Positions 1-45,375 of a DNA stretch of 45,375 nt are shown here, in pieces; position 1 is the stretch's first letter, and each line of letters starts with the position of its first letter. Origin of the DNA: a virus; the IMG/VR virus record IMGVR_UViG_3300025127_000072, positions 1 through 45,375 of that record. The stretch is one strand, 5' to 3'. The notes beneath the pieces were generated by a model. The model had not been told where the DNA came from. It worked only from the letters and a program-made list of their open reading frames with translations, and searched no databases. The position numbers and the translations under genes were made by a program.

Positions 1-355
1 CAAGTGCCAAAGACCAACGCCTTCCTTTCGACCGAAGATATTCTGCAACCATCGTATCATATATCACTCCATCATATTTAAATCCACAAGCACGTAACCA
101 CATGATGTCGAACTTTATGTTTTGTCCGACAAGCACGTCTGTCTTGTCTAAGTCATTTTGTATTTTATTAACAGTTTCTGAGTTGTACCACGTATCTTTA
201 TCTTTGTGGTAGAAAAATTCATAGTTAACATCTTGGTTTAACAACCATTTCCAACCCACTGATACCAAACGGTTATTGAAGTAGGGCAAAGCAGTAGTGC
301 CACCACCTTGTCTGTCTTTGTGAGTAGTCTCTACATCTAAAGTTAACACGTTCAT
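1..355 (-). CDS. Family A DNA polymerase, N-terminal 3'-5' exonuclease part (truncated by window edge)
   Basis: This is the first 118 residues of a leftward gene that runs off the window. The start reads MNVLTLDVETT, which carries the DxE pair of exonuclease motif I (D7, E9) of the DnaQ/family A proofreading fold. Exonuclease motif II follows as VGQNIKFDIMWLR (N79, D83), and YDTM around D100 fits the next segment of the fold. The polymerase domain would lie beyond base 1. Its ATG overlaps the helicase stop by one base (TAATG), so the two are translated together and the protein probably extends DNA behind that helicase. The exonuclease is read from visible motifs. The attached family A polymerase is inferred from the domain type and the helicase/primase neighbours. 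A stand-alone exonuclease is the alternative. Confidence 0.8.
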   Translation of the reverse strand, partial: MNVLTLDVETTHKDRQGGGTTALPYFNNRLVSVGWKWLLNQDVNYEFFYHKDKDTWYNSETVNKIQNDLDKTDVLVGQNIKFDIMWLRACGFKYDGVIYDTMVAEYLRSKGRRWSLAL

Positions 356-1581
356 TAGTAGTAAACTCCTCTTGCTATATCTATTTGGGCATTGATCATA
401 CCATGCCACCCATTGATTTTATTTTTAGATATACAGATATGTCTGACCACGTTGTCCACTTCACTCGAACCAGTTTTACCTATACCAATTATTATGTCGG
501 CTTCTCCTGCCTTGCCAGTCTTTGAGTTGTCTAACATGGCATAGTCGATAAACTGTCTGTCGTGAGCATCGTAACTTGCTTGGCTAACTGCCCAAACAAG
601 ACACGTATTTCGTTTAGCTATTTCTCTTGCAGACACGTAAGTCTCCTTGAGACGTTCATCTCCACGATTGTATTCGCCTTTTATCCTGAACTTATCTAGC
701 TGATCACAAAACATTATGTCAGGTTTGTTTAGCTTAGCATATTCGTCTACCTCTTCAATAGACGTACCCACCGAGTCCATGATAGTCAGGTATGGTTCAA
801 TCTCTCGTTTGTACACTTCAAGCAATTCAAAGCGTTGTGCCACCATATCCTCTTTTGTCAGTTCAAAATATGACTGTATTATTCTTAATTTTATTCGTGC
901 AGCAGGTTCTTCATTTGCCCAATAAACTACATGAAACCCTTGTCGTATGTAAGATGATGCAAGAAAGCAACAAAACGTTGTCTTACCCACTTCAGGTCTT
1001 GCAAACAAGATACCTAAGTTGCCACGATCTAAACCTTTGATGTTCTCATTTATTAAGTTGAATGTGAATGGAAAATCATTATCGCCTGCCACTTCTGTCA
1101 GCAGTTCGTTTAGATCTTTCTCAACCACAGTATAAGTTGTTTTGTCACCTATCCTGCCGTCATCTACACTTTCGATAAGCTTCTTTAACTCACCGAACTC
1201 ATCACTGTCACCAGTGAATATGTCTAAGGCTTTCTCGCCTATCTGTCTAGCTTTGTCACGTAACCACAGATTGTTTACTATATCAGTATGTAACTCATCG
1301 CTTTCTTTTGGTGCAACGAGTTGCTCAACCATCTCTTGTACACGCTTACGTGCAGAGTCAGGTAATGCAGGATTACGATCATTAAATATTGTTGATAGTT
1401 CGCTTATAGATAAACTACGATTGTACTTGGTATGTGAATAGACTATCGTGTCAAATATGTCTTTTAGTTCATTGTCGAACATAGTCCGATCAATTTTATT
1501 TTTTACTTTGTTGAAAAAGTCAACGTTAAGACAGAAACCTAATACTTGTCTGTCAATCGATATAACGCCTGATGAACTCAT
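355..1581 (-). CDS. DnaB-like replicative DNA helicase
   Basis: A 408-residue RecA-fold helicase that should unwind phage DNA at the fork. Residues 5-110 resemble the helical DnaB N-terminal domain. The ATPase core has a Walker A-like loop ARPEVGKTT (194-202), a Walker B-like strand PDIMFCDQLDKF (D293) and the downstream SQAS element (333-336) typical of DnaB/gp4 helicases. The Walker A loop departs from the usual GRPGMGKT: Ala replaces the first Gly and Glu the inner Gly, while GKT is kept. It lies between the primase (29-bp overlap) and the polymerase (1-bp overlap), a T7-like replisome order with primase and helicase as separate proteins. The helicase assignment is firm. Whether it loads itself or uses the host loader cannot be told. 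Confidence 0.93.
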   Translation of the reverse strand: MSSSGVISIDRQVLGFCLNVDFFNKVKNKIDRTMFDNELKDIFDTIVYSHTKYNRSLSISELSTIFNDRNPALPDSARKRVQEMVEQLVAPKESDELHTDIVNNLWLRDKARQIGEKALDIFTGDSDEFGELKKLIESVDDGRIGDKTTYTVVEKDLNELLTEVAGDNDFPFTFNLINENIKGLDRGNLGILFARPEVGKTTFCCFLASSYIRQGFHVVYWANEEPAARIKLRIIQSYFELTKEDMVAQRFELLEVYKREIEPYLTIMDSVGTSIEEVDEYAKLNKPDIMFCDQLDKFRIKGEYNRGDERLKETYVSAREIAKRNTCLVWAVSQASYDAHDRQFIDYAMLDNSKTGKAGEADIIIGIGKTGSSEVDNVVRHICISKNKINGWHGMINAQIDIARGVYY

Positions 1582-2347
1582 TTCTTTCCCCTCTTTCCAT
1601 ATCTTTTAAATCTTTGTTCAAAACAATTAATTTAGTTGGAACATAGTTCCGTAGTTTTCTCATCATAATGTATGCCTTAGATGTTGCATCTTTGTCAAGT
1701 GCAACAAATACTTTTTTAAATTTTTTTATTACATCGATATGTTCATCGAGTAATGTTGTTCCCATCAATGCCAATCCGAAAACGCTGTCACTAACACAGC
1801 AAGCACTAGGGCAATCTTCGACAATAAATAAGTCCAATCTATCTCTGCCACAGACATAAGGATATTTGCTTCTTCCATATCTTCTCCATTTTGGTTTCCT
1901 TCCATTTAAACTTCTACCAGTTGCATCAACAATCTTGTTGTTGTGTTTAACTAGATAGACTACTCTTTCTTGTTGAAAGTCATATCGTATGTCTGCTAAT
2001 CCATTCAGGTAAGCATCGTACGATCCAACTCTCTTTACATACGCTTCAGCTTCTTTGCTACGTGAAAGCGAAACAAACGTATCAGGAACGACAAACTCTG
2101 TGTCGCTTGTCTGTTTGGTCAACCGTTCCTTAAATGCAACCTTTGAGTTCTCTTTTGTAAGTTGCACTCCAGTTGAACCCTTTGTGTGGCAATCAGCATG
2201 AAAGCAATACCACAATCTTTCAAAGCCAGTATCTGTTACACTAAAGGTGTTATGCCTATAACACACAGGGCAATCACCCCTAAAACGCCCATAAGATACA
2301 ATATGTAAATTTCCCACATATTTTTTTACCCATTCATTATTTGTCAT
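1553..2347 (-). CDS. DNA primase (zinc-finger plus TOPRIM)
   Basis: A 264-residue primase that would make RNA primers for replication. Residues 26-53 form a zinc ribbon: C26-x2-C29, then C48 with C53 or H50. The TOPRIM domain follows: the strand LFIVEDCPSACC carries the conserved Glu (E177), and VFVALDKDA carries the DxD pair (D218, D220). Asp residues near 246-249 may complete the metal site. The length suits a T7 gp4 primase half without its helicase. The helicase is the next gene downstream and overlaps by 29 bases, so the function is split over two coupled proteins. The start overlaps the end of the small upstream gene by 11 bases. The assignment rests on visible motifs. Confidence 0.92.
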   Translation of the reverse strand: MTNNEWVKKYVGNLHIVSYGRFRGDCPVCYRHNTFSVTDTGFERLWYCFHADCHTKGSTGVQLTKENSKVAFKERLTKQTSDTEFVVPDTFVSLSRSKEAEAYVKRVGSYDAYLNGLADIRYDFQQERVVYLVKHNNKIVDATGRSLNGRKPKWRRYGRSKYPYVCGRDRLDLFIVEDCPSACCVSDSVFGLALMGTTLLDEHIDVIKKFKKVFVALDKDATSKAYIMMRKLRNYVPTKLIVLNKDLKDMERGERNEFIRRYID

Positions 2348-2498
2348 TTTCTAATTCTTTTATCTTGTTATAATCTGTCGTGGCAATATGTCTTTCACAA
2401 TCAAAGTAATCATTTGCCCAAGATAAAAAATGTGTCACTCTTGTAAACTGAAAACTCTCTCCTTGAGTGTAGTCATAAACGTGAATAGTTTTTTCCAT
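2337..2498 (-). CDS. Small hypothetical protein heading the replication operon
   Basis: A 53-residue protein of unknown function, the first gene of the leftward operon. The start at 2498 was chosen over a longer frame from 2552 because a strong ribosome-binding site (AAAGGGG) lies just before it. The protein is acidic and aromatic, with VYDYTQGESFQF near the start and one Cys in YFDCERHI. I see no membrane segment and no known domain. Its end overlaps the primase start by 11 bases, so translation is probably coupled. As the first product of the replication operon it could be a small regulator or host-takeover protein, but that is only position. Confidence 0.7.
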   Translation of the reverse strand: MEKTIHVYDYTQGESFQFTRVTHFLSWANDYFDCERHIATTDYNKIKELENDK

Positions 2499-2546
2499 GA
2501 TATTTCCCCTTTCATTTTTATAACCCTTACTACACAATAAAAATAC

Positions 2547-2552
2547 TGTCAA
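2547..2552 (-). promoter_or_regulatory. Candidate leftward promoter, -35 box TTGACA
   Basis: On the minus strand a perfect TTGACA lies 48 bases before the first leftward start codon. The best -10 at 17-base spacing is TAAGGG (2524-2529), which is poor, so this is a weak or activator-dependent candidate. It faces the rightward candidate at 2566-2594 across about 14 bases. Confidence 0.35.
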
Positions 2553-2565
2553 ACAAAAAAATAAT

Positions 2566-2594
2566 TTGACGTAATTTTAAATCCGTGATATGTG
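2566..2594 (+). promoter_or_regulatory. Candidate rightward sigma70-like promoter
   Basis: The -35 TTGACG (2566-2571), a 17-base spacer and the -10 TATGTG (2589-2594) lie in the divergent gap before the ribbon-helix-helix gene at 2623. The -35 is good and the -10 moderate. It would drive the rightward early genes, and the adjacent DNA-binding-like protein may repress it. Confidence 0.45.
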
Positions 2595-2622
2595 TGTGAA
2601 ACCCTTTGGGAGAATATACACT

Positions 2623-2835
2623 ATGGCTAGACCAAACAAACTATTTAAAGAAACAATGTCATATAATTTGACAATAGAAAAAAAAGATTACGAGGAGCTA
2701 AAAAACTTCTCGACAAAAGAATCAAACACGTTTAACATGCAAGTAAGTATTGCAGATCTTATTCGTACATCTGTCAAACTTTACATAGAGGATTTACGTA
2801 GAGAATATGAAAGAAAAGAAAGAGACAAAGACTGA
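2623..2835 (+). CDS. Small ribbon-helix-helix-like protein (putative regulator)
   Basis: A 70-residue protein starting MARPNKLFKETMSY. The ATG at 2623 is preferred over one at 2590 because GGGAG lies just upstream and homologous-looking folds begin this way. Layout: a basic arm, a short strand around YNLTIEKKDYEEL, then helices ending in a charged tail REYERKERDKD. This matches Arc/CopG-type DNA-binding proteins, where the strand contacts DNA and the helices dimerise. It is the first rightward gene, directly beside the divergent promoter gap, which is the usual place for an autoregulator. The fold is an impression from the pattern, not a clear match. The end overlaps the next gene by 29 bases. 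Confidence 0.65.
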   Translation: MARPNKLFKETMSYNLTIEKKDYEELKNFSTKESNTFNMQVSIADLIRTSVKLYIEDLRREYERKERDKD

Positions 2836-3082
2836 CATAACACAACGTAGTGACGGCATGTGGATTGTCGATGCAAAATTGTCAGCAGTAAGAATAGGAT
2901 TACAAGATAAAGAATTTGTCAAACGAGGACACAATCTAGATTACAGATTATGGATTACGTGCTTCGTTGCTAAGACAAAAAAGGCTTGTGTTGATTGGCA
3001 AAAGAACAACATGGATTACCTAGATAGGTTAAGTCAAAAGTATTCTGTGAATGTCAAACAATATAAGCAAAGCATCGGTTAG
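2807..3082 (+). CDS. Hypothetical protein, 91 residues
   Basis: A small protein beginning inside the previous gene in another frame. After a Lys-rich start it has an even mix of charged and hydrophobic residues: MWIVDAKLSAVRIGL, then YRLWITCFVAKTKKACVDW with two Cys, and a final stretch rich in Lys and Tyr. I recognise no domain. An intrinsic terminator follows 56 bases after the stop, so the two-gene unit from 2623 ends here. Overlap with a likely regulator suggests the two are made together. Function unknown. Confidence 0.7.
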   Translation: MKEKKETKTDITQRSDGMWIVDAKLSAVRIGLQDKEFVKRGHNLDYRLWITCFVAKTKKACVDWQKNNMDYLDRLSQKYSVNVKQYKQSIG

Positions 3083-3137
3083 TTTTTTCCTTTCGACTAA
3101 TCGGTGTTTTGAAAGCTATGTTTTCTCCTTAATGCTA

Positions 3138-3177
3138 GAGGGGAGTGACCATCAAAAGTCACTCCTCTTTTTTTTTT
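3138..3177 (+). terminator. Intrinsic terminator
   Basis: A stem of about 11 pairs (3139-3149 with 3158-3168, one G-U) closes an 8-base loop and is followed by an unbroken T run to 3177. It ends the first rightward unit and separates it from the promoter at 3179. Confidence 0.9.
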
Positions 3178-3178
3178 G

Positions 3179-3208
3179 TTGACAGATGTTTTTTATTAGT
3201 TGTATAAG
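3179..3208 (+). promoter_or_regulatory. Sigma70-like promoter after the terminator
   Basis: A perfect -35 TTGACA (3179-3184), an 18-base spacer and the -10 TATAAG (3203-3208). It begins right at the end of the terminator T run, so a new transcript starts where the last one stops. It would drive the methyltransferase operon. Confidence 0.7.
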
Positions 3209-3209
3209 T

Positions 3210-3252
3210 TACCCTGAGTGATACACACTCCCTATACTAAGAACAGTTAATT
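3210..3252 (+). promoter_or_regulatory. Repeated promoter-like element, copy 1
   Basis: TACCCT (3210-3215), 17 bases, then TATACTAAGAACAGTTAATT (3233-3252). The same two parts at the same spacing occur at 9476-9518, before the virion block. Between the boxes lies a dyad, GAGTG (3216-3220) and CACTC (3226-3230). It may be a second, phage-controlled promoter or an operator for the promoter at 3179. Confidence 0.6.
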
Positions 3253-3265
3253 GAAAGGAAACAGT

Positions 3266-3391
3266 ATGGATAGAGAAGAATTTTTTGAATGGCTTAATAA
3301 GTATAAAGGAACTTATAAATTTATTGAGGATGATTATGGAGAAATTACAATAAAATTTTTGGTTAAGGAGAATAATGATGAATTGGCTTAA
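3266..3391 (+). CDS. Small acidic protein, 41 residues
   Basis: Starts MDREEFFEWLNKYKG behind a good ribosome-binding site (GAAAGGAAACAGT before the ATG), the same pattern as other genes of this block. It is rich in Glu, Phe and Tyr and has no Cys or membrane segment. Its end overlaps the methyltransferase start by 17 bases, so the methyltransferase is probably translated by coupling. It is the first gene after the promoters, so it may be a small early host-directed protein. Function unknown. Confidence 0.6.
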   Translation: MDREEFFEWLNKYKGTYKFIEDDYGEITIKFLVKENNDELA

Positions 3392-4520
3392 TTTATGTAG
3401 TGGTGGCGAGATAGGTCGTCAATCTGTAAAAGAACTAGGACTACCAGTAGACAGATGGTATAGTTCTGAAATAGATAAGTTCGCTATCAAAGTAGCTAAA
3501 GATAACCACGATGACGTAATCCACATAGGCGATATACGTGGTGTGCTAGATAATATTGTCAACTTAAAAAGTATTGACGTTATTTTATGTGGATCGCCTT
3601 GTCAGGGATTTTCTGTAGCAGGAAAAGGTTTGAATTTTGAACACCCTCAATCAAAATTGTTTTTTGAGTTTGTCAACATATACAAAACAATCTATCAAGC
3701 TAACCCAAATGTAAAACTGTTATTTGAAAATGTCAGGATGAAAAAAGAATGGCAAGATATAATCATGGATACGTTACGTTGGATTAATCCTAATCTTAAA
3801 TTGCACATAATTAATTCATCACTTGTGTCTGCACAGAATAGAGTACGTATGTACATAACTGATTTTGAATTTGATATACCTGAAGATAGAGGTATCAAAC
3901 TAAAAGACATAATCGAGTGTGGTTGTGTAGACAGAGAAAAGTCATACTGTCTAGACGCTAACTATTGGAAAGGTGGCAATCTACGAACTTACTTCGAGAA
4001 GTCACGTAGACAGTTGGTATTCAAAGATGGTTGTCAGCAAGTTGGTGTAGCTGATTTAAAAGGTTACGATATTATTAAAAGAGTTTATTCTGTAGAGGGT
4101 AAATCCCCCACTCTGACTACCATGCAAGGTGGACACAGAGAACCCAAAATACTTTGCAAGTCTGCTTCGGTAAAAGGTAGACGTATTGATCAAGATGGAG
4201 TACGTAAGGATAATGACAAGTCTATTCCACTTGTACAGACACTTGAAGTTTACGACAACGACAAGTCACGGTGTCTATCTACAGTAGACAAAGATGCAGT
4301 AGTTTCGCCACTACCAGTTGGTCGCTATCCTCATGCTTATACAGATAGTGCTTTACAATGGCGTAAACTTACTGTAAAGGAATGTTGTAGGTTACAAACG
4401 TTACCTGATGATTATTGTAAATCTGTAAGCAACAGTCAGGGTTACAAGATACTTGGTAACGGTTGGACTAATGAAGTCATTAAGTTTATATTGAAAGGAA
4501 AAGCTAATGAAAGTAAGTAA
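3375..4520 (+). CDS. C5-cytosine DNA methyltransferase
   Basis: A 381-residue methyltransferase that would place a methyl group on cytosine in a specific DNA site. Motif I is LNLCSGGEIG (5-14), the SAM loop; GSPCQGFSVAG holds catalytic C76 (motif IV); FENV (117-120) is motif VI; QNRVRMY (154-160) is motif VIII. The last part has RKLTVKECCRLQTLPDDY (motif IX) and ILGNGWTNEVI (motif X). The recognition region lies between about 165 and 320 and includes SPTLTTMQGG. Start could be either of two adjacent ATG codons; AAGGAG fits the second (3378). No restriction endonuclease is beside it, so it is probably an orphan enzyme that protects phage DNA from host restriction or marks it. Assignment is firm; the target site is unknown. 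Confidence 0.95.
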   Translation: MMNWLNLCSGGEIGRQSVKELGLPVDRWYSSEIDKFAIKVAKDNHDDVIHIGDIRGVLDNIVNLKSIDVILCGSPCQGFSVAGKGLNFEHPQSKLFFEFVNIYKTIYQANPNVKLLFENVRMKKEWQDIIMDTLRWINPNLKLHIINSSLVSAQNRVRMYITDFEFDIPEDRGIKLKDIIECGCVDREKSYCLDANYWKGGNLRTYFEKSRRQLVFKDGCQQVGVADLKGYDIIKRVYSVEGKSPTLTTMQGGHREPKILCKSASVKGRRIDQDGVRKDNDKSIPLVQTLEVYDNDKSRCLSTVDKDAVVSPLPVGRYPHAYTDSALQWRKLTVKECCRLQTLPDDYCKSVSNSQGYKILGNGWTNEVIKFILKGKANESK

Positions 4521-5457
4521 ATTAATTCATGATTTAGAGAAAGAGCTAACTGATATACGTCAGGCTAATCTCAAGTTAAGTAAAGCTAATGAAATATTTA
4601 GACAAGAGAATATTGATCTACATGAACAAATAGAGGAAAACAAATCTGCAATAGATGAATGTGTTTTTCTAAGAAATGAAAACGAGGGGTTTCTTGAAGA
4701 GATTAAGGAACTCAAGAAAGAAAATGTTGAGCTTAAATCTAATATGGAATTAGGCAAAGATTGGGAATATGATAATGATGGAAACCATGTTGCATATTCT
4801 AAAGATGATCTGAATAGACAGATTACTAATCTAAGAATTAAGCAAAGAGAGTTAGAGAAAGAGAACGTCAAGCTTGTTGCCCAATTAGAAAATGATGAAC
4901 ACAACGTTGGGCATTTAGACGAAAAGATGAAGAGGTTAGACTATCTAGAAAAGGTATTTGCTTCTAATCGTTATGTGTTTAGCGAGATACCTAACACACC
5001 TGAGAATTTAAAGATGGTTAAGATGATGAAAAAGTATGTCAACAAAAGAAGATACAATCTACGTTGGCGAGGTCAATATCTTATCGAGGGAGAAAATTGG
5101 AAAAAGTATCAAGACGGACAACCACTATCGAAATCCAAATGTATTCGTGTCTACATAGATAGCTTAACTCATGCCATTGACACAGTTGAAGGATTTAACA
5201 TGAGTGAAGTCAAACTTATTATGGATAGCTTAGACAAACAGATTGACGCTAACGAAGATTTCATCAGGAGTTGGAGTGTCAATGGTGAAAAGAATGAAGA
5301 AGTCGAGCAAGAGAAACGTGAACTCAATATAGCCAAAGAATTGTTTAGTTATTTTGAATCTATGATGTTGCACCTTGAGAACTCTGCTTCAACACCTATC
5401 AAAGATCTTGTCAATGTGGTTATTCCAAAAGGAGACAAACCTTGTCACACCAAATAA
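4507..5457 (+). CDS. Coiled-coil protein, function unknown
   Basis: A 316-residue protein whose first 150 residues are a long coiled coil, with repeated Leu/Glu/Lys heptads such as LEKELTDIRQANLKL and IKELKKENVELKSN, broken near 85-100 by an acidic turn (DYDNDGNH-like). The rest is globular, with basic YVNKRRYNLRWRGQYL around 175-190 and a helical end. It starts inside the methyltransferase 3' end (14-base overlap), so the two are coupled. It could be an oligomeric partner or a structural scaffold in DNA metabolism; nothing in the sequence decides. No membrane segment. Confidence 0.85.
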   Translation: MKVSKLIHDLEKELTDIRQANLKLSKANEIFRQENIDLHEQIEENKSAIDECVFLRNENEGFLEEIKELKKENVELKSNMELGKDWEYDNDGNHVAYSKDDLNRQITNLRIKQRELEKENVKLVAQLENDEHNVGHLDEKMKRLDYLEKVFASNRYVFSEIPNTPENLKMVKMMKKYVNKRRYNLRWRGQYLIEGENWKKYQDGQPLSKSKCIRVYIDSLTHAIDTVEGFNMSEVKLIMDSLDKQIDANEDFIRSWSVNGEKNEEVEQEKRELNIAKELFSYFESMMLHLENSASTPIKDLVNVVIPKGDKPCHTK

Positions 5458-5639
5458 ATGACCAAATCTTCGACACTATAAATGACGAATGGACTGACAT
5501 GAGTGTCGAGGATTTGAAAGATTGGCTTGCCACTCATAGGGAAACCGATATGGTTGCAAAGGTAGTCCATGATAATCTAGATAGTTTAGAAAAGAAATGG
5601 AAACAAGAAAAGTTTGACAGTTATCCTGATAGGTGGTAA
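5442..5639 (+). CDS. Hypothetical acidic protein, 65 residues
   Basis: Begins inside the coiled-coil gene (16-base overlap) with MSHQINDQIFDTINDEW. It is acidic and helical, with Trp at several positions (DEWTDM, KDWLATH, KKWKQEK) and a short end YPDRW. No Cys, no membrane segment, no domain I recognise. Overlap with the previous gene supports a real, coupled gene. Confidence 0.7.
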   Translation: MSHQINDQIFDTINDEWTDMSVEDLKDWLATHRETDMVAKVVHDNLDSLEKKWKQEKFDSYPDRW

Positions 5640-5671
5640 CTACTATCTGAACAGACAGAAAAGGAGAAATC

Positions 5672-6253
5672 ATGTCTAACACAGATAGAATAAGAGCTTA
5701 CTACAATCTGCACAAAAAGTGCTTCTCTGTACAAGATTACCAAAGTGGATTGGTTATTGAACATACTGATGAGTTGTTCGTAACCAACGCCATGTTTGTT
5801 GTCAGGAAGTCAGGCAACGAAAGAGTAAAGCAAGAGGGCAAGAAGAATGTCCATGCTTTTGTCAATGGTATTCGTTCCAAACTCAAACGAGGTATGATGC
5901 CTGAATTTGCATCTCACAAAGTTCGTTATGATCCATACACAATGGATTACTTCCACTACGAAAGAATTGTTAATGGTAAACCTGAATGGTTGCCAGTTGA
6001 TAGGCATTGGATAGGTAATGTCTATTTGTACATGAATGATGGTAAGCCACGCATTTATGCAGACATTGACAAACTGGGTGACACTAAACTTTTGGACAAT
6101 GACAAACCAATCGACACTAAAGAAAAGCCACTAATGGTTATCAAAGATGATAGTTGTATTAAACGCTATTATGATGGTGGTAGATTTTCAATGGAATTTT
6201 TAAGAAGAAAGCAAAGGCAAATAAGAAATAAAAAGAAACTTCTTGCTATTTAA
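5672..6253 (+). CDS. Conserved-looking phage protein of unknown function, 193 residues
   Basis: Starts behind AAGGAG with good spacing. The first half has a pattern I associate with small phage proteins of unknown role: YNLHKKCFSVQDYQSGLVIE, then NAMFVVRKSGNERV and KKNVHAFVNGIRSKL. The second half has many aromatic residues (HYERIVNGKPEWLPVD) and ends very basic (RRKQRQIRNKKKLL), which could bind nucleic acid. No catalytic motif seen. It lies in the early operon between small unknowns and the DUF932 gene. Confidence 0.8.
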   Translation: MSNTDRIRAYYNLHKKCFSVQDYQSGLVIEHTDELFVTNAMFVVRKSGNERVKQEGKKNVHAFVNGIRSKLKRGMMPEFASHKVRYDPYTMDYFHYERIVNGKPEWLPVDRHWIGNVYLYMNDGKPRIYADIDKLGDTKLLDNDKPIDTKEKPLMVIKDDSCIKRYYDGGRFSMEFLRRKQRQIRNKKKLLAI

Positions 6254-6313
6254 TCTAGATAGTTTAGAAACAATTATATGTTCAATTTAAATAGATAAAG
6301 AAAGGAAACTTAA

Positions 6314-7324
6314 ATGAACTATATTGCTAATAACTTCGATAGCGAAGTAAAAACTCATAGAGATTATACAGATGTTAGTTTTTATGAAACATTTTCCAAG
6401 ATAACTAAAGTTGAATTGGATGCACTTATCCCAGTTCCAAATGATGATCCTGATTATGGTGTAGTAACTACGCCTGATCGATTGCATGGTTATTTTGGTT
6501 TGTATAATTCTAGTTTAGATAAGCTTCTCGAAACTCGACCAGTTTCAAGTACTTATAAATTAGTTCCTCATCATGAATTATTTCATGAACAAGCTAAAAT
6601 TCTTGGTCAATCTGATTTGCCACTAGATAATATTACTGTAAAAGATCAGCTTTATAAAGATGGATTACAAGCTCATAGAACTATATTTTTTCATGATCTT
6701 GAAACTACAGTTTCCAATAATAAAGATAAAGTTCTTAGCAGAATAGATATCTTTAATAGTTGTGATATGTCTTGGAGCTTCCAAGTTTTTTCAGGAGCTT
6801 ATCGTAATCTATGTAGAAATACTTTAGTTTTTGGTGGTCAAAAAGCTTACCATCAACAAGCAAAGCATACTCGTAATTTATCAACTACTGCTCTTATGAC
6901 TAAGGCAAGTATTGGTTTAGAGTTTTGGAATAATCAAAAAGAAACTATGTTAAACTGGCGTGCTAAAGATATGAGTTTGGAACAGTTTGGACAGATCTTA
7001 AAACAGACTATTTGTAAAAAGAAATCCAAATCAGCAGAACTTAATTTAACCAATCCAGTTAATGAAACTAAGCTAAATTATTTATTGGATAGGTTTGAAA
7101 AAGAAACGCCTGATCTAGGGAATACTATGTGGGCAGGATATAATGCTCTTACTCACTGGGCAACTCATACTGACGAAACTATCGAAAAAGAAATCGATAA
7201 TAAGTTAGTCAAGATTAGATCAGGTAAATCTACTGCTGATAAACCAAGCGTACAAAGAACAAGAAATGATGAAGTAAGAACTGTCATTGAATGTGATGCT
7301 TGGAAAGAACTGGAGATTGCTTAA
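6314..7324 (+). CDS. DUF932-family phage protein
   Basis: A 336-residue protein of the DUF932 type, common in phages and plasmids and of unknown role. The core carries the family look: IDIFNSCDMSWSFQVFSGAYRNLC with an aromatic/Cys-rich centre, then NTLVFGG and a helical region with AKHTRN. The C-terminal half is helical, with ETKLNYLLDRFEKETPDLGNT and a charged end. Start fixed by GAAAGG 8 bases before the ATG. Base use is more T-rich than that of its left neighbours. Related proteins are often abundant early products near replication or recombination genes. A stem-loop follows at 7360. Confidence 0.8.
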   Translation: MNYIANNFDSEVKTHRDYTDVSFYETFSKITKVELDALIPVPNDDPDYGVVTTPDRLHGYFGLYNSSLDKLLETRPVSSTYKLVPHHELFHEQAKILGQSDLPLDNITVKDQLYKDGLQAHRTIFFHDLETTVSNNKDKVLSRIDIFNSCDMSWSFQVFSGAYRNLCRNTLVFGGQKAYHQQAKHTRNLSTTALMTKASIGLEFWNNQKETMLNWRAKDMSLEQFGQILKQTICKKKSKSAELNLTNPVNETKLNYLLDRFEKETPDLGNTMWAGYNALTHWATHTDETIEKEIDNKLVKIRSGKSTADKPSVQRTRNDEVRTVIECDAWKELEIA

Positions 7325-7325
7325 A

Positions 7326-7418
7326 GTGAATGATGGTTTAGAACTCGCTTATGTTATATACAGAACAGTTGTCGTTATACTGTTCTGTTTAATTATTTAC
7401 GCAATTATTCAATGGTAA
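7326..7418 (+). CDS. Possible 30-residue membrane peptide
   Basis: A GTG-started frame directly after the DUF932 stop. It reads as a short polar start (NDGLEL) and then one hydrophobic segment with VVVILFCLIIYAII, long enough to cross a membrane. There is no clear ribosome-binding site, and the frame overlaps a perfect stem-loop, so the hydrophobic run may be a by-product of T-rich sequence. Low certainty. Confidence 0.25.
   Translation: MNDGLELAYVIYRTVVVILFCLIIYAIIQW
7360..7390 (+). terminator. Perfect 10-bp stem-loop, probable weak terminator
   Basis: ACAGAACAGT (7360-7369) pairs exactly with ACTGTTCTGT (7379-7388) around a 9-base loop. Only a broken T run (TTTAATTATTT) follows, so termination would be partial. 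It may also stabilise the 3' end of the DUF932 message. Confidence 0.5.
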
Positions 7419-7432
7419 AGAAAGGAAACATT

Positions 7433-7654
7433 ATGACTATTGATAAATCTAAGCTTCAAATTTGTTGCATTTGTAACAATACTATTGAACCAAAATATCT
7501 TGGTAAAGATAGAGAAGGTAATCATGCTTATTGGTATGAAGGTAACAATGCTGAACCAATTCACAATGGTAGGTGTTGCGATCCATGTAATCAAATTGTG
7601 GTTGCTGATCGTATTGCTTCAATTCAAATTCAAACTTGGGAGAATAAACAATGA
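7433..7654 (+). CDS. Small zinc-ribbon-like protein
   Basis: A 73-residue protein with two Cys pairs: CCICN near residue 10 and CCDPCNQ near 48-53, a likely zinc site. Between them is YLGKDREGNHAYWYEGNNA, rich in Gly and aromatics. The ATG at 7433 fits GAAAGG 8 bases upstream better than the upstream ATG at 7412. The end overlaps the next gene (ATGA). Metal binding is inferred from Cys spacing. It may bind nucleic acid or act as an adaptor. I have seen the type in marine phages but know no function. Confidence 0.75.
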   Translation: MTIDKSKLQICCICNNTIEPKYLGKDREGNHAYWYEGNNAEPIHNGRCCDPCNQIVVADRIASIQIQTWENKQ

Positions 7655-8022
7655 ATACATTGGCTAACATTGACACAACTATTGACGCTATAAAAGAGGT
7701 GTCAAGTAATGCACTTTTAAAGCATGGTTATAGTAGATCAAGACAAAGATTATTTGATTTATCAAAAGAACTGGATCAGGCTTGGCAGAATTATAAAGGG
7801 ATATCTGAACAAGGCTATTACAAAGAATTAGTTTTATTTGTTATTCAAAGATCCACAAATGGCTTACGCTATAACACTATAGCAAGAAGGTCAGGATTAA
7901 AAAAAGTTTTGGTTCATGATTCTTTAACTCAATTACTAAAAGAACAATTAATTTATAAAAAATTAGTTGATCATAATAATTTTAGGAAAGGTAATTTCAT
8001 TTTATACTGTGCAAAAAAATAA
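7651..8022 (+). CDS. Winged-helix-like protein, putative DNA-binding
   Basis: A 123-residue protein coupled to the zinc-ribbon gene by ATGA. The second half looks like a winged helix: a helix (YYKELVLFVIQRST), a turn, GLRYNTIARRSGLKKVLVHDSL as helix-turn-helix, a helix (TQLLKEQLIYKKL) and a basic wing FRKGNFILYC. This is the layout of small phage transcription regulators. The first half is helical and could dimerise. Placed late in the early block and followed by a terminator, it may time the switch to late genes; that is inference. Confidence 0.7.
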   Translation: MNTLANIDTTIDAIKEVSSNALLKHGYSRSRQRLFDLSKELDQAWQNYKGISEQGYYKELVLFVIQRSTNGLRYNTIARRSGLKKVLVHDSLTQLLKEQLIYKKLVDHNNFRKGNFILYCAKK

Positions 8023-8023
8023 C

Positions 8024-8053
8024 TTGCATTAAATAAAAAAATAAATTTATAAT
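8024..8053 (+). promoter_or_regulatory. Possible promoter before terminator 8056
   Basis: TTGCAT (8024-8029), an 18-base A/T spacer and a perfect -10 TATAAT (8048-8053). Start near 8060 would fall inside the 5' arm of the next hairpin, so the new transcript would escape it. The -35 is weak and the region is A/T-rich, so chance is possible. Confidence 0.35.
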
Positions 8054-8055
8054 TA

Positions 8056-8086
8056 GGCTAGGTTAAGAATTAACTTAGCCTTTTTT
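8056..8086 (+). terminator. Intrinsic terminator
   Basis: An 11-pair stem (8056-8066 with 8070-8080, one G-U) with a 3-base loop GAA, followed by six T. Ends the unit that includes the winged-helix gene. Confidence 0.9.
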
Positions 8087-8109
8087 ATGTTTAGAAAGGA
8101 TATCCAACA

Positions 8110-8478
8110 ATGGAAACAAAAACATATTTATTAAAGCATCAATATAATTATCAAACTCGTAAAATGGAAAATGTAGAGGGTGCAACTATTACAATTCAAT
8201 TTAAAGTAATGGATAATTGCTCAATGATTGAGATTATCGGCAAGAAGTCCTTGACTGGCTTTGAAGAGTTTAAGCATCAAATACTTTGCCATAAAGAACA
8301 AATGATTAAGATTTTACCAAACGTTAACGATCAAATCGAAAAGGTAAAAGAACCAGTAAACAAAGATCGAGTTTTAATTGATCAAAATATAGGCGTTCAA
8401 TTCGAGCAAGAGAAAAGCGAACATTATATTTTAGGTTTGCATGGTCAATTGGATTTATTTAAAGAGGATATGAACTAA
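8110..8478 (+). CDS. Hypothetical protein, 122 residues
   Basis: Starts behind GAAAGGATAT. It is probably a small mixed alpha/beta protein: METKTYLLKHQYNYQTR and ATITIQFKVMDNCSMIEIIG suggest strands. A charged middle follows (QIEKVKEPVNKDRV), then a short end LGLHGQLDLFKEDM. The stop overlaps the next start (TAATG). No known domain or metal motif. Confidence 0.75.
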   Translation: METKTYLLKHQYNYQTRKMENVEGATITIQFKVMDNCSMIEIIGKKSLTGFEEFKHQILCHKEQMIKILPNVNDQIEKVKEPVNKDRVLIDQNIGVQFEQEKSEHYILGLHGQLDLFKEDMN

Positions 8479-8684
8479 TGGCTTATTACTTTAGTTGTAA
8501 TGAATGTAATACTACTAATTTATTTGATAATGGTAATGTTACAAAATTAGATCCAGTCAAAGAATACCATTTAATCAAAGGTGTTTCAGGTGGTGCAATT
8601 AATGTAAAGGAAAAGGAAAGCGTTATTTGTGCTTCTTGCATATCCAAAAAAATAAGATTAAAAGGTAACTATATTATAATTTAA
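8478..8684 (+). CDS. Small zinc-ribbon-like protein
   Basis: A 68-residue protein with CNEC (residues 7-10) and CASC (51-54), a typical two-pair zinc site, in a beta-rich context (VKEYHLIKGVSGGAINVKEK). It ends in hydrophobic NYIII. Coupled to both neighbours by one-base overlaps. Metal binding is inferred from Cys spacing; the role is unknown. Confidence 0.75.
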   Translation: MAYYFSCNECNTTNLFDNGNVTKLDPVKEYHLIKGVSGGAINVKEKESVICASCISKKIRLKGNYIII

Positions 8685-8698
8685 TGAAAGGAAATATT

Positions 8699-9025
8699 AT
8701 GGCTTTAGTTTATGAAAATATGCCAAGTAAAGAAAAGAAGTTAAAACAAATTGCAAAGGTTGAGAATATGCTTAGCAATAGATCTCATAAACCAGTTGCA
8801 AACCAGTTTAAAATAACTATGCAAAATGGTTTAGAAGTATTTCAATCTTATGAAACTATTATTTGCATTAAAGATCCAAGAAACAATGAAATATATCTTG
8901 ATAAAAATTCTTGGGACTATTCAAATACTACTTCAAGATATAGAAAGTTCTTTCTTCAGGAAGATACTAAAACAACTAAAGAAAAGATTAAAAAAGGTAT
9001 TTACATTCTTGAAGATTTGAATTAA
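8699..9025 (+). CDS. Hypothetical basic protein, 108 residues
   Basis: The ATG at 8699 is preferred to one at 8684 because GAAAGG sits just before it, the pattern used across this block. The protein begins MALVYENMPSKEKKLKQIAK and has a helical, basic first half. The middle (ITMQNGLEVFQSYETIICI) suggests a small beta fold, and the end is Lys-rich. A strong terminator lies 23 bases after the stop, so this is the last early rightward gene. Confidence 0.7.
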   Translation: MALVYENMPSKEKKLKQIAKVENMLSNRSHKPVANQFKITMQNGLEVFQSYETIICIKDPRNNEIYLDKNSWDYSNTTSRYRKFFLQEDTKTTKEKIKKGIYILEDLN

Positions 9026-9047
9026 TACTTTTTAAATACCTCCATGA

Positions 9048-9080
9048 AAACGCCTTAGATTAGTTTCTAGGGCGTTTTTT
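9048..9080 (+). terminator. Intrinsic terminator at end of early block
   Basis: A 12-pair stem (9048-9059 with 9066-9077, one G-U) with a 6-base loop, followed by T's to 9080. It isolates the early operon from the virion block. Confidence 0.92.
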
Positions 9081-9475
9081 ATTTGTTAGCTTCAATATAT
9101 ATGTAAATGATTGTTTCTTTTATGTAATCGCTTTATTTGTAGTCTAGCGTATTGCTCGCAATATCCACCTTGAAAGATACCTTTTCATATTATTTGTATG
9201 ACTAACTTTTGACAAATCGGCAACGTGGGTGCGTGTGCGTGCATGATTACCTTTTATTATTGTGTTGGGTTTTGTGTTGGGTGGTGTTTCAGCCTTTGGA
9301 ACTATCAATGATCGTAGCAAAGTAGAAATCACATAAAAATATATAGTTTTCCGTGCGTACACGCAAGAGCCACCCCGGGCCCCCCAGTATTTGCATGCAA
9401 TGTAGCCATATTTTTACGTAAAATAGTTACTTGTACAAGTTATGGTGCATCCCTTTGGGATAGGCGTGCAAAGAA

Positions 9476-9518
9476 TACCCTGCATGGGTACGCTTCTCTA
9501 TACTAAGAACAGTTAATT
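9476..9518 (+). promoter_or_regulatory. Repeated promoter-like element, copy 2
   Basis: TACCCT (9476-9481), 17 bases, TATACTAAGAACAGTTAATT (9499-9518), matching copy 1 at 3210-3252 in both boxes and spacing. The dyad here is TACCC/GGGTA. The box TATACT is a good -10; TACCCT is not a sigma70 -35, so a phage activator or altered polymerase is likely. Confidence 0.6.
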
Positions 9519-9528
9519 TGGGGGGTAT

Positions 9529-9555
9529 GGTGTATTCCCGGAGGGTTACACTCCG
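9529..9555 (+). promoter_or_regulatory. Two alternative hairpins in the late leader
   Basis: GGTGTA (9529-9534) can pair with TACACT (9547-9552), stacking on CCC/GGG inside. CGGAG (9539-9543) can instead pair with CTCCG (9551-9555). The two exclude each other. Both would be in an RNA started at the element upstream. Confidence 0.35.
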
Positions 9556-9601
9556 ATTGTACCGACCAATTCCTATTCTGTCAACAAAATAATTATTTTT
9601 C

Positions 9602-9630
9602 TTGACGTGGTTATGCTAAGTTACTATTAT
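9602..9630 (+). promoter_or_regulatory. Sigma70-like promoter of the virion block
   Basis: TTGACG (9602-9607), exact 17-base spacing, TATTAT (9625-9630), with an A/T-rich tract upstream that could be an UP element. It points into the virion genes starting at 9741. Confidence 0.65.
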
Positions 9631-9740
9631 TAAAGTAACAAAAGATCAACTAAAGCACATGCAACCAAGTATTATCTGAAGAATTAGTGTATTTGGCTTT
9701 ATTTCTTTGATTTTTTGTCAATTTAACAAGAAAGAACTCC

Positions 9741-9962
9741 ATGTATGAAGCGTTTGTACTGATTTGTCTAATGGGTCATCCTACATTAGACGAAAGTTGT
9801 GAACAATTAAAGGATACACGAGGTCCTTATATGACCCATGACCAGTGTTTAGCACGAGTATACGAAATAAAACAAGATTTACCCTTGTACAAACCCCACA
9901 TGGAAGCAAGAGCATACCGTTGTGACAAATTTACTCCCCAAACAGAGAAGCAAAGAACGTGA
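9741..9962 (+). CDS. Small Cys-containing protein, possibly exported
   Basis: A 73-residue protein whose start MYEAFVLICLMGHP is a short hydrophobic stretch like a weak signal or anchor. Four Cys (9, 20, 36, 61) could form two disulfides outside the cytoplasm. A central piece, TRGPYMTHDQCLARVYEI, matches a pattern I know from small marine phage proteins with no known role. It is the first gene of the virion block and overlaps the small terminase by 41 bases. Confidence 0.65.
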   Translation: MYEAFVLICLMGHPTLDESCEQLKDTRGPYMTHDQCLARVYEIKQDLPLYKPHMEARAYRCDKFTPQTEKQRT

Positions 9963-10329
9963 AATAAGTCCTCAACAGGAACAATTTCTAGAAGTACTCT
10001 TTGAAAATGGTGGCAATGTAACTGATGCAGCCCTTAAAGCAGGATATGCAAAGGGATCAGTGACGTGGTTACGCAATAGTTTAGCAGATGAGATCATAAG
10101 ACGCACACAAAACGTGCTATCTATGAACGCATTTAAGGCTGCTACACGCCTTGTAACGACAATAGACAACCCAGTGCCTGAAAGAGGAGACGATCTACGC
10201 TTTAGGGCTGCAGAATCGCTTTTAAACAGGGTCGGATTGGGTAAACAAGAAACAACCAACGTAAATGTACAAGCTGTGCATGGCATTGTACTACTTCCAC
10301 CCAAGAAAGGGGTAACTATTGATGGCTAA
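9922..10329 (+). CDS. Terminase small subunit (putative)
   Basis: A 135-residue protein with a helix-turn-helix at 18-55: QQEQFLEVLFENGGNVTDAAL and AGYAKGSVTWLRNSLADEI, the layout of small terminases that recognise the packaging site. The end (QAVHGIVLLPPKKG) resembles the strand and tail that bind the large subunit. The frame has no ATG near its start, so GTG at 9922 is taken; this overlaps the previous gene by 41 bases. Place, two genes before the large terminase, supports the call. A plain DNA-binding protein is the alternative. Confidence 0.8.
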   Translation: MTNLLPKQRSKEREISPQQEQFLEVLFENGGNVTDAALKAGYAKGSVTWLRNSLADEIIRRTQNVLSMNAFKAATRLVTTIDNPVPERGDDLRFRAAESLLNRVGLGKQETTNVNVQAVHGIVLLPPKKGVTIDG

Positions 10330-10687
10330 ATCACTTGAAGAAAAGGAAAGAGATAAGCGAATACAAAAACAAGTTGAAAAGCTTGGAGGTCCTAAGAAAC
10401 CACCAAAGCCTAAAACTTTGAAACAAGCTGCTACTGAACAGTACAAAAGAGCGAGAATAATTCAAAAATCTCCTTTCACTAGCACAAGCAAAAAATCAAT
10501 GCTTACAGACGCAGGATTTAAACCTGCTAGTTATGATGAAGCAAAGACAGCGTTTTATAGAGGTACTACAGGACTTTACAAACAGAATGTTCCAAAAAAA
10601 TTGAGAGATAGATTAAAGTACGAAGGTGGTAAAAAGGGAAAGACTTATACTCCGGGATCAGGTTCACGTAAACCAGATATGGGTTAA
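10322..10687 (+). CDS. Basic hypothetical protein between the terminase genes
   Basis: Very Lys/Arg-rich, 121 residues, starting MAKSLEEKERDKRIQK with AAAGGGG upstream of the ATG. The first part is charged and helical, with PPKPKTLKQAATEQYKRAR. The second part is probably mostly loops, ending TYTPGSGSRKPDMG. Charge suggests DNA binding. Its stop overlaps the large terminase start (TAATG). It may help packaging, but that is inferred from place only. Confidence 0.75.
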   Translation: MAKSLEEKERDKRIQKQVEKLGGPKKPPKPKTLKQAATEQYKRARIIQKSPFTSTSKKSMLTDAGFKPASYDEAKTAFYRGTTGLYKQNVPKKLRDRLKYEGGKKGKTYTPGSGSRKPDMG

Positions 10688-12375
10688 TGTCTGAATCTAC
10701 TCCGAAGCGAGGTCGACCAAAGAAAGACCCCAACGCTCCCAAACAAAGATACAACTATTCCTCTGCAGTCAAAGCTCGTAAGCAAACACAACGTAGACTT
10801 ACTGAAGCAAAGAAACGAGCAGCAAAGGTAACAAAGCAAGCAGAAAGTAAAAGACGCTATGCCAGAAAACTCGAAGAAAAAATCACAAAAGTCGACAAAG
10901 CACTCAATCAAGACACGACTGCTGTTATCGATAAAACGGATCTGCAAGAGTTGCCAGATGTTGTTGAGCAACTGGTGGATGGGCGTGAAATTATTTTTCA
11001 GCCAAACGAAGGTCCTCAAGAAGAGTTTCTTTCCTCAAGTGAAAGAGATGTTCTGTACGGTGGCTCAGCAGGTGGGGGAAAAAGCTTTGCACTTCTCGCA
11101 GACCCTCTTCGGTATTGCCACAATAGCAATCATCGTGGGCTTCTTCTTAGGCGTACTCTGGATGAGCTAACAGAACTAATAGACAAGTCACGTCAACTAT
11201 ATCCCAAAGCTTTCCCCGGTGCAAAGTTCCGGGAGTCAAAGTCAACGTGGCATTTTCCGTCAGGTGCAACAATTTGGTTTACGTATCTTGACAAAGACAA
11301 AGACGTAACACGATTTCAGGGTCAGTCGTTTAACTGGATAGGCATTGATGAGATAACCCAATATCCCTCGCCTTACGTTTGGGATTATCTCCGTTCACGA
11401 CTAAGAGCAACTGATCCTGAACTGCAAAGTCATCTGTACATGCGTTGTACAGCGAACCCCGGAGGAGTCGGTGGTTGGTGGGTTAAAAAGATGTACATCG
11501 ATCCATCTGAACACAATTCGACTTTTCCTGCAGTAGACATCGAAACAGGCAAACCTTTCTTGTGGCCCAAAGGTCACGAAAAGGAAGGCGAACCACTCTT
11601 CTATCGCAGGTTCATCCCTGCACGTTTGACCGACAATCCATACTTGTTGGCTGATGGACAATACGAAGCGATGTTAAGATCACTACCTGAAGTCGAGCGT
11701 AAGCGACTTCTTGAAGGTGACTGGGAAGTGACAGAGGGTGCAGCTTTCCCTGAATTTAGTAGGAGTAAACATGTTACACCGAGTTTCGAGCTTCCACCGA
11801 ATTTCCCCAGAATACGTGCCGCTGACTATGGGTATGCGAGTCCTTCTTGTGTCCTGTGGGGTGCTATTGACTGGGATAACAATATATGGGTTTATCGTGA
11901 ACTGTACGTAAAACAGTTGACAGCAGAGCAGTTGGCAGATAGAATACTACAAGTAGAACAAGAAGATCCGACACCACACTATACAGTGCTTGACTCATCG
12001 TGTTGGAACAAGACAGGGTTCGGCCCATCAATAGCAGAGACGATGATGAGATGTGGCGTACGTTGGATGCCATCAGACAGAAACAGACTGCAAGGTAAAA
12101 TGGAAATACATCGTAGGCTTGCAGATGATCCACGAACAGACGAACCTAGATTACGAATATTTCCGAATTGTGTCAACCTTATCAAACAACTTTCAGGTAT
12201 ACCTCTTAGCAAAACAAATGCAGAGGATGTGGACACAAAGGCAGAAGATCACGCATATGATGCACTGCGATATATGTTAATGACAAGGATGACAGGATAT
12301 GTATCGATTCATAAAACGCTTGGTGGCATCAAGAATCAGGTCTATCAAATGCAAGACCAAACATTTGGATATTAA
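10687..12375 (+). CDS. terL: Terminase large subunit
   Basis: The 562-residue packaging motor: an ATPase that pumps DNA into the procapsid and a nuclease that cuts it. Walker A is GGSAGGGKS (125-133). Walker B is FNWIGIDEIT (D221, E222). The nuclease domain shows three acidic sites, in RAADYGYAS (D380), YTVLDSSCW (D436) and AEDHAYDALRY (D521/D525), the usual RNase H-like triad. Unlike most relatives it has about 100 extra N-terminal residues. These are very basic and begin with KRGRPKK, an AT-hook-like DNA-minor-groove motif, followed by a charged helix. Assignment is firm. Confidence 0.97.
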   Translation: MSESTPKRGRPKKDPNAPKQRYNYSSAVKARKQTQRRLTEAKKRAAKVTKQAESKRRYARKLEEKITKVDKALNQDTTAVIDKTDLQELPDVVEQLVDGREIIFQPNEGPQEEFLSSSERDVLYGGSAGGGKSFALLADPLRYCHNSNHRGLLLRRTLDELTELIDKSRQLYPKAFPGAKFRESKSTWHFPSGATIWFTYLDKDKDVTRFQGQSFNWIGIDEITQYPSPYVWDYLRSRLRATDPELQSHLYMRCTANPGGVGGWWVKKMYIDPSEHNSTFPAVDIETGKPFLWPKGHEKEGEPLFYRRFIPARLTDNPYLLADGQYEAMLRSLPEVERKRLLEGDWEVTEGAAFPEFSRSKHVTPSFELPPNFPRIRAADYGYASPSCVLWGAIDWDNNIWVYRELYVKQLTAEQLADRILQVEQEDPTPHYTVLDSSCWNKTGFGPSIAETMMRCGVRWMPSDRNRLQGKMEIHRRLADDPRTDEPRLRIFPNCVNLIKQLSGIPLSKTNAEDVDTKAEDHAYDALRYMLMTRMTGYVSIHKTLGGIKNQVYQMQDQTFGY

Positions 12376-12378
12376 TAA

Positions 12379-14265
12379 ATGGCTCAAGTAACAGGAGGTG
12401 GTGGTAAGGCTGCTGTAATGCCTAACTTCGACCCAAAGCAAACTACATTAGAGGAAACAATTAACGAGTATGCAAAAGCATCTCGTGCTACAGGCAAAAA
12501 GCTTGAGGATTTTGAAAAAAGGCTTATTAACAATAAAGTCCTTAAAACCTATTTAAAAAATCCAGTTGTTGAATTGTTTGATGGTCATTGGGGAAATGAA
12601 GATAACCCCCTTGTCAAATTACTTGATTCTGTTGGTGAAGGAAGTAGAGGACAGTTTTACAGTGCTTTCAAAAGTATAGAAGAAAACGTATTCAGGCAAG
12701 TTAACAGATTAAGATTTAACGAGGACTACAAAAAATTAACAGAGGGAGTTGCTCGACCTGCAAAGGGGGGTAAATATACATCAAAATTTCTTTACAATCC
12801 TGAAAAAATTGGTGACTTTCATAAAGGATTAGTAGAGTTTGTAAAAAACAATCCTGATTCAAAACCTGTAGCAAATGCTTTGCTATTTCAACTCTATACA
12901 GGTTTTAGACCAAATGCTGCAGGAGGTATAACTCCGTTTGATATATACGAACCTGAATCAAGACATAATATACACAGTCTATTTATAGGTGGTAACAGGG
13001 TCGGTGCAAAAGGCTCTCCTATAAATGTTCCTTTGACAAGAAGAGCTATGGCAATTCTTAACAGTCAAAAGTTATATAATGAAAATAAATTTGATGGTGA
13101 AAAATTTATATTTCAAAAAAAGGTAAAAGGTAAACTTGAACCTATTGATGATACAGATATTACAGGTTTGCTTAAAAAATTAAAAAAAGCAAATCTCTTA
13201 CCTCCTAGACTTAAAGTAGATGTATCAGGGGATGTGGTCAAAGGAACAACAAATATTACTGCCTACGATTTACGAAGAATACACGCTACCACATTATCAA
13301 GTTTAGGTGTAAGTTTAGAAAAGGCTGCTCTTCTAACAGGCAGAGTGGTTGGTGGTGGTGCAGAGCAAGCAAGATACGTTGGTCTTGCTCCGGGGTCTGC
13401 TAATCCTCAAGGGGCTGCTAAAGACGCTAACATGTTAACGGACTATATGTATCAAGAGTATAGTAGAACTCTTCCGGGGGGTATGCAAGCTGCAGAAAAA
13501 GAAAGTAAATTTTTAGCTCGTGATAGAGATGTATTTAGTCCAAATCAACCTGTAGAATTTGTAAAGCCTAGCACAGATGTTTATAAAGGTCCTACTTACG
13601 AAAAGGGTGTCAATGTTATATCTACGGTTGATACTGATTTTATAGAGGGTGATTACAAAGTACTTGATGATAAACCACCTGCTAGTATTGCTGAAACAAG
13701 CAAAGAAACTCAAGACTGGTTTAGAAGTATGAACATAGATGATGGCAGTCTTGCACCTCAGATTGAAGATAAGACAATAAAAACTAAGAAACTAAAATCT
13801 GTAGATCCAACTGCAATATTATTAGGAGGTGCAGCAGGGTCAGAGATATTAGATGATACTGGCGAGCTAGTTACTGAAGAAATTGCACAATCGACTATAG
13901 CTCAAACAACGTCAAAGATTGCACCAAAGTTAGCACAGACTGCACTCGGAAGAGCATTACCAGTAGCAGGTGCAGGAATGATTTTTCCAACTTCTCCTAC
14001 AAACGTAGGTGAGATAGAGGGATTTGCAAGAAAAGATATTGATAAACGTTTTGGTGGCATAGATCAAATGGATACATCTCAGGAAAAACAAATATTTAAA
14101 GATGATCCACGACTACAAGGAACAACAGCGATGTACGATCCATCAGAGTTACCAAGACGAGACGCTGATGACCCACTAAGTGATGAAGCGTACAGAAAAA
14201 GATTTCTAGAGGAATCTAGAACAAAAGCAGGCTCACAATTACGTGGGTTCGCACAACCTCGTTAA
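12379..14265 (+). CDS. Tyrosine-recombinase-like protein with long C-terminal extension
   Basis: A 628-residue protein whose middle (about 130-345) follows the tyrosine recombinase/integrase fold. LYTGFRPNA holds R177 (the first Arg); GAKGSPINVPLTRRA holds K211 in the beta-hairpin; TAYDLRRIHATTL holds R299 (the second Arg), with Tyr296 in place of the usual His; LLTGR followed by EQARY gives a possible nucleophile Y333. After this, some 280 residues have no match I know, with two mild hydrophobic runs (AILLGGAAG; ALPVAGAGMIF). It lies between terminase and portal, an unusual place for an integrase. It may be an active recombinase, an inactive relative recruited to the virion, or a DNA-binding head protein. 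Codon use looks like that of its neighbours. Confidence 0.7.
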   Translation: MAQVTGGGGKAAVMPNFDPKQTTLEETINEYAKASRATGKKLEDFEKRLINNKVLKTYLKNPVVELFDGHWGNEDNPLVKLLDSVGEGSRGQFYSAFKSIEENVFRQVNRLRFNEDYKKLTEGVARPAKGGKYTSKFLYNPEKIGDFHKGLVEFVKNNPDSKPVANALLFQLYTGFRPNAAGGITPFDIYEPESRHNIHSLFIGGNRVGAKGSPINVPLTRRAMAILNSQKLYNENKFDGEKFIFQKKVKGKLEPIDDTDITGLLKKLKKANLLPPRLKVDVSGDVVKGTTNITAYDLRRIHATTLSSLGVSLEKAALLTGRVVGGGAEQARYVGLAPGSANPQGAAKDANMLTDYMYQEYSRTLPGGMQAAEKESKFLARDRDVFSPNQPVEFVKPSTDVYKGPTYEKGVNVISTVDTDFIEGDYKVLDDKPPASIAETSKETQDWFRSMNIDDGSLAPQIEDKTIKTKKLKSVDPTAILLGGAAGSEILDDTGELVTEEIAQSTIAQTTSKIAPKLAQTALGRALPVAGAGMIFPTSPTNVGEIEGFARKDIDKRFGGIDQMDTSQEKQIFKDDPRLQGTTAMYDPSELPRRDADDPLSDEAYRKRFLEESRTKAGSQLRGFAQPR

Positions 14266-14277
14266 AAGGAGATAATA

Positions 14278-14496
14278 ATGGCAGACAATCTTAATCAAGG
14301 TGCAGCCTATATAATGGGATCAGATAAAGTATCAGTTGATGATGCTCAAGGTTCTACTAATCTATATAGAGAAGGTCTTGAGTTTACAACTGAAGTAAAT
14401 CAAGATGCGTTGCAAGTTGACATGCCAAAGAAGCAAACAAAACCAACTGTTGAAGCTTCTTTATTTAAAATGGCTGACGATAGAAACTATTTCTAA
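14278..14496 (+). CDS. Hypothetical protein, 72 residues
   Basis: Starts behind AAAAGGAG. Acidic and polar, with no Cys or membrane segment: MADNLNQGAAYIMGSDKV, then SLFKMADDRNYF at the end. It lies directly before the portal gene and may be a head protein or head assembly helper. Function unknown. Confidence 0.7.
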   Translation: MADNLNQGAAYIMGSDKVSVDDAQGSTNLYREGLEFTTEVNQDALQVDMPKKQTKPTVEASLFKMADDRNYF

Positions 14497-14509
14497 TCAA
14501 GGATAAATC

Positions 14510-16633
14510 ATGGCTGATGAAAGTTTTCTTCAACCTGACGATGATACACCTGTACCTATCCAAAATCCTGATGACTCTATGCCCGGATTGGCAGGCTACG
14601 TCAAAGCCAAGTTTGAAGATGCAGAGAATGGCAGACGTTCGCACGAACTAAAGTGGTTGCAATCTTATAAAAACTTCAAAGGTATATATGACTCAACGAC
14701 TCAATATCGTGATTCAGAAAGATCTAAAGTATTTATAAAGATAACCAAAACTAAAGTTCTTGCTGCATACGGACAAATAGTTGACATACTTTTTAGTAAC
14801 AAAAAGTTTCCACTGGTAGTAGAACCAACTCCAATGCCTGAAGGTATTGAGGAGTTTGCTCACAAAACAACTCCTCTTGACGAAGCTGAAGAGAAACCTG
14901 ATCCATATGGATTTGAAGGTGATGGAAGAGAACTACCCCCCGGAGCTTTGGCAACTCGTGAACCTCACAAACTAGGAACTTACGGAGAAGAGTTTCCAGA
15001 TATGTTAAGTGCAGGCCCTGCAAAATTAGGAGAGCCACAACTTAAACCTGCACAAAAGATGGCTATGAACATGGAGAAGTGTATTCACGATCAACTAACT
15101 GACAGTAATGCAGTTAACGTTTTTCGTAAAGCTATATTTGAATCAGCATTGCTTGGAACAGGCATAGTCAAAGGCCCATTAAACTTTTATAAACGTGTCC
15201 ACAACTGGGAGATAGATCCTGAAACTGGAGAGAAAGTTTACAGTCCTTACGAAAAAACAATGCCACGTATTGAGTACGTATCGTTGTGGGATTTTCATCC
15301 TGATCCATCTGCAACAAGCATAGAAGATTGTGAGTATGTCATACAACGACATCGTATGAACAGACAACAGCTTCGTGGTCTAATCAAACGACCATACTTT
15401 GATGCGTCAGCTATCGAAGAGTGTCTTTCAAAAGGCCCTAACTACGAGGACAAATACTACGAAGATACCATCCGTGAAGATGATACCGAGCCTTACTATC
15501 AAGAAAACAGATACGAAGTTCTTGAATATTGGGGAGTCATAGACAAAAAGTATGCAGGTGAAGTCGGCATGGAAAATGCCAACGAGATGTCAGAGTTTGA
15601 CCAACTACAAGTTAACGTTTGGGTATGTGGTGGTATGGTCATTAGGTGTGTTGCTAATCCATTTACACCTGCACGATTACCGTTTCAAGCATTTCCATTT
15701 GAAATAGACCCATATCAAATATGGGGTGTTGGTGTTGCAGAGAACATGGAATACTCACAAAAGTTGATGAACGGACACTACCGTATGGCTATCGACAACT
15801 TGGCACTTGCAGGTAATCTTGTATTTGATGTAGACGAAGCAAGCTTAGTTCCCGGACAAAACATGGATATATTCCCCGGTAAAATATTTAGACGACAGTC
15901 TGGTGTAACTGGCACGGCAATTAACGGACTAAAGTTTCCGAACACTGCACCAGAGAATATACAAATGTATCAAATATCACGACAACTTGCCGATGAAGAT
16001 ACAGGTATACCATCCATACTACACGGACAAACAGGTGTGACTGGCACTGGTAGAACTGCTGCAGGACTATCTATGTTGATGGGTTCGGCAGGACTGGCTA
16101 TGAAAACAGTCATAAAGAATATAGATGATCATCTACTCAAACCACTGGGCGAATCTTTGTTTCAGTGGAATATGCAGTTTAATGATGACTTAGGGGAGAT
16201 CAAAGGGGATCTAGAAATAAAACCTCGTGGGGTTGCAGCAGTCATGCAAAAAGAAGTACGCACACAAAGACTGACTGCATTGCTTCAAACCGTATCTAAC
16301 CCTATGCTTGCACCTTTTATAAAGATACCTAACTTGATAAGAGAGCTTGCAATCGCACAAGATATTGATCCTGACACGTTAGTCAACGATGCAAACGAAG
16401 CACAACTGTACGCTGAAATGTTAAAAGGAATGATGGCTAATGTACAACAAGGAGCAGGCGAAAATGCTGTCGCCACTAATCAACAGCAAGGAATGGAACA
16501 ACCTAGTGGAGTATCTCAACAACCTGAAGGAACTGACAGTCAAGGGTCTGGTAACGGCACAATCGGAGTCGGAGCTACGCCAACTGCAGGGGAGACTGGC
16601 TTTACTGGAAATGCTCCTAGAGTTGAAGAATAA
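14510..16633 (+). CDS. Portal protein
   Basis: A 707-residue head-tail connector that forms the ring through which DNA passes. The layout fits a podovirus portal: a helical start with NGRRSHELKWLQSYKNFKGI, then TKTKVLAAYGQIVDILF, a middle insertion rich in Pro/Glu (about 100-190), and the wing and stem region with WDFHPDPSATSIEDCEYVIQ and MNRQQLRGL. The last 65 residues are low-complexity Gln/Gly/Ser/Thr, unlike a folded end. That tail lies over a second gene read in another frame (16440-16661), which explains its odd make-up. The stop is 21 bases before the polyQ protein start. Confidence 0.93.
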   Translation: MADESFLQPDDDTPVPIQNPDDSMPGLAGYVKAKFEDAENGRRSHELKWLQSYKNFKGIYDSTTQYRDSERSKVFIKITKTKVLAAYGQIVDILFSNKKFPLVVEPTPMPEGIEEFAHKTTPLDEAEEKPDPYGFEGDGRELPPGALATREPHKLGTYGEEFPDMLSAGPAKLGEPQLKPAQKMAMNMEKCIHDQLTDSNAVNVFRKAIFESALLGTGIVKGPLNFYKRVHNWEIDPETGEKVYSPYEKTMPRIEYVSLWDFHPDPSATSIEDCEYVIQRHRMNRQQLRGLIKRPYFDASAIEECLSKGPNYEDKYYEDTIREDDTEPYYQENRYEVLEYWGVIDKKYAGEVGMENANEMSEFDQLQVNVWVCGGMVIRCVANPFTPARLPFQAFPFEIDPYQIWGVGVAENMEYSQKLMNGHYRMAIDNLALAGNLVFDVDEASLVPGQNMDIFPGKIFRRQSGVTGTAINGLKFPNTAPENIQMYQISRQLADEDTGIPSILHGQTGVTGTGRTAAGLSMLMGSAGLAMKTVIKNIDDHLLKPLGESLFQWNMQFNDDLGEIKGDLEIKPRGVAAVMQKEVRTQRLTALLQTVSNPMLAPFIKIPNLIRELAIAQDIDPDTLVNDANEAQLYAEMLKGMMANVQQGAGENAVATNQQQGMEQPSGVSQQPEGTDSQGSGNGTIGVGATPTAGETGFTGNAPRVEE

Positions 16634-16661
16634 TCACGCAAGGATAACTAAAAATGCTTAA
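16440..16661 (+). CDS. Small helical protein overprinted on the portal 3' end
   Basis: A 73-residue protein read in a different frame from the portal. It shares 194 bases with it and goes 28 bases beyond. The sequence looks like a real helical protein: LINSKEWNNLVEYLNNLKEL, then SELRQLQGRLALLEMLLELK, with regular Leu spacing. This RQLQGRLALLEMLL pattern recurs in small proteins right after the portal gene in other podoviruses, as I remember. AAAAGGA lies upstream of the ATG. The end overlaps the next gene by 8 bases. It probably assists head or connector assembly; that is inference. Confidence 0.75.
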   Translation: MYNKEQAKMLSPLINSKEWNNLVEYLNNLKELTVKGLVTAQSESELRQLQGRLALLEMLLELKNNHARITKNA

Positions 16662-18999
16662 CTTCTACACTAACTTTGAAACTTTAACTCCTGATGAATA
16701 TCAGAACAGTATTGTTAATTTTTACAATCAAACACTAGGTAGATCAGGGATTCAAACGACAAAGCCAAAAGAAGAAGAGGATGATAAAGACACAGGGTAT
16801 GTAGCACCAACTATAATCCCCGATGACGCTCAGACTGGTATTCCAAATATACTTGATTTTGATTATGACATAGACAACGTTGTTAATTTTGAAAATTTAC
16901 CATTGTCTTATGATGAGCATTTAAGAGATTTGGGTGTAGATGATAAATCAGATTTAACTGCATTTGGTATGACTATAGAAGCACCATCTAAAGAACAATT
17001 TCAAAAATACAGTGCAGCAAAGGGGATGAGTGCAGTGTTTGGATTGACAGGTTTACCTATTGAAATAGGAGCATCAATGCTTGCAGGTAAAAGTCAAAAA
17101 AATATGTTTGGTGTTGAAGAATTTAAACCCACTGGTATCATGGGTGCTATTCAAGATTTTAGTGAGTCTGCTAGATTGGACAGTTACAATAAAAATAAAT
17201 CTAAATACACTGAAATAAAAAATGCTTTTGCTATGGGGCCAGAAGAATTTAGTACCTCACCAACCGAAGATTTTAATAATTACATGAGAGGTAAAGACTA
17301 CGGATTTAGTGTAAACTCTAAAAATGCAGGCAGTGCCATATACAGAGATCATGGTAGTAGAATATATAACGGAGCAGGTATGATTGGTATAGATCAAGAA
17401 ACTGCCAAACGAATGGAAGCATTAAAAAGAGGGTATGAAACATCAGATTATGATCCAACTAATCCTGCTAAATCAAAATCATTAGTTGGTGCAGGGTACG
17501 ATGAGCGTGGCTATCATCACACCATAAACGGTATTGCTGCGATGGGTAGAGAAAAAGACGCAATCGAATTAGGTAACATGTATGGACTCACTCTTGGTGA
17601 AGTCAAAAATGTACTTGGTGATGTAAGAAGTAGACGATCTACATTTGGTAGAACTATCGAAGGCAAAACTCTTTCACAAATGTTGTCTGAAGCTAGAGAC
17701 AGAAAAGAACAACGACAACAGCGACAACAACAGCAACAGCAACAACAGCAACAACAACAACAACAAGATGATAATGATGAAACTTTTGACAGAGGAGATC
17801 AGGGAACAACAGTTGTTGGTGGTACTGTGTACGATGATCCTGTTGGCATAGGTTATGATATCGGTGAAGATCCTCCTGAGGAAGATCAGGGGGGTACTGA
17901 TTATGGAGATACTGGAACTCCAGAAACATCTGGTTTATTTAAAACTGGTGGTCGTGTTGGTATGCAAGAAGGTGGTAACACAACCGAAGTTGTGCAACCT
18001 GCAGGTTTTATAGCACCTGATCCTAATGCTACAGACCAACAAGAAATAGCTGACGACAAACCTATGGATGCACGGCAGGGTGATTTTATTATCAACGCAC
18101 CTGCTGCAGAAGAAGCAGGAAAACAAGACATTCAACGCATGATAAACACAGCTATTACAAATTTACAAGAAAAAGGGGTTGACGTACGCTTTGGAGATCC
18201 TAAAATAAATATAGCAGACAAAGTTAAATTACTTGTATCTCGTAACGAAGTTTACATACCTGCCATTATAGCAAAAGAAATAGGTTACGATAGACTTAGA
18301 AAAATAAACAATCGTGGTAAACGAGAGGTGCAACGGAGACAAGAAGAATCCCAACAAGATGAAAAACCCCAAGCAAGAGGTTTCATTCAAAAAAAAAAAG
18401 GTGACGTAGTAGAAGATGGTGGATTTGTAACAGCACCAGTAACACGAGATGCAGCTACTTTTACAGCTTTTAAAAATTTTTTAAAAAAAAGAAAACCACT
18501 AAGAGCAGACATAGAAAATTTTATAGACACTATACCGGGAGATAAAGCTAGATTAGGACTGTTAGCAGGAGTTGAAGCTCCATTAGAAACCTCTACCCTA
18601 CCAGAACTTGAAGCTATAGTACAAACTATAGTTAACAGGGTAAATGACAAAACGTACGAGTATAGAAACATAAACACAATAAAAGAAATCATGAAACAAC
18701 GTTCTACTAGAGGAACTGGATCAAAAATGTTTATGTATGATGGACTAGAAAGAAAACATATTAGACCAAGAATACAAGAAATTCTTAAAAACCCTAAAGT
18801 ATTTCAAGCAGGATTAGATGCTGCAGAAAATGTTTTAACAAAGGGGGGTGGTGAACCAGATTACGAGATGGAAATGTTACCACCAGATGTCTTTCAATAT
18901 TCTGTAGCAGGTAAACCGTCTGCAGTAAATGACAAAAACCCTAAATTAAAATTTTATAAAAAAATTGGAAAACATAATTTTTATAGAAGAGTACCATAA
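16654..18999 (+). CDS. Large virion protein with polyQ tract and SleB-like C-terminus
   Basis: A 781-residue protein of head/tail type. Residues 1-340 are soluble, with a hydrophobic helix near 135-145. A Gln run follows, with 14 in a row at 358-371 encoded by mixed CAA/CAG. Next is an acidic, Gly-rich linker and a GGRVGMQEGG element, common in marine phage virion proteins. The end (about 630-745) resembles a SleB-type cell wall hydrolase: LLAGVEAP with E641, IVQTIVNRVND, and later AAENVLTKGG with PDYE. Such a domain could cut peptidoglycan during DNA entry. Hydrolase role is inferred from pattern, not a strong match. Confidence 0.75.
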   Translation: MLNFYTNFETLTPDEYQNSIVNFYNQTLGRSGIQTTKPKEEEDDKDTGYVAPTIIPDDAQTGIPNILDFDYDIDNVVNFENLPLSYDEHLRDLGVDDKSDLTAFGMTIEAPSKEQFQKYSAAKGMSAVFGLTGLPIEIGASMLAGKSQKNMFGVEEFKPTGIMGAIQDFSESARLDSYNKNKSKYTEIKNAFAMGPEEFSTSPTEDFNNYMRGKDYGFSVNSKNAGSAIYRDHGSRIYNGAGMIGIDQETAKRMEALKRGYETSDYDPTNPAKSKSLVGAGYDERGYHHTINGIAAMGREKDAIELGNMYGLTLGEVKNVLGDVRSRRSTFGRTIEGKTLSQMLSEARDRKEQRQQRQQQQQQQQQQQQQQDDNDETFDRGDQGTTVVGGTVYDDPVGIGYDIGEDPPEEDQGGTDYGDTGTPETSGLFKTGGRVGMQEGGNTTEVVQPAGFIAPDPNATDQQEIADDKPMDARQGDFIINAPAAEEAGKQDIQRMINTAITNLQEKGVDVRFGDPKINIADKVKLLVSRNEVYIPAIIAKEIGYDRLRKINNRGKREVQRRQEESQQDEKPQARGFIQKKKGDVVEDGGFVTAPVTRDAATFTAFKNFLKKRKPLRADIENFIDTIPGDKARLGLLAGVEAPLETSTLPELEAIVQTIVNRVNDKTYEYRNINTIKEIMKQRSTRGTGSKMFMYDGLERKHIRPRIQEILKNPKVFQAGLDAAENVLTKGGGEPDYEMEMLPPDVFQYSVAGKPSAVNDKNPKLKFYKKIGKHNFYRRVP
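17708..17766 (+). repeat. CAA/CAG repeat encoding polyQ
   Basis: A near-unbroken CAA/CAG triplet run; the uninterrupted Gln part is 17725-17766 (14 codons). Mixed codons suggest that the Gln run, not just the DNA repeat, is kept. Length may vary between strains by slippage. Confidence 0.9.
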
Positions 19000-19007
19000 A
19001 AGAATTA

Positions 19008-19070
19008 GTCAGCTACCCACACTAGTGGCCCTGACAAACCGAAGCAGCTACCCACAGCCAGTGGCACTGC
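19008..19070 (+). ncRNA. Two tandem RNA hairpins before the scaffold gene
   Basis: Two copies of the same stem-loop. Unit 1 (19008-19035): outer stem GTCAG/CTGAC, inner stem CCAC/GTGG, loop ACTA. Unit 2 (19044-19070): outer stem GCAG/CTGC, inner stem CCAC/GTGG, loop AGCCA. Both keep CTAC on the 5' side of the internal loop. The base pair next to CAG/CTG changes from T-A to G-C, a compensating change. They fill the 89-base gap before the scaffold start and have no T run, so they are not simple terminators; they may stabilise or control the scaffold/coat message. Confidence 0.6.
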
Positions 19071-19088
19071 AATATGAGGTAAAAAACT

Positions 19089-19997
19089 ATGGCAACACAA
19101 GTAAAGGGCGTAAGAGCCAACAAACCAAACGATTCATTTGGAGTAACTAACAACAAAAATCTTTATCGTGGTAAATATCGTGACGATGTATACAAAGATG
19201 AAGAAGAAACCACAGAAGAAACTCAAGACCCCACACAAGAAGTGGCTACTCAAGAGAAACCAAAACCTTCTGATACCAGTTTTGTAGAAGCAAAACAACA
19301 AGAAGAACACGATTACAAAAAGCGTTATGATGATCTTAAAAAACATTATGACACGAAACTCAATGAGTTTAAAGATGAACGTGAACAACTTGCAAGTGAG
19401 CTAGAAGCTGTTAAGAAAAGGGTGTATGAAATGCCCAGAGGTGCGAAAGCACCAAAGACAATGGAAGAACTAGAGGAGTTCAAAGAACGATATCCTGATG
19501 TTTTTGAAGTTGTTGAAACAGTTTCAGGACTACAAACTGAAACACAAGTTGCAAAACTCCGTGAAGAGATTGCGTCAGTAAAACAGCGAGAGAAAGATTT
19601 AGAAAAAGAAAAAGCTTTTGAAGAACTTCTCAGACTACATCCTGACTTTCATGATCTTAAAACAGATGAAGAGTTTTTAGGGTGGCTCGATGATCAACCT
19701 AAACAAATTAGTGATGGTATATATAAAAATAACACTGACGCTAAATGGGCAGGTAAAATCATATCCCTCTACAAAGCAGAGATGGGAATCTCTAAAAAGA
19801 AACCTACTAAGTCAAAAGAATCTGATGCCGCAGCATCTGTAGCAAGACAACAACCTAGAGAGGTTGCAACAAAAGATTCTACTAAAAAGATTTGGAAAGG
19901 TTCTGACATCGCCAGACTTAAACCGTGGGAGTTTGAAAAGGTGGAAGCCGAGATCGACTTAGCACGGCAAGAAGGGCGAATTGATATGAACAGCTAA
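19089..19997 (+). CDS. Capsid scaffolding protein
   Basis: A 302-residue helical, highly charged protein directly before the coat gene. It has an acidic Glu/Thr/Gln region (35-75), a long coiled coil (about 75-185, KRYDDLKKHYDTKLNEF and later KQREKDLEKEKA) and a C-terminal helix SDIARLKPWEFEKVEAEI that likely binds coat subunits. Scaffolds guide coat assembly and then leave the shell. The start ATG is placed after GAGGT with the two RNA hairpins just upstream. Assignment comes from make-up and position and is typical. Confidence 0.9.
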   Translation: MATQVKGVRANKPNDSFGVTNNKNLYRGKYRDDVYKDEEETTEETQDPTQEVATQEKPKPSDTSFVEAKQQEEHDYKKRYDDLKKHYDTKLNEFKDEREQLASELEAVKKRVYEMPRGAKAPKTMEELEEFKERYPDVFEVVETVSGLQTETQVAKLREEIASVKQREKDLEKEKAFEELLRLHPDFHDLKTDEEFLGWLDDQPKQISDGIYKNNTDAKWAGKIISLYKAEMGISKKKPTKSKESDAAASVARQQPREVATKDSTKKIWKGSDIARLKPWEFEKVEAEIDLARQEGRIDMNS

Positions 19998-20020
19998 AAC
20001 CTCAAAAAAGGAGAGAGAAA

Positions 20021-20998
20021 ATGGCTTTCGGAACTGCTGCAGGATATGGAAACTTACCGTCAGGTAATTTCGCTCCTCAGATATTTAGCCAAAAAGTTCT
20101 CAAGTTCTTCAGACGTGCTTCGGTTGCAGAAGATATTACGAATACTGATTACACAGGAGAGATTGAAAACTTTGGCGACACTGTGAATATTATCAAAGAA
20201 CCAACAATAACTGTATCCAGTTATACAAGAGGTTCTGTGGTAAATACTCAAAACTTGGCTGACGATCAAATTACATTGACCGTTGACCAAGCAAACGCAT
20301 TTGCATTTAAAATCGATGACATCGAAGAGAGACACTCTCATGTCAACTTTGAAGCATTAGCAACTTCTTCAGGTGCTTTTTCTTTGAAGAGAAAATACGA
20401 TGCAAACGTGTTACAAGCTTTATCAGACGGTGCAGGTCTTGCAGGTGCTGATGATGCAAGTTTATCAGGTGGTCTAACAACTACTAACTCAGCTTTAGGT
20501 ACAGCATCTGCTCCTATTAACGTAGAGACAGACGATGCAGGTATCAACCTCATGCTATTAATGGCAAGAGTGCTTGATGACCAGTCTGTGCCAGAAGAGA
20601 ATAGATGGTTTGTTGCACCTCCGATTTTCTACGAGAAGATGTTTCAAGCAGGTAACAAGATTGCAGAAGTACAGGTAACTGGCGATGGATCTTCTAACCT
20701 AAGAAACGGACTTGCAACTCCGGGTACACTTGCAGGCTTTACATGCTACAAGTCTACAGCTTTAAACAGCACAAATGGAACTGATCAGGTAACAATGTCA
20801 GGTTTAGCAACTGATGCTTCTGAAAACGTTATCTTAGCAGGTCACATTTCTGCTGCAGCTACAGCGTCTCACATCGCAAAGACCGAAGTGGTACGTTCAA
20901 CTGAATCATTCTCTGACGTTGTTAGAGGACTACATGTTTTTGGTAGAAAAATTCTTAGACCAGAAGCCTTAGTCCGTGGCGTTATAGATTTTGCTTAA
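20021..20998 (+). CDS. Major capsid protein
   Basis: A 325-residue coat protein, starting MAFGTAAGYGNLPSGNFAPQ behind AAAAAAGGAGAG, the strongest ribosome-binding site in the window. It has the mixed alpha/beta make-up of HK97-fold coats of the podovirus/P22 type: QIFSQKVLKFFRRASVAEDI (N-arm and helix), the E-loop-like GDTVNIIKEPTITVSSYT, DQANAFAFKIDDIEERHSHV, and the end VVRGLHVFGRKILRPEALV. It sits between scaffold and decoration genes. Low Cys content and many Ala/Thr/Gly fit a shell protein. Confidence 0.95.
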   Translation: MAFGTAAGYGNLPSGNFAPQIFSQKVLKFFRRASVAEDITNTDYTGEIENFGDTVNIIKEPTITVSSYTRGSVVNTQNLADDQITLTVDQANAFAFKIDDIEERHSHVNFEALATSSGAFSLKRKYDANVLQALSDGAGLAGADDASLSGGLTTTNSALGTASAPINVETDDAGINLMLLMARVLDDQSVPEENRWFVAPPIFYEKMFQAGNKIAEVQVTGDGSSNLRNGLATPGTLAGFTCYKSTALNSTNGTDQVTMSGLATDASENVILAGHISAAATASHIAKTEVVRSTESFSDVVRGLHVFGRKILRPEALVRGVIDFA

Positions 20999-21013
20999 TA
21001 GGGAGGATTAACT

Positions 21014-21487
21014 ATGGCTACAATAGATAGAACTCCTAACGGAGGAACTGCAGGTCATCCGGGTAATGTCGCAAGACCTTACGTGGTGACTTCACAAGTT
21101 CACGATACTGCAGATGGTGGTACAGGGGGAGACGTTATTCAGTTGATTGACGTTCCTGCTGATACTATGATTGTTGCAGGTGTTCTTGAAGTTTTAGAAG
21201 CAAGAGGTAACTCGCAGATTACTTTGGATGTGGGTATCACAGGTGGTGATGTGGACTGTTTTGTTGACGGTTCTGCATTGGCTGCAGGTTTTACACCATT
21301 CTTAGAAGCTGCTGTAGGTGCTTCAGGTTCTAATGCTAGAGTTTTAACTTCAGCAGACACTATCGATGCGTTAATACTCGATGGTGGATCATCAGGGGAG
21401 AGTGCCGCTAGATTTAGAATACACGTTGTTCTAGCTGACATCTCTGTCAATCCTGTAGAATCTGCTACAGTTTCAACTGGAACTTAA
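21014..21487 (+). CDS. Head decoration or coat-associated protein
   Basis: A 157-residue beta-rich protein directly after the coat gene, behind AGGGAGGA. It is rich in Gly, Ala, Thr, Val and Asp: VIQLIDVPADTMIVAGVLEVLEA, then ITLDVGITGGDVD and ARFRIHVVLADISVN, which suggest a beta sandwich. Marine podoviruses and others carry such a protein after the coat gene. It probably sits on the shell surface as cement or decoration. Followed by a hairpin at 21499. Confidence 0.75.
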   Translation: MATIDRTPNGGTAGHPGNVARPYVVTSQVHDTADGGTGGDVIQLIDVPADTMIVAGVLEVLEARGNSQITLDVGITGGDVDCFVDGSALAAGFTPFLEAAVGASGSNARVLTSADTIDALILDGGSSGESAARFRIHVVLADISVNPVESATVSTGT

Positions 21488-21498
21488 AAAAATAGATT

Positions 21499-21519
21499 GG
21501 GGTGGGCAACCACCCCTTT
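21499..21519 (+). terminator. Hairpin with GCAA tetraloop, likely attenuator after coat genes
   Basis: GGGGTGG (21499-21505) pairs exactly with CCACCCC (21510-21516) around the stable loop GCAA, with TTT after. Strong stem but short T run: it would reduce read-through, keeping coat transcript levels high over downstream genes, or protect the coat message 3' end. Confidence 0.75.
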
Positions 21520-21559
21520 CATATCTTATAGGGGAATATTTTAATGATAAAGGCGAGCA

Positions 21560-22189
21560 ATGTTATTACAAATACTAACCAAAGAAGATGTGGACAAGTG
21601 TTTAAAACTTTGTCCAAAAATGGAAGATGGCAATAAGACACAGCCATTAGAAAGTGTCAAGAAGAATACAGAGTCAGTAAAAGTTGCAGATGAGATAAGA
21701 AATCTTGTAGCTTCACGAATTGTAAATAATCCATTTGTTGACTCAGTAATATGTCCTAACCGTGTATCAGTAAACTTTTACAATAACTACACAGAGGGTG
21801 ATTATTACAACAAGCACATAGATAGTTTTAAGGCAGAACCTAAAATGAATCATGTGTATTTTGATTACGGTTTTACAGTCTGTTTATCAGACGACTACGA
21901 AGGTGGAGAGTTTGTACTTGACAATGAAATAGGTGAAATACCTTTTAAGTTAAAAGCAGGTCAAGTTTTATTCTTTCCAATTATATATCCCCACAGTGTT
22001 AACAAAGTAACAAAGGGATCACGAAAAGCATTGATAGGTTGGTTATCTACCAATGTTAGTTACGAACAAAGTTTTGTGTTGCGTAACTTGTATGAAGTAA
22101 ACGCTCATGCAATAAACAACAAACAACACAATCTAGCTGTTAAGTCTACACTTGTACAAAACTATTTAAAGAAACAGTGGGGTAGATAA
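21560..22189 (+). CDS. 2-oxoglutarate/Fe(II)-dependent oxygenase (prolyl-hydroxylase-like)
   Basis: A 209-residue enzyme of the P4H/PiuC type. The iron site is complete: H86 and D88 in NKHIDSF, H145 in IIYPHSV, and R155 in GSRKALIGW for 2-oxoglutarate. Between them lies YGFTVCLSDDYEGGEFVLDN, the usual core strands. It would hydroxylate a protein or small molecule using oxygen and 2-oxoglutarate. It lies among virion genes, between the decoration protein and a conserved unknown, so a virion protein could be the target, or the enzyme may act on host metabolism. Enzyme class is firm; substrate unknown. Confidence 0.9.
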   Translation: MLLQILTKEDVDKCLKLCPKMEDGNKTQPLESVKKNTESVKVADEIRNLVASRIVNNPFVDSVICPNRVSVNFYNNYTEGDYYNKHIDSFKAEPKMNHVYFDYGFTVCLSDDYEGGEFVLDNEIGEIPFKLKAGQVLFFPIIYPHSVNKVTKGSRKALIGWLSTNVSYEQSFVLRNLYEVNAHAINNKQHNLAVKSTLVQNYLKKQWGR

Positions 22190-22190
22190 A

Positions 22191-22874
22191 ATGGCATACT
22201 TGATAAGTAACATACCACACTTTAAGTGTTGGGTACGAAAAGAGTTCACACACAATCACCAAATGTATCATGGTGAATATTTACACGGACTAGCAATAGC
22301 CGTAAACACAGTGCCAGACAGATGTCTAAGTTTTCAAGTTGTATTTACAGGATGTGAAAGTGATGACGATGAAAACGAACCGAACGTACACGGTGGTGCA
22401 ATGTGGGCAAGGATGCCAATAACAGCACTCGTTGCTGATATACCGTACGAAGAGTGGCCGCAGATAATGCCAACGCATTTAGCTCAGCCGTGGGATTGTA
22501 GCTCACATCATCACTCAATAGTGCGACTAGATAGAGTTAGTTCATCTCCGTGGATTTGCAAGATAGACGGAGAGTTTCATAAAGGACAATATCTATTTAC
22601 TGTAGATTATACAGAGAGTGATATAGCAGATGACCCTGCACAACACAAACAAAGTCACGTATTGCAGTTGATAGACGCAGGAGATTGGACAGGCAACATC
22701 GTTGCTTTGCCAAACAACAGAGTAAGGGCAACAAGTCCTGCACTTTGGGAAACTGGTGAAGGTCCTCCAGATTTTAGACCGAGCCAGTACATACACAATG
22801 CAGAGATTCACGAAACTTATCTTGATCCTGCAATAACATTTGATAACTTATATTCGGAGAATGACAATGGCTGA
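22191..22874 (+). CDS. Conserved marine phage protein, function unknown
   Basis: A 227-residue protein starting one base after the oxygenase stop. It has many His, Trp and Asp residues in conserved-looking blocks: GGAMWARMPITALVADIPYE, LAQPWDCSSHHHSIVRLD, DDPAQHKQSHVLQLIDAGDW and NIVALPNNRVRATSPALWE. I have seen this pattern near coat genes in marine phages, always without a known role. Many His and Asp hint at metal binding, and it may work with the oxygenase next to it. The end overlaps the next gene by 8 bases. Confidence 0.8.
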   Translation: MAYLISNIPHFKCWVRKEFTHNHQMYHGEYLHGLAIAVNTVPDRCLSFQVVFTGCESDDDENEPNVHGGAMWARMPITALVADIPYEEWPQIMPTHLAQPWDCSSHHHSIVRLDRVSSSPWICKIDGEFHKGQYLFTVDYTESDIADDPAQHKQSHVLQLIDAGDWTGNIVALPNNRVRATSPALWETGEGPPDFRPSQYIHNAEIHETYLDPAITFDNLYSENDNG

Positions 22875-23238
22875 GAATTTAAGCTCATTACTAAAACAAT
22901 TAGCAAGCATGCCACAATTGGATAAGTATAGTTCAAAAGCTGATGAAGCTAAAATAATAAGTATAATGGGTAAAATAAATAAAGCAACAGGTGGGGGATT
23001 TACACCAAAAAGACTTAAACCCACAAAAAAAGCAGGTGGTGGCAAAGCCATGAAAAAGAAAAAGATGATGGCTAAAGGTGGCACTGCAGGTGGTAAAAAG
23101 CAAATGATGATGGGTGGTGGCAAAGCCAAGAAGATGATGAAAGGTGGTGGCAAAACCAAGAAGTACATGGCAGGTGGTGGTCGCATGAAGAAGATGATGG
23201 CTAAAGGTGGTGCTATGGGTGGTAAAAGAAAGAAGTAG
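22867..23238 (+). CDS. Lys/Gly/Met repeat protein
   Basis: A 123-residue protein. Start at 22867 fits CGGAGAATGACA before the ATG better than one at 22840. Residues 1-45 are a small helical part (LSSLLKQLASMPQLDKYSSK). The rest is a low-complexity tail made of repeats such as GGGKAMKKKKMMAKGG. The tail is strongly positive and probably binds DNA or the shell lining. Similar tails occur in marine phage virion proteins. Its repeats make minus-strand frames that are not genes. Confidence 0.8.
   Translation: MAENLSSLLKQLASMPQLDKYSSKADEAKIISIMGKINKATGGGFTPKRLKPTKKAGGGKAMKKKKMMAKGGTAGGKKQMMMGGGKAKKMMKGGGKTKKYMAGGGRMKKMMAKGGAMGGKRKK
23035..23235 (+). repeat. In-gene repeat (GGTGGTGGCAAAGCC units)
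   Basis: The unit GGTGGTGGC(A/-)AA with Lys/Met codons recurs about six times. It encodes the Gly-Lys-Met tail of the protein above. Length differences between strains are likely. Confidence 0.8.
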
Positions 23239-23240
23239 CC

Positions 23241-23531
23241 ATGACCAAGAAACGTGGGAGCATGAAAGGCTACACCATCAAGAGTGGTGACAAACGCCCT
23301 ACCAAAAAGGGTGCAGGCATGACTGCTAAAGGTGTTGCTAAATATCGCAGAGAAAACCCCGGCAGTAAACTCAAGACTGCTGTAACTGGCAAGGTAAAGC
23401 CGGGGAGCAAAGACGCAAAGAGACGTAAGTCTTTTTGTGCTAGATCTGCAGGTCAAATGAAAAAGTTCCCTAAAGCAGCCAAGAACCCAAACAGTAGATT
23501 GCGACAAGCAAGGAGACGATGGAAATGTTAG
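23241..23531 (+). CDS. Basic marine phage protein with KSFCAR motif
   Basis: A 96-residue, very basic protein: MTAKGVAKYRRENPGSKL, TAVTGKVKPGSKDAKRRKS, then KSFCARSAGQMKKFP and the end RLRQARRRWKC. This pattern recurs in marine phage genomes; I am not sure of its family name. The charge and two Cys suggest DNA binding. It follows the Lys/Gly/Met protein by two bases, so both probably serve DNA in the virion or packaging. Confidence 0.85.
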   Translation: MTKKRGSMKGYTIKSGDKRPTKKGAGMTAKGVAKYRRENPGSKLKTAVTGKVKPGSKDAKRRKSFCARSAGQMKKFPKAAKNPNSRLRQARRRWKC

Positions 23532-23632
23532 CTTCAATAAACTTCTGTATGTTTAAAATACTAAACAAAATAAGTAACAAGTTCTATAGAAATTATGTAA
23601 ACCAACTACATAAGTCTCAAGGGAGGTTTTAG
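23525..23632 (+). CDS. Small basic protein before the holin, 35 residues
   Basis: Starts MLASINFCMFKILNKISN, with a hydrophobic first part and a basic second half. An AAGGAG lies 9 bases before the ATG. It overlaps the previous stop by 7 bases, and its own stop TAG overlaps the holin GTG (TAGTG), so it is placed to couple translation into the holin. It may be a small membrane-active or regulatory peptide of lysis; unknown. Confidence 0.5.
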   Translation: MLASINFCMFKILNKISNKFYRNYVNQLHKSQGRF

Positions 23633-24024
23633 TGTTTACTGCTCTTATAGGTCCTATAGCAAATCTAGCAGGCACTTGGTTTGAAAACAAAGTTGCAAAA
23701 ACTAAAGCAGACGGAGAAGCAAAGGTTGCAGAAGCTAAAGCTCGTGCTACTGTTGCAGAGAAAGTCGCAGCAGGTGAAGTTGCATGGGAAGGTAAGATGG
23801 CAGATGCTACGGTGGATTCTTGGAAAGACGAATTTGCGTTAGTTGTGCTACTTGCTCCTGCCATACTGGTGTTCATCCCCGGAATGAGAGAGTACGTACA
23901 AAGTGGCTTTGAGGTTCTTGCTACATTGCCTGATTGGTATCAATACTTATTATATATAGCTATATCTGCATCGTTTGGTATAAAAGGTGTAGGTCAAGCA
24001 GCAAAAATGTTGAGGAAAAAATGA
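23632..24024 (+). CDS. Holin
   Basis: A 130-residue membrane protein of the three-segment holin type common in podoviruses. The N-terminus (FTALIGPIANLAGTWFENK) is a first hydrophobic helix. A charged, Ala-rich helical middle follows (KADGEAKVAEAKARA), then two clear membrane segments, LVVLLAPAILVFIPGM and YQYLLYIAISASFGIKG. It would form the membrane lesion that lets the lysozyme reach the wall. Start is GTG at 23632, with GGGAGG upstream. Its stop overlaps the next small gene (ATGA). Confidence 0.88.
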   Translation: MFTALIGPIANLAGTWFENKVAKTKADGEAKVAEAKARATVAEKVAAGEVAWEGKMADATVDSWKDEFALVVLLAPAILVFIPGMREYVQSGFEVLATLPDWYQYLLYIAISASFGIKGVGQAAKMLRKK

Positions 24025-24113
24025 CAGATTGGTTATGGAAAATATTTGGATGTTCAGGGGATTTATCCAAACATCGACTTCATACAACTAAGTATGAAGA
24101 TTTGTGCATGTAA
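24021..24113 (+). CDS. Tiny protein after the holin, 30 residues
   Basis: Starts MTDWLWKIFGCSGDLSKHRL, with GAGG just upstream, and overlaps the holin stop by ATGA. It has two Cys and an aromatic start. Coupling supports a real gene; no domain. It may belong to the lysis unit. Confidence 0.45.
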   Translation: MTDWLWKIFGCSGDLSKHRLHTTKYEDLCM

Positions 24114-24124
24114 AGGAGTATAAC

Positions 24125-24295
24125 ATGGCAACAAAAAAGAAAGCTAAAAAGAAAAGTGGTGCAAAGCCAACTAACCCAAAGCTATATGCTAGTGTAAAAG
24201 CAGAAGCAAAGAAGAAGTTCAAAGTATATCCCAGTGCGTACGCAAACGCATGGCTTGTTCGTACATATAAAAAGCGTGGTGGTGGATACGCATAA
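24125..24295 (+). CDS. Small basic protein, 56 residues
   Basis: The start at 24125 is preferred to 24104 because AAGGAG precedes it. A Lys-rich start (MATKKKAKKKSGAKPT) is followed by NPKLYASVKAEAKKKFKVYP and SAYANAWLVRTYKKRGGG, a pattern recurring in phages of this kind. High charge suggests DNA binding. It overlaps the next gene by one base. Confidence 0.8.
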   Translation: MATKKKAKKKSGAKPTNPKLYASVKAEAKKKFKVYPSAYANAWLVRTYKKRGGGYA

Positions 24296-24591
24296 TGAGC
24301 AAACCAGAGGGGGGATTAACAAAGTGGTTTAAAGAGGATTGGCGTGATGTCAAGACTGGCAAGAAGTGTGGTCGGTCTGGCAAAGAAAAGAAAACACGCC
24401 CATATCCTGCGTGTAGACCTAAAGCCGTTGCAGGCAAGATAAGTAAACAAGAAGCAAAGAAAAAGACAGGTCCCAAAGCTGTTAAGTGGTCTGTCACGGC
24501 ATCAGGTAAACGAAGAAAGAAATCAAAGACAGTATCGGCAATGATGGGTGGCATGATACACAGAGGTAGAAAAGCAGAATATGAAATATGA
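24295..24591 (+). CDS. Basic protein with GLTKWFKEDW motif
   Basis: A 98-residue protein, starting MSKPEGGLTKWFKEDWRDVK. The rest is Lys/Arg-rich, with three Cys/Pro points (KKCGRSGKEKK, YPACRPKA) and the end MMGGMIHRGRK. It recurs in phage genomes without a clear role; I think it may be a virion DNA-binding or packaging-related protein. It overlaps the lysozyme start by 11 bases. Confidence 0.8.
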   Translation: MSKPEGGLTKWFKEDWRDVKTGKKCGRSGKEKKTRPYPACRPKAVAGKISKQEAKKKTGPKAVKWSVTASGKRRKKSKTVSAMMGGMIHRGRKAEYEI

Positions 24592-25072
24592 GTTAAGTGA
24601 ATTTGTAAAGATGGTTGCCAAGCACGAGGGGATGGTGCTTGAGCCTTATAAGGATAGTCTAGGTATAAGCACTATCGGCATAGGCAGAAATCTTGAAGAT
24701 CGTGGTATAACCGACACCGAGTTAGATTATATAGGTAAGACACTTGAAGATATTTTGAAGGTGGGTCTTACCGAAGAAGAAGCATATTACCTTTGTATGA
24801 ACGACATAGCTATTGTAGAAAAAGAATTACTTGAAAGAAAACCTATTGTAAACCAACTTGACCAAGTGCGACAAATGTGTCTCGTAGATATGGGATTTAA
24901 TATGGGTGTTCCTCGTCTTATGAAATTTGTTAAGATGTGGGGAGCTATCGAGGTGGGTGATTTCTACGAAGCAAGCGAACAGATGCTTGACTCACGTTGG
25001 GCAAAGCAGGTTGGTAAACGCAGTGAGCATCTAGCTCAAATGATGAGGGCAGGCTATGAGTGGACTGGATAA
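24581..25072 (+). CDS. Endolysin, T4-type lysozyme
   Basis: A 163-residue glycoside hydrolase family 24 enzyme that cuts peptidoglycan for cell release. The catalytic site is visible: E16 in KHEGMV, D25 in PYKDSLG and T31 in STIGIG. The helical rest fits (EEEAYYLCMNDI; QVRQMCLVDMGFNMGVPRL). Length is usual for the family. No signal peptide is seen, so it needs the holin upstream. The last 17 bases overlap the Cys-rich gene at 25056. Confidence 0.95.
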   Translation: MKYELSEFVKMVAKHEGMVLEPYKDSLGISTIGIGRNLEDRGITDTELDYIGKTLEDILKVGLTEEEAYYLCMNDIAIVEKELLERKPIVNQLDQVRQMCLVDMGFNMGVPRLMKFVKMWGAIEVGDFYEASEQMLDSRWAKQVGKRSEHLAQMMRAGYEWTG

Positions 25073-25205
25073 GAAGCGATGCGAGACTTGCGAATGTTAC
25101 GATTGCGACTGCGAAGAGTGTTCTTGCGATTGCCATCACAATGATAGAGTTTCTACTGATCTTCATGATCGACACGACAGTGATAAACCAAACACAAAGA
25201 TTTAA
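25056..25205 (+). CDS. Short Cys-rich protein overlapping the lysozyme end
   Basis: A 49-residue protein starting MSGLDKKRCETCECYDCDCE. Eight Cys occur at 9, 12, 14, 17, 19, 22, 24 and 26, followed by two His. Spacing C-x2-C-x-C-x2-C resembles metallothionein or other zinc-binding clusters. The rest is polar (DRVSTDLHDRHDSDK). GAGGGCAGG lies just upstream. It overlaps the lysozyme (17 bases) and, in another frame, the start of the next gene. The Cys pattern is too regular to be a shadow. Metal binding is inferred; function unknown. Confidence 0.7.
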   Translation: MSGLDKKRCETCECYDCDCEECSCDCHHNDRVSTDLHDRHDSDKPNTKI

Positions 25206-25317
25206 AAGTGTAGATGAGTGTCTGTACTTTGCAGAACGTTTAACTAAACAACCAATGATACCAAACGAGGATGGTAATAAAAAAATAACAGCATATTGCA
25301 AACCAATAAACAGGTAA
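25141..25317 (+). CDS. Small protein with N-terminal hydrophobic segment
   Basis: A 58-residue protein. The start at 25141 gives MIEFLLIFMIDTTVI, a short signal- or anchor-like stretch; a GTG at 25060 would add residues that merely mirror the Cys-rich frame. The rest (RFKSVDECLYFAERLTKQP and YCKPINR) has two Cys, which could pair outside the cell membrane. It may be a lysis-related envelope protein. It overlaps the Cys-rich gene for 65 bases. Confidence 0.65.
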   Translation: MIEFLLIFMIDTTVINQTQRFKSVDECLYFAERLTKQPMIPNEDGNKKITAYCKPINR

Positions 25318-25327
25318 GGGGAATACC

Positions 25328-25768
25328 ATGTTAGCAGAATTAGCTGCGGCCAACGCTGCTTTCTCGGTGATTAAAAATTTCGTTTCAAACGGAAAAGAAC
25401 TAAGTGGATGTGTACAACAGATATCAGATTTTGTATTCTCAAAAGAAGAGTTAGAAAAGAAAGCAAGTAAAAAAAAGTTAAAGGGTGGTGGTACAGATCT
25501 GGAGGAGTTCATGGCTCTTGAACAAATACGAGAGAAAGAAGAAGAACTCAAGAAAATGATGATCTATTTAGGTAGACCCGGACTTTGGCAAGACTGGCAA
25601 AAATTCCAAGTAGAAGCACGAAAAGCTAGACGTCACCAAGAGAAGATGGAACAAAAACGTAGAGAAGAACTTATGGAGTACATAGGCTACGGAATTGCAG
25701 CTCTAGGTTTAATATTTTTAGCAGGTTTAATGGCGTGGTTTGTAGGCAAGTGGATGGGTAGATTCTAG
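25328..25768 (+). CDS. Coiled-coil protein with C-terminal membrane segment
   Basis: A 146-residue protein starting MLAELAAANAAFSVIKNFVS. The middle is a charged coiled coil (SKEELEKKASKKKLKGG; EKEEELKKMMIYLGRPGLW), and the end has a membrane segment (IAALGLIFLAGLMAWFVG). I know this layout from marine phages, near lysis and tail genes. It may be a spanin-like lysis protein or a virion component; unproven. A strong promoter follows at 25779. Confidence 0.8.
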   Translation: MLAELAAANAAFSVIKNFVSNGKELSGCVQQISDFVFSKEELEKKASKKKLKGGGTDLEEFMALEQIREKEEELKKMMIYLGRPGLWQDWQKFQVEARKARRHQEKMEQKRREELMEYIGYGIAALGLIFLAGLMAWFVGKWMGRF

Positions 25769-25778
25769 TATCTATATC

Positions 25779-25807
25779 TTGACAATTCAACAGTCTATCT
25801 GTATAAT
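25779..25807 (+). promoter_or_regulatory. Perfect consensus sigma70 promoter inside the virion block
   Basis: TTGACA (25779-25784), exactly 17 bases, TATAAT (25802-25807): every consensus base. It lies in a 57-base gap. Start near 25814 would put the ribosome-binding site (AAGGAG) at the very 5' end of the RNA. Drives the small helical gene at 25826 and tail genes. Confidence 0.88.
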
Positions 25808-25825
25808 CCTAAAAAGGAGTATCCT

Positions 25826-26044
25826 ATGAAAAAACTAGCCGCACAAGCACTAGCTTTTCAATATCAACTACAAATTGAAAATGCACAAGCTGTATTAAAC
25901 AACAATAACGCAGCTTTAAATATGGTCGATCAAGCATTGCACGATGTCATAACTGCAAACGAAAAATTAAAAACGTTAAACAACATGATGCAAAGTGCTA
26001 TCAAAGAAGTTCAAAGTGAAGAAAAAGAAGAAAAAAGATCCTAA
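25826..26044 (+). CDS. Small helical protein, 72 residues
   Basis: Starts MKKLAAQALAFQYQLQIENA, then Asn- and Ala-rich helix (NNNNAALNMVDQALHDVITA) and a charged end. It is nearly all alpha-helix and may form a coiled-coil oligomer. It is the first gene after the perfect promoter, so it may be made in large amounts, and early. It overlaps the next gene by about 29 bases. Function unknown. Confidence 0.75.
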   Translation: MKKLAAQALAFQYQLQIENAQAVLNNNNAALNMVDQALHDVITANEKLKTLNNMMQSAIKEVQSEEKEEKRS

Positions 26045-26309
26045 AGTTGGAACAGGTAAAAAGCCAAAAGGTAGCGACAGACGTTTATACACAGATGAAA
26101 ACCCTAGAGACACGGTTAGCATCAAGTTCGCTACACCTGCTGACGCCAGAGCAACGGTTGCAAAAGTTAAAAGAATCAAGAAACCGTATGCGAGAAAGAT
26201 ACAAATCCTTACAGTCATGGAACAACGTGCAAAAGTGATGGGTAAAACAGAGGTTGTAGCGATAGCAAAACGAGCAAAAGAACAGTTAAAGAAAGCACAT
26301 AAAAAGTGA
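26016..26309 (+). CDS. Basic hypothetical protein, 97 residues
   Basis: Very basic. GTG at 26016 gives a start KKKKKKDPKVGTG, as in similar phage proteins I recall; GTG at 25995 would add 7 residues. The rest has SDRRLYTDENPRDTVSIKF and ARATVAKVKRIKKPYARKI, then a helical end. Lys content suggests DNA or shell binding. A minus- or plus-shadow frame inside (26047-26238) is not counted. Its stop overlaps a GTG at 26306. Confidence 0.7.
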   Translation: MKKKKKKDPKVGTGKKPKGSDRRLYTDENPRDTVSIKFATPADARATVAKVKRIKKPYARKIQILTVMEQRAKVMGKTEVVAIAKRAKEQLKKAHKK

Positions 26310-26348
26310 CATGGTACAAAGTAATTAGATTAAAAAAAAAATCTACGA
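26306..26348 (+). other. Possible split start and A10 slippage site of the next gene
   Basis: A GTG (26306) overlapping the previous stop opens MTWYKVIRLKKK, then a run of ten A (26332-26341). Loss of one A in the RNA would join it to the next frame, giving LIPVFDTKPYKL directly. Without slippage the frame stops at 26368. Slippage, or a one-base sequence error, would explain why the next gene has no good start. Confidence 0.4.
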
Positions 26349-26570
26349 TTGCTAATACCTGTATTTGATACTAAACCTTACAAACTACTGACTCAAGAAC
26401 AAGTAGCAGACATTAACAAAAAACTAAATAGTCCATCACGTAGAATCCAAAAAAGAAAACACTATTTAGAAACAAAACATATCAAAGAGAAACTTAAACA
26501 TGGCGAGCAGTTATCTAGTATTAATCAACAACGTGCTGAGAGATCTAAACGAGGTCGAGTTAACAAGTAG
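26349..26570 (+). CDS. Basic small protein with unclear start, 73 residues
   Basis: The frame reads LIPVFDTKPYKLLTQEQV, then a Lys/Arg-rich helical part (INKKLNSPSRRIQKRKHYLE) and RAERSKRGRVNK. The composition is that of a real gene, but only TTG at 26349 is available, with no ribosome-binding site. The true start may be GTG at 26306, reached by a frame change at A10. It overlaps the tail adaptor gene by 71 bases. Function unknown. Confidence 0.55.
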   Translation: MLIPVFDTKPYKLLTQEQVADINKKLNSPSRRIQKRKHYLETKHIKEKLKHGEQLSSINQQRAERSKRGRVNK

Positions 26571-27186
26571 CACGTTTAGTTCATCTCGTGGTATACAAAC
26601 TGCAGTAAAAGATTACGTCAATCGTGCAATAGATGACATAATAAATGCAGATACAGAATGGCCCTTCACAGTTATTAACAAAAGTTTTACAACTGCTGCA
26701 GGAACAAGATTATATACTAGATCAGCAATAGGTGCAACAAATACCAAAACAGTTGATTTTGACAGTTTTACATTTCTTGAAGCTGCAGACAAAAAAGAAA
26801 TTACACTTGAGTACATAACTTATAGTGAGTACCTTGACAACTATCATGAGAGGGATACAGATCCAACAGGTAACTCACGAGCCATACCAGTGTATGTTTA
26901 CGAAGATCCACAAAACAATATTGGTCTGTCTCCTGTACCTGATAAGGCAACGTACACCGTAAAGTATTACTACTACGCTACACACACAGCATTGAGTTCG
27001 GCTACAGACACATCAGATATACCTGATAGATTTGAAAACGTAATAATAGAAAGAGCAAAATATTATGCGTTTAGTTTGCGTGGTGATTTACAAAACGCAC
27101 AACTTGCACAAATGCAATTTGAGAAATCAATTAAACGTATGCGTGTCGAATTAATTAACAAACAACTATATATGAGAGCAGTATAG
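26500..27186 (+). CDS. Tail adaptor (tail tube protein A-like)
   Basis: A 228-residue protein of the type that joins the portal to the tail in T7-like and related podoviruses. It starts MASSYLVLINNVLRDLNEVE; the helical part continues with DYVNRAIDDIINADTEWPF, then beta-rich middle and end (RFENVIIERAKYYAFSLRGD). Length and position just before the nozzle gene fit gp11-like adaptors. Assigned by pattern and place. Confidence 0.8.
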   Translation: MASSYLVLINNVLRDLNEVELTSSTFSSSRGIQTAVKDYVNRAIDDIINADTEWPFTVINKSFTTAAGTRLYTRSAIGATNTKTVDFDSFTFLEAADKKEITLEYITYSEYLDNYHERDTDPTGNSRAIPVYVYEDPQNNIGLSPVPDKATYTVKYYYYATHTALSSATDTSDIPDRFENVIIERAKYYAFSLRGDLQNAQLAQMQFEKSIKRMRVELINKQLYMRAV

Positions 27187-27187
27187 T

Positions 27188-29167
27188 ATGGCTGATTTGA
27201 GTAACACTGCGGCATTTCCATTTGTATGTGAGGGTGGTTTAGTTCTTGACCAATCTACATTTATAATGAAACCCGGTCAAGCTCTTGAACTAGAAAACTT
27301 TGAACCAGACATTGAAGGTGGATATAGAAGAATAAATGGATTCCAAAAGTTTGTTGGACAAACAGTTCCTGAAACATCAAGTAGTACAGAAGCTGTGCTT
27401 ATGACTACTGTATTTAACGACTTTGTTCTTGCAGCACGAGGAGAAAGAATATTTAGTTCGGCATCAAATTTATTAACAACGTCTATTGCTTCAGATGCAA
27501 CCATGAGTGGGTCTGGCACTATAGTTGTTAAATCAACTGATGGATTTTCATCAAGTGGCACTCTGTTTATAGACTCGGAACAATTTACTTACACAGGTAA
27601 ATCAACAACAACTTTTACTGGTGTAACACGATCAGCAAATAGCACAAGTGCTGCAGCTCATGCCGTAAATGCAGTAGTGTCTGAGACATGGACTCAACGA
27701 GATACAGGGCGAACAAACGCAACAAAGTATTCTTTTGAAAAATTTAACTTTGATGGCAACGATAAGTTAATTGTTGTAGATGGTGCAAATGCACCCACTG
27801 TTTTTAACACATCTCTCACAGCTACAGATGTAGCTCCTGCTAGTACAGGAACTGGAGAGTCTACAACTTTGCTTGTAGCAATAGCAGCAGACACAGGTAT
27901 GACAGGATCAGGAACTATTACAGTTAATGATACATCTCAGTTTGCTAGTTCAGGATCTATATTAATAGGGGGTGAAACTTTTACTTACGGAAGTAAAGCT
28001 AGTGCTACACAGTTTGGAGGAGTAACAAGGGCAACATCAAGTAGTGTTGCCGCAGCCCACGAAGTAGGTGCTATTGTACAAGACTTGTTTCCACCACCAG
28101 TGGCAGGTGCTAAGTTTATTACAGCATTTAAAGATCACATGTTTTATGCAGGCATGTCTGCAAACAAACAAGAAATAGTATTTAGCATACCTTTTGATGA
28201 AGATAACTTCTCTGCAGCAATAGGTGGGGGTAGTATAAAAGTTGACGATACCATAACAGGACTCAAAGTATTCCGTGATAATTTGTTTATATTTTGTGAA
28301 AACAGAATATTTCAGTTGTCAGGTTCATCCCAAGCTGATTTTGCAATGAAGCCAGTTACAAGAAACATAGGGTGTACAAATGGAGACACCATACAAGAAT
28401 TTGCAGGAGACTTAATATTTTTAGGACCTGACGGATTACGTACTGTTGCAGGTACTGCAAGAATTGGTGACGTTGAATTGGGTAGCATAAGCTCTAATGT
28501 GCAAAGTTTGTTTAGAGAAAACATATCAGATTCTGGAGCTTTCACATCTCTCGTTATACCAGACAAAACACAATATCGCATCTTTTTTTCAAAGTCTGGT
28601 GGTGGTGAAAAAAGTACAGAGGGTGTGATATGTGTTATGAAAGGTCAAGCGTTTGAGTTCTCTAAAATTAGAGGTATGCGACCTGCATGCACAGATACTA
28701 CAGTTGACGAAGGTAACGTTATAGCTATACACGGTGGATTTGATGGTGTAGTGTATAGACAAGATCAGGGTGATACATTTGATGGTGAATTAATAAGGGC
28801 AAAATACAGAAGTCCTGATCTTACATTCAACGACCCCGGTATACGTAAACACATGCAAAGAGTTAACATCAACTACGCACCAGAGTCCACAATCGATGCA
28901 GACTTATTTGTAAGATATGATTACGAGTCACAAGACTCAACACGCCCTGCAGCTTACCCCCTAGACAGTTTAAACGTTGCAGGTATATATGGATCGGCTA
29001 CATATGGCACGACATCATACGGAGGACCTACACAACCAATCGTAAGAAAATCTGTTGAAGGATCAGGTTTTGCAGTGGCATTACGAGTAGAAGATGGTAG
29101 CACTAGCACAGCACCATATTCGTTAAAAGGTTTTCAGTTAGAATATCAATTAGGAGCAAGAAGGTAA
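27188..29167 (+). CDS. Tail nozzle / tail tube protein B-like
   Basis: A 659-residue tail protein, one base after the adaptor. Opening MKPGQALELENFEPDIEGGY followed by RRINGF is typical of T7 gp12-like nozzles. Inside lies a duplicated domain of about 75 residues at 95-167 and 225-300, sharing SGSGTI, FTY and GVTR with AAAHxV. This domain is beta-rich and may be a surface insertion. It would form the tube that DNA leaves by. The fibre gene follows with no gap. Confidence 0.85.
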   Translation: MADLSNTAAFPFVCEGGLVLDQSTFIMKPGQALELENFEPDIEGGYRRINGFQKFVGQTVPETSSSTEAVLMTTVFNDFVLAARGERIFSSASNLLTTSIASDATMSGSGTIVVKSTDGFSSSGTLFIDSEQFTYTGKSTTTFTGVTRSANSTSAAAHAVNAVVSETWTQRDTGRTNATKYSFEKFNFDGNDKLIVVDGANAPTVFNTSLTATDVAPASTGTGESTTLLVAIAADTGMTGSGTITVNDTSQFASSGSILIGGETFTYGSKASATQFGGVTRATSSSVAAAHEVGAIVQDLFPPPVAGAKFITAFKDHMFYAGMSANKQEIVFSIPFDEDNFSAAIGGGSIKVDDTITGLKVFRDNLFIFCENRIFQLSGSSQADFAMKPVTRNIGCTNGDTIQEFAGDLIFLGPDGLRTVAGTARIGDVELGSISSNVQSLFRENISDSGAFTSLVIPDKTQYRIFFSKSGGGEKSTEGVICVMKGQAFEFSKIRGMRPACTDTTVDEGNVIAIHGGFDGVVYRQDQGDTFDGELIRAKYRSPDLTFNDPGIRKHMQRVNINYAPESTIDADLFVRYDYESQDSTRPAAYPLDSLNVAGIYGSATYGTTSYGGPTQPIVRKSVEGSGFAVALRVEDGSTSTAPYSLKGFQLEYQLGARR

Positions 29168-31744
29168 ATGGGAGCAACATACACAAGACAGTCTACGTAT
29201 GCAGACGGTGATACAATCACAGCAGCTCATACCAATGATGAGTTTGATCAGTTATTAGCAGCCTTCCAAGCAAGCACAGGACATACTCATGATGGTTCAC
29301 CCAACGAAGGTGGCCCTATAACAAAGCTGTTGGGTAACGATTTAACAGTTGGTACAGGAGCAACAGACTCAGACGTGTTAATTACATTTGACGGTGAGGA
29401 AAGAGATGGGCGACTAAGATGGATAGGGCATGATGGTAGTGGTGTTGACGATGATCATTTTCGTTTTGATGATGACGTTATGCTTAACAGTGACGAAAAA
29501 CTTTACTTTAGAGACACAGCAATATTTCTTAATTCAAGCACCGATGGACAATTAGATCTCGTTGCAGATGGTGCTGTTGTTGTTGACACTGCAGGTGACA
29601 TAACTTTAGATGCTGATGGTGGAGATATATTCTTTAAAGATGGTGGCACAACATTTGGTAGTGCAACAAATTCTAGTGGTAACTTAATAATTAAATCAGG
29701 TACAACAACTGCACTTACATTTAGTGGTGCAAACGCAACTGTCGCAGGTAACTTAACAGTAGATGGTAACTTTGATGTTACAGGAACGTTAGATTTTAGT
29801 GACTCTGCAATAACAAATGTAGGCAGTATACAATTAGACTCTATCTCAGGGGATGAAGATTCTAACACATCAATTACATTTAGTGGATCTGATGTAATTA
29901 CTATGGCAACAGGCGGCACTGCTGCTCTTACAATAGATGCAAGTCAAAACGTAACAATAGCAGGTGACCTGACAGTATCAGGTGATGACATTACTATGGC
30001 TACAAACACTGCAGGTAATTTGTTGATTGCAGATGGTAGTAATTTTAATTCTGTAGCAGTGGGTTCTTTATCAGAGATATCTACAGTTGCAAACGATGAT
30101 GTGTTTTTAGCAGTAGATACGTCAGGTGGTGGACTTAAAAAAATACAAAGAAGTGCAATCGTTGCAGGACTTGCAACGTCAGGTGCGATATCAAACGTAG
30201 TAGAAGATACATCTCCACAACTTGGTGGTAACTTGGACATGAACGGTCAAGATATTGTTACCACATCCAACGCAAATATAGAACTTGCTGCAAACGGAAC
30301 AGGTCATGTAGTTATAAAAGGAAATACTAATCAAGGTGCTATAACTCTTAATTGTGAAAATAATAGTCACGGACAAAAGATTATTGCAGCATCGCATAGT
30401 GCGTTGGATAGCAGTGGTGGCAACCCTTCAACTTTGACACTTCCTGCAACAGGTGCTGCCAGTCAAGAATTAGTTGCTTCAGGTGCAACACAAACACTAA
30501 CAAACAAAACATTAACCAGTCCAGTGTTGAACACAGCAACAGTAGGCACATCTATTGTACCTGCTAGTGCAGACGGTGCTACACTCGGTTCTGCTTCTGC
30601 AGAATTTTCTGACTTGTTTCTTGCAGATGGTGGTACAATACAACTTGGTAACGATCAAGATGTTCGTATAATACACGATGCAGACGATGGTTTAATATTA
30701 AAATCCACTGCGACAGGTGATGACAATCCGTTTCTTTTAACTTTACAAACTGGTGAGACTGATATTGCTTCAGGTGATGTTCTTGGACAGATTGATTTCC
30801 AAGCACCAGATGAAGGTACAGGAACTGATGCTATTCTTGTGGCTGCAGGTATTGCCGCTGTATCTGAAGGAGATTTTAGTTCATCTAGTAATGCAACTAA
30901 GTTATCATTTAGAACAGCGTCATCTGAAACAGCGACAGAAAAAATGTCTTTGAGTTCTGCAGGACTACTTACAGTTGCAGACGACATTGTATTTAAAGAT
31001 GGTGGAACGATAGGTGTCACATCTGCTACTGATGCCATGACAGTATCTTCAGGAGGTATCGTCACATTTAAAGATGACATACTTATTAAAGATGGTGGTA
31101 CTATTGGTTCTGCAAGTGATGCTGATGCAATAACCATTGCAGCCAACGGACAACTAACTCTTACACAACAGTTGAACGGAACAGCAGGTGATTTTAGTGG
31201 TGACGTTGGGGCCGCAACATTTCAACCTGACGGTGATACATCTGCAGGAGATAGTGCTGCAATAGGTTTTACTGCGTCTGAGGGTTTAATTCTTACTGGT
31301 CAAGGATCATCTACAGATGTAACAATCAAAAACGATGCAGACGGTACTGTTGCTTCTATAGCAACTGGCACAACTATATTTACAATGAACGATGATGTAT
31401 TTGTTACTGGCAGAGCTTCAGGCACAGTTACAACAAATACAAATGGTCAAATGGATCTAGCAGTTAGTAATCATTTTAACTATACACCAAGTGGAAATGA
31501 TGAAATTGAGCTAGATAATTTTAAAGCAGGTCAATCAGGAACTATTTTTTTAGATAACTCTGGTGGTCATACATTAACTGTTGATTCGCCTATTTTAATT
31601 AATGCTGATCAACTTTCGGCTATTGCTACAGCAGGAAAATATATGATAAGTTATTTTTGCACAGTAGACCAACCAAATGCTACACTTAGTAATTCTGCTA
31701 ATAATGATAAAATTATAATGTCAGTATCAGGAGCATTGACATAG
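29168..31744 (+). CDS. Repetitive tail fibre-like protein
   Basis: An 858-residue protein with a start (DGDTITAAHTNDEFDQLLAA) known from marine phages as a virion-binding region. The long middle is beta-rich repeats of Asp/Gly/Thr/Ser, such as DLTVSGDDITMATN, LTVDGNFDVTGTLDF and FKDGGTIGVTSATDAM; these build trimeric fibres. The end (about 760-858) changes in make-up and is more AT-rich. It would link the particle to a host receptor or to the next protein. Confidence 0.85.
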   Translation: MGATYTRQSTYADGDTITAAHTNDEFDQLLAAFQASTGHTHDGSPNEGGPITKLLGNDLTVGTGATDSDVLITFDGEERDGRLRWIGHDGSGVDDDHFRFDDDVMLNSDEKLYFRDTAIFLNSSTDGQLDLVADGAVVVDTAGDITLDADGGDIFFKDGGTTFGSATNSSGNLIIKSGTTTALTFSGANATVAGNLTVDGNFDVTGTLDFSDSAITNVGSIQLDSISGDEDSNTSITFSGSDVITMATGGTAALTIDASQNVTIAGDLTVSGDDITMATNTAGNLLIADGSNFNSVAVGSLSEISTVANDDVFLAVDTSGGGLKKIQRSAIVAGLATSGAISNVVEDTSPQLGGNLDMNGQDIVTTSNANIELAANGTGHVVIKGNTNQGAITLNCENNSHGQKIIAASHSALDSSGGNPSTLTLPATGAASQELVASGATQTLTNKTLTSPVLNTATVGTSIVPASADGATLGSASAEFSDLFLADGGTIQLGNDQDVRIIHDADDGLILKSTATGDDNPFLLTLQTGETDIASGDVLGQIDFQAPDEGTGTDAILVAAGIAAVSEGDFSSSSNATKLSFRTASSETATEKMSLSSAGLLTVADDIVFKDGGTIGVTSATDAMTVSSGGIVTFKDDILIKDGGTIGSASDADAITIAANGQLTLTQQLNGTAGDFSGDVGAATFQPDGDTSAGDSAAIGFTASEGLILTGQGSSTDVTIKNDADGTVASIATGTTIFTMNDDVFVTGRASGTVTTNTNGQMDLAVSNHFNYTPSGNDEIELDNFKAGQSGTIFLDNSGGHTLTVDSPILINADQLSAIATAGKYMISYFCTVDQPNATLSNSANNDKIIMSVSGALT

Positions 31745-31745
31745 G

Positions 31746-34334
31746 ATGACAATTTTACGATCAGAAGGTGCAGGAGATCCAGATCTTGGGTTTTACAATG
31801 GTGCTGTTAGTAATTCATTAAGACTTAATGGCACATCTTCTACTTTGACTAGAACACTTGTAAATTCTACAGATGGAAGTAGACAAAAAAATGTTTGGAG
31901 CTTTTGGACTAAATTTAATGTTGGGGGTTCTTCACCAAATCCGTATTTTTATTCTAAAGGTGAAGGTGGTGGTGTAGCTGATATAATTTATATAACTATA
32001 ACTAGTAATCAAAGATTATATTTTATTGGCTATGTAGGCGATAGTGTGACACATGAACTTACTACTGAAAGACAATTTAGAGATCCGAGTGCTTGGTATC
32101 ATATTGCTTTAGCAGTAGATACCACACAAACAACAGATACTAATAAAGTTTGTCTTTATGTAAATGGAGAGAAACAAACATTTGGCACAAACCCAAGTGG
32201 CAGTTCAGCTAATTATCCGGGTACAAATGCACTATTAGCAATGAATTGGTATCAAACAGGTAATGCAGGTTCAACAGTTGAGATGATTAGTGATTACAGA
32301 GCATCACCACATGAAGATTATAGAATAGATGGATATTTAGCAGAGTTTCATTCAGTTGATGGTTTATCTTTTTTTTCTGATACCAGTGGAACAGCTAATA
32401 CATCTTTTAATATAAACTCATTTGGTGAAACTAAAAATGGTGTGTGGATTCCAAAATCATATACTGGATCACATGGCACACAAGGTTATCACTTAAAATT
32501 TGATAATACTAGTGTTGGAACTGGTGCATCTGATACAGTTGGAGCAGATTCAGCAGGAAGTAATCATTTCACATCTGCAGGTATTGATTCATATGATTGC
32601 AATGTTCCTGACTGTCCAGAAAATAATTTTCCTGTAATGAACAATTTAGTTAAAACAACTGGTACAGGTGTGTCAACTTTTTCAGAAGGTAATTTATATA
32701 TAGCTAAAACTGGCACTACTTATTCTTACTTTCAATCAACCTTTGGTGTAAAAACTGGTAAATGGTATGCTGAATGTAGATTGGATAGCACTATAAACAC
32801 ATTTATGGTCGGTATAACAGAACAAAATATGGAAACATATAGAACTGGTGAAAATATAGATCCACATCTGACGGCAGGAACTGCATGGTACGGTGATAGT
32901 GGATATGGATATTTTGACGGCTCTAGTATAGCAGCAGGAACTTTTTCTAGTAGCACAGCTATTGCAGATGGTGATGTCGTTGGTTTAGCTCTAGACTTAG
33001 ATAGCTCAACTAAAACAATAAAGTGGTATAAGAATGGTAGTTTAGCAGCTTCAAAAAATTTAACTGCAAATTTTGTAGATCACATTGTATTTGCACTTAA
33101 TCTTTATAATACTAATACTGCTATTTGGAATTTTGGACAAGATAGCACGTTTTCTGGAAATGAAAGTGTTGGATCAAATACTGATGCAAATGGTATAGGT
33201 AAATTCCATGAGTCGGTCCCTAGTGGTTACTTGGCTTTGTGCAGTTCAAACCTTACCGATGATGATTATGCCAGTATTGGTCCTAATGCTGATAATCAGG
33301 CATCTGATTTTTTTGCAACAACTTTTTATGCAGGAACTGATGATGCAACAAGAACTTTTGATCTTGGCTTTGTATGTGATTGGGCATGGTTTAAAGGAGA
33401 TGCAGATTCAATAGGGCATCAATTATATGATAGCTCTAGAGGTGCTACAAAATATTTTGCAAGTAATACTAATGCAAATGAGCAGACAAATTCAGAAGGT
33501 GTAACTGATTTTGATGATAGTGGTAATCTTTTAAAAATAGGCAATAGTAATTTTTTAAATAAAAGTGGAAGAAACTATTCTTTGTGGACTTGGAGAATAA
33601 ACGGTGGAACAACAGCTACAAATTCAGATGGATCAGCAGATTCAACAGTACAAGTAAATACAACTGTAGGAATGTCGCAAGTTCTATACACTGGTAATTC
33701 GTCTGGATCAGGAGATGATCAAACTATAGGTCATGGTTTAGGTGTTATACCTGAAGTAATAATGTTCAAAGGTAGAAGTTTTGCCAATTATCAAGACTGG
33801 TATATTCATCACAAAGGATTAGGTGATGGAGTAACAACACATATAGAGTTAAATGTAGCTGATGCTGAACATGCTGATGCTGATTATATGAACGCAGTAA
33901 CACCAACTGCATCTGTTTTTAGTTTAGGTTATAACTTTACAACTAATAAAAATGCAGAAACATATATAGCTTATTGTTTCAATAATGTTGAAGGTTATTC
34001 AAAGTTTGGAAAATTTACTGGAAATGGTGATGCAGATGGTGCTTTTGTGTATACTGGATTTAGACCTGCATGGGTTATGATCAAAAATAGTGATCAATCA
34101 GGATCTTGGATGATGATGGATATTGCAAGAAGTCCAATAAACATAGGAGCAACTGCAAACGCATTTGTAGCAGATGATTCTCATAGTCAAACAACAGTTT
34201 CAACAAGAGGAATGGATTTTTTATCAAATGGTTTTAAAATTAGAACAGCTGCCGCTGATATGAATAACACTGGTCAGGATTTAATATATTTTGCATTTGC
34301 CGAAGACCCATTTAAGTATGCTAACGCAAAATAG
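31746..34334 (+). CDS. Receptor-binding-type fibre with lectin-like and SPRY-like domains
   Basis: An 862-residue protein, likely the host-range determinant. Residues 20-215 look like a LamG/concanavalin-A lectin fold (WSFWTKFNVGGSSPNPYFY; YHIALAVDTTQTTDTNK). Residues 330-475 look like a SPRY domain (GKWYAECRLDSTINTFMVGI; DGDVVGLALDLDSSTKTIKW). The C-terminus (GLGVIPEVIMFKGRSF; ETYIAYCFNNVEGYSKFG; TGFRPAWVMIKNSD) matches a type I think is called DUF7483. Codons are more T-rich than in the neighbours, from late in the previous gene, which points to exchange of this module. Confidence 0.85.
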   Translation: MTILRSEGAGDPDLGFYNGAVSNSLRLNGTSSTLTRTLVNSTDGSRQKNVWSFWTKFNVGGSSPNPYFYSKGEGGGVADIIYITITSNQRLYFIGYVGDSVTHELTTERQFRDPSAWYHIALAVDTTQTTDTNKVCLYVNGEKQTFGTNPSGSSANYPGTNALLAMNWYQTGNAGSTVEMISDYRASPHEDYRIDGYLAEFHSVDGLSFFSDTSGTANTSFNINSFGETKNGVWIPKSYTGSHGTQGYHLKFDNTSVGTGASDTVGADSAGSNHFTSAGIDSYDCNVPDCPENNFPVMNNLVKTTGTGVSTFSEGNLYIAKTGTTYSYFQSTFGVKTGKWYAECRLDSTINTFMVGITEQNMETYRTGENIDPHLTAGTAWYGDSGYGYFDGSSIAAGTFSSSTAIADGDVVGLALDLDSSTKTIKWYKNGSLAASKNLTANFVDHIVFALNLYNTNTAIWNFGQDSTFSGNESVGSNTDANGIGKFHESVPSGYLALCSSNLTDDDYASIGPNADNQASDFFATTFYAGTDDATRTFDLGFVCDWAWFKGDADSIGHQLYDSSRGATKYFASNTNANEQTNSEGVTDFDDSGNLLKIGNSNFLNKSGRNYSLWTWRINGGTTATNSDGSADSTVQVNTTVGMSQVLYTGNSSGSGDDQTIGHGLGVIPEVIMFKGRSFANYQDWYIHHKGLGDGVTTHIELNVADAEHADADYMNAVTPTASVFSLGYNFTTNKNAETYIAYCFNNVEGYSKFGKFTGNGDADGAFVYTGFRPAWVMIKNSDQSGSWMMMDIARSPINIGATANAFVADDSHSQTTVSTRGMDFLSNGFKIRTAAADMNNTGQDLIYFAFAEDPFKYANAK

Positions 34335-34343
34335 GAGATAAAC

Positions 34344-34898
34344 ATGGTTTGGAAACACAATGGTAGAGTTATAAAAGTTGGGAAAGCATGGGTAAGTGAT
34401 ACTAATGAAAAATATCCTGCACAATGGAACAATCTTACAAATGCAGAGAAAAAGTCTGTTGGATTGGTTTGGGAAGATGATCCAGTTGTAGAAACCTTTG
34501 ATGATAGATTTTATATATCTAAAGATGTAGAGAAAAAACTTGCAGATGTAAATGTAGTTGATGATGATGGCAAGGCAGTTATAGATGTTCGTACTGGTAA
34601 ACAAATGGTAACAGTCGGTCTTAAAACAATTTGGATTACTAGAACAAAAGAAACTGCAAATTACTTACTTAGTAAGTCAGATTGGGAAGTAACTCGCAAA
34701 GCAGAAAAAGGAACTGCAATAGCTAGTGCAACATCTACATTCAGAGACAAAGTAAGAACTGCTTGTGATACAATAGAAACTAAGATAAATAATTGCAGTA
34801 ACTTAAATGAATTTAAAGCCTTGTTTGTTGTGCCAGTAGACAGTGATGGTAAAGCAACAGGTAACGCACCTATATACGATTTTCCTGATGAGGTGTAA
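34344..34898 (+). CDS. Tail-fibre-associated protein, probable assembly chaperone
   Basis: A 184-residue protein next to the receptor-binding gene, starting behind AGGAGAT. It has an N-terminal small beta part (MVWKHNGRVIKVGKAWVSD), then a helical C-terminal part (SDWEVTRKAEKGTAIASATS; FRDKVRTACDTIETKINNC). The helical end is like phage proteins of fibre assembly. Role inferred from place and shape. Confidence 0.65.
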   Translation: MVWKHNGRVIKVGKAWVSDTNEKYPAQWNNLTNAEKKSVGLVWEDDPVVETFDDRFYISKDVEKKLADVNVVDDDGKAVIDVRTGKQMVTVGLKTIWITRTKETANYLLSKSDWEVTRKAEKGTAIASATSTFRDKVRTACDTIETKINNCSNLNEFKALFVVPVDSDGKATGNAPIYDFPDEV

Positions 34899-35135
34899 AT
34901 GGAAAGTATTGACCCAATGTTATTCTGGAACATAATCTTAACAATGGTTGTTGTACCGTTTGGTTGGGCGTTCAACAAAATGTTTCAAGAGGTCAAGCGT
35001 ATACAAATACTACTTAACAAAACACGAGAGGACTATGCACGTAAAGATGATGTTAAGGATGATATGCACAATCTTATGGATGCACTCAAAAGGCTAGAAG
35101 ATAAACTAGATAAAATATTGATGGGAAGTAGATAA
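34899..35135 (+). CDS. Small membrane protein with coiled coil
   Basis: A 78-residue protein with one membrane segment (WNIILTMVVVPFGWAF, about 10-25) and a charged coiled coil (KRIQILLNKTREDYARKDDV; MDALKRLEDKLDKIL). The type occurs in many marine phages and may be a second holin-like or envelope-associated protein. Start directly follows the previous stop; its own stop overlaps the next start (TAATG). Confidence 0.75.
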   Translation: MESIDPMLFWNIILTMVVVPFGWAFNKMFQEVKRIQILLNKTREDYARKDDVKDDMHNLMDALKRLEDKLDKILMGSR

Positions 35136-36772
35136 TGGTTCAATATAGAAAAGTAAAACGTATGCAAGAGGGTGGTACTACTAATGGTGGGGAGGTAACA
35201 GACCCACCTGCAGAAACAAACCCACCTGTAGGCGATCAACCTAAAAATAGACCCATAACTACAGATCAAGAGTTGATGGATGAAGTAGGTAATCTTGCAG
35301 CAGGTAATCAAGGTGGAGTACCTCAAGTCAACCCAGTATTACAAGAGTCTGCAAAAGAAAATGAAATTTTAAAATCTGAAGATTATACGATAGGAACTGA
35401 TCGTGGGTTTGACAGAGTTTTCCCAATGGAAGGTCCTGCTGATGGTGAAGTTACACCTGCAGTCATGCCTCCTGAAGATGGTTCAGTAAAAGGACTGTAT
35501 GATTATTCAGATGGAATATACCAACCTGCAAGTGTAAAAAAAGTCACTGGTGATTTTGATGTAACTGCTCCTGTTGCGTCAAAAGATTTAGGACAAGTGG
35601 GTGATATCGAAAGGGTTAAAGATAATTTACCTGACGATATGAAAGCTGCACAAATAGAAGATAGTGATGCTATTATAACAGATGATGAAATACCTCAAGG
35701 TGAAGTAAGTGATAAATCTCTAGCTATTGCTCAAACAGAAGAATTAGATAAAAGAGCCACCACACAATTCCAATTAGGTGAATTGATGGCAAGCATTGAA
35801 GAGGGTAAGCCAATGCCACCGTGGGCATCCCCTGCTGTACGAAAAGTATCAGCTATGATGCAAGCTAGAGGTATGGGTGCATCAAGTATGGCCGCAGCGG
35901 CAATGACCCAAGCTGTGATGGAATCAGGGGTTGTTATAGCGTCTCAAGATGCAAATAAGTATGCTACCATTCAACTTAAAAATTTAGACAACAAACAAAA
36001 AACAGCTTTGCAAAATGCTTTGACGTACGCTTCAATGGACAGAGCAAATTTAAATGCAAGATTACAGGCCGCTGTAACAAACGCTCAAGTGTTGTTGACG
36101 ATAGACACTAAAAATTTAGATGCTCAACAACAAACCAATGCCATAAATTATAATGCTCTTACACAAGCTGTATTCAAAGATGCTGCCGAAGAAAATGCAA
36201 AAGAGCAATTCAATGCAAAAAATGAGATGCAAGTCGAACAGTTTTTTGCAGAACTTGAATCACAGATTGAAACAGCAAACTCAAATAGAAATGCTGCAAT
36301 AGAACAGTTTAACGTTGGGCAAGAAAATGCAACATCACAGTTTAATGCAACTTTACGTGACTCACGACAAAAGTTTGATGCAAACATGCAATTTGCTGTA
36401 GATCAATCAAATGTAGTTTGGAGAAGAGCTATAAACACTGCAGATACTGCAACTCAAAATGAAACAAATAGAATAAATACACAAAACTTGTTTAATGCAA
36501 GTCAAAATGCTTTGAGTACTATATGGCAGGCTTACAGAGACAATGCGTCTTGGAATTTTCAAAAATCAGAAAATCAACTTCAAAGATTGCATGAACTCGG
36601 TGTAATGGCTATGGAGTTTGCAAATACGTCAGCATTGTATGATAAGGAACAAAAAGATAACATGGCTTTGGCTGTTGGTCAGTGGATTGCAAATTGGATG
36701 GCTGATTCTGCTCCTGAAAAAGACCCTGAACCTGAAATACCTGAAGATGACGAGCAATTTTTAACATCATAG
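35135..36772 (+). CDS. Probable internal virion protein
   Basis: A 545-residue protein. The first 190 residues are flexible and rich in Gly, Pro, Asp and Glu. The middle has ASPAVRKVSAMMQARGMGAS and SMAAAAMTQAVMESGVV, a Met/Ala-rich helix. The C-terminal half is a long Asn/Gln/Ala-rich helical region (AKEQFNAKNEMQVEQFFAEL; RRAINTADTATQNETNRI). Such long helical proteins fit those stored in the head and pushed into the cell with the DNA. Inferred from position and type. Confidence 0.7.
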   Translation: MVQYRKVKRMQEGGTTNGGEVTDPPAETNPPVGDQPKNRPITTDQELMDEVGNLAAGNQGGVPQVNPVLQESAKENEILKSEDYTIGTDRGFDRVFPMEGPADGEVTPAVMPPEDGSVKGLYDYSDGIYQPASVKKVTGDFDVTAPVASKDLGQVGDIERVKDNLPDDMKAAQIEDSDAIITDDEIPQGEVSDKSLAIAQTEELDKRATTQFQLGELMASIEEGKPMPPWASPAVRKVSAMMQARGMGASSMAAAAMTQAVMESGVVIASQDANKYATIQLKNLDNKQKTALQNALTYASMDRANLNARLQAAVTNAQVLLTIDTKNLDAQQQTNAINYNALTQAVFKDAAEENAKEQFNAKNEMQVEQFFAELESQIETANSNRNAAIEQFNVGQENATSQFNATLRDSRQKFDANMQFAVDQSNVVWRRAINTADTATQNETNRINTQNLFNASQNALSTIWQAYRDNASWNFQKSENQLQRLHELGVMAMEFANTSALYDKEQKDNMALAVGQWIANWMADSAPEKDPEPEIPEDDEQFLTS

Positions 36773-36801
36773 AAGATGAAGAGGAATTTTTAACATGATA
36801 G
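36743..36801 (+). repeat. 29-bp tandem duplication at a gene junction
   Basis: Two copies with a period of 29 (36743-36772 and 36772-36801), 27 of 30 bases alike. The first copy holds the stop TAG of the previous gene, the second the start ATG of the next. A single copy would give an ATGA overlap, as at other junctions here. Confidence 0.85.
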
Positions 36802-37241
36802 ATGCGTTTAGTTTAGCCACTGCGGCACTTGCTTTTGGGTCTAAGTTTTTTGCTGATGACACACCCCCAACAAACACAAAAGGACAAATGGGAAGAAAAC
36901 AAACATCTAGTTCTTCTTTTTTAGATTTTGATTTTTTGCAAAAGGGAGCAAAGGCTTTTGTAGGCAGTAGAAAAAGTAAAAATGTAATAAAAAGTCCACC
37001 TAGACCTCGACCTAGAACTATAGGTCAATTGACACGAGGAAACAAATTTTCAGGTGCATCTATGCAACCCACTAGATTAATAGGGTCTACAAACCCAGAT
37101 CTTCAGGTAGCAATGAGAAGATTGGTTAACGCAACAAACAAAGATGTAATTCAACTTATACCCATGAATGTAGTCAGTCCTACTGTTAGTCAAAGGACTA
37201 CGTTAGATATAGACACCCCTAAATTAGGAAAGATAACATAA
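36795..37241 (+). CDS. Small hypothetical protein of the internal-protein block
   Basis: A 148-residue protein with a hydrophobic first part (MIDAFSLATAALAFGSKFFA), then a basic, Ser/Pro-rich middle (SRKSKNVIKSPPRPRPRTI) and a polar end. The start is possibly a membrane or amphipathic helix. Its ATG lies in the second copy of the tandem repeat. Its stop overlaps the next gene (TAATG). Function unknown; likely a virion protein. Confidence 0.75.
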   Translation: MIDAFSLATAALAFGSKFFADDTPPTNTKGQMGRKQTSSSSFLDFDFLQKGAKAFVGSRKSKNVIKSPPRPRPRTIGQLTRGNKFSGASMQPTRLIGSTNPDLQVAMRRLVNATNKDVIQLIPMNVVSPTVSQRTTLDIDTPKLGKIT

Positions 37242-37789
37242 TGATAAATAAACCGATGCCACCTAGAGGAAGCATAGAAGCAAAAGATCCGTTTGCTGCT
37301 CCCTTGCCCGGACACTCTCTTACAGAGGACAATACTAAGTGGGCGTGGGGTAAACCTCCTAAAATAGTCGACCCAGAGGAAGCTCTTAAACAAGCTATAG
37401 GATCAGTTAAGTCTGGTAAACAACAATTAGAATTAATAAAGTTACTTTTAGCAGGTATATCTGTAGAGGTGATAGTAGAAGGATATTTGTTTCAAGGCTT
37501 TCAAGAGGGAAGATTTACACCTGATGTAGGTTTGTTGATTAAAGCACCTTTAGCTTTTTATATCGCAAGTATAGCCGAAGATGCAAACGTACCGTATAGA
37601 TTTTTTGAAAATAAAGACGCTTTAAACAAAGGCACTATGAGTGATGAAACTCTTATAAGTATGATGAAGCGTAATAACCCAACCATGTTCAACTATATTC
37701 GTGAAAAGGTAAACGAAGGCATACGTGAAGGAAATACACCAGTTAAAGGACAAGAAGGTTTTTTAGGAACATTGGGAGATAAGGAATGA
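37241..37789 (+). CDS. Hypothetical virion-block protein, 182 residues
   Basis: Pro-rich start (MINKPMPPRGSIEAKDPFAA), then a helical part (EEALKQAIGSVKSGKQQLEL) and a mild hydrophobic region (LLAGISVEVIVEGYLFQGF). No clear domain. Coupled at both ends: TAATG before and ATGA after. It belongs to the late structural block. Confidence 0.75.
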   Translation: MINKPMPPRGSIEAKDPFAAPLPGHSLTEDNTKWAWGKPPKIVDPEEALKQAIGSVKSGKQQLELIKLLLAGISVEVIVEGYLFQGFQEGRFTPDVGLLIKAPLAFYIASIAEDANVPYRFFENKDALNKGTMSDETLISMMKRNNPTMFNYIREKVNEGIREGNTPVKGQEGFLGTLGDKE

Positions 37790-39879
37790 GTTTACTTACA
37801 GGATTAATAACAGGGTTTCTTAACGAAGATGTTGAGATACGTAAGAATCAAAGAGAATATCAAGCAAAGTTAGCAGAAAAAAAGGAACTTGCTAGACAAG
37901 CGACAGCAAAAGAAGAGAAAGCTTGGAAGCGAGAACAAATAAAAATGAATTTAAACCAAAATTTTGACACTTATAAAATGCTTGTAGGTAAGACTGCTGA
38001 AGGTAAAATTGAAAAAATTCCCAATCTTACTAGAATGACGCAATTAAATCAGCAATCTTTACTAACAGGAGGACCTGTACTTTTCGATCTTAACAAATCA
38101 ATAAACCTTATAACAAAAGAAGATGAAGCAGCGACAGTGTTTGGTAGTGGTGATAATAAAATAAGCTATGGTTTAAATTTAAAGAAAAAACTTGATTACG
38201 ATAACGCTGTAGCTTTTACTTATTTGTTAAAAAATCAAGGCAATAGTAAAGAATTTATTAAAAAAATTACAAATATGAAAAAAGAAGAAAAAGAAGAATT
38301 CTCAGCTTATGTAAATACTGCTGAGAGCATATTTAGACAAAATTTTATGGCTAAATCTACTAATGGTGCATGGAATCCACAAACAACACCAAAAGGATAT
38401 CCTTATGATTATTTAACAACTGGGTATTACAACGTCAAAAGGGCATTAGGAATGGCGATTGACGGCCCAAATCAAAATAACATGTTAGTCAATAGCCACG
38501 AAGAATCTTTAAAAGAAGAAGGTGAAAAAATTCACGATACATATTTTTTTACTGTAGAAAACAACACGCAAATACCTTTTGGTTTAACTATTCCTGAAAA
38601 TTTAAAAAGAGGATTTCAAAAAGTTACAAATAAATTGTCTCCTGATAAAAATCCAAAAACAACAGGTATGTATTTTGCTAATGTAAATGCAATTAAAGAT
38701 GTAACTGGTACTTTGTTAAAAGGTAATGACATTCAAAATATTTTTTTACGATCAGTTATTATTGCAAATCAACCTAATAACAATGCTACTGATCCTGATA
38801 GAAGATTGTACGAAATGAAAGATGAAGAAATTCTTTTTTTCCATAAGTTAGTATATGATGGTAAGGTTGTATCAGAAGGTGAGATTGATAAAGCAGCTAT
38901 GGTTCTGATGCCTAGCATGTTGTTTCCTAATGAAGGTGTGCAAACAGATTTTATTACTCAAAGAAGCTCGATGACTTTTCAAAACTATGCAGTTAATAAA
39001 ATGAGAGGAAAACAAAATCCTAAAGATGTAAGTAAAATATCAAAACTTTACGCTGAACTTAAACTTCAAAGAGATGAAACAAAATCAGCTATTGATGATG
39101 TCGTTACCATAATAAACTTAACAAATGAGAAAAATGAAACTGATGCTTTTAGTAAGTTAAGAAATTACGCATACGGAACATTATCAATAAACGAAGGATT
39201 TTTAGGAGATGTATTAAATGCTACTTTTGGTTCGGAAGAAAATAGATTGCTTAAAACAGATGGTAGTCTTTATGACAATGGCAAACAAGCTTTAACACCA
39301 GAGTATTTAAAAAGATTAGAAGATGGTATACTTGAAGCAAAAAGTAAAGACTTAATTCAAGGTCAATTAGAAGCCTTACGTATATCTGTTGCTTTTAAAA
39401 TGGCACGAGCTGCAGATCCATCAGGAAGATTATCGAACCAAGATATAGAGTTGCAATTAACAAAACTTGGTGGAGCAAATTTTTTAACTCCTAAAGTAGC
39501 TTTACAAAAATTAGGCACTGTTTTGAGAGATCTTAAAAGAGGTTTTAAAACTTTGGATGTCATGGTTAACTATGGTGCAAGTGAAGATTTTATGACTGCA
39601 AATGATCAAAGATATTTTGACGGAATCATTGCGGCAAATGAATTACAAAACAGAAAAGATAGAATTACTTACAATGTAGGTAAAACAAAAGCATCAAAAA
39701 CCGTTACTTTTTCTACAAATCCTGAAGATTACAAAGCTCCTACTTCAGGTAGATATATGGAAGGCGTTGTCATAAATAAAAAGACTAAACAATTTCATTT
39801 TGTACCAGACAATGATTTTAACAAAATTATACAAATACCTGCAGGTGGAATGTCAAAATATTTAAAAAAAGGAACGTAG
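37786..39879 (+). CDS. Large probable internal virion protein, 697 residues
   Basis: Starts MSLLTGLITGFLNEDVEIRK, then a long charged coiled coil (REYQAKLAEKKELARQATAK). The rest is mostly helical and polar, with no hydrolase or membrane motif I can name. Length, helices and place between the small virion proteins and the giant gene fit the ejected protein set of podoviruses such as T7 gp14-gp16. Role inferred. Confidence 0.7.
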   Translation: MSLLTGLITGFLNEDVEIRKNQREYQAKLAEKKELARQATAKEEKAWKREQIKMNLNQNFDTYKMLVGKTAEGKIEKIPNLTRMTQLNQQSLLTGGPVLFDLNKSINLITKEDEAATVFGSGDNKISYGLNLKKKLDYDNAVAFTYLLKNQGNSKEFIKKITNMKKEEKEEFSAYVNTAESIFRQNFMAKSTNGAWNPQTTPKGYPYDYLTTGYYNVKRALGMAIDGPNQNNMLVNSHEESLKEEGEKIHDTYFFTVENNTQIPFGLTIPENLKRGFQKVTNKLSPDKNPKTTGMYFANVNAIKDVTGTLLKGNDIQNIFLRSVIIANQPNNNATDPDRRLYEMKDEEILFFHKLVYDGKVVSEGEIDKAAMVLMPSMLFPNEGVQTDFITQRSSMTFQNYAVNKMRGKQNPKDVSKISKLYAELKLQRDETKSAIDDVVTIINLTNEKNETDAFSKLRNYAYGTLSINEGFLGDVLNATFGSEENRLLKTDGSLYDNGKQALTPEYLKRLEDGILEAKSKDLIQGQLEALRISVAFKMARAADPSGRLSNQDIELQLTKLGGANFLTPKVALQKLGTVLRDLKRGFKTLDVMVNYGASEDFMTANDQRYFDGIIAANELQNRKDRITYNVGKTKASKTVTFSTNPEDYKAPTSGRYMEGVVINKKTKQFHFVPDNDFNKIIQIPAGGMSKYLKKGT

Positions 39880-39882
39880 TTA

Positions 39883-42800
39883 ATGTCAGAATTAGAAATA
39901 AATGATCCAACTAAAGAAGTGCCTGACGCTTTAAAAGCTGAATCTATTATTAAAGATGATGAAGAAAAGAAGCCTGAACAACAACCGATAGCTGTTGATT
40001 CTGAACTATCTGGCATGCCTGATGCAAAGAATCTTGGGTTAAGAAAAAAACTAGGAGATGATAAAGGAGAAGATGTTCAACCGACAGAAGCAGGAGTGTT
40101 AGGATTTGCAACAAAAGTCGGAAAATATGTAGGTCCTATTCTCGGTGTTGATGTTGCGACACAGGCAGTACCCCCCGGAATAACTACAGGTAAGTTAACT
40201 CCTGAAGCTCAAAAGATAGCTGACGATGAAAACAGAATAGGTTCTTTAAGTTACGAAGATTTTAAACAGGGTGTTCTTAACAATTCTATAACAGAGTACA
40301 AAGGCACGTACTTCGACCCAGTGCAAGCAGAAGATGATGGATTACTAGAATATTACGAACAGGAAATAGGTCTTAAACAAGAAACTGTGGGTTTACCGTC
40401 TGGAGACAAGATAACAGGAACTATAGATGTACCAAAGCCTTACGCAGCCATATTAAATAAAAGTGTTGAAGATAGAACAAAAGACGAAAACAAGGCGATA
40501 GCTGAATCTAAAATATTAAGATTATTAGAAGGTAAATTTAAAAATGTAGATCCTTTGGCTGATAAACGTTTAAAATCTATAATGGCTAAACGTATAAACA
40601 CAACTGAATTTCTTCCTTCAATGCAAGAAAGATTTAGGGAAATAGGCAGAAGCACGTTGTTAGAATTTCCTGCATTATTAGAAGAATATGTTGGGTTTGG
40701 GATAACGGTATTTAGTTTTGATTCTTTACGTGAAGCAAAGAAGTTTCAACACGCCACAGGTGTTGGTTTTGGTGATGCTTGGGATGCAACAAAATCTTTT
40801 AGAGACAAGAAAGTATTAAAATTACGACAGTCTTTTGCTAAAATAGGACTTAAACAGCTATCAGATGTTATGAACGAAATGATAGAAAGAGACTTGAAAG
40901 ACCAAATAGGAAAGCCTGCTTCTGAAGGAGGGATAACTCAAGAAAGGTTTAATCAACTTACTATATCTCCTAGTGGTGGTAAAGTACGATATATTGATGA
41001 ACAAACAGCACAAGATTTATTAGAAATATCATTTGAGTCTTTAAGTGAGCCAGAACAATTTGGACAAATTGGAGCAGAAACTTTTCTAATGATGTTTGGA
41101 TTGGGTGGTAAAAGTCAAGCAGGAATTAAAAAAGCTTCTGCAGGTGAAATAAAATTTGTACAACAAAAAATGAAAGAAAGTCCACAGCTTGCAAAAATGG
41201 GAATTGCAGGTGCCGCATACACATTGAATACATCTGGAGAGTTAGGTAAATTAAATTTAAATTTAATTAGAGATGGGTTGCATGTTAGAAAAAATCAATC
41301 TTACTTTAAAAGATTAGATAATCAAATATTTACTAAAGAAAATGAATTAATGGAGCTTGGATTTAAAGGTGGATTTGGCACTAAAGAAGCTCGTATGCTT
41401 GAAAGAGAGATAAATGGATTAAAGAATCAAAGATTCAGAGAGGTAATAAAATTAGGCACATTACCAATATTAAAAAAGAACATAAAAGAATCTTTTCCTA
41501 TGAGTATGTATCAATATTTTATTGGGGAACATTTATCTGATAGTGACTACGGAATAAGCCAATTTGAAGGTGAGGGGTATGCTGCTTTAAGTTATATAAT
41601 GGGTGGTGGTTTCTTATTAAAAGGTGGTGTAGGTTGGGTAGGTAGAACTGCTAGAAATTTAACAGCAGGTAAACTTGATGTGGGTGGCACTCAAAAAAGA
41701 AACTTTTTAAACTTTTTAGAAACAAACAAAGTCACTACAGGATTTGTAAACTTTGTAAAAAACAAAACAGGGTATGATTTAAATCCTCGTGGCTTACTTA
41801 CAAATGCTTCTTTAGAACAGTACAATGAAATACTAACCAACTCAAGAGGGTTTGGTTTAAGTAAGATAGAAAGACGTAATGCAAATTATGTTCTTGAATT
41901 AGCTAGTGTTATGAGTGATGATAACCTAACACGAGTTTTAGACTCTATAACAAAATTAACAACCATAGAAGCTAAATTTATAAAATCTTTTCCAGAAGAA
42001 TTACGAAAAGAAGCAGAAGATGTATTTAGATTAGATGTTTCTACTACAACACAAATAGGTGCATTAGAAGCTGCAGGTGCTTTAGTTACCAATAAGATAA
42101 ACATGAGAAAACTTAAATCTCTTAAAAAGATTGATGAGTACATGGATATCGATAGTTTAAACAGAGAGCAGTTAAGAAAAAATGCTCTTGCCATCGAAGG
42201 TTTAAAAAAGAAGTTAGCTCAAAGTGGTCAATCGTTAGATGACAATAAGATGGCTAACGGCTACATTGAAGCGTTAGAAATGGCTAATGAAAAGTTTGTA
42301 AGAAGATTGGATAATCAACTTATTGAGTTAGAAGGAGCTTTAAAAACAGCACGCAAAGTATTGTTTGAAGATCCTACTGCAGATGTGCCTGAATCTTTAC
42401 ATGCTCTTGCCGACACTGTATCAGCTAGAGTTAAGACTAAACTAACAAGATTAGAGGGTATAGGTGAAGAAGCTTTTGCAGTCGAGCAAGAAGCTAAAGA
42501 GATATCTGACTCTTTAAAAATAAGATTCACAAAACTAAAGAAAATGAAAAATGATGGCCCTGCGTTTTTACGAGCATCAGGCTTGTACGTAGAAGAGTTT
42601 TTAACACATCAATTACTTTCTATAAGAGATAGCAAAACAGGTGCTGCAAGAGGGTTTCCAAAAGTAAATGAGCTTGCTTTAAAAAAGGGTGTTCAAATAA
42701 ATCTTGGTGATGCCGTTGTAGATCTGTGGAAAAGGGCAGGCGAAACTGACATACAAGCTTTCTTTAGTCCAAGTGGTGCTTTATTTTCAGGTATACTTGG

Positions 42801-44898
42801 CAAAAAATCTAGAATAGTATTTGAACGCATGGCTGATAGAGCTATGGAAAAAATACCTGAAAATGTTAAAGCAGAAATATTTGATATGGCATCTAATCCT
42901 AAAAACGTTGAAAAATTATTTTACGCAGGAGAAAATCCGAGTAATTTAGAAGTTGCGTTAGCTTTTATGAAATACTACGATGCAAAGAAAATACCAGTTG
43001 AGCAAAGAAAGTTTGCTCCTTTTGTAGGTAGTCCTCAAGAAGTTAATGAAATGCACAACGCCTTTGTAGAATTTGGTGTAAGAACTAAGAATGATAAGCT
43101 TACTGCAGAGTATATATCTTACGGTGATACTTTAAAAAAACTTATAAGAAATCAAGATGAAGAAGTAGCCGATGCCTACGATGAAGCAAAAGAGATATAT
43201 CAAAATGAATGGTTTGATAGAATAAGAGTAGGCCCTCTTGCACAACTTATGAAAGCAAAAGAAGGGCCGCCTAAAGTTTCTACAAAAAAATCTGCAGAAG
43301 AAATATTTGAATCTATGACAGAGGATAATACCTTTGATAGACAGGGATTTAAAATATTAACAAACGATAATGTTTTTAAATTTGCTTATAAAGGAAATAT
43401 AAATCCCATAACAGTATTTAAACCTTTGACAGATAAGATTGCAACTGCTGCAAAAAATGGAGATGCTTTTTCACTAGCAGATCTACCAAACGAAATAGAA
43501 AAAATTATGGAGAACTTTGGTGGCAGATTGAGTGGTAGAAGAACTGGATTTGATTTAACAGATCCTCTCCAAAAAAGAAACTTTGAAAACTTTAGAGATA
43601 TGCTATCAGTGGTTATAAGAGCAACGTATGCGAAAGATGCTATGGATCAGATAGCGTTTACACAAAACAATCCATTTTTAAGAAAATCTCTCAAAAGTTC
43701 AGGTAACGAATATAATTTTAAAGAGTGGCAAAATTTAGAACAAGTTTCTAAAATGTTAAAGTTTAGAGTTAAAGAAATAGATTCTCAAACAGGTAGATCA
43801 GTAATAAGAGAAAAACAAGTTCTTGATTTAGAAGATTTAGTTATAGATCAAAAAGATATTGTTAGTCAAATGAATAAGTTCCCTGAATTACAGAGAAAAT
43901 ATAAAACAGAAATAATTGATAAGTTTGATGACCAAAAGGATGTATTACTAAAAGAAGCAAAAACTGACAACAAAGTAGAAGATCTAATGTTCAGGGGAGT
44001 TAAACAAGCATTAGGGAAAAGTTTAGATCACAGATCTTTTTATACAGAATATGTAACAAACGGCACTCCAGAAAAAATAGCTGATTTAAAAAATACAATA
44101 TTAAAAGAGTTGTCAGGAACAGACGTAGCTAAAATACCTAACGCTGAAAGAGCAGTCTTTGAAAAAAAGATAAATGACGGTATACTTCAAATGATTATTA
44201 AAGGACAACTAGAAGAAGCAGGCATACGTAATGTTAAAGGTTTAGGTGAAGAGTTAGGACTAGAGTATACTGGTTCAGATAAAGATATGTTTATAGATCC
44301 TTTAAATAATTTACTTGATAAAGTCAGAAGTAAAAAAGGTATAGATGGTAATCAATATCCAATAAAGGTAATAACCAAACCTGAAGATTTGTTAGATAGT
44401 ATAAAGAATCCAAACAAAAGAGAAATCTTTGAACAGTTTATGGATAAAGAACATATTGAATATTATGAAAACATGTTAGAATACATGGTCATGACAGAGA
44501 AAGGAGACTTCAGTAAAGTTAAACTTGAAGGTCTTACACGAGGTATAACAACAAATGAAGCAATTAGTAGAGCGTTTAACTTAGCTAGAGGTATGGTCAG
44601 TCCAACATACGTGGCCGCAGAGTTTGCTGTTCGTATAGCTGAAATGTCAGGCATACAACTTCTTGGCATGGTAGGTAGAGATAAAGAAGCAGCGAGAATA
44701 TTAGTTGACGTTTTTAAAGTTGGAGTAAAGCCATCTGATCGAGATGTAGGAACTTTAGCTAATAAGATAACAAGTTTTGTTTTTAAAGAGATGGCTCGTA
44801 TGGGTATAACACCTCCTGATTTTGAAAATAAAACCGAAGCAGAACTTGATTTAGAAATTGAAAAGTACAAAAAACAAATGTTAGAAGGAGTAAACTAA
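39883..44898 (+). CDS. Giant probable internal virion (ejection) protein, 1671 residues
   Basis: The longest gene. Acidic start (DPTKEVPDALKAESIIKDDE), then mainly helical stretches with some coiled coil (about 745-900). Mild hydrophobic runs occur near 555-580 (YAALSYIMGGGFLLKGGVGW) and 1565-1590 (ARGMVSPTYVAAEFAVRIA), which may insert into a membrane during DNA entry. I see no lysozyme, transglycosylase or polymerase motif. Size and late position resemble the T7 gp16 class. Stop overlaps the next start by one base (TAATG). Confidence 0.72.
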   Translation: MSELEINDPTKEVPDALKAESIIKDDEEKKPEQQPIAVDSELSGMPDAKNLGLRKKLGDDKGEDVQPTEAGVLGFATKVGKYVGPILGVDVATQAVPPGITTGKLTPEAQKIADDENRIGSLSYEDFKQGVLNNSITEYKGTYFDPVQAEDDGLLEYYEQEIGLKQETVGLPSGDKITGTIDVPKPYAAILNKSVEDRTKDENKAIAESKILRLLEGKFKNVDPLADKRLKSIMAKRINTTEFLPSMQERFREIGRSTLLEFPALLEEYVGFGITVFSFDSLREAKKFQHATGVGFGDAWDATKSFRDKKVLKLRQSFAKIGLKQLSDVMNEMIERDLKDQIGKPASEGGITQERFNQLTISPSGGKVRYIDEQTAQDLLEISFESLSEPEQFGQIGAETFLMMFGLGGKSQAGIKKASAGEIKFVQQKMKESPQLAKMGIAGAAYTLNTSGELGKLNLNLIRDGLHVRKNQSYFKRLDNQIFTKENELMELGFKGGFGTKEARMLEREINGLKNQRFREVIKLGTLPILKKNIKESFPMSMYQYFIGEHLSDSDYGISQFEGEGYAALSYIMGGGFLLKGGVGWVGRTARNLTAGKLDVGGTQKRNFLNFLETNKVTTGFVNFVKNKTGYDLNPRGLLTNASLEQYNEILTNSRGFGLSKIERRNANYVLELASVMSDDNLTRVLDSITKLTTIEAKFIKSFPEELRKEAEDVFRLDVSTTTQIGALEAAGALVTNKINMRKLKSLKKIDEYMDIDSLNREQLRKNALAIEGLKKKLAQSGQSLDDNKMANGYIEALEMANEKFVRRLDNQLIELEGALKTARKVLFEDPTADVPESLHALADTVSARVKTKLTRLEGIGEEAFAVEQEAKEISDSLKIRFTKLKKMKNDGPAFLRASGLYVEEFLTHQLLSIRDSKTGAARGFPKVNELALKKGVQINLGDAVVDLWKRAGETDIQAFFSPSGALFSGILGKKSRIVFERMADRAMEKIPENVKAEIFDMASNPKNVEKLFYAGENPSNLEVALAFMKYYDAKKIPVEQRKFAPFVGSPQEVNEMHNAFVEFGVRTKNDKLTAEYISYGDTLKKLIRNQDEEVADAYDEAKEIYQNEWFDRIRVGPLAQLMKAKEGPPKVSTKKSAEEIFESMTEDNTFDRQGFKILTNDNVFKFAYKGNINPITVFKPLTDKIATAAKNGDAFSLADLPNEIEKIMENFGGRLSGRRTGFDLTDPLQKRNFENFRDMLSVVIRATYAKDAMDQIAFTQNNPFLRKSLKSSGNEYNFKEWQNLEQVSKMLKFRVKEIDSQTGRSVIREKQVLDLEDLVIDQKDIVSQMNKFPELQRKYKTEIIDKFDDQKDVLLKEAKTDNKVEDLMFRGVKQALGKSLDHRSFYTEYVTNGTPEKIADLKNTILKELSGTDVAKIPNAERAVFEKKINDGILQMIIKGQLEEAGIRNVKGLGEELGLEYTGSDKDMFIDPLNNLLDKVRSKKGIDGNQYPIKVITKPEDLLDSIKNPNKREIFEQFMDKEHIEYYENMLEYMVMTEKGDFSKVKLEGLTRGITTNEAISRAFNLARGMVSPTYVAAEFAVRIAEMSGIQLLGMVGRDKEAARILVDVFKVGVKPSDRDVGTLANKITSFVFKEMARMGITPPDFENKTEAELDLEIEKYKKQMLEGVN

Positions 44899-45218
44899 TG
44901 AAGATGTACAACAATGGACAACGCCCAACTAAAATGTATGGTGGTGGTATGGTAATGCCACGTAAACCTATGATGATGGGTGGACTAGCTCAACAAAATA
45001 GAACCACAACAACTGGCATGGCATCACAAGAGAATCCAATGGGTGCTATGACTGAAAAGAAAAAATACGACATGGGTATGAATCTTGGTGGTGCTATTAA
45101 GAAGTTTGAAGGTAAAAAAGCTAAAAAAGGTATGCTTGTTGGCGGCCAAAAGAAATTAGACAAAAACAAAGACGGTAAAATATCAGGCAAAGATTTTGCT
45201 TTAATGAGGAAATCTTAA
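44898..45218 (+). CDS. Met/Gly-rich small protein with one EF-hand-like loop
   Basis: A 106-residue protein: a Met/Gly/Lys start (KMYGGGMVMPRKPMMMGG), a middle with Thr (NRTTTTGMASQENPMG), a Lys/Gly region, and the end KLDKNKDGKISGKDFALM. That end fits an EF-hand calcium loop (Asp, Asn, Asp, Lys, Ser, Asp at positions 1, 3, 5, 7, 9, 12), with Asp in place of the usual last Glu. It is the last virion-block gene; its stop region overlaps the minus-strand frame. Calcium binding is inferred. Confidence 0.75.
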   Translation: MKMYNNGQRPTKMYGGGMVMPRKPMMMGGLAQQNRTTTTGMASQENPMGAMTEKKKYDMGMNLGGAIKKFEGKKAKKGMLVGGQKKLDKNKDGKISGKDFALMRKS

Positions 45219-45375
45219 ATATAATTACGTGATCCACTCATTATATCGTCACCACATTTCCTAAGATAACGAAGCAGTGATGCAACCTGACTTGTGCCAC
45301 TGTACATAGGCAAACCAGTATTCAACTCTCGTTCGAGATCTTCAGGTTTGACTGCTTCGTAGTTCATCTCCACAT
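45215..45375 (-). CDS. Minus-strand frame entering from the right edge
   Basis: On the minus strand an open frame reads MNYEAVKPEDLERELNTGLP then MYSGTSQVASLLRYLRKCGD and ends at 45215. An ATG at 45367 gives 50 residues, but the frame stays open to the edge, so the gene may be longer. It converges on the virion operon with a 4-base overlap and no terminator. Helical make-up (LERELN, ASLLRYLRK). If the genome is joined end to end it would lie upstream of the leftward replication genes. Function unknown. Confidence 0.6.
   Translation of the reverse strand, partial: VEMNYEAVKPEDLERELNTGLPMYSGTSQVASLLRYLRKCGDDIMSGSRNYI

Follow-up and report, generated by a model that had tools for sequence, protein, structure and literature searches.

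The TerL–portal locus and its source virus

The stretch of DNA analysed here (the window, 45,375 bases) is a linear virus fragment held as an IMG/VR record. The window is a piece of an HMO-2011/HTVC103P-type podovirus; its portal protein is about 51% identical to that of pelagiphage HTVC033P and about 47% identical to that of HMO-2011. The left side encodes a primase and a DnaB helicase on the minus strand and is followed by a long plus-strand head-and-tail block; the genome is probably incomplete, given that complete relatives span 53–56 kb. HMO-2011-type phages are an abundant marine group that includes temperate members, among them CRP-3, which integrates; the main survey of these phages placed all reported integrases upstream of the replication module and, in most subgroups, found no genes for lysogeny (PMC9038755). 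The integrase of HMO-2011 itself (gp09, 5377–6255) is a canonical protein of about 300 residues encoded beside the primase.

Within the head block a single ORF, open throughout the reading frame of its 628 codons, occupies a position hereafter called the slot (Table 1). The initial annotation had placed a tyrosine-recombinase-like protein between terminase and portal, and this placement holds, with TerL ending at 12375 and the portal starting at 14510. The intergenic gaps are 3 bp on the TerL side and 12 bp before the small ORF that precedes the portal, and the order TerL, slot ORF, ~72-aa ORF and portal recurs in those relatives (IMG/VR contigs) in which both flanks are visible.

Table 1. Features of the interval from TerL to portal (window positions)
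Feature	Position	Strand	Evidence
TerL (terminase large subunit), left slot flank	10687..12375	+	PHROG_979 3.6e-63; 98% aa identity to L003
Tyrosine-recombinase-like slot protein, 628 aa	12379..14265	+	PF00589 above cut-off, PHROG_1, AF2 fold
N-terminal helical domain, residues ~22–125	12442..12753	+	VIA-align rows, model residues 22–345
Catalytic domain, residues ~135–345	12781..13413	+	PF00589 match, VIA-align
Arg177 (Arg I), invariant	12907..12909	+	21-row alignment
Lys211 (beta-hairpin Lys), invariant in group A	13009..13011	+	alignment
Tyr296 replacing box II His	13264..13266	+	alignment; Y/A/S/P/Q/K/E in relatives
Arg299 (Arg II), invariant	13273..13275	+	21-row alignment
Arg322 replacing His/Trp III, invariant in groups A and B	13342..13344	+	alignment
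Tyr333, putative nucleophile, invariant	13375..13377	+	21-row alignment
Mosaic, low-confidence, exchangeable tail, residues ~430–628, end ...RGFAQPR	13666..14262	+	tail comparisons, AF2
72-aa ORF between slot gene and portal	14278..14496	+	in nearly all slot-bearing loci
Portal, right slot flank	14510..16633	+	SU10_portal 2.3e-27; 96% aa identity to L003

Several neighbouring features deserve separate mention. A second variable slot is formed by the ORF between TerS and TerL (10319–10687), which in the close relatives L003 and L013 is occupied by unrelated small, basic or disordered proteins; many of its occupants elsewhere have GGKV/GGRV-like ends. ORFs of 75–108 aa with a 'TIPFGY...' motif adjoin TerL in other loci (L053:5700-5927, L096:321-548, L054:4995-5261, L086:7302-7628 and L094:990-1235); they resemble the recombinase domain found in large serine recombinases, and are possibly DNA-binding packaging factors. 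Sinorhizobium phage phiM6 (L011:5222-6829) has a protein annotated as an SGNH/GDSL hydrolase at the equivalent pre-portal place. Just 3' of the capsid genes of the window, two ORFs (21560–22189 and 22191–22874) match PHROG families annotated as 2OG-Fe(II) oxygenase/endonuclease and 'ferredoxin'.

Identification of the slot protein as a tyrosine recombinase

Residues 151–317 of the slot protein match PF00589 (Phage_integrase) with 29.1 bits (E 1e-6), the curated cut-off being 27.1 bits, and the protein matches PHROG_1 'integrase' at 8.8e-15. The NCBIfam search returned no match, and comparison of the single protein with PDB sequences gave chance matches only. In an AF2 model built with 21 homologues the core is of moderate confidence, with many blocks at 65–90, and residues 455–588 fall below a pLDDT of 50, indicating that the long tail remarked upon in the initial annotation is real. 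Over residues 22–345 the best-ranked structures in Foldseek searches and VIA-align were those of lambda Int (Z 13.3; 261 residues, rmsd 6.3), Tn1549 Int (Z 13.0), XerA, XerH and Cre, with a Foldseek E of 4e-5, so that a mismatch with tyrosine recombinases, which had been considered beforehand, was not seen. Because the matches span this whole region, both a core-binding-like helical domain and a catalytic domain are predicted, and VIA-align does pair residues ~22–125 with the lambda Int and Tn1549 Int core-binding domain.

The pattern of conservation points the same way. A 21-row alignment of groups A and B (see below), whose members outside the close clade of the window share 13–24% identity with its protein, contains only six invariant columns, namely G175, R177, F245, R299, R322 and Y333. 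That six invariant columns in a core of 430 residues should include R177, R299 and Y333, three of the four residues picked out at first, has a chance probability of ~6e-6. These three, together with K211, had been proposed as the catalytic set and are indeed the expected residues: the possible loss of the Arg and Tyr positions in relatives did not materialize, all three being kept in 21/21 sequences, and K211 is kept by 14/14 rows of group A, to which the window protein belongs. MAFFT left its column unaligned for group B, where lysines lie nearby.

A His (or Lys/Tyr) at box II and a third His/Trp are the usual, although not universal, residues of tyrosine recombinases. Neither the usual His nor the usual His/Trp is found in the window protein, in which Tyr296 stands at box II, as had been noticed of the position before R299, and the third position, typically part of 'LGH', is Arg322 in 'LTGR'. 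With the box II and III residues treated as secondary, membership of the superfamily rests on the fold and the Arg/Arg/Tyr set. Active TelA and ResT carry Tyr at the box II position (PMC3558466), and Tyr296 is therefore no evidence of a dead enzyme. The Arg at position III is unusual, and the replacement of both residues means that activity in groups A and B may be altered. Taken together, the agreement of profile, predicted fold and active-site conservation supports the assignment of the ORF to the tyrosine recombinase superfamily, and the protein quite probably still cuts and rejoins DNA.

Diversity and distribution of slot proteins

L002–L007, close relatives, came from a first scan, and L015–L019 from a second. 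A portal-anchored scan yielded 80 loci, which usually have one large ORF between TerL and the ~72-aa pre-portal ORF. By BLAST and HMM comparison the slot proteins split into groups A (that of the window), B, C, D, E and F, plus others; the few slot ORFs outside these families are non-recombinase or without family. PF00589 and PHROG_1 integrase are each matched by 18 of the 46 slot proteins, and in whole-record searches the PF00589 matches lie in the long slot ORFs, HMO-2011 having its separate integrase by the primase.

The families differ in how much of the canonical active site is recognizable. Group F retains the full set, including 'SHTFRRAFAT' and 'MGHE'. Most members of group C have both Arg residues and the 'GH', and L037 of this group shows no clear candidate for the Tyr at the expected position, so that an inactive slot member may exist. 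Group E has no Pfam match in the record search. As in groups A and B, its invariant columns are in essence active-site positions, and it keeps independently the equivalents of the two Arg and the Tyr; these columns are R199, F272, R311, H334 and Y350, plus M1, E370, three Gly and one Ala. Whole-protein Foldseek with its AF2 model gave no significant match, and VIA re-alignment of the weak Foldseek list placed tyrosine recombinases first (Z 8.5); the fold assignment of this group hence rests also on the conserved residues.

The slot-bearing viruses are uncultured, mostly marine, and infect bacteria; in most of them the slot is occupied by a tyrosine recombinase. A tblastn search of 50,697 phage records with the slot protein found no isolate relative, the portal matching 37, and the gene is absent from the examined isolates of the wider phage group. 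Two peptide patterns, of limited sensitivity, retrieved no relative from 84,980 prokaryote genomes, and a portal search of prokaryote genome contigs gave 19 loci, in none of which a slot recombinase was recognized.

Exchange of the slot gene between closely related viruses

The recombinase core has a dN/dS of ~0.04–0.11 within clades (overall range 0.04–0.23; ~0.2 between the window and L003 and L015), indicating that it is under purifying selection. The window and L003 share 98% amino acid identity in TerL and 96% in the portal, and 69% in the recombinase core; their synonymous divergence is 1.21 in the recombinase and 0.38 in the portal, about a threefold difference, which argues that the slot gene has been exchanged and is not merely fast-evolving. 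Nucleotide identity between the window and L013 is 98% at the TerL stop, ~65–79% in the core, ~35–45% in the tail and 92% in the pre-portal region.

Mapped on a tree of 89 portals (a quick search with an arbitrary root), the slot families require 24 changes, and family E is scattered like random labels. Different families are found in sister phages whose portal end branches measure 0.02–0.04 and whose pairing has starred support (L041 B/L039 E, L037 C/L042 E and L096 B/L053 E). These comparisons indicate that the slot gene is an exchangeable cassette, with unrelated recombinases present in phages whose portals are nearly identical.

A natural empty site was found in one metagenome contig (L066:1290-1560), where TerL is joined directly to the small ORF and the slot gene is absent. 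Its flanks are 98% and 95% identical at the nucleotide level to those of L067, which carries a group F recombinase of 1,007 aa; slot-bearing L110 likewise matches these flanks at 95–98%. The slot gene is thus accessory, at least there. Self-insertion of the gene was considered and rejected, as the L066 junction has neither a target duplication nor an att-like repeat.

A mosaic tail and a shared C-terminal peptide

The tail of about 200 residues follows a history of its own. L003, L013 and L014 have cores that are 95–98% identical and tails that are unrelated or mosaic. Across families, tails are held in common by L036 (B) and L074 (E) (59% over 226 aa), by P0001 and L043 (35% over 124 residues), and by L017 and L030 (34% over 149 residues). 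These alignments show the tail to be mosaic and to be shuffled independently of the core.

Many tails carry a short motif near their end, GF[ILV], which lies within the last 40 residues of 16 of 39 non-redundant slot proteins, far more often than by chance, copies that are not all independent because tails are partly homologous across groups; composition-preserving shuffles predict 0.86 (maximum 5 in 2,000). Elsewhere in the same proteins it occurs at 0.02 per 40 residues. The 16 include 3/8 non-recombinase slot occupants; the motif is also found near the C-terminus of 5/29 post-portal proteins (0.42 expected), and is absent from the ends of 34 portals, 8 TerL and 11 MCP, as well as from gp302 ends. 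Several slot relatives are without it, and the window tail, ending GFAQPR, has the weaker form GFA. The sharing of tail modules and of the C-terminal peptide with non-recombinase occupants suggests a common role on the phage side.

Search for recombination sites

Neither a tRNA or tRNA-like attP near the slot gene nor an RNA-family match was found in the window, and no second PF00589 gene is present there; a search of the incomplete 45-kb fragment revealed no long near-perfect palindrome. The gaps of 3 bp and 12 bp beside the slot gene contain no recognizable co-inherited recombination site. A classical integrase with an attP was set aside for want of a tRNA or RNA-family match near the gene and, by two peptide patterns of limited sensitivity, of a relative in prokaryote genomes; a non-tRNA attP elsewhere is conceivable. 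A telomere resolvase, suggested by Tyr296, was likewise set aside, given the unconserved box II residue, Arg322 in place of His at position III, and the lack of a long near-perfect palindrome in the incomplete fragment.

Two non-coding elements were observed elsewhere in the window. An exact 21-bp direct repeat, CTATACTAAGAACAGTTAATT, is present in intergenic DNA at 3232–3252 and 9498–9518, 6.3 kb apart, and extends to 24 bp at 96% identity (3229/9495; chance expectation 0.01). A small ORF has one copy in its 5' leader, and one copy occurs also in L013; it looks leader- or promoter-like and is possibly a promoter/leader element or a candidate recombination site. A short GC-rich block, CCACCCCGGGCCCCCC, at 9370–9390 interrupts ~900 bp of AT-rich non-coding DNA (9026–9921) that lies upstream of TerS, and is possibly a pac/cos site or an origin.

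Comparison with known systems

Lambda Int, Tn1549 Int, XerA and Cre, all of PF00589, likewise have a two-domain core with Arg-Lys-Arg-Tyr at normal spacing. The slot protein departs from this superfamily in its Tyr for the box II His, its Arg for the third His/Trp, its mosaic tail, and the position of its gene inside the TerL–portal operon. HMO-2011 gp09 belongs to the same virus group and superfamily but is short and canonical, whereas the slot gene is at a different locus, in the head block, and encodes a long tail. The telomere resolvases TelA and ResT resemble the slot protein in having Tyr before Arg II, as Tyr296 is here (PMC3558466), but in the slot protein the third position is Arg and not His, and the box II Tyr is unconserved in relatives.

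VLF-1 of baculoviruses and bracoviruses is a virion component with a tyrosine recombinase fold, whose Tyr is needed for infectivity (PMC3649998). It stands low among the viral fold matches of the slot protein, and it belongs to eukaryotic viruses and is required for capsid formation, whereas the slot gene is absent in the natural variant L066; any likeness would lie in the way of working rather than in membership. Engineered T4 heads carry active Cre by means of a capsid-targeting peptide (PMC10229621). Internal proteins of T4 have a short terminal targeting peptide that is N-terminal and cleaved, while the peptide of the slot proteins is C-terminal and its targeting role putative. We found no clear precedent in the literature searched for a virion-packaged phage tyrosine recombinase, or for one encoded between terminase and portal. 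The superfamily itself is known, but that literature gave no prior description of portal-adjacent, tail-bearing recombinases with Arg for His/Trp that exchange at one locus.

Functional and evolutionary implications

The conserved active-site core, the exchangeable tail and the swapping of the gene between nearly identical viruses make a working accessory enzyme probable. The head-operon position, the mosaic tails, the shared peptide and the accessory status favour, in turn, a delivered effector or genome-processing enzyme over an essential part of packaging. The idea, raised in the initial annotation, of a recombinase carried in the head is compatible with this position, the modular tail and the C-terminal peptide. 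We judge it evenly balanced whether the enzyme travels in the virion as a passenger that its tail docks there; the full reading, which is our best explanation, a catalytically competent, late, accessory and exchangeable recombinase that is docked by its tail as virion cargo and ejected with the DNA, comes out just short of even. Under this reading the gene would be expressed late along with the head genes, and the disordered tail, with a GF-type end peptide in many relatives, would dock the enzyme at the procapsid or portal region, from which it would be ejected together with the phage DNA. Residues ~22–345 would bind DNA and cut and rejoin it with Arg177-Lys211-Arg299-Tyr333, Arg322 replacing His/Trp. 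In the next cell the enzyme might act on a specific site of the incoming phage genome, in circularisation or multimer resolution, this being favoured over host or competitor DNA as the substrate.

For a late accessory gene packaging of the product is no necessity, and the recombinase could instead remain unpackaged and resolve or circularise the replicating DNA of the phage in the producing cell before packaging, with the tail as a tether to the packaging machinery. Its tight coupling to TerL and portal and its conserved active site would suit this role, and the binding partners of the tails could include terminase or portal besides the capsid. Yet the gene is missing from L066 and from the examined wider-group isolates, so that packaging in general needs none, and no co-inherited site was found beside it; we consider this explanation unlikely. 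A resolvase for packaging ends had been suggested for this gene; an essential role of that kind is not supported, as L066 is an empty site and wider-group isolates manage packaging in the absence of a slot gene, and the incomplete window yielded no long near-perfect palindrome. That the protein is an ordinary phage integrase, relocated to the head operon and integrating at a host attB, would agree with its Pfam and PHROG label and with the temperate habit of some HMO-2011-type phages, CRP-3 among them (PMC9038755). This becomes quite unlikely given that the known integrase of the group is upstream of the replication module (HMO-2011 5377–6255), that the window has neither a tRNA or tRNA-like attP found near the gene nor a second PF00589 gene, that the patterns of limited sensitivity found no relative in the 84,980 prokaryote genomes, and that the long mosaic tail sets the protein apart from integrases.

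The polymorphism for presence and absence, the rampant replacement, and the existence of another variable ORF slot between TerS and TerL might alternatively reflect a selfish or homing-like gene at a permissive operon site, replaced or lost by recombination and of no service to the phage. We regard this as improbable, since tail modules and the C-terminal peptide are shared with non-recombinase occupants and the empty-site junction has no target duplication or att-like repeat. A catalytically dead fold, reused as a structural protein or as a DNA-binding regulator in the manner of MrpR/YopR/SroF of SPbeta-like phages, could account for the replacement of 2 of the 6 canonical active-site positions and for the appearance of SroF, MrpR and YopR among the fold matches. 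This possibility, the structural form of which had also been put forward at first, is disfavoured and seems very improbable: the Arg/Arg/Tyr positions are the most conserved columns of a family otherwise ~15% identical, the active-site columns are among the best conserved in a second, separate family, the core is under purifying selection, group F slot proteins retain the full canonical set, and Tyr occupies box II in active TelA and ResT (PMC3558466).

More tentatively, the virion-passenger reading may be extended to the locus as a whole, as a portal-side 'cargo slot' whose products, diverse and mutually almost unrelated tyrosine recombinases along with other proteins, would enter the head by way of an exchangeable tail with a short C-terminal GF-type peptide and be ejected with the DNA in active form; if true, this would be a natural counterpart of the engineered Cre-loaded T4 heads. 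The empty-site and swapped-cassette pairs make the function of the slot directly testable. If virion-borne, the slot recombinases would constitute a natural system that delivers a site-specific recombinase into a cell along with DNA. A second, unrecognized and fast-exchanging population of recombinases with conserved active sites in the head operon of these viruses would also mislead 'integrase'-based calls of phage lifestyle.

Follow-up and report, generated by a model that had tools for sequence, protein, structure and literature searches.

Paired internal-loop hairpins before the scaffold-position gene of HMO-2011-type phages and pelagiphage relatives: a candidate RNA operator

Control of scaffold dosage in tailed phages has long been established by P22 genetics, including a post-transcriptional limitation of the scaffolding protein by itself, and Wyckoff and Casjens are said to have described the autoregulation of the P22 scaffolding protein gene 8 in 1985. 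To our knowledge, no RNA target of such dosage control has been defined, in P22 or elsewhere. In the MS2-type operator, a hairpin at the start of a structural phage gene is read by a capsid protein; MS2 is, however, an RNA phage, and its single bulged hairpin differs in sequence and loop from the hairpins described here. Literature searches on RNA motifs of phage capsid genes, on HMO-2011 intergenic RNA, and on scaffold autoregulation found no description of the present element, which may correspond to an unnamed candidate among the 224 RNA candidates that a 2017 survey reportedly contains. With regard to shape, the C-loop RNA 3D motif is an asymmetric internal loop with a C-rich long strand, as in the hairpins described here, and serves as a lead only. 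It is named, without a sequence, in excerpts of two papers (PMC3854523 and PMC12510878).

The T4/RB69 gene 32 operator is, according to an excerpt of PMC535899, a structured RNA located 5′ of the ribosome binding site through which the gene's own product represses translation. The present element likewise lies immediately upstream of its ribosome binding site, but the excerpt describes a pseudoknot and UUAAA repeats instead of two internal-loop hairpins. Structured RNAs of marine phages that are tied to metabolic or photosynthesis genes, such as manA, wcaG, and PhotoRC-II, are present in Rfam (PMC2864571, excerpt), whereas the element of the present locus, likewise from a marine phage, has no match there. 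In the searched text of the HMO-2011-type genome paper (PMC9038755), the words hairpin, terminator, promoter, and intergenic do not occur.

The hairpin pair and its genomic setting

The window is the whole stretch of viral DNA that was analysed (45,375 nucleotides, IMG/VR record IMGVR_UViG_3300025127_000072). Its genes are arranged in the order terminase, integrase-like gene, portal, a 781-aa protein, scaffold-position gene, and coat gene. The integrase domain (phrog_1, PF00589) belongs to a 628-aa protein (12379-14265) between terminase and portal, which is an unusual integrase location. In addition, a 209-aa protein in the head gene cluster (21560-22189) matches 2OG-Fe(II) oxygenase (phrog_61) and DNA endonuclease families.

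The product of the scaffold-position gene is probably a scaffold protein, judging from its place before the coat gene and its helical make-up. Its predicted structure consists of long helices and a disordered N-terminus (mean pLDDT 70.3), and a fold comparison of this model (best E 2.4 or more) found no solved relative showing RNA binding, so that RNA binding by the protein is neither supported nor excluded. If this role is correct, the arrangement would resemble that of P22 gene 8, a scaffold gene whose neighbour is likewise a coat gene of the P22 type. The coat protein of HMO-2011 carries the annotation P22 coat, and that of the window matches phrog_267. P22 differs in that only 13 nt separate its portal and scaffold genes, and in having no motif.

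The gap before the scaffold-position gene extends from a stop at 18999 to an ATG at 19089 and is nearly filled by two stem-loops of the same design (Table 1), as the first-pass annotation had proposed. What it had described as a CTAC bulge is a 4 × 2 internal loop, in which CUAC faces CC or CA. The change of a closing T-A to G-C with pairing kept, which it had also pointed out, is present at the fourth pair of stem A. A covariance model of the hairpin (R1) found two sites in the window, hairpins 1 and 2, and none elsewhere, and the chance expectation of the full motif with three mismatches permitted was 0.00. Folded as a single sequence, the leader had only a slight advantage over shuffled versions (z −1.75; 9 of 200 scored as well), and the case for structure comes from relatives.

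Table 1. Features of the window at and downstream of the two hairpins.
Feature	Positions	Strand	Content	Evidence or remark
Hairpin 1	19008-19035	+		sequence, covariation, model R1 match E 2.4e-8 in the window
Hairpin 1, stem A	19008-19012 / 19031-19035	+	GTCAG / CTGAC	sequence
Hairpin 1, internal loop, 5′ (long) strand	19013-19016	+	CTAC	nearly invariant among relatives
Hairpin 1, stem B	19017-19020 / 19025-19028	+	CCAC / GTGG	apical loop ACTA
Hairpin 1, internal loop, 3′ (short) strand	19029-19030	+	CC	
Linker	19036-19043	+	AAACCGAA, with conserved CCG	between hairpins 1 and 2
Hairpin 2	19044-19070	+		sequence, covariation, R1 match 19043-19071 with E 2.9e-6 (this hairpin is one of the model's training sequences)
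Hairpin 2, stem A	19044-19047 / 19067-19070	+	GCAG / CTGC	sequence
Hairpin 2, internal loop, 5′ (long) strand	19048-19051	+	CTAC	
Hairpin 2, stem B	19052-19055 / 19061-19064	+	CCAC / GTGG	apical loop AGCCA
Hairpin 2, internal loop, 3′ (short) strand	19065-19066	+	CA	
Shine-Dalgarno-like site	19076-19080	+	GAGGT	begins 5 nt past hairpin 2
Scaffold-position gene	19089-19997	+	302 aa, phrog_13678 (PHROGs: function unknown)	candidate controlled gene
Major capsid protein gene	20021-20998	+	phrog_267	23 nt past the scaffold gene

Covariation and the near-fixed internal loop

Relatives were collected with the scaffold protein of the window (best 80 of 326 confirmed relatives kept), with its coat protein (best 80 of 599), with the scaffold proteins of HTVC033P, HTVC103P, and HMO-2011 (best 80 each of 596, 119, and 588, respectively), and with a hairpin pattern scan (at least 119 stretches), and the leaders of named phages were inspected individually. 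From 146 unique leaders in a first set, 49 non-redundant ones were obtained, and 47 were aligned after the omission of two divergent named phages (alignment A1). These leaders were not chosen by pairing, although some of the loci came from the hairpin pattern scan.

Conserved pairing in relatives, on which the first-pass annotation had let its case depend, was found in A1: 99.9% of 799 cells are paired, and 11 of the 17 stem pairs have changed on both sides. The covariation score of 0.389 exceeds both that of shuffles (0.190, sd 0.009) and the highest value reached by slid structures (0.080); in further pair types, the alignment has no more than shuffles do (18 vs. 19.4). RNAalifold recovered both hairpins unaided, and in 11 of the 20 pairs that it predicts both partners have changed. 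Alignment A2 comprises 44 diverse hairpins across groups, in which 8 of 9 pairs have changed on both sides (score 0.819 vs. 0.226); as a scan for pairing supplied the hairpins of A2 and of model R1 (44 of its 45 were kept, one dropped), the percentage paired is inflated and it is the variety of pairs that is informative.

The pairing scan demands a stem A of at least three pairs, a G-C pair, an MYAC/MM loop, and a stem B of at least three pairs. Among 299 unique leaders, it matched 51/51 of the HTVC033P, 34/34 of the HTVC103P, and 44/57 of the HMO-2011 group, whose loci were fetched by protein only, as well as 8/17 other named leaders and 140/140 of the near group, a count that is partly circular because the hairpin pattern served to retrieve some of the loci of this group. 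With 20 dinucleotide shuffles per leader, 0.3-0.6% of the shuffled sequences match. All 13 misses of the HMO-2011 group are long hairpins (described below) with a different inner geometry. The internal loop of the matches is nearly always CTAC/CC or CTAC/CA, with CCAC in some; variants are ATAC/AC in CRP-738 and CHOED and ACAC/CC in MQM1. The pair adjoining the loop is G-C in both hairpins of all 47 leaders of A1, and also in 44/44 hairpins of A2, where the selecting scan demanded it.

At the gathering score, Rfam 15 gave no matches in the window and 10 related loci, and a permissive search gave none in 18950-19150 of the window and hits in two relatives with scores far below gathering. Together with the covariation, the near-fixed loop, and a position at the Shine-Dalgarno site in every group, this upholds the earlier claim of an unrecognised RNA element before the scaffold gene; the hairpins are real, and the first interpretation is largely supported.

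Several further interactions were considered and set aside. The loop of hairpin 2 (GCCA) could pair with UGGC of the start AUGGC, and in HTVC033P a pairing of UCCAU with AUGGA looked compensatory; such pairing does not hold up in the HTVC103P group, where the loop is AGTTAA and the starts include ATGAGT and ATGACA, nor in the HMO-2011 group, and is thus not general to the mechanism. An upstream alternative in HTVC033P, TTATGG/CCATAA, is not kept in all relatives, and in a kink-turn seen by eye at ACCGA/GAGGU the second position varies.

Distribution and position before scaffold and coat genes

The distance from the last hairpin to the Shine-Dalgarno site is 3-7 nt in the near group, 3-8 nt in the HTVC033P set (in which two leaders lack such a site), −3 to 2 nt in the HTVC103P set, and 0-3 nt in the HMO-2011 set, and 8-20 nt separate the last hairpin from the ATG across groups. 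Stem A of the last hairpin reaches into the Shine-Dalgarno site in the HTVC103P group, and in the group of the window the site itself is left uncovered. The conserved structure therefore overlaps or abuts the ribosome binding site, which was taken as one mark of a protein-binding translational operator. Initiating 30S subunits occupy a span around the start codon, and given the spacing to the ATG, a protein on the last hairpin would sit within this span or at its edge. In the window, RNAalifold predicts that ACC of the linker (19038-19040) pairs with GGU of the Shine-Dalgarno site (19078-19080). Many HTVC033P relatives also have an ACC a few nt 5′ of their GGU. Such a pairing might constitute a cis lock.

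By eye, the motif is held by 19 of 21 named leaders; those of two phages with related scaffold or coat genes, Slicky01 and TM3_14A, are without it. It reaches phages of Pelagibacter, Roseobacter, Puniceispirillum, Rhizobium, Aeromonas, and Vibrio, and lies on the sense strand ahead of the start codon in the leaders examined. The Rhizobium phages N3_19 and phiM6 have a weak stem A and may adopt an alternative register. The motif is usually paired, either as tandem hairpins, as in most leaders of the window's group and the HTVC103P set, or as one long hairpin with two facing loops (outer CUAC/CC, inner CC/CUAC), as in HMO-2011, CRP-1, CRP-3, CRP-212, CRP-345, the Manatee Spring phage, and, less clearly, the Rhizobium phages; the long form was assigned by eye and single-sequence RNAfold, and several sequences favour a shifted outer register. 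Some leaders, namely those of HTVC033P and its relatives, CRP-235, CRP-738, MQM1, and CHOED, have one clear site. A second upstream site was scored in 17 of 51 HTVC033P-set leaders and apparently extends into the preceding gene.

A search of 22 named phage genomes with R1 found 16 with a match at E ≤ 1, and 12 of the 13 matches at E ≤ 0.01 precede the scaffold gene. One of the twelve, in CRP-345, overlaps the annotated scaffold start. In this phage (locus L271, 1814-1900), the annotated ATG lies inside the hairpin, and a later ATG past an AAGGA Shine-Dalgarno site looks likelier. The thirteenth match (TGGAG-ATAC-CCAT..ATGG-CA-CTCCA) is found in HTVC115P (MN698247.1, 24554-24584, − strand; L533, 2555-2585); it lies 15 nt before the large gene gp40, overlaps the end of gp41, and is followed by a Shine-Dalgarno site and an ATG. 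Relatives of the gp40 gene, sought in order to test this extra motif, were not found. P22 and two actinophages are without the motif. P22 gave no R1 match, neither genome-wide at E ≤ 1 nor at E ≤ 5 when its head-gene region was searched, and AGM10 and phiSASD1 gave none in their head-gene regions. In 18 virus records, 20 of the 22 matches at E ≤ 0.01 fall at the scaffold-leader location expected from locus coordinates; extra matches in records G009 and G015 have no Shine-Dalgarno site and start nearby and are probably due to chance. Bacterial bins, whose titles may differ from the true hosts, yielded nine scaffold loci in a protein search; R1 matched before the gene in six of these loci and the long form was seen by eye in two, while L544 has neither. 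L538 and L540 have second R1 matches within the gene region.

A motif related to the scaffold-leader hairpins also precedes the coat gene in the HMO-2011/Rhizobium branch. The scaffold-coat gap of the HMO-2011 set is 217-249 nt long in 66 of 70 loci, and this leader contains a promoter-like TTGACA/TATAAC and a structured stretch, GGA-UUAC-CUG..CAG-CC-UC (21 sequences). The coat leader of CRP-212 reads UUAGU-CCAC-CAGUGA..UCACUG-CC-ACUGA, and that of phiM6 AAAGA-CUAC-CCAUA..UAUGG-CC-UCUUU with a facing AUAC/CC loop inside. A scan requiring at least 11 stem pairs matched 4 of 11 named coat leaders vs. 0.4% of shuffles, although one of the four, CRP-738, has a different sequence pattern and may be a chance match. 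Before the coat gene of the window, the R1 search found no motif, and there is no leader of the HMO-2011 type.

HMO-2011-type phages also appear to have a second, larger structured RNA in this place (L274, 2755-2995; L272, 2738-3000; L453-L532). It comprises a leader of roughly 150-330 nt with the promoter-like TTGACA/TATAAC and a conserved multi-helix structure closed by GCAAAC/GUUUGC, and it has no Rfam match.

A candidate operator and rival explanations

The hairpins are probably an unrecognised switch that sets the amount of the scaffold-position protein. We infer, with moderate confidence, that they form a cis-acting operator to which a phage capsid-assembly protein binds, lowering scaffold synthesis. 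Each hairpin would represent one recognition module, a 4 × 2 loop with MYAC facing MM (usually CUAC against CC or CA), flanked by two stems in which the sequence is largely unconstrained so long as pairing holds. A trans-acting capsid-assembly protein, foremost free scaffold, would occupy both modules and block the 30S subunit, so that less scaffold would be made once free scaffold accumulates. The block of the 30S subunit is proposed because the last hairpin ends at, or a few bases from, the Shine-Dalgarno site. A near-fixed loop between free stems points to recognition by another molecule, the presence of two sites in a leader would fit a dimer or a pair of protomers, the location by the Shine-Dalgarno site suggests control of initiation, and a motif found ahead of both scaffold and coat genes suggests a role in capsid dosage. 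The earlier proposal that the element might govern the dosage of scaffold and coat, or bind a phage protein, is strengthened because a related motif precedes the coat gene in one branch. By analogy with P22, free scaffold protein would be the likeliest ligand. Against the operator, P22, in which the scaffold reportedly regulates itself, is without the motif, and so are Slicky01 and TM3_14A; nor does the hairpin cover the Shine-Dalgarno site in the group of the window. The site before an unrelated large gene in HTVC115P fits a general regulator better than strict scaffold autoregulation. Whether the hairpins represent a previously undescribed class of two-site phage RNAs, with MYAC/MM loops read by a dimeric capsid-assembly protein before scaffold genes and, within one branch, also before coat genes, is a more doubtful matter, and we advance it tentatively.

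Processing or stabilisation of mRNA is a common role of hairpins between the genes of phage late operons, and a cleavage site or 5′ stabiliser separating the portal-region transcript from the abundant scaffold-coat transcript would fit both the location between low- and high-copy genes and the free letters of the stems. We consider this unlikely, as a near-fixed 4 × 2 loop and a fixed G-C across hosts exceed the needs of a generic stem and the tight coupling to the Shine-Dalgarno site would be superfluous. Alternatively, the ligand of the operator could come from the host, perhaps a ribosomal protein or another RNA-binding protein, such that capsid synthesis would track the state of the host; the hairpins sit at the Shine-Dalgarno site, and their two sites imply a trans factor here as well. 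The same loop in phages of alpha- and gammaproteobacteria favours a phage-encoded partner, which makes a host protein a somewhat less likely candidate again, though a universal one is possible.

A purely cis-acting structure, in which the linker ACC and extensions of stem A pair with the Shine-Dalgarno site and thereby lower initiation or insulate it from upstream translation, would agree with the RNAalifold pairing and with the overlap in the HTVC103P group. It would leave the fixed internal loop and the paired modules unexplained, and the ACC:GGU pairing has no covariation support, its CC/GG being invariant and its only other changes two U-U breaks; we regard this explanation as improbable. 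The presence of two foldable copies of a repeat between genes might also suggest an intrinsic transcription terminator or a site acting at the DNA level. The first reading of the locus had already dismissed a terminator, and rightly so: the T run is absent, and the three terminator-like sites found are all on the − strand and outside the gap, the + strand of 18700-20100 having none. A site read in double-stranded DNA would have fixed letters, whereas those of the stems vary while pairing is kept, and in examined leaders the motif keeps to the sense strand before the start codon, so that either role is highly improbable.

The element occurs in hundreds of virus contigs of HMO-2011-type phages and pelagiphage relatives, and is a defined RNA small enough for work with reporters and purified protein. 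Rfam would gain a family through it, and it is of help in correcting gene starts, such as the annotated scaffold start of CRP-345. If the more tentative reading as a new class of two-site RNA is true, the module would set the scaffold:coat ratio in abundant ocean phages, and might anchor assembly at the mRNA.
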